Shown: piece after piece, positions 1-6,038 of the stretch
Numbering within the stretch: position 1 is the stretch's first letter
How the letters are laid out: the number at the start of each line of letters is the position of its first letter
NCBI GenBank assembly: GCA_947490035.1
Contig: CANLGS010000288.1
Location: forward strand, 1-6,038
Length of the DNA stretch: 6,038 nucleotides
Direction: 5' to 3'
Origin: Gemmataceae bacterium
Lineage (GTDB): Bacteria; Planctomycetota; Planctomycetia; Gemmatales; Gemmataceae
Program-made: the position numbers and the translations under genes
Notes under the pieces: model-generated
Told to the model about the DNA's origin: nothing
The model's input: the letters and a program-made list of their open reading frames with translations, nothing else
The model's database searches: none

Positions 1-1177
1 GGGGAGAGGGAGAAGACGAAACGCCGCTCATCTCATCCAGTTCCTTCTGCACCTCGTCATACGTGAACCGCTTGCGGTTGCGGATCGCGCCGTTGGCGAA
101 CTCGACGTGCCCCTTCTGCAAGCTCGGCGTGAACTCGATGCGCACCGTCTTCACGTACCGCATCTTGCCCTCTTGCAGCGACGCCAGCCCGTTGGAGATC
201 ACCTCCGGGAACATCGGGATGACCTTCTGCGGCAGGTACACGCTCGTCGCGCGATGCCGTGCTTCGGTGTCGAGCGCACCGCCCGGCTTCACGAACGCAG
301 CCACGTCCGCGATGTGAACCGTCAGCACCCAGTGCTTCGTCTTCGGGTCGATGGCGACGCTGATCGCGTCGTCGAAGTCCTTCGCGTCCGGCGGGTCGAT
401 GGTGATGACTAACTCTTCCGTGAAGTCAGTGCGCTCGAACAGATCGGTTTCCGAGAACTGGCTGGCGACCTGCCGCGCCTCCGCGAGCGCGCTTTCGGGG
501 AAGGCTTCCGGCAACCCGAAGGCGCGGATCACCGAGAGCGTGTCCACACCGGGTTTGCCGTGCGGCCCCAGCACCTCCGTGACGACGCCTTCGCCGCGCG
601 CGTCCGGCGTCGGGAACCGCAGCATCTCGATGACGACCTTGTCTTGCGGCTTCGCGCCCTTCGCGCCGCTGTCGCCGACCGCGATGCTGTGCGTGAACGC
701 GTTGCCATCGACGCGAACGAGTGCTTCGCGGTCGCGTTCAAAGTAAGTACCCACAAAGGTGCGGGTGTTTCGCTCCAGCACGCGGACGATCTCGCCGGCC
801 GCGTCCTTGATGTTGGTCGCTTCGCGCGTGACGCGGACCATCACCTCGTCGCCGGTGGCGGCGTCGAGCGACTTGTCTTCGCGGACGAAGATTTCCGGCT
901 TGAACGTGCCATCGACGGTGTGCGGCCGGACGAACCCGTGCCCGGACGCGCTACGCCGGTAGATGCCGGTGACGGTGCCGTGAACGTCCGCGACGTGGAG
1001 CGTGTTGTTGCGCGCGAGCGTGAGCCGCCCGGTGCGGATGAGTTCGCGCACCGTCTTGCGGAACGCGGGGTAGTCGCCCTCCGGGAGGTTAAGCCGCTTG
1101 AACAGCGGCTTGGCCTTGAGCGGGATGTAGCTCTTCGCGGTGACCGCGTGGAGCACTTTCGCGAGTAGGTCGGGCAT
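1..1177 (-). CDS. rnr: Ribonuclease R (RNB family 3'-5' exoribonuclease), 3' end cut off by window edge
   Basis: Processive hydrolytic 3'-5' exoribonuclease that degrades structured RNA. The 392 visible residues run in family order: an N-terminal winged-helix-like segment (about 15-65), a first cold-shock/OB domain (about 66-135, with GTVTGIYRR and GHGFVRP), a second OB domain (about 140-205), then the RNB catalytic domain from about 240. The metal-binding signature DPPDAKDFDD is at 261-270; D261, D267, D269 and D270 match the four aspartates of E. coli RNase II (D201, D207, D209, D210). HIADV (288-292), VYLP (313-316) and NGLASL (329-334) also fit RNB. The rest of RNB and the S1 domain lie beyond the edge. 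The ATG at 1177 puts the active site about where it lies in E. coli RNase R (near 272), supporting this start; no clear Shine-Dalgarno precedes it. The last visible residues (GVSSSPSP) are low-complexity and unlike the family. Third in the minus-strand run after DUF393 and YhaM. Confidence 0.95.
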   Translation of the reverse strand, partial: MPDLLAKVLHAVTAKSYIPLKAKPLFKRLNLPEGDYPAFRKTVRELIRTGRLTLARNNTLHVADVHGTVTGIYRRSASGHGFVRPHTVDGTFKPEIFVREDKSLDAATGDEVMVRVTREATNIKDAAGEIVRVLERNTRTFVGTYFERDREALVRVDGNAFTHSIAVGDSGAKGAKPQDKVVIEMLRFPTPDARGEGVVTEVLGPHGKPGVDTLSVIRAFGLPEAFPESALAEARQVASQFSETDLFERTDFTEELVITIDPPDAKDFDDAISVAIDPKTKHWVLTVHIADVAAFVKPGGALDTEARHRATSVYLPQKVIPMFPEVISNGLASLQEGKMRYVKTVRIEFTPSLQKGHVEFANGAIRNRKRFTYDEVQKELDEMSGVSSSPSP

Positions 1178-1192
1178 AGGGTGGTTCAAGAA

Positions 1193-1309
1193 AGAAGAGC
1201 CGCAGATGACGCAGACGGACGCAGATCAAGACAAGAGCAGGATTGTTTTTGAAAGCATTCTGCTTCTTGCCTTTAATCTGCGTCCGTCTGCGTCATCTGC
1301 GGCTCTTCT
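1193..1309. repeat. Long inverted repeat, family A, copy 1
   Basis: The left arm (1193-1226) and right arm (1276-1309) are perfectly complementary over 34 bp, around a 49-nt spacer (1227-1275). The arm is built on CGCAGA units spaced 9-10 bp apart. The spacer is A/purine-rich on the left (AGAGCAG at 1234-1240) and T/pyrimidine-rich on the right (ATTCTGC at 1257-1263), with a partial inner stem (CAAGAGCAG against CTGCTTCTTG, one base bulged). It fills most of the gap between the YhaM stop and the RNase R start, ending 15 nt upstream of the RNase R ATG. Repeat similarity may extend right to about 1324, because a CTTTAATC motif from the spacer edge recurs there across the YhaM stop codon. Short reading frames through it are taken as non-coding. 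Confidence 0.93.
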
Positions 1310-1318
1310 CTTCTGCCT

Positions 1319-2323
1319 TTAATCATAGCCGCCGCCGCCTTCGCCGTAGAGGTCGCCCTGCGGGCCGCCCTTGTAGATGCGGCGGCCCAAGTTGCGGTCG
1401 TACGGCGTCCACGCGCTCGGGTTGTTGCGGTCGTCTTTCAACTCGCGCAGCACCATGTGCATGCGCGTATCCATCAGGTCGATCAGGTGCAACAACATCG
1501 CCTCCGGTGTCATCGGCACCTTCGGACTGCCGTATGCAAGCTCCCCGTGGTGGCTCAGGATCATGTGCTGGATGCGGAGCATCAACTCGCGCGGGAACGG
1601 TTCGCCCGTCAAGTCCGGCACCTTCGCCGCAGTCTCCGCAAGCATCGCCACCGCAATCGGGATGTGGCCCACCAACTGCCCTTCATCCGAGTACCCGAAG
1701 GCGCGGCTGAAGGTCAATTCGCGAGTCTTCCCGGCGTCGTGCAGGAACACGCCGATTAGCACCAAGTCGCGGTCCACACCGGCGTACAGCGGTAGCACCT
1801 TGTCGGCCGCGTCCATCATCGAGAGCGTGTGTTCGAGCAACCCGCCGACGTAGGCGTGGTGCAGCTTCACGCCGGCCGGGCAGGTGGCGAACGCGCGCAT
1901 GAACGCGTCGTCCATCAGGAAGCATTCCGCCAGCGCCCGCAGGTGCGGGTTGCCGAGCCGCAGCAGGTAGTTCCGCAAACGGTCGAGTAACTTCGGGATG
2001 CTCTGTTCGGTCTGCGGCAGGAAATCCGTGAACTCGACCTTCTGCGATTCCACCCGCTCGACCGCGGTGAGGATCACCTGGAGCGCGCCCTGGAACAACT
2101 GCACCTTGCCGGTGGCGTGCAGGAAGTCGCCGGGGTCGAAGCCGCGCGCGATGTTATCGCCCGCGTTCCACATCCGCCCCTGGATGCCGCCGGTGCGGTC
2201 TCGGAGTTCCAGAAGGAGGAAGGGATTGCCGTTCCGGTTCGCGCGGAGTTGCTTGTCGGTGACGAGATACACGTCGTCGAGGTCGTCCCCGTCGCGGAGC
2301 TGTTCGACGAAACGGCGAGCCAT
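1319..2323 (-). CDS. yhaM: YhaM-like 3'-5' exoribonuclease (OB-fold plus HD domain)
   Basis: A 334-residue protein resembling the B. subtilis YhaM family (about 314 aa), which degrades RNA, and also ssDNA, from the 3' end with a metal-dependent HD domain. The N-terminal half (about 15-90) is an OB-fold nucleic-acid-binding domain (YLVTDKQLR, FLLLELRDRTGGIQGRMW, FLHATGKVQLFQGALQV). The HD domain follows, with H165 (GGLLEHT), H195-D196 (FLHDAGK), H220, H258-H259 (LSHHGELAYGSP) and D282/D285 (LIDLMDTRMH). The tail is glycine-rich. I chose the ATG at 2323: YhaM-like sequence begins at once (MARRFVEQL), and the 35 extra residues possible upstream come from the neighbouring inverted repeat. A weak AAGG lies 9 nt before this ATG. 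It follows DUF393 by 117 nt and precedes RNase R by 141 nt; both gaps hold family A repeats. Family is confident; activity is inferred. Confidence 0.87.
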   Translation of the reverse strand: MARRFVEQLRDGDDLDDVYLVTDKQLRANRNGNPFLLLELRDRTGGIQGRMWNAGDNIARGFDPGDFLHATGKVQLFQGALQVILTAVERVESQKVEFTDFLPQTEQSIPKLLDRLRNYLLRLGNPHLRALAECFLMDDAFMRAFATCPAGVKLHHAYVGGLLEHTLSMMDAADKVLPLYAGVDRDLVLIGVFLHDAGKTRELTFSRAFGYSDEGQLVGHIPIAVAMLAETAAKVPDLTGEPFPRELMLRIQHMILSHHGELAYGSPKVPMTPEAMLLHLIDLMDTRMHMVLRELKDDRNNPSAWTPYDRNLGRRIYKGGPQGDLYGEGGGGYD

Positions 2324-2358
2324 TTGGGAAAGCCTTGTCAGGGGATCGAAAACAGCAC

Positions 2359-2483
2359 AAAGGCAGAAGAGCCACAGATGACGCAGAAGAACGCAGATCA
2401 AACCGAAGACAAGATTTGATTCAAACACGGTCTTCTGTCTTTAATCTGCGTTCTTCTGCGTCATCTGCGGCTCTTCTGCCTTT
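2359..2483. repeat. Long inverted repeat, family A, copy 2
   Basis: The left arm (2359-2398) and right arm (2444-2483) are complementary at 39 of 40 positions, around a 45-nt spacer (2399-2443). The sequence is clearly the same family as the copy at 1193-1309. Inside the arm two positions differ between copies, and each change is matched on the opposite arm, so pairing is kept. The spacer holds an 11-bp palindrome (2415-2425), an inner GAAGAC/GTCTTC pair and GTCTTCTGT at 2430-2438. The right arm lies inside the 3' end of the DUF393 gene and supplies its stop codon; the left arm begins 36 bp upstream of the YhaM start. Confidence 0.93.
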
Positions 2484-2932
2484 TCGGTCTTTTGGCTGCG
2501 GGGCTGCAGTTGGCACACGCCGTCTTTACACGGGACCAGATCATAGCGGTTGCGCGCGACCCACAGATAGACCTTGTTGCCCAGCCACGGCACACCGGGA
2601 AGGTACAGCAGCGGCGCGATGGGCAGCGTGAGCGGCAGTCGCCAAGACATCCATCGGAACGCTTTGAACCCCACGAGCGCCCGCGTGCGGTCCGGCGTGA
2701 CCACGTGCATCTCTTCGAGCAATCGCTTGGGATTTAGCGGCTCCTCGCACGGCGGCAGATGAGCGGTATCGCGACAATCCTGGTAGTGCAGGCGCTTCAA
2801 CCAGTCGAGCCGCTTGAGGATGCGCACACCGCGCTGGCACAGCGGGCACATGCCGTCGAACAGCACGACCGCCTTGCCCTTCGCGAGGTCGGCGGCTTCC
2901 GTCGGCGGTTGTGGCGCTTCGGCGATGCTCAT
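2441..2932 (-). CDS. DCC-family (DUF393) thiol-disulfide oxidoreductase-like protein
   Basis: A 163-residue protein of the DUF393 family, named for its DxxCxxC motif. That motif is visible as FDGMCPLC, with D26, C29 and C32, right after a beta strand (KAVVLF), as in thioredoxin-like folds. Further family-like features are a lysine/arginine-rich helix (RGVRILKRLDWLKRL), a hydrophobic, proline-rich segment around 98-118 and a late cysteine pair (C135, C140 in PCKDGVC). Family members are predicted redox proteins; the substrate here is unknown. The ATG at 2932 has GGAG six bases upstream (2942-2939). Residues 151-163 and the stop codon are encoded by the arm of a family A inverted repeat, so the natural C-terminus was probably near residue 146-150 and was extended or replaced by the repeat. 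First gene of the minus-strand run. Confidence 0.85.
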   Translation of the reverse strand: MSIAEAPQPPTEAADLAKGKAVVLFDGMCPLCQRGVRILKRLDWLKRLHYQDCRDTAHLPPCEEPLNPKRLLEEMHVVTPDRTRALVGFKAFRWMSWRLPLTLPIAPLLYLPGVPWLGNKVYLWVARNRYDLVPCKDGVCQLQPRSQKTEKAEEPQMTQKNAD

Positions 2933-2938
2933 GACGCG

Positions 2939-2942
2939 CTCC
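2939..2942 (-). promoter_or_regulatory. Ribosome binding site of the DUF393 gene
   Basis: On the minus strand GGAG lies six bases before the ATG at 2932. It is one of the few clear Shine-Dalgarno sites in the window and fixes this start. Confidence 0.6.
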
Positions 2943-2956
2943 GTGTGGGCGAGGGC

Positions 2957-2962
2957 ATTCTA
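2957..2962 (-). promoter_or_regulatory. Possible -10 box for the DUF393-YhaM-RNase R run
   Basis: The minus strand reads TAGAAT here, 25 bp before the DUF393 ATG, in the divergent intergenic region (2933-3152). It matches 5 of 6 bases of the sigma-70 -10 consensus. I see no convincing -35 hexamer at 16-18 bp, so this is only a candidate. Confidence 0.25.
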
Positions 2963-2999
2963 CCGGAGATACCGCAAGGGCGTGCGAAATCCAACATCG

Positions 3000-3005
3000 T
3001 ACAAT
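3000..3005 (+). promoter_or_regulatory. Possible -10 box for panB
   Basis: TACAAT (5 of 6 to TATAAT) faces panB. A start about 7 bp downstream would place the whole 3017-3137 inverted repeat in the panB leader RNA. No good -35 hexamer is seen at standard spacing. Confidence 0.25.
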
Positions 3006-3016
3006 GGGGCGAGAAG

Positions 3017-3137
3017 AACCCCTCCCCAACCCCTCCCCTAAGAAGGGAGGGGCTTCAGACCAAAGAGAACGCATCGTCTTCTGTTTTTGGTTCTGCTCCC
3101 CCTCCCTTCTTACGGGAGGGGGTTGGGGGGAGAGGTT
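3017..3137. repeat. Long inverted repeat, family B (C/G-run type)
   Basis: The arms pair in blocks: 3039-3052 with 3099-3112 (14 of 14), 3030-3037 with 3114-3121 (8 of 8), 3024-3029 with 3123-3128 (6 of 6, one base bulged), then a weaker outer block. The spacer is 46 nt (3053-3098) and contains GTCTTCTGT at 3076-3084. The left arm starts with an 11-bp tandem unit, ACCCCTCCCC plus one base, at 3018-3028 and 3029-3039. Each arm is also its own small hairpin (stems 3030-3037/3045-3052 and 3098-3106/3114-3122, each with a 7-nt loop), so it can fold as one long stem or two short ones. It fills the divergent gap upstream of panB. Confidence 0.88.
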
Positions 3138-3141
3138 CGCC

Positions 3142-3146
3142 AGGAG
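3142..3146 (+). promoter_or_regulatory. panB ribosome binding site
   Basis: AGGAG lies six bases before the ATG at 3153. It selects that codon over an in-frame ATG at 3087 inside the repeat. Confidence 0.75.
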
Positions 3147-3152
3147 CGCTCC

Positions 3153-3938
3153 ATGCAGATCACGGTCCCCGAGTTCCGCGCGGCGAAGGCGAAGGGCGCG
3201 AAGCTCGCCGTCGTCACGGCTTACGACTACACCTCCGCGCGGCTGTGCGACGAGGCCGGCGTGGACGCCATCCTCGTCGGCGATTCGGTCGGCATGGTGG
3301 TGCAGGGGCACCCGAACTCGCTGCCGGTCACGCTGGCTGAGATGATCTACCACACCAAATGCGTGATGCGCGGCGCGCGCCGCGCGCTCGTCGTGGCCGA
3401 CATGCCGTTCATGACGTATCAGGTGAGCGCGAAGCAGGCGGTGCGGAACGCCGGCCGGCTGATGAAGGAGGCCGGGGCGCACGCGGTCAAGCTCGAAGGC
3501 GGCGTCCGCATGCGGCACGCGATCCGCGCGTGCGTGGACGCCGGCATCCCCGTGATGGCGCACGTCGGGCTAACGCCGCAGTCCGTTCACCAACTCGGCG
3601 GCTTCAAGGTGCAGCGCGACGCAAACGCGCTGCTCGCGGACGTGAAGGCGGTGGAAGAAGCCGGCGCGTTCGCGCTGGTGGTGGAGAGCGTGCCCGCGGA
3701 CCTCGGCGCGAAGCTGACGGCCGCGGTGAGCATCCCCACCATCGGCATCGGCGCGGGCGCCGATTGCGACGGTCAGGTGCTGGTGTTCCACGACCTGCTC
3801 GGGCTGTACCCCGACTTCAAGCCGAAGTTCGCGAAGCGCTACGCCGACCTCGGCACCACCGCGAAAACCGCGATCGAAGCCTACTGCAACGAGGTGCGGG
3901 AGGGGAGCTTCCCGGCCGCGGAACACACCTTTAGGTGA
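3153..3938 (+). CDS. panB: 3-methyl-2-oxobutanoate hydroxymethyltransferase (ketopantoate hydroxymethyltransferase)
   Basis: Cytoplasmic enzyme (EC 2.1.2.11) that transfers a hydroxymethyl group from 5,10-methylenetetrahydrofolate to 2-oxoisovalerate, giving ketopantoate, the first committed step to pantothenate and coenzyme A. The 261 residues match the usual PanB length (E. coli 264). Family landmarks are all present: VTAYDYTSARLCDEAGVD (21-38), LVGDSVGMVVQGH (41-53), VADMPF (81-86), KLEGG (113-117), MAHVGLTPQ (135-143), VVESVP with E178 as the likely catalytic acid, and IPTIGIGAG (194-202). D44, D83 and E115 correspond to the Mg2+ ligands. The start has an AGGAG site six bases upstream and gives the normal PanB N-terminus. 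panC and panD are not in the window. Its stop is followed after 8 nt by a WD40 gene, unlike typical panBC operons. The gene appears intact. Confidence 0.97.
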   Translation: MQITVPEFRAAKAKGAKLAVVTAYDYTSARLCDEAGVDAILVGDSVGMVVQGHPNSLPVTLAEMIYHTKCVMRGARRALVVADMPFMTYQVSAKQAVRNAGRLMKEAGAHAVKLEGGVRMRHAIRACVDAGIPVMAHVGLTPQSVHQLGGFKVQRDANALLADVKAVEEAGAFALVVESVPADLGAKLTAAVSIPTIGIGAGADCDGQVLVFHDLLGLYPDFKPKFAKRYADLGTTAKTAIEAYCNEVREGSFPAAEHTFR

Positions 3939-3943
3939 GGTGA
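3937..3943 (+). promoter_or_regulatory. Ribosome binding site of the first WD40 gene, overlapping the panB stop
   Basis: GAGGTGA begins inside the panB TGA codon and ends 3 nt before the GTG start at 3947. Overlap of a stop codon and the next ribosome binding site suggests translational coupling. Confidence 0.6.
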
Positions 3944-4075
3944 ACTGTGATTGTGTTGACTCACAACCCGGACCCCGTGGACCGTCTCGCGTTCGCCCCG
4001 GTCGGGCCGTTCCTCGCGGCGGGCTACAACGAGCGCTGGTTCGGCATATGGAACATTTCCGAACAGCGCGTCGTC

Positions 4076-4111
4076 TCCGGTTGGTGGTATCGGTCCGGTT
4101 GGTGGTATCGG
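4076..4111 (+). repeat. Perfect 18-bp tandem duplication inside the first WD40 gene
   Basis: TCCGGTTGGTGGTATCGG occurs twice back to back (4076-4093 and 4094-4111) and duplicates SGWWYR in frame in the loop between blades 1 and 2. The copies are identical, so the duplication is probably recent. Confidence 0.95.
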
Positions 4112-4342
4112 TTCGCCGGCGCCCGCCCCGAGTTCCGCTTCCATCCCACTTCGCCACAGGTGCTTTACGCGCGCGAACCCAACGGCGTGTACCACCACGA
4201 CTACACGACCGAAGAGAGTGGCGTGCTGTGCGCTGGAACCGGTTGGGCCGCGAACATCGCCCTCACGCGCGACGCGAAGTGGTTGCTCGTCCGCGAGCGT
4301 GAGAGCCGCGAATTCCGGTTGTTCGACCTCGCGCGCGGGCCG

Positions 4343-4349
4343 AAAAAAA
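4343..4349 (+). other. A7 homopolymer, probable frameshift point in the WD40 gene
   Basis: Seven consecutive A lie where the reading frame of the propeller must change. Removing one A joins LFDLARGPKK to PPIWAVRV and restores continuous coding to the end of blade 7. Nothing here fixes the exact base: the first frame stays plausible for several more residues (TAHLGR). Confidence 0.6.
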
Positions 4350-4889
4350 CCGCCCATTTGGGCCGTTCGGGTGAACCCGCGAAGCACCGCCCGCCTTCGC
4401 GTCTGGCTCGAACTGCTCCCGAACGAAGAACAATTCGTGGTGGTCGAGAACCACTCGAACGACCGAACCCGCGTGGCACTGCGTTCACTCGCGACCGGGG
4501 AAGTGCTCGACTCGGATCGGCTTCACAATCGAAATCGAACAGCGTCGGGCTTGGCCGTATCGCCGGACGGCACTCTCGCGGTAGTGCTGTCGGAAATGTC
4601 TGCGTTCGTCTACAGCACCTCGAAACTCAGACGCACACCGCAAGTCGTCCGGAACGACAACAAGAAGCACTTCACCGCGGTCGCGTTCCACCCGTCGGGG
4701 CGGTTCCTCGCGGCGACCAGCAACGACGAAACCGTGAAGCTGTACGACACCACCACCTGGGAAGTCGCGCGCACCTTCACTTGGGACATCGGGCGGATGC
4801 GGAGCATCGCGTTCTCGCCCGATGGCACGCTCGCGGCGGCGGGCAGCGATAAGGGCAAAGTCGTCGTCTGGGATGTGGACCTTTAGGAA

Positions 4890-4994
4890 CGCGGAATTCG
4901 GAACGCGGAGTGCGGAACTGAAAACGAAAGCAGAGCAGCCGAATTCACTCCGTATTCTGCCTTCCGTTCCGCATTCCGCATTCCACGTTCCGCG
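4890..4994. repeat. Long inverted repeat, family C (heptamer type)
   Basis: The left arm (4890-4918) and right arm (4966-4994) pair at 24 of 29 positions: 7 bp outside, a symmetrical 3x3 mismatch, then 17 of 19. The spacer is 47 nt (4919-4965), with AGAGCAG at 4932-4938 and ATTCTGC at 4954-4960. Each arm is four 7-bp units: GCGGAAT, TCGGAAC, GCGGAGT, GCGGAAC on the left (4891-4918) and GTTCCGC, ATTCCGC, ATTCCAC, GTTCCGC on the right (4966-4993). It fills the gap between the two WD40 genes, 3 bp after the first stop and 14 bp before the next start. Confidence 0.9.
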
Positions 4995-5008
4995 ATACGA
5001 TGAACTGA

Positions 5009-5872
5009 ATGCTGATCTGGAAAGCGTACTCGCGGATGATCGACGCGCTGGCGTTCGCCCCGGACGGGGGCGCGCTGGCGCTGGGCGGCTACTACCTCGC
5101 GTGCCGGGTCATCGACCCGGCGACCGGCGCGCGGCGGTGGACCGCCGGCGGCGGCGCGGCGTTCGGGCTGTCGCTCGCGTTCGGGCCGTCCGGCACGGTG
5201 CTGTGCCGCGACGACGGGCTGTCCACGCGGGCCGCGGACACCGGCGCCGAGGTGCGGCGGTGCGGGCAGTGGTGCCGCGCGTTCGCGCCGACCCCCGACG
5301 GACGCACCGTGTACGCCACCGAAAGCGGCGCCCGCGACCTCGTCCGGCGCTACGAACTGGAATCGGGCGAGGCGCGCGGCGAGGTGGAACTGGAGTCCGG
5401 CGCGATCAACCGGCTCGCGGTGTCCCCGGACGGGCGGTTCGTGGCCGCCGTCGGGTGCAAGCGGTTCCACCTGCTCGAAGCCGACACGTTCCGGGTGTGC
5501 GCCGCCGACGCCCACCGGGCGCTCTCGACCGGCGCGTTCGCGCTGGCGTTCAGCCCGGACGGGCGCACGCTGGTCTACTCCGCCGGCCGCGTGCTGTTCG
5601 TGTGGGACGTGCCGTCGGCCCGCGAGGTGGCGCAACTGCAACTCGACTCGAAGCACTTCATGGACGCGGCGTTCACCCCGGACGGGCGCCGGCTGGTGAC
5701 CGTGAGCAAGGAGGGCGCGGCCCGCGTGTGGGACACCGCGACGTGGGCGTGCGAGCGGTCGTTCGAGTGGGACGTGGGTCCGCTGCGCGCGGTGGCGGTG
5801 GCGCCCGACGGCGCCCGCGCCGCGGTCGCCGGCGACGCCGGGCGCGTGGTGGTGTGGGACTTGGACGTGTGA
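5009..5872 (+). CDS. Seven-bladed WD40 beta-propeller protein (intact paralogue)
   Basis: A 287-residue protein made almost entirely of WD40 blades. Seven are recognisable from their inner strand and turn: LAFAPDGGALALGG, LAFGPSGTVLCRDD, FAPTPDGRTVYATE, LAVSPDGRFVAAVG, LAFSPDGRTLVYSA, AAFTPDGRRLVTVS and VAVAPDGARAAVAG; several end in WDV, WDT or WDL. This is enough for one closed propeller. There is no signal peptide, transmembrane segment or enzymatic domain, so a cytoplasmic scaffold role is likely but unproven. It is a clear paralogue of the preceding gene, closest in the last two blades (KHF..AF.P.GR, DT.TW, VVVWD.D). The ATG at 5009 gives the same 13-residue lead before LAFAP as the paralogue; no clear Shine-Dalgarno is seen, and the upstream bases are repeat. 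GC is very high with almost all third positions G or C. An insertion sequence begins about 28 bp after its stop. Confidence 0.88.
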   Translation: MLIWKAYSRMIDALAFAPDGGALALGGYYLACRVIDPATGARRWTAGGGAAFGLSLAFGPSGTVLCRDDGLSTRAADTGAEVRRCGQWCRAFAPTPDGRTVYATESGARDLVRRYELESGEARGEVELESGAINRLAVSPDGRFVAAVGCKRFHLLEADTFRVCAADAHRALSTGAFALAFSPDGRTLVYSAGRVLFVWDVPSAREVAQLQLDSKHFMDAAFTPDGRRLVTVSKEGAARVWDTATWACERSFEWDVGPLRAVAVAPDGARAAVAGDAGRVVVWDLDV

Positions 5873-5942
5873 GTGTTCGACAAATCGCGGTTGGAAGGTC
5901 TGTTGAACCCCATTAGAAATGTCCGGTGTTAACTCGATAGAA

Positions 5943-5973
5943 GTGTCCTCCTCACTCAGGCCGAGGAGGACAC
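5943..5973 (+). promoter_or_regulatory. Perfect hairpin covering the transposase ribosome binding site
   Basis: GTGTCCTCCTC (5943-5953) and GAGGAGGACAC (5963-5973) pair over 11 of 11 bp around a 9-nt loop. The right strand contains GAGGAGG (5963-5969), the Shine-Dalgarno site 7 nt before the ATG at 5977, so RNA containing the whole hairpin would hide it from ribosomes. Confidence 0.75.
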
Positions 5974-5976
5974 CCG

Positions 5977-6038
5977 ATGATCGAGGTACAAGACCGGAAT
6001 CGTGTCGCGATGAGTCAGCGTGAGCGTGATGTGCTCAA
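5977..6038 (+). CDS. Transposase N-terminus, probably ISNCY/IS1202-like, partial
   Basis: Only 20 codons are visible (MIEVQDRNRV, AMSQRERDVL). From memory, MSQRERDVL resembles the N-terminus of ISNCY (IS1202-group) transposases, where such a short lead precedes a helix-turn-helix DNA-binding domain and a DDE catalytic core. Neither domain is within the window. The ATG at 5977 has a strong GAGGAGG site at 7 nt; the in-frame ATG at 6010 lacks one. The assignment is tentative because so little protein is seen. Confidence 0.6.
   Translation, partial: MIEVQDRNRVAMSQRERDVL

Follow-up and report, generated by a model that had tools for sequence, protein, structure and literature searches.

Four intergenic hairpins in a Gemmataceae genome are likely gene-less copies of three kinds of one-gene palindromic element

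The window analysed here is a 6,038-nt stretch of a Gemmataceae bacterium genome (GCA_947490035.1, contig CANLGS010000288.1, positions 1 to 6,038), in which protein genes identified with Pfam alternate with long inverted repeats, hereafter elements 1 to 4:

2..1178, minus strand: ribonuclease R-like gene (RNB, CSD2; Pfam), truncated by the window start
1193..1309: element 1, CGCAGAT-type arms 1193-1226 and 1276-1309, spacer 1227-1275; likely gene-less copy of the GxxExxY type
1227..1275: the "core" that separates the arms of element 1, rich in purines on the left and in pyrimidines on the right; putatively the parent's two subterminal ends joined
1319..2324, minus strand: OB-fold/HD-domain protein gene (Pfam)
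2359..2483: element 2, CGCAGAT-type arms 2359-2398 and 2444-2483, spacer 2399-2443; likely gene-less copy of the GxxExxY type
2441..2932, minus strand: DCC1-like thiol-disulfide oxidoreductase gene (Pfam and open reading frame list)
3017..3137: element 3, CCCCTCCCC-type arms, each a hairpin itself; candidate gene-less copy of the DUF559 type (the weaker case)
3153..3938, plus strand: panB, ketopantoate hydroxymethyltransferase (Pfam)
4890..4994: element 4, GCGGAAT heptamer arms 4890-4918 and 4966-4994; likely gene-less copy of the four-helix-bundle (PF05635) type
5009..5872, plus strand: WD40-repeat protein gene (Pfam)

Inverted repeats are present at all four places where the earlier note had located them, and the words it quoted as crossing arm families lie where it put them (GTCTTCTGT at 2430 and 3076, AGAGCAG at 1234 and 4932, ATTCTGC at 1257 and 4954). 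All four sit between protein genes rather than in a 23S rRNA gene, the window gives no Rfam match, and no GTAG-type terminal tag was seen at their arm ends when the sequence was read by eye. The DCC1-like gene runs at its 3' end into element 2, so that its last codons lie inside the hairpin. Comparison with sister species shows element 3 with a conserved TACAAT/TAGAAT box on one side and the start of panB on the other. The arms of element 3 pair without gaps over their inner 23 nt, the outer part being out of register (16 mismatches in 37 positions with the ends at 3017 and 3137). Because spacer length depends on where the arms are cut, the near-equal lengths reported for the four spacers are partly an artefact: ungapped maximal arms give 49, 37, 46 and 39 nt.

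The host genome is crowded with such hairpins, and those of the window are far beyond chance: 193 inverted repeats scoring at least 16 were found in 649 kb, compared with none in one Markov-shuffled copy searched with the same finder. The window-hairpin class numbers 92 elements in 1.09 Mb of this genome; their spacers range from 4 to 146 nt (quartiles 22, 41 and 48 nt), 17 of them measuring 45-49 nt, a spread far broader than the constant length on which a shared core had been argued. The left-purine, right-pyrimidine layout is a real property of this hairpin class, absent from the 166 scored spacers of the other, mainly REP-like, class, and the observation that three unrelated arm families have one architecture in common was correct.

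From this architecture the earlier note had proposed a single superfamily, in which a conserved core of ~46 nt is combined with exchangeable arms and a common enzyme moves the elements or a common protein binds them. Spacer similarity across families does exceed that of half-wise shuffles, as this proposal predicts (12.0 versus 10.0 ± 0.4 for GCGGAAT against CGCAGAT); 26 of 77 spacers, drawn from 11 families, contain the inward word GAAGAC, with 5.3 expected; and the pooled 9-10-mer families have loop sequence in common with CGCAGAT (15.3 versus 9.6 ± 0.6). At E < 0.1, however, a profile of the CGCAGAT core (nhmmer) retrieves nothing beyond its own family, the related CACAAAAG and ACGCAAAG elements and a single fragment at a contig edge, with weaker hits to one CCGCAGAGA element (E = 0.74) and two unclassified places (0.59 and 0.66); the GCGGAAT and CCCCTCCCC families are absent from the hits listed to E = 10. 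Between arm families, spacers thus have composition and words in common, and no more. Across species, moreover, the reverse of a fixed core with exchangeable arms is seen: arms persist while spacers vary, and it is the arms rather than the cores that are conserved. One 24-base arm pattern was matched exactly in at least 114 stretches spread over many phyla, paired copies lying 9-231 nt apart.

The arms of elements 1 and 2 are practically identical to inverted arms around a PF13366/TIGR04256 gene (GxxExxY, PD-(D/E)XK superfamily) in the same genome (locus L053, contig 53, from 5696), with 33/33 and 34/34 matching positions for element 1 and 30/33 and 32/34 for element 2. Inverted arms enclose the gene in 24 of 30 GxxExxY loci fetched from the genus, and in 25 of the 26 with enough flank for a gapped flank test. 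Enclosure was far rarer at control positions, both in the fetched loci (panB 0/30, random positions 3/400) and in the gapped test (panB 0/29, random 1/300). The blind direction gave the same picture: 130 stretches contained seven CGCAGAT-type arm pairs spaced by more than 235 nt, and five of these enclose GxxExxY. In other phyla, 15 of 30 GxxExxY loci are enclosed, ten of the 30 are clipped and six of the 20 unclipped loci lack arms, while PF13366 is found in 35 of 40 genomes chosen for having the exact arm. Over 18 sister genomes, CGCAGAT hairpins and PF13366 occur together in nine, arms only in one (G006), the gene only in four and neither in four, which alone is not a strong correlation; the four gene-only genomes have other arm variants. 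At one orthologous site three species have the full element and three others gene-less hairpins, and in two species (G007 and G003) the hairpin at this site has the arm sequence of the GxxExxY element found in that same species.

GxxExxY arms are composed of loose 9-10-nt units, in which a 9-nt period is weak (best in 7/27 and in 5/15 arms, with no significant period in 11 and 5, respectively). The expected active-site D, E and K are retained in 51-52 of 52 proteins extracted from 60 loci. No PDB relative was found by sequence at E 0.1, and an AlphaFold model built from four sequences (mean pLDDT 40) was set aside. A GxxExxY gene has been reported adjoining a reverse transcriptase (PMC8934634).

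Element 4 matches the inverted heptamer arms enclosing a PF05635 gene of its own genome (contig 79, L079 7151-7735) at 25/27 and 23/25 positions; PF05635 is the four-helix-bundle family of 23S rRNA intervening-sequence proteins. Such arms enclose 17 of 30 fetched PF05635 loci of the genus, and 21 of the 26 with enough flank for the gapped test. Across phyla, 22 of 30 loci are enclosed (20 of 23 unclipped, versus 3 of 231 random positions), with 7 as the best period in 16 of the 22 arm sets. Both GxxExxY and PF05635 gene types therefore recur between inverted arms in other phyla. A PF05635 open reading frame between terminal inverted repeats, the arrangement of 23S rRNA intervening sequences (IVSs), is seen only in the gene-bearing relatives of element 4. 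We know of no catalytic activity for PF05635 proteins, so a four-helix-bundle element that moves itself would need a helper; Avd is a relative of this four-helix bundle.

The case for element 3 is weaker. Its arms match those enclosing a DUF559 (PF04480) gene in a sister species (G001, L377) at 42/43 positions on the right and 39/43 on the left, and are also present in another (G004, L375). The gapped flank test found enclosure in 3 of 14 testable DUF559 loci and in none of 10 low-scoring ones, and a C/T-rich arm word lies no more than 700 nt away in 18 of 19 loci scoring above 100 bits, versus none of 11 low-scoring loci. In the best cases the DUF559 arms are C/T-rich and hairpins in their own right. 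The genome of the window, 68% complete, yielded no DUF559 match above 100 bits.

With the solo arm families fixed before the enclosed genes were found, 83 of the 92 own-genome elements were assigned to a gene type, nine to none and none to the wrong type (GxxExxY 41/43, four-helix bundle 36/43, DUF559 6/6). The three arm families of the window thus go with three different gene-bearing elements, with no mixing, which argues against one common enzyme. The purine-rich ends also occur inside full elements of the genus: inward purine fractions are 0.63/0.71 versus 0.55 deeper in GxxExxY elements (n = 24) and 0.59/0.63 versus 0.52 in PF05635 elements (n = 17). Beyond the genus, purine enrichment at the inner ends is slight (0.56/0.55 versus 0.51). 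Layout and weak alignments suggest an origin by end joining: in the "46-nt core" the two purine-rich subterminal ends of a gene-bearing element probably meet, the gene between them having been lost. A superfamily built on a conserved core is, on this evidence, very unlikely.

A second alternative is that all these hairpins are REP/BIME repeats mobilised by RAYTs, the Y1_Tnp transposases. Of 19 genomes of the genus, 16 contain Y1_Tnp genes, and some of these genes lie between long inverted arms of their own (three of six; in the own genome, L051 163-877). For every window arm, however, the best match comes from the arms of GxxExxY, PF05635 or DUF559 genes and never from a Y1-enclosing one, in a library in which 7 of 185 arms were of the latter kind. 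One sister genome assembled as a single contig (G008) has CGCAGAT hairpins and PF13366 and no Y1_Tnp match, and the REP-like repeats of the own genome form a class apart, in which spacers are neutral, 78 of 80 sampled repeats showing no match to enclosing arms. We consider RAYT mobilisation of the window hairpins extremely unlikely.

Nesting inside other palindromes is frequent among REP doublets that have GTGGCAC ends. In a search biased against junctions within arms, an outer repeat surrounded 16 of 317 candidate inner ones, the junction always in the spacer, versus 9 of 1504 shifted positions. The nesting is real, but a preference of new hairpins for the loops of old ones is not needed to explain the window and was set aside.

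The hairpins might instead be host structures under selection, such as 3'-end hairpins, bidirectional terminators or mRNA stabilisers, between which small genes were caught by chance. Their placement fits this: in tandem gene pairs (65 cases) the element lies a median of 7 nt past the upstream stop, only 6 of 84 elements lie in divergent gaps, which account for 34.6 of the 168.6 kb between genes, and different hairpins occupy the same intergenic site in different species. Such positions are, however, explicable by short ancestral gaps and promoter avoidance. Chance capture is also hard to reconcile with a gene-arm pairing that is specific and recurrent across phyla, with GxxExxY reading frames that terminate within the arm (L189 and L264), or with the two genomes matching none of the four protein families (G012 and G017), which have no hairpins in 53.5 kb where ~4.5 would be expected at G008 density. 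We therefore judge selection on host structures improbable as an explanation. A search for precise empty sites in G008 and G013 (~57 kb aligned in 22 pieces) was abandoned, the gaps holding different elements on each side and the junctions being too diverged.

It is established that the arms match, that such arms enclose the genes and that this arrangement recurs in many genomes; the four hairpins themselves are likely gene-less, non-autonomous copies of three one-gene elements, which the encoded proteins would move or copy, a reading drawn from sequence comparison that agrees with the mobile-element character suggested earlier. A full element comprises one small gene (~100-160 codons) between long inverted arms, and internal loss of the gene would have yielded the solo hairpins. 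The element's own protein may read the arms in hairpin form, as DNA or RNA, and act in trans on full and gene-less copies alike, by analogy with RAYTs, which are thought to act on REPs; strand cleavage could come from the GxxExxY protein. Hairpins in transcribed spacers would be tolerated because of where they come to lie, just past stop codons or in leaders, positions at which their folding or trimming by RNase III would do little harm.

More broadly, and with the chances in our view evenly balanced, GxxExxY and S23-type proteins may mobilise two bacteria-wide classes of palindromic one-gene element with periodic arms that had not been recognised before, each protein reading its own unit (9-10 or 7 nt); in many phyla, a large share of the intergenic hairpins so far unexplained would then be gene-less copies, and 23S rRNA IVSs would be members that landed in rRNA genes. 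The comparison ties two common small protein families, named by motif or fold only, to a large set of otherwise unexplained intergenic hairpins. If the proteins do move the arms, two further bacterial enzyme-repeat systems would stand next to RAYT-REP, one of them based on a nuclease fold seldom counted as a transposase, and the long-open origin of 23S rRNA IVSs would become directly testable. In the literature searched, largely that outside subscription journals, no link of GxxExxY, DUF559 or non-rRNA PF05635 to inverted arms was found. Phages and plasmids were considered as carriers and set aside: one arm-pair query matched three plasmid records and no phage records. In IMG/VR, 16 stretches contain the arm.

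Several known systems resemble these elements in part. Cyanobacteria have short tandem heptamers (STRR). TAACTGA heptamers in Beggiatoaceae, cyanobacteria and Bacteroidetes, for which transfer is suspected, are intergenic tandem heptamers common to distant phyla; as described in the parts consulted, they differ in being mostly direct repeats, with one inverted case, and the terms S23 and four-helix are absent from the main text (PMC4679880). A close parallel to element 4 is the Coxiella burnetii 23S rRNA IVS, where an S23p open reading frame lies between terminal inverted repeats with a 28-bp stem; in the sections consulted, the IVS is called a selfish element, is cut from the RNA by RNase III and has a proposed mobile origin, and no GxxExxY or DUF559 version is described (PMC4990558). 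The likeness lies in a four-helix-bundle S23p gene between inverted repeats, whereas the elements described here lie between protein genes, have tandem-heptamer arms and occur in many copies as gene-less hairpins.

MITEs, which derive from insertion sequences, are short and gene-less, with inverted ends related to those of a gene-bearing parent. The hairpins share this relationship, but their parent genes are not known transposases and their arms are internally periodic. The consulted sections of PMC3733652 describe the MITE class together with REP/BIME/REPIN sequences and RAYT, in which GTAG-tagged palindromes form paired copies mostly 20-100 bp apart. Scattered extragenic palindromes accompanied by a cognate gene for a small protein are common to REP/RAYT and to the elements described here, but the GTAG tag was not seen in the arms of the latter, their proteins are PD-(D/E)XK-like and four-helix-bundle rather than HUH Y1, and their arms, built of repeated 7-10-nt units, enclose the gene directly.

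The window lies on contig 288 of an assembly of 4.67 Mb (68% complete), and panB has a full match, 80-90% identical, in 15 of the 18 other genomes placed in the same genus. The window contains the following genes, in order:

rnr, minus strand, first in the window
HD-domain gene, minus strand, after rnr
DCC1-like gene, minus strand, after the HD-domain gene
panB, plus strand, after the DCC1-like gene
WD40 genes, plus strand, downstream of panB

The first WD40 gene region (3947-4886) comprises two open frames with a changeover near a run of seven A (4343-4349), reflecting either a frameshift or an assembly error. An 18-nt tandem duplication is located at 4077-4112, and a reading frame (MIEVQDRNRVAMSQRERD..) that is possibly a transposase start opens at the window end (5977-6038).

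Inverted repeats are present at all four places listed in the earlier note: 1193-1309 and 2359-2483 (elements 1 and 2, CGCAGAT arms), 3017-3137 (element 3, C/T-rich arms, with outer portions out of register) and 4890-4994 (element 4, GCGGAAT heptamers). The words it quoted as shared among them are likewise present. Two of the claimed spacer lengths hold, while the other two become 37 and 39 nt with maximally extended arms. A sample of 80 of the 754 contigs of this genome, with the six longest limited to 20 kb (1.09 Mb including the window), yielded 343 inverted repeats; in the first 649 kb, under a slightly different finder setting, 193 were detected, versus none in one Markov-shuffled copy. 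Classification by arm words separated 92 class-one elements from a second class of 251, mainly REP-like doublets. Class one encompasses families with 7-nt tandem units (GCGGAAT, GTGAGGA, AAGTCGT, CAGTGTT, GGGCAGT and others), families with units of roughly 9-10 nt (CGCAGAT, CCGCAGAGA, ACGCAAAG, CACAAAAG, ACAGGATTA) and the C/T-rich CCCCTCCCC family. The reported spacer layout, with purines enriched on the left and pyrimidines on the right, is found in most class-one families, hardly in TTGGCTG and not in CAGTGTT or AAGTTCC, and was not seen in the second class. GTGGCAC-type REP doublets are often concentrically nested within other palindromes (loci L003, L007, L019, L031, L037, L061, L063 and L070).

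The earlier note had proposed that the arm families share one core. Spacers of different families are indeed more similar than shuffles preserving the composition of each half, and inward-reading GAAGAC occurs in 26 of 77 class-one spacers, in 11 families (5.3 expected), versus 6 of 142 spacers in the other class. An nhmmer profile of the CGCAGAT core recovered at E<0.1 only CGCAGAT elements, elements of the related families CACAAAAG and ACGCAAAG, and a single fragment at a contig edge, with weaker matches to a CCGCAGAGA element (E 0.74) and two unclassified places (0.59 and 0.66); no GCGGAAT or CCCCTCCCC element was among the matches listed up to E=10. Class-one spacers are anywhere from 4 to 146 nt long, a broad spread of the kind named in the note as refuting a shared core, and this range and the profile result both argue against a core common to all families. 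In other species of the genus, arms are kept and spacers are variable. The inverted repeats themselves are genuine, but their reading as sharing a core does not hold.

Among the exact CGCAGAT-type arms in 130 stretches from many phyla, seven pairs lie more than 235 nt apart, five of them enclosing a GxxExxY gene (TIGR04256); no family was found for the sequence enclosed by the wide pair L183, and the arms of the wide pair L298 are 3.6 kb apart. At two loci (L189 and L264) the GxxExxY frame terminates within the arm. In the own genome, contig 53 carries a GxxExxY gene enclosed by CGCAGAT arms and flanked on each side by one gene-less copy, contig 191 a second gene enclosed by a variant arm, and the extreme end of contig 36 a third. 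Arms, in many variants, enclose 24 of 30 loci with the corresponding PF13366 domain fetched from the genus, and 15 of 30 GxxExxY loci fetched from other phyla, in genomes chosen among holders of the exact arm (14 of 20 unclipped).

Four-helix-bundle genes (PF05635) show the same arrangement. Six matches were identified in the own genome, on contigs 13, 18, 79, 206, 496 and 692, and the loci on contigs 13, 18, 692 and 79 were examined; those on contigs 13, 18 and 692 are enclosed by other heptamer arms, and the contig 79 locus by the GCGGAAT arms of element 4. Enclosure was observed at 17 of 30 loci fetched from the genus and 22 of 30 from arm-holding genomes of other phyla (20 of 23 unclipped), the best arm period being 7 in 16 of these 22, with 3 of 231 random positions enclosed in the cross-phylum control. 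Among 40 genomes chosen from holders of the exact arm, 35 have a PF13366 match and 28 a PF05635 match (26 above cut-off); in an unmatched control set of 14 named genomes, the counts were 3 and 0. In the controls for the genus counts of GxxExxY and PF05635 loci, enclosure was seen at 0/30 panB loci and 3/400 random own-genome positions. For DUF559 genes (PF04480), 18 of 19 loci scoring above 100 bits have a C/T-rich arm word no more than 700 nt from their centre, compared with 0 of 11 low-scoring loci. Three other genomes of the genus (G008, G010 and G004) carry element 3-type hairpins at a distance of 17-29 nt from the gene. In a gapped flank test, full enclosure was found at only 3 of 14 testable DUF559 loci; the same test returned 3/6 for Y1_Tnp (PF01797), with controls of 0/29 for panB, 1/300 for random positions and 0/10 for low-scoring DUF559 loci. 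Long inverted arms surround some RAYT-like Y1_Tnp genes (L051 at 163-877; L154, L156, L158).

Comparison of the 92 class-one elements with a library of 185 gene-enclosing arms assigned 41 of 43 elements of 9-10-mer families to GxxExxY arms, 36 of 43 of 7-mer families to four-helix-bundle arms and all 6 of the CCCCTCCCC family to DUF559 arms, leaving 9 without assignment and none of the wrong type; 78 of 80 REP-like repeats sampled from the 251 had no library match. Since the library includes gene-bearing elements of the own genome, the closest matches are resident parents. Read inward, the inner ends of full elements in the genus are purine-rich, both for GxxExxY (0.63/0.71 vs 0.55 at 100-125 nt deeper) and PF05635 (0.59/0.63 vs 0.52 deeper), and these ends, just inward of the arms, contain GAAGAC in 7/24 and 6/17 of the elements, respectively. 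Two such ends of ~20-25 nt each, brought face to face, would produce the layout and length of the proposed core; when solo cores were aligned directly with the contig 53 element ends, the match was suggestive but weak. Outside the genus, inner ends are hardly purine-rich (0.56 and 0.55 vs 0.51), marking the purine layout as a lineage trait.

Both flanks of one orthologous site were located in 9 of 12 stretches. The full GxxExxY element is present in the own genome, G008 and G010; a 9-10-mer hairpin without a gene in G007, G003 and G006; 1.3 kb of other sequence in G002; and no element between the flanks in G001 and G017. The hairpins of G007 and G003 start with the arm of a GxxExxY element from the same species. 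The own gene at this site shares 71-72% identity with its counterparts in G008, G010 and G013, and the arms of the own and G010 elements differ, with 31/33 pairing within each. G008 and G013 have 17 and 32 hairpins per 200 kb, respectively, and the own genome 6.2 per 20 kb; G012 and G017 have no hairpin in 53.5 kb and no match to PF13366, PF05635, PF01797 or PF04480. The site contrasts, arm matches and hairpin-free genomes are indirect signs of movement, and we infer, with good motivation, that the encoded proteins move their elements.

According to a simple purpose-written gene finder, 84 class-one elements lie clear of coding regions and contig edges: 65 in tandem, 13 in convergent and 6 in divergent gaps, the last type of gap accounting for 34.6 of the 168.6 kb of intergenic sequence. 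The same gene finder puts the median distance between the upstream stop and the start of the element at 7 nt in tandem gaps. Element 3 (region 3011-3152) is preceded by a conserved TACAAT/TAGAAT box and followed by the panB start; sister species have another hairpin, a REP or no element at this site. The end of the DCC1-like gene (2441-2483) falls within element 2, whose arm encodes the last codons of the gene (..AEEPQMTQKNAD), so that the gene's tail and stop codon appear to come from the hairpin.

What is conserved in these hairpins is the arms. At least 114 species-genome stretches contain the exact arm pattern (24 fixed bases), with titles among the 80 matches listed naming Verrucomicrobia, Planctomycetes, gamma- and betaproteobacteria, Nitrospirae, Bacteroidetes, Chloroflexi, Desulfobacterales, Lentisphaerae, Hydrogenedentota, Thermoanaerobaculia and Treponema. 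The exact CGCAGAT arm also occurs on 16 IMG/VR contig stretches (L293-L308), so proviruses or mis-binned contigs may harbour such elements. A partner scan of 161 arm matches in 130 stretches (16 from IMG/VR), some elements being counted on both strands, found an inward partner within 300 nt for 77, only an outward one for 3 and none for 81, 11 of these near a stretch end; spacers between paired exact arms span 9-231 nt (median 72). The single architecture noted across three families stands without the common core: most likely, the families are gene-less copies of three separate one-gene palindromic elements whose architecture is convergent, and these element types are the new part of the finding.
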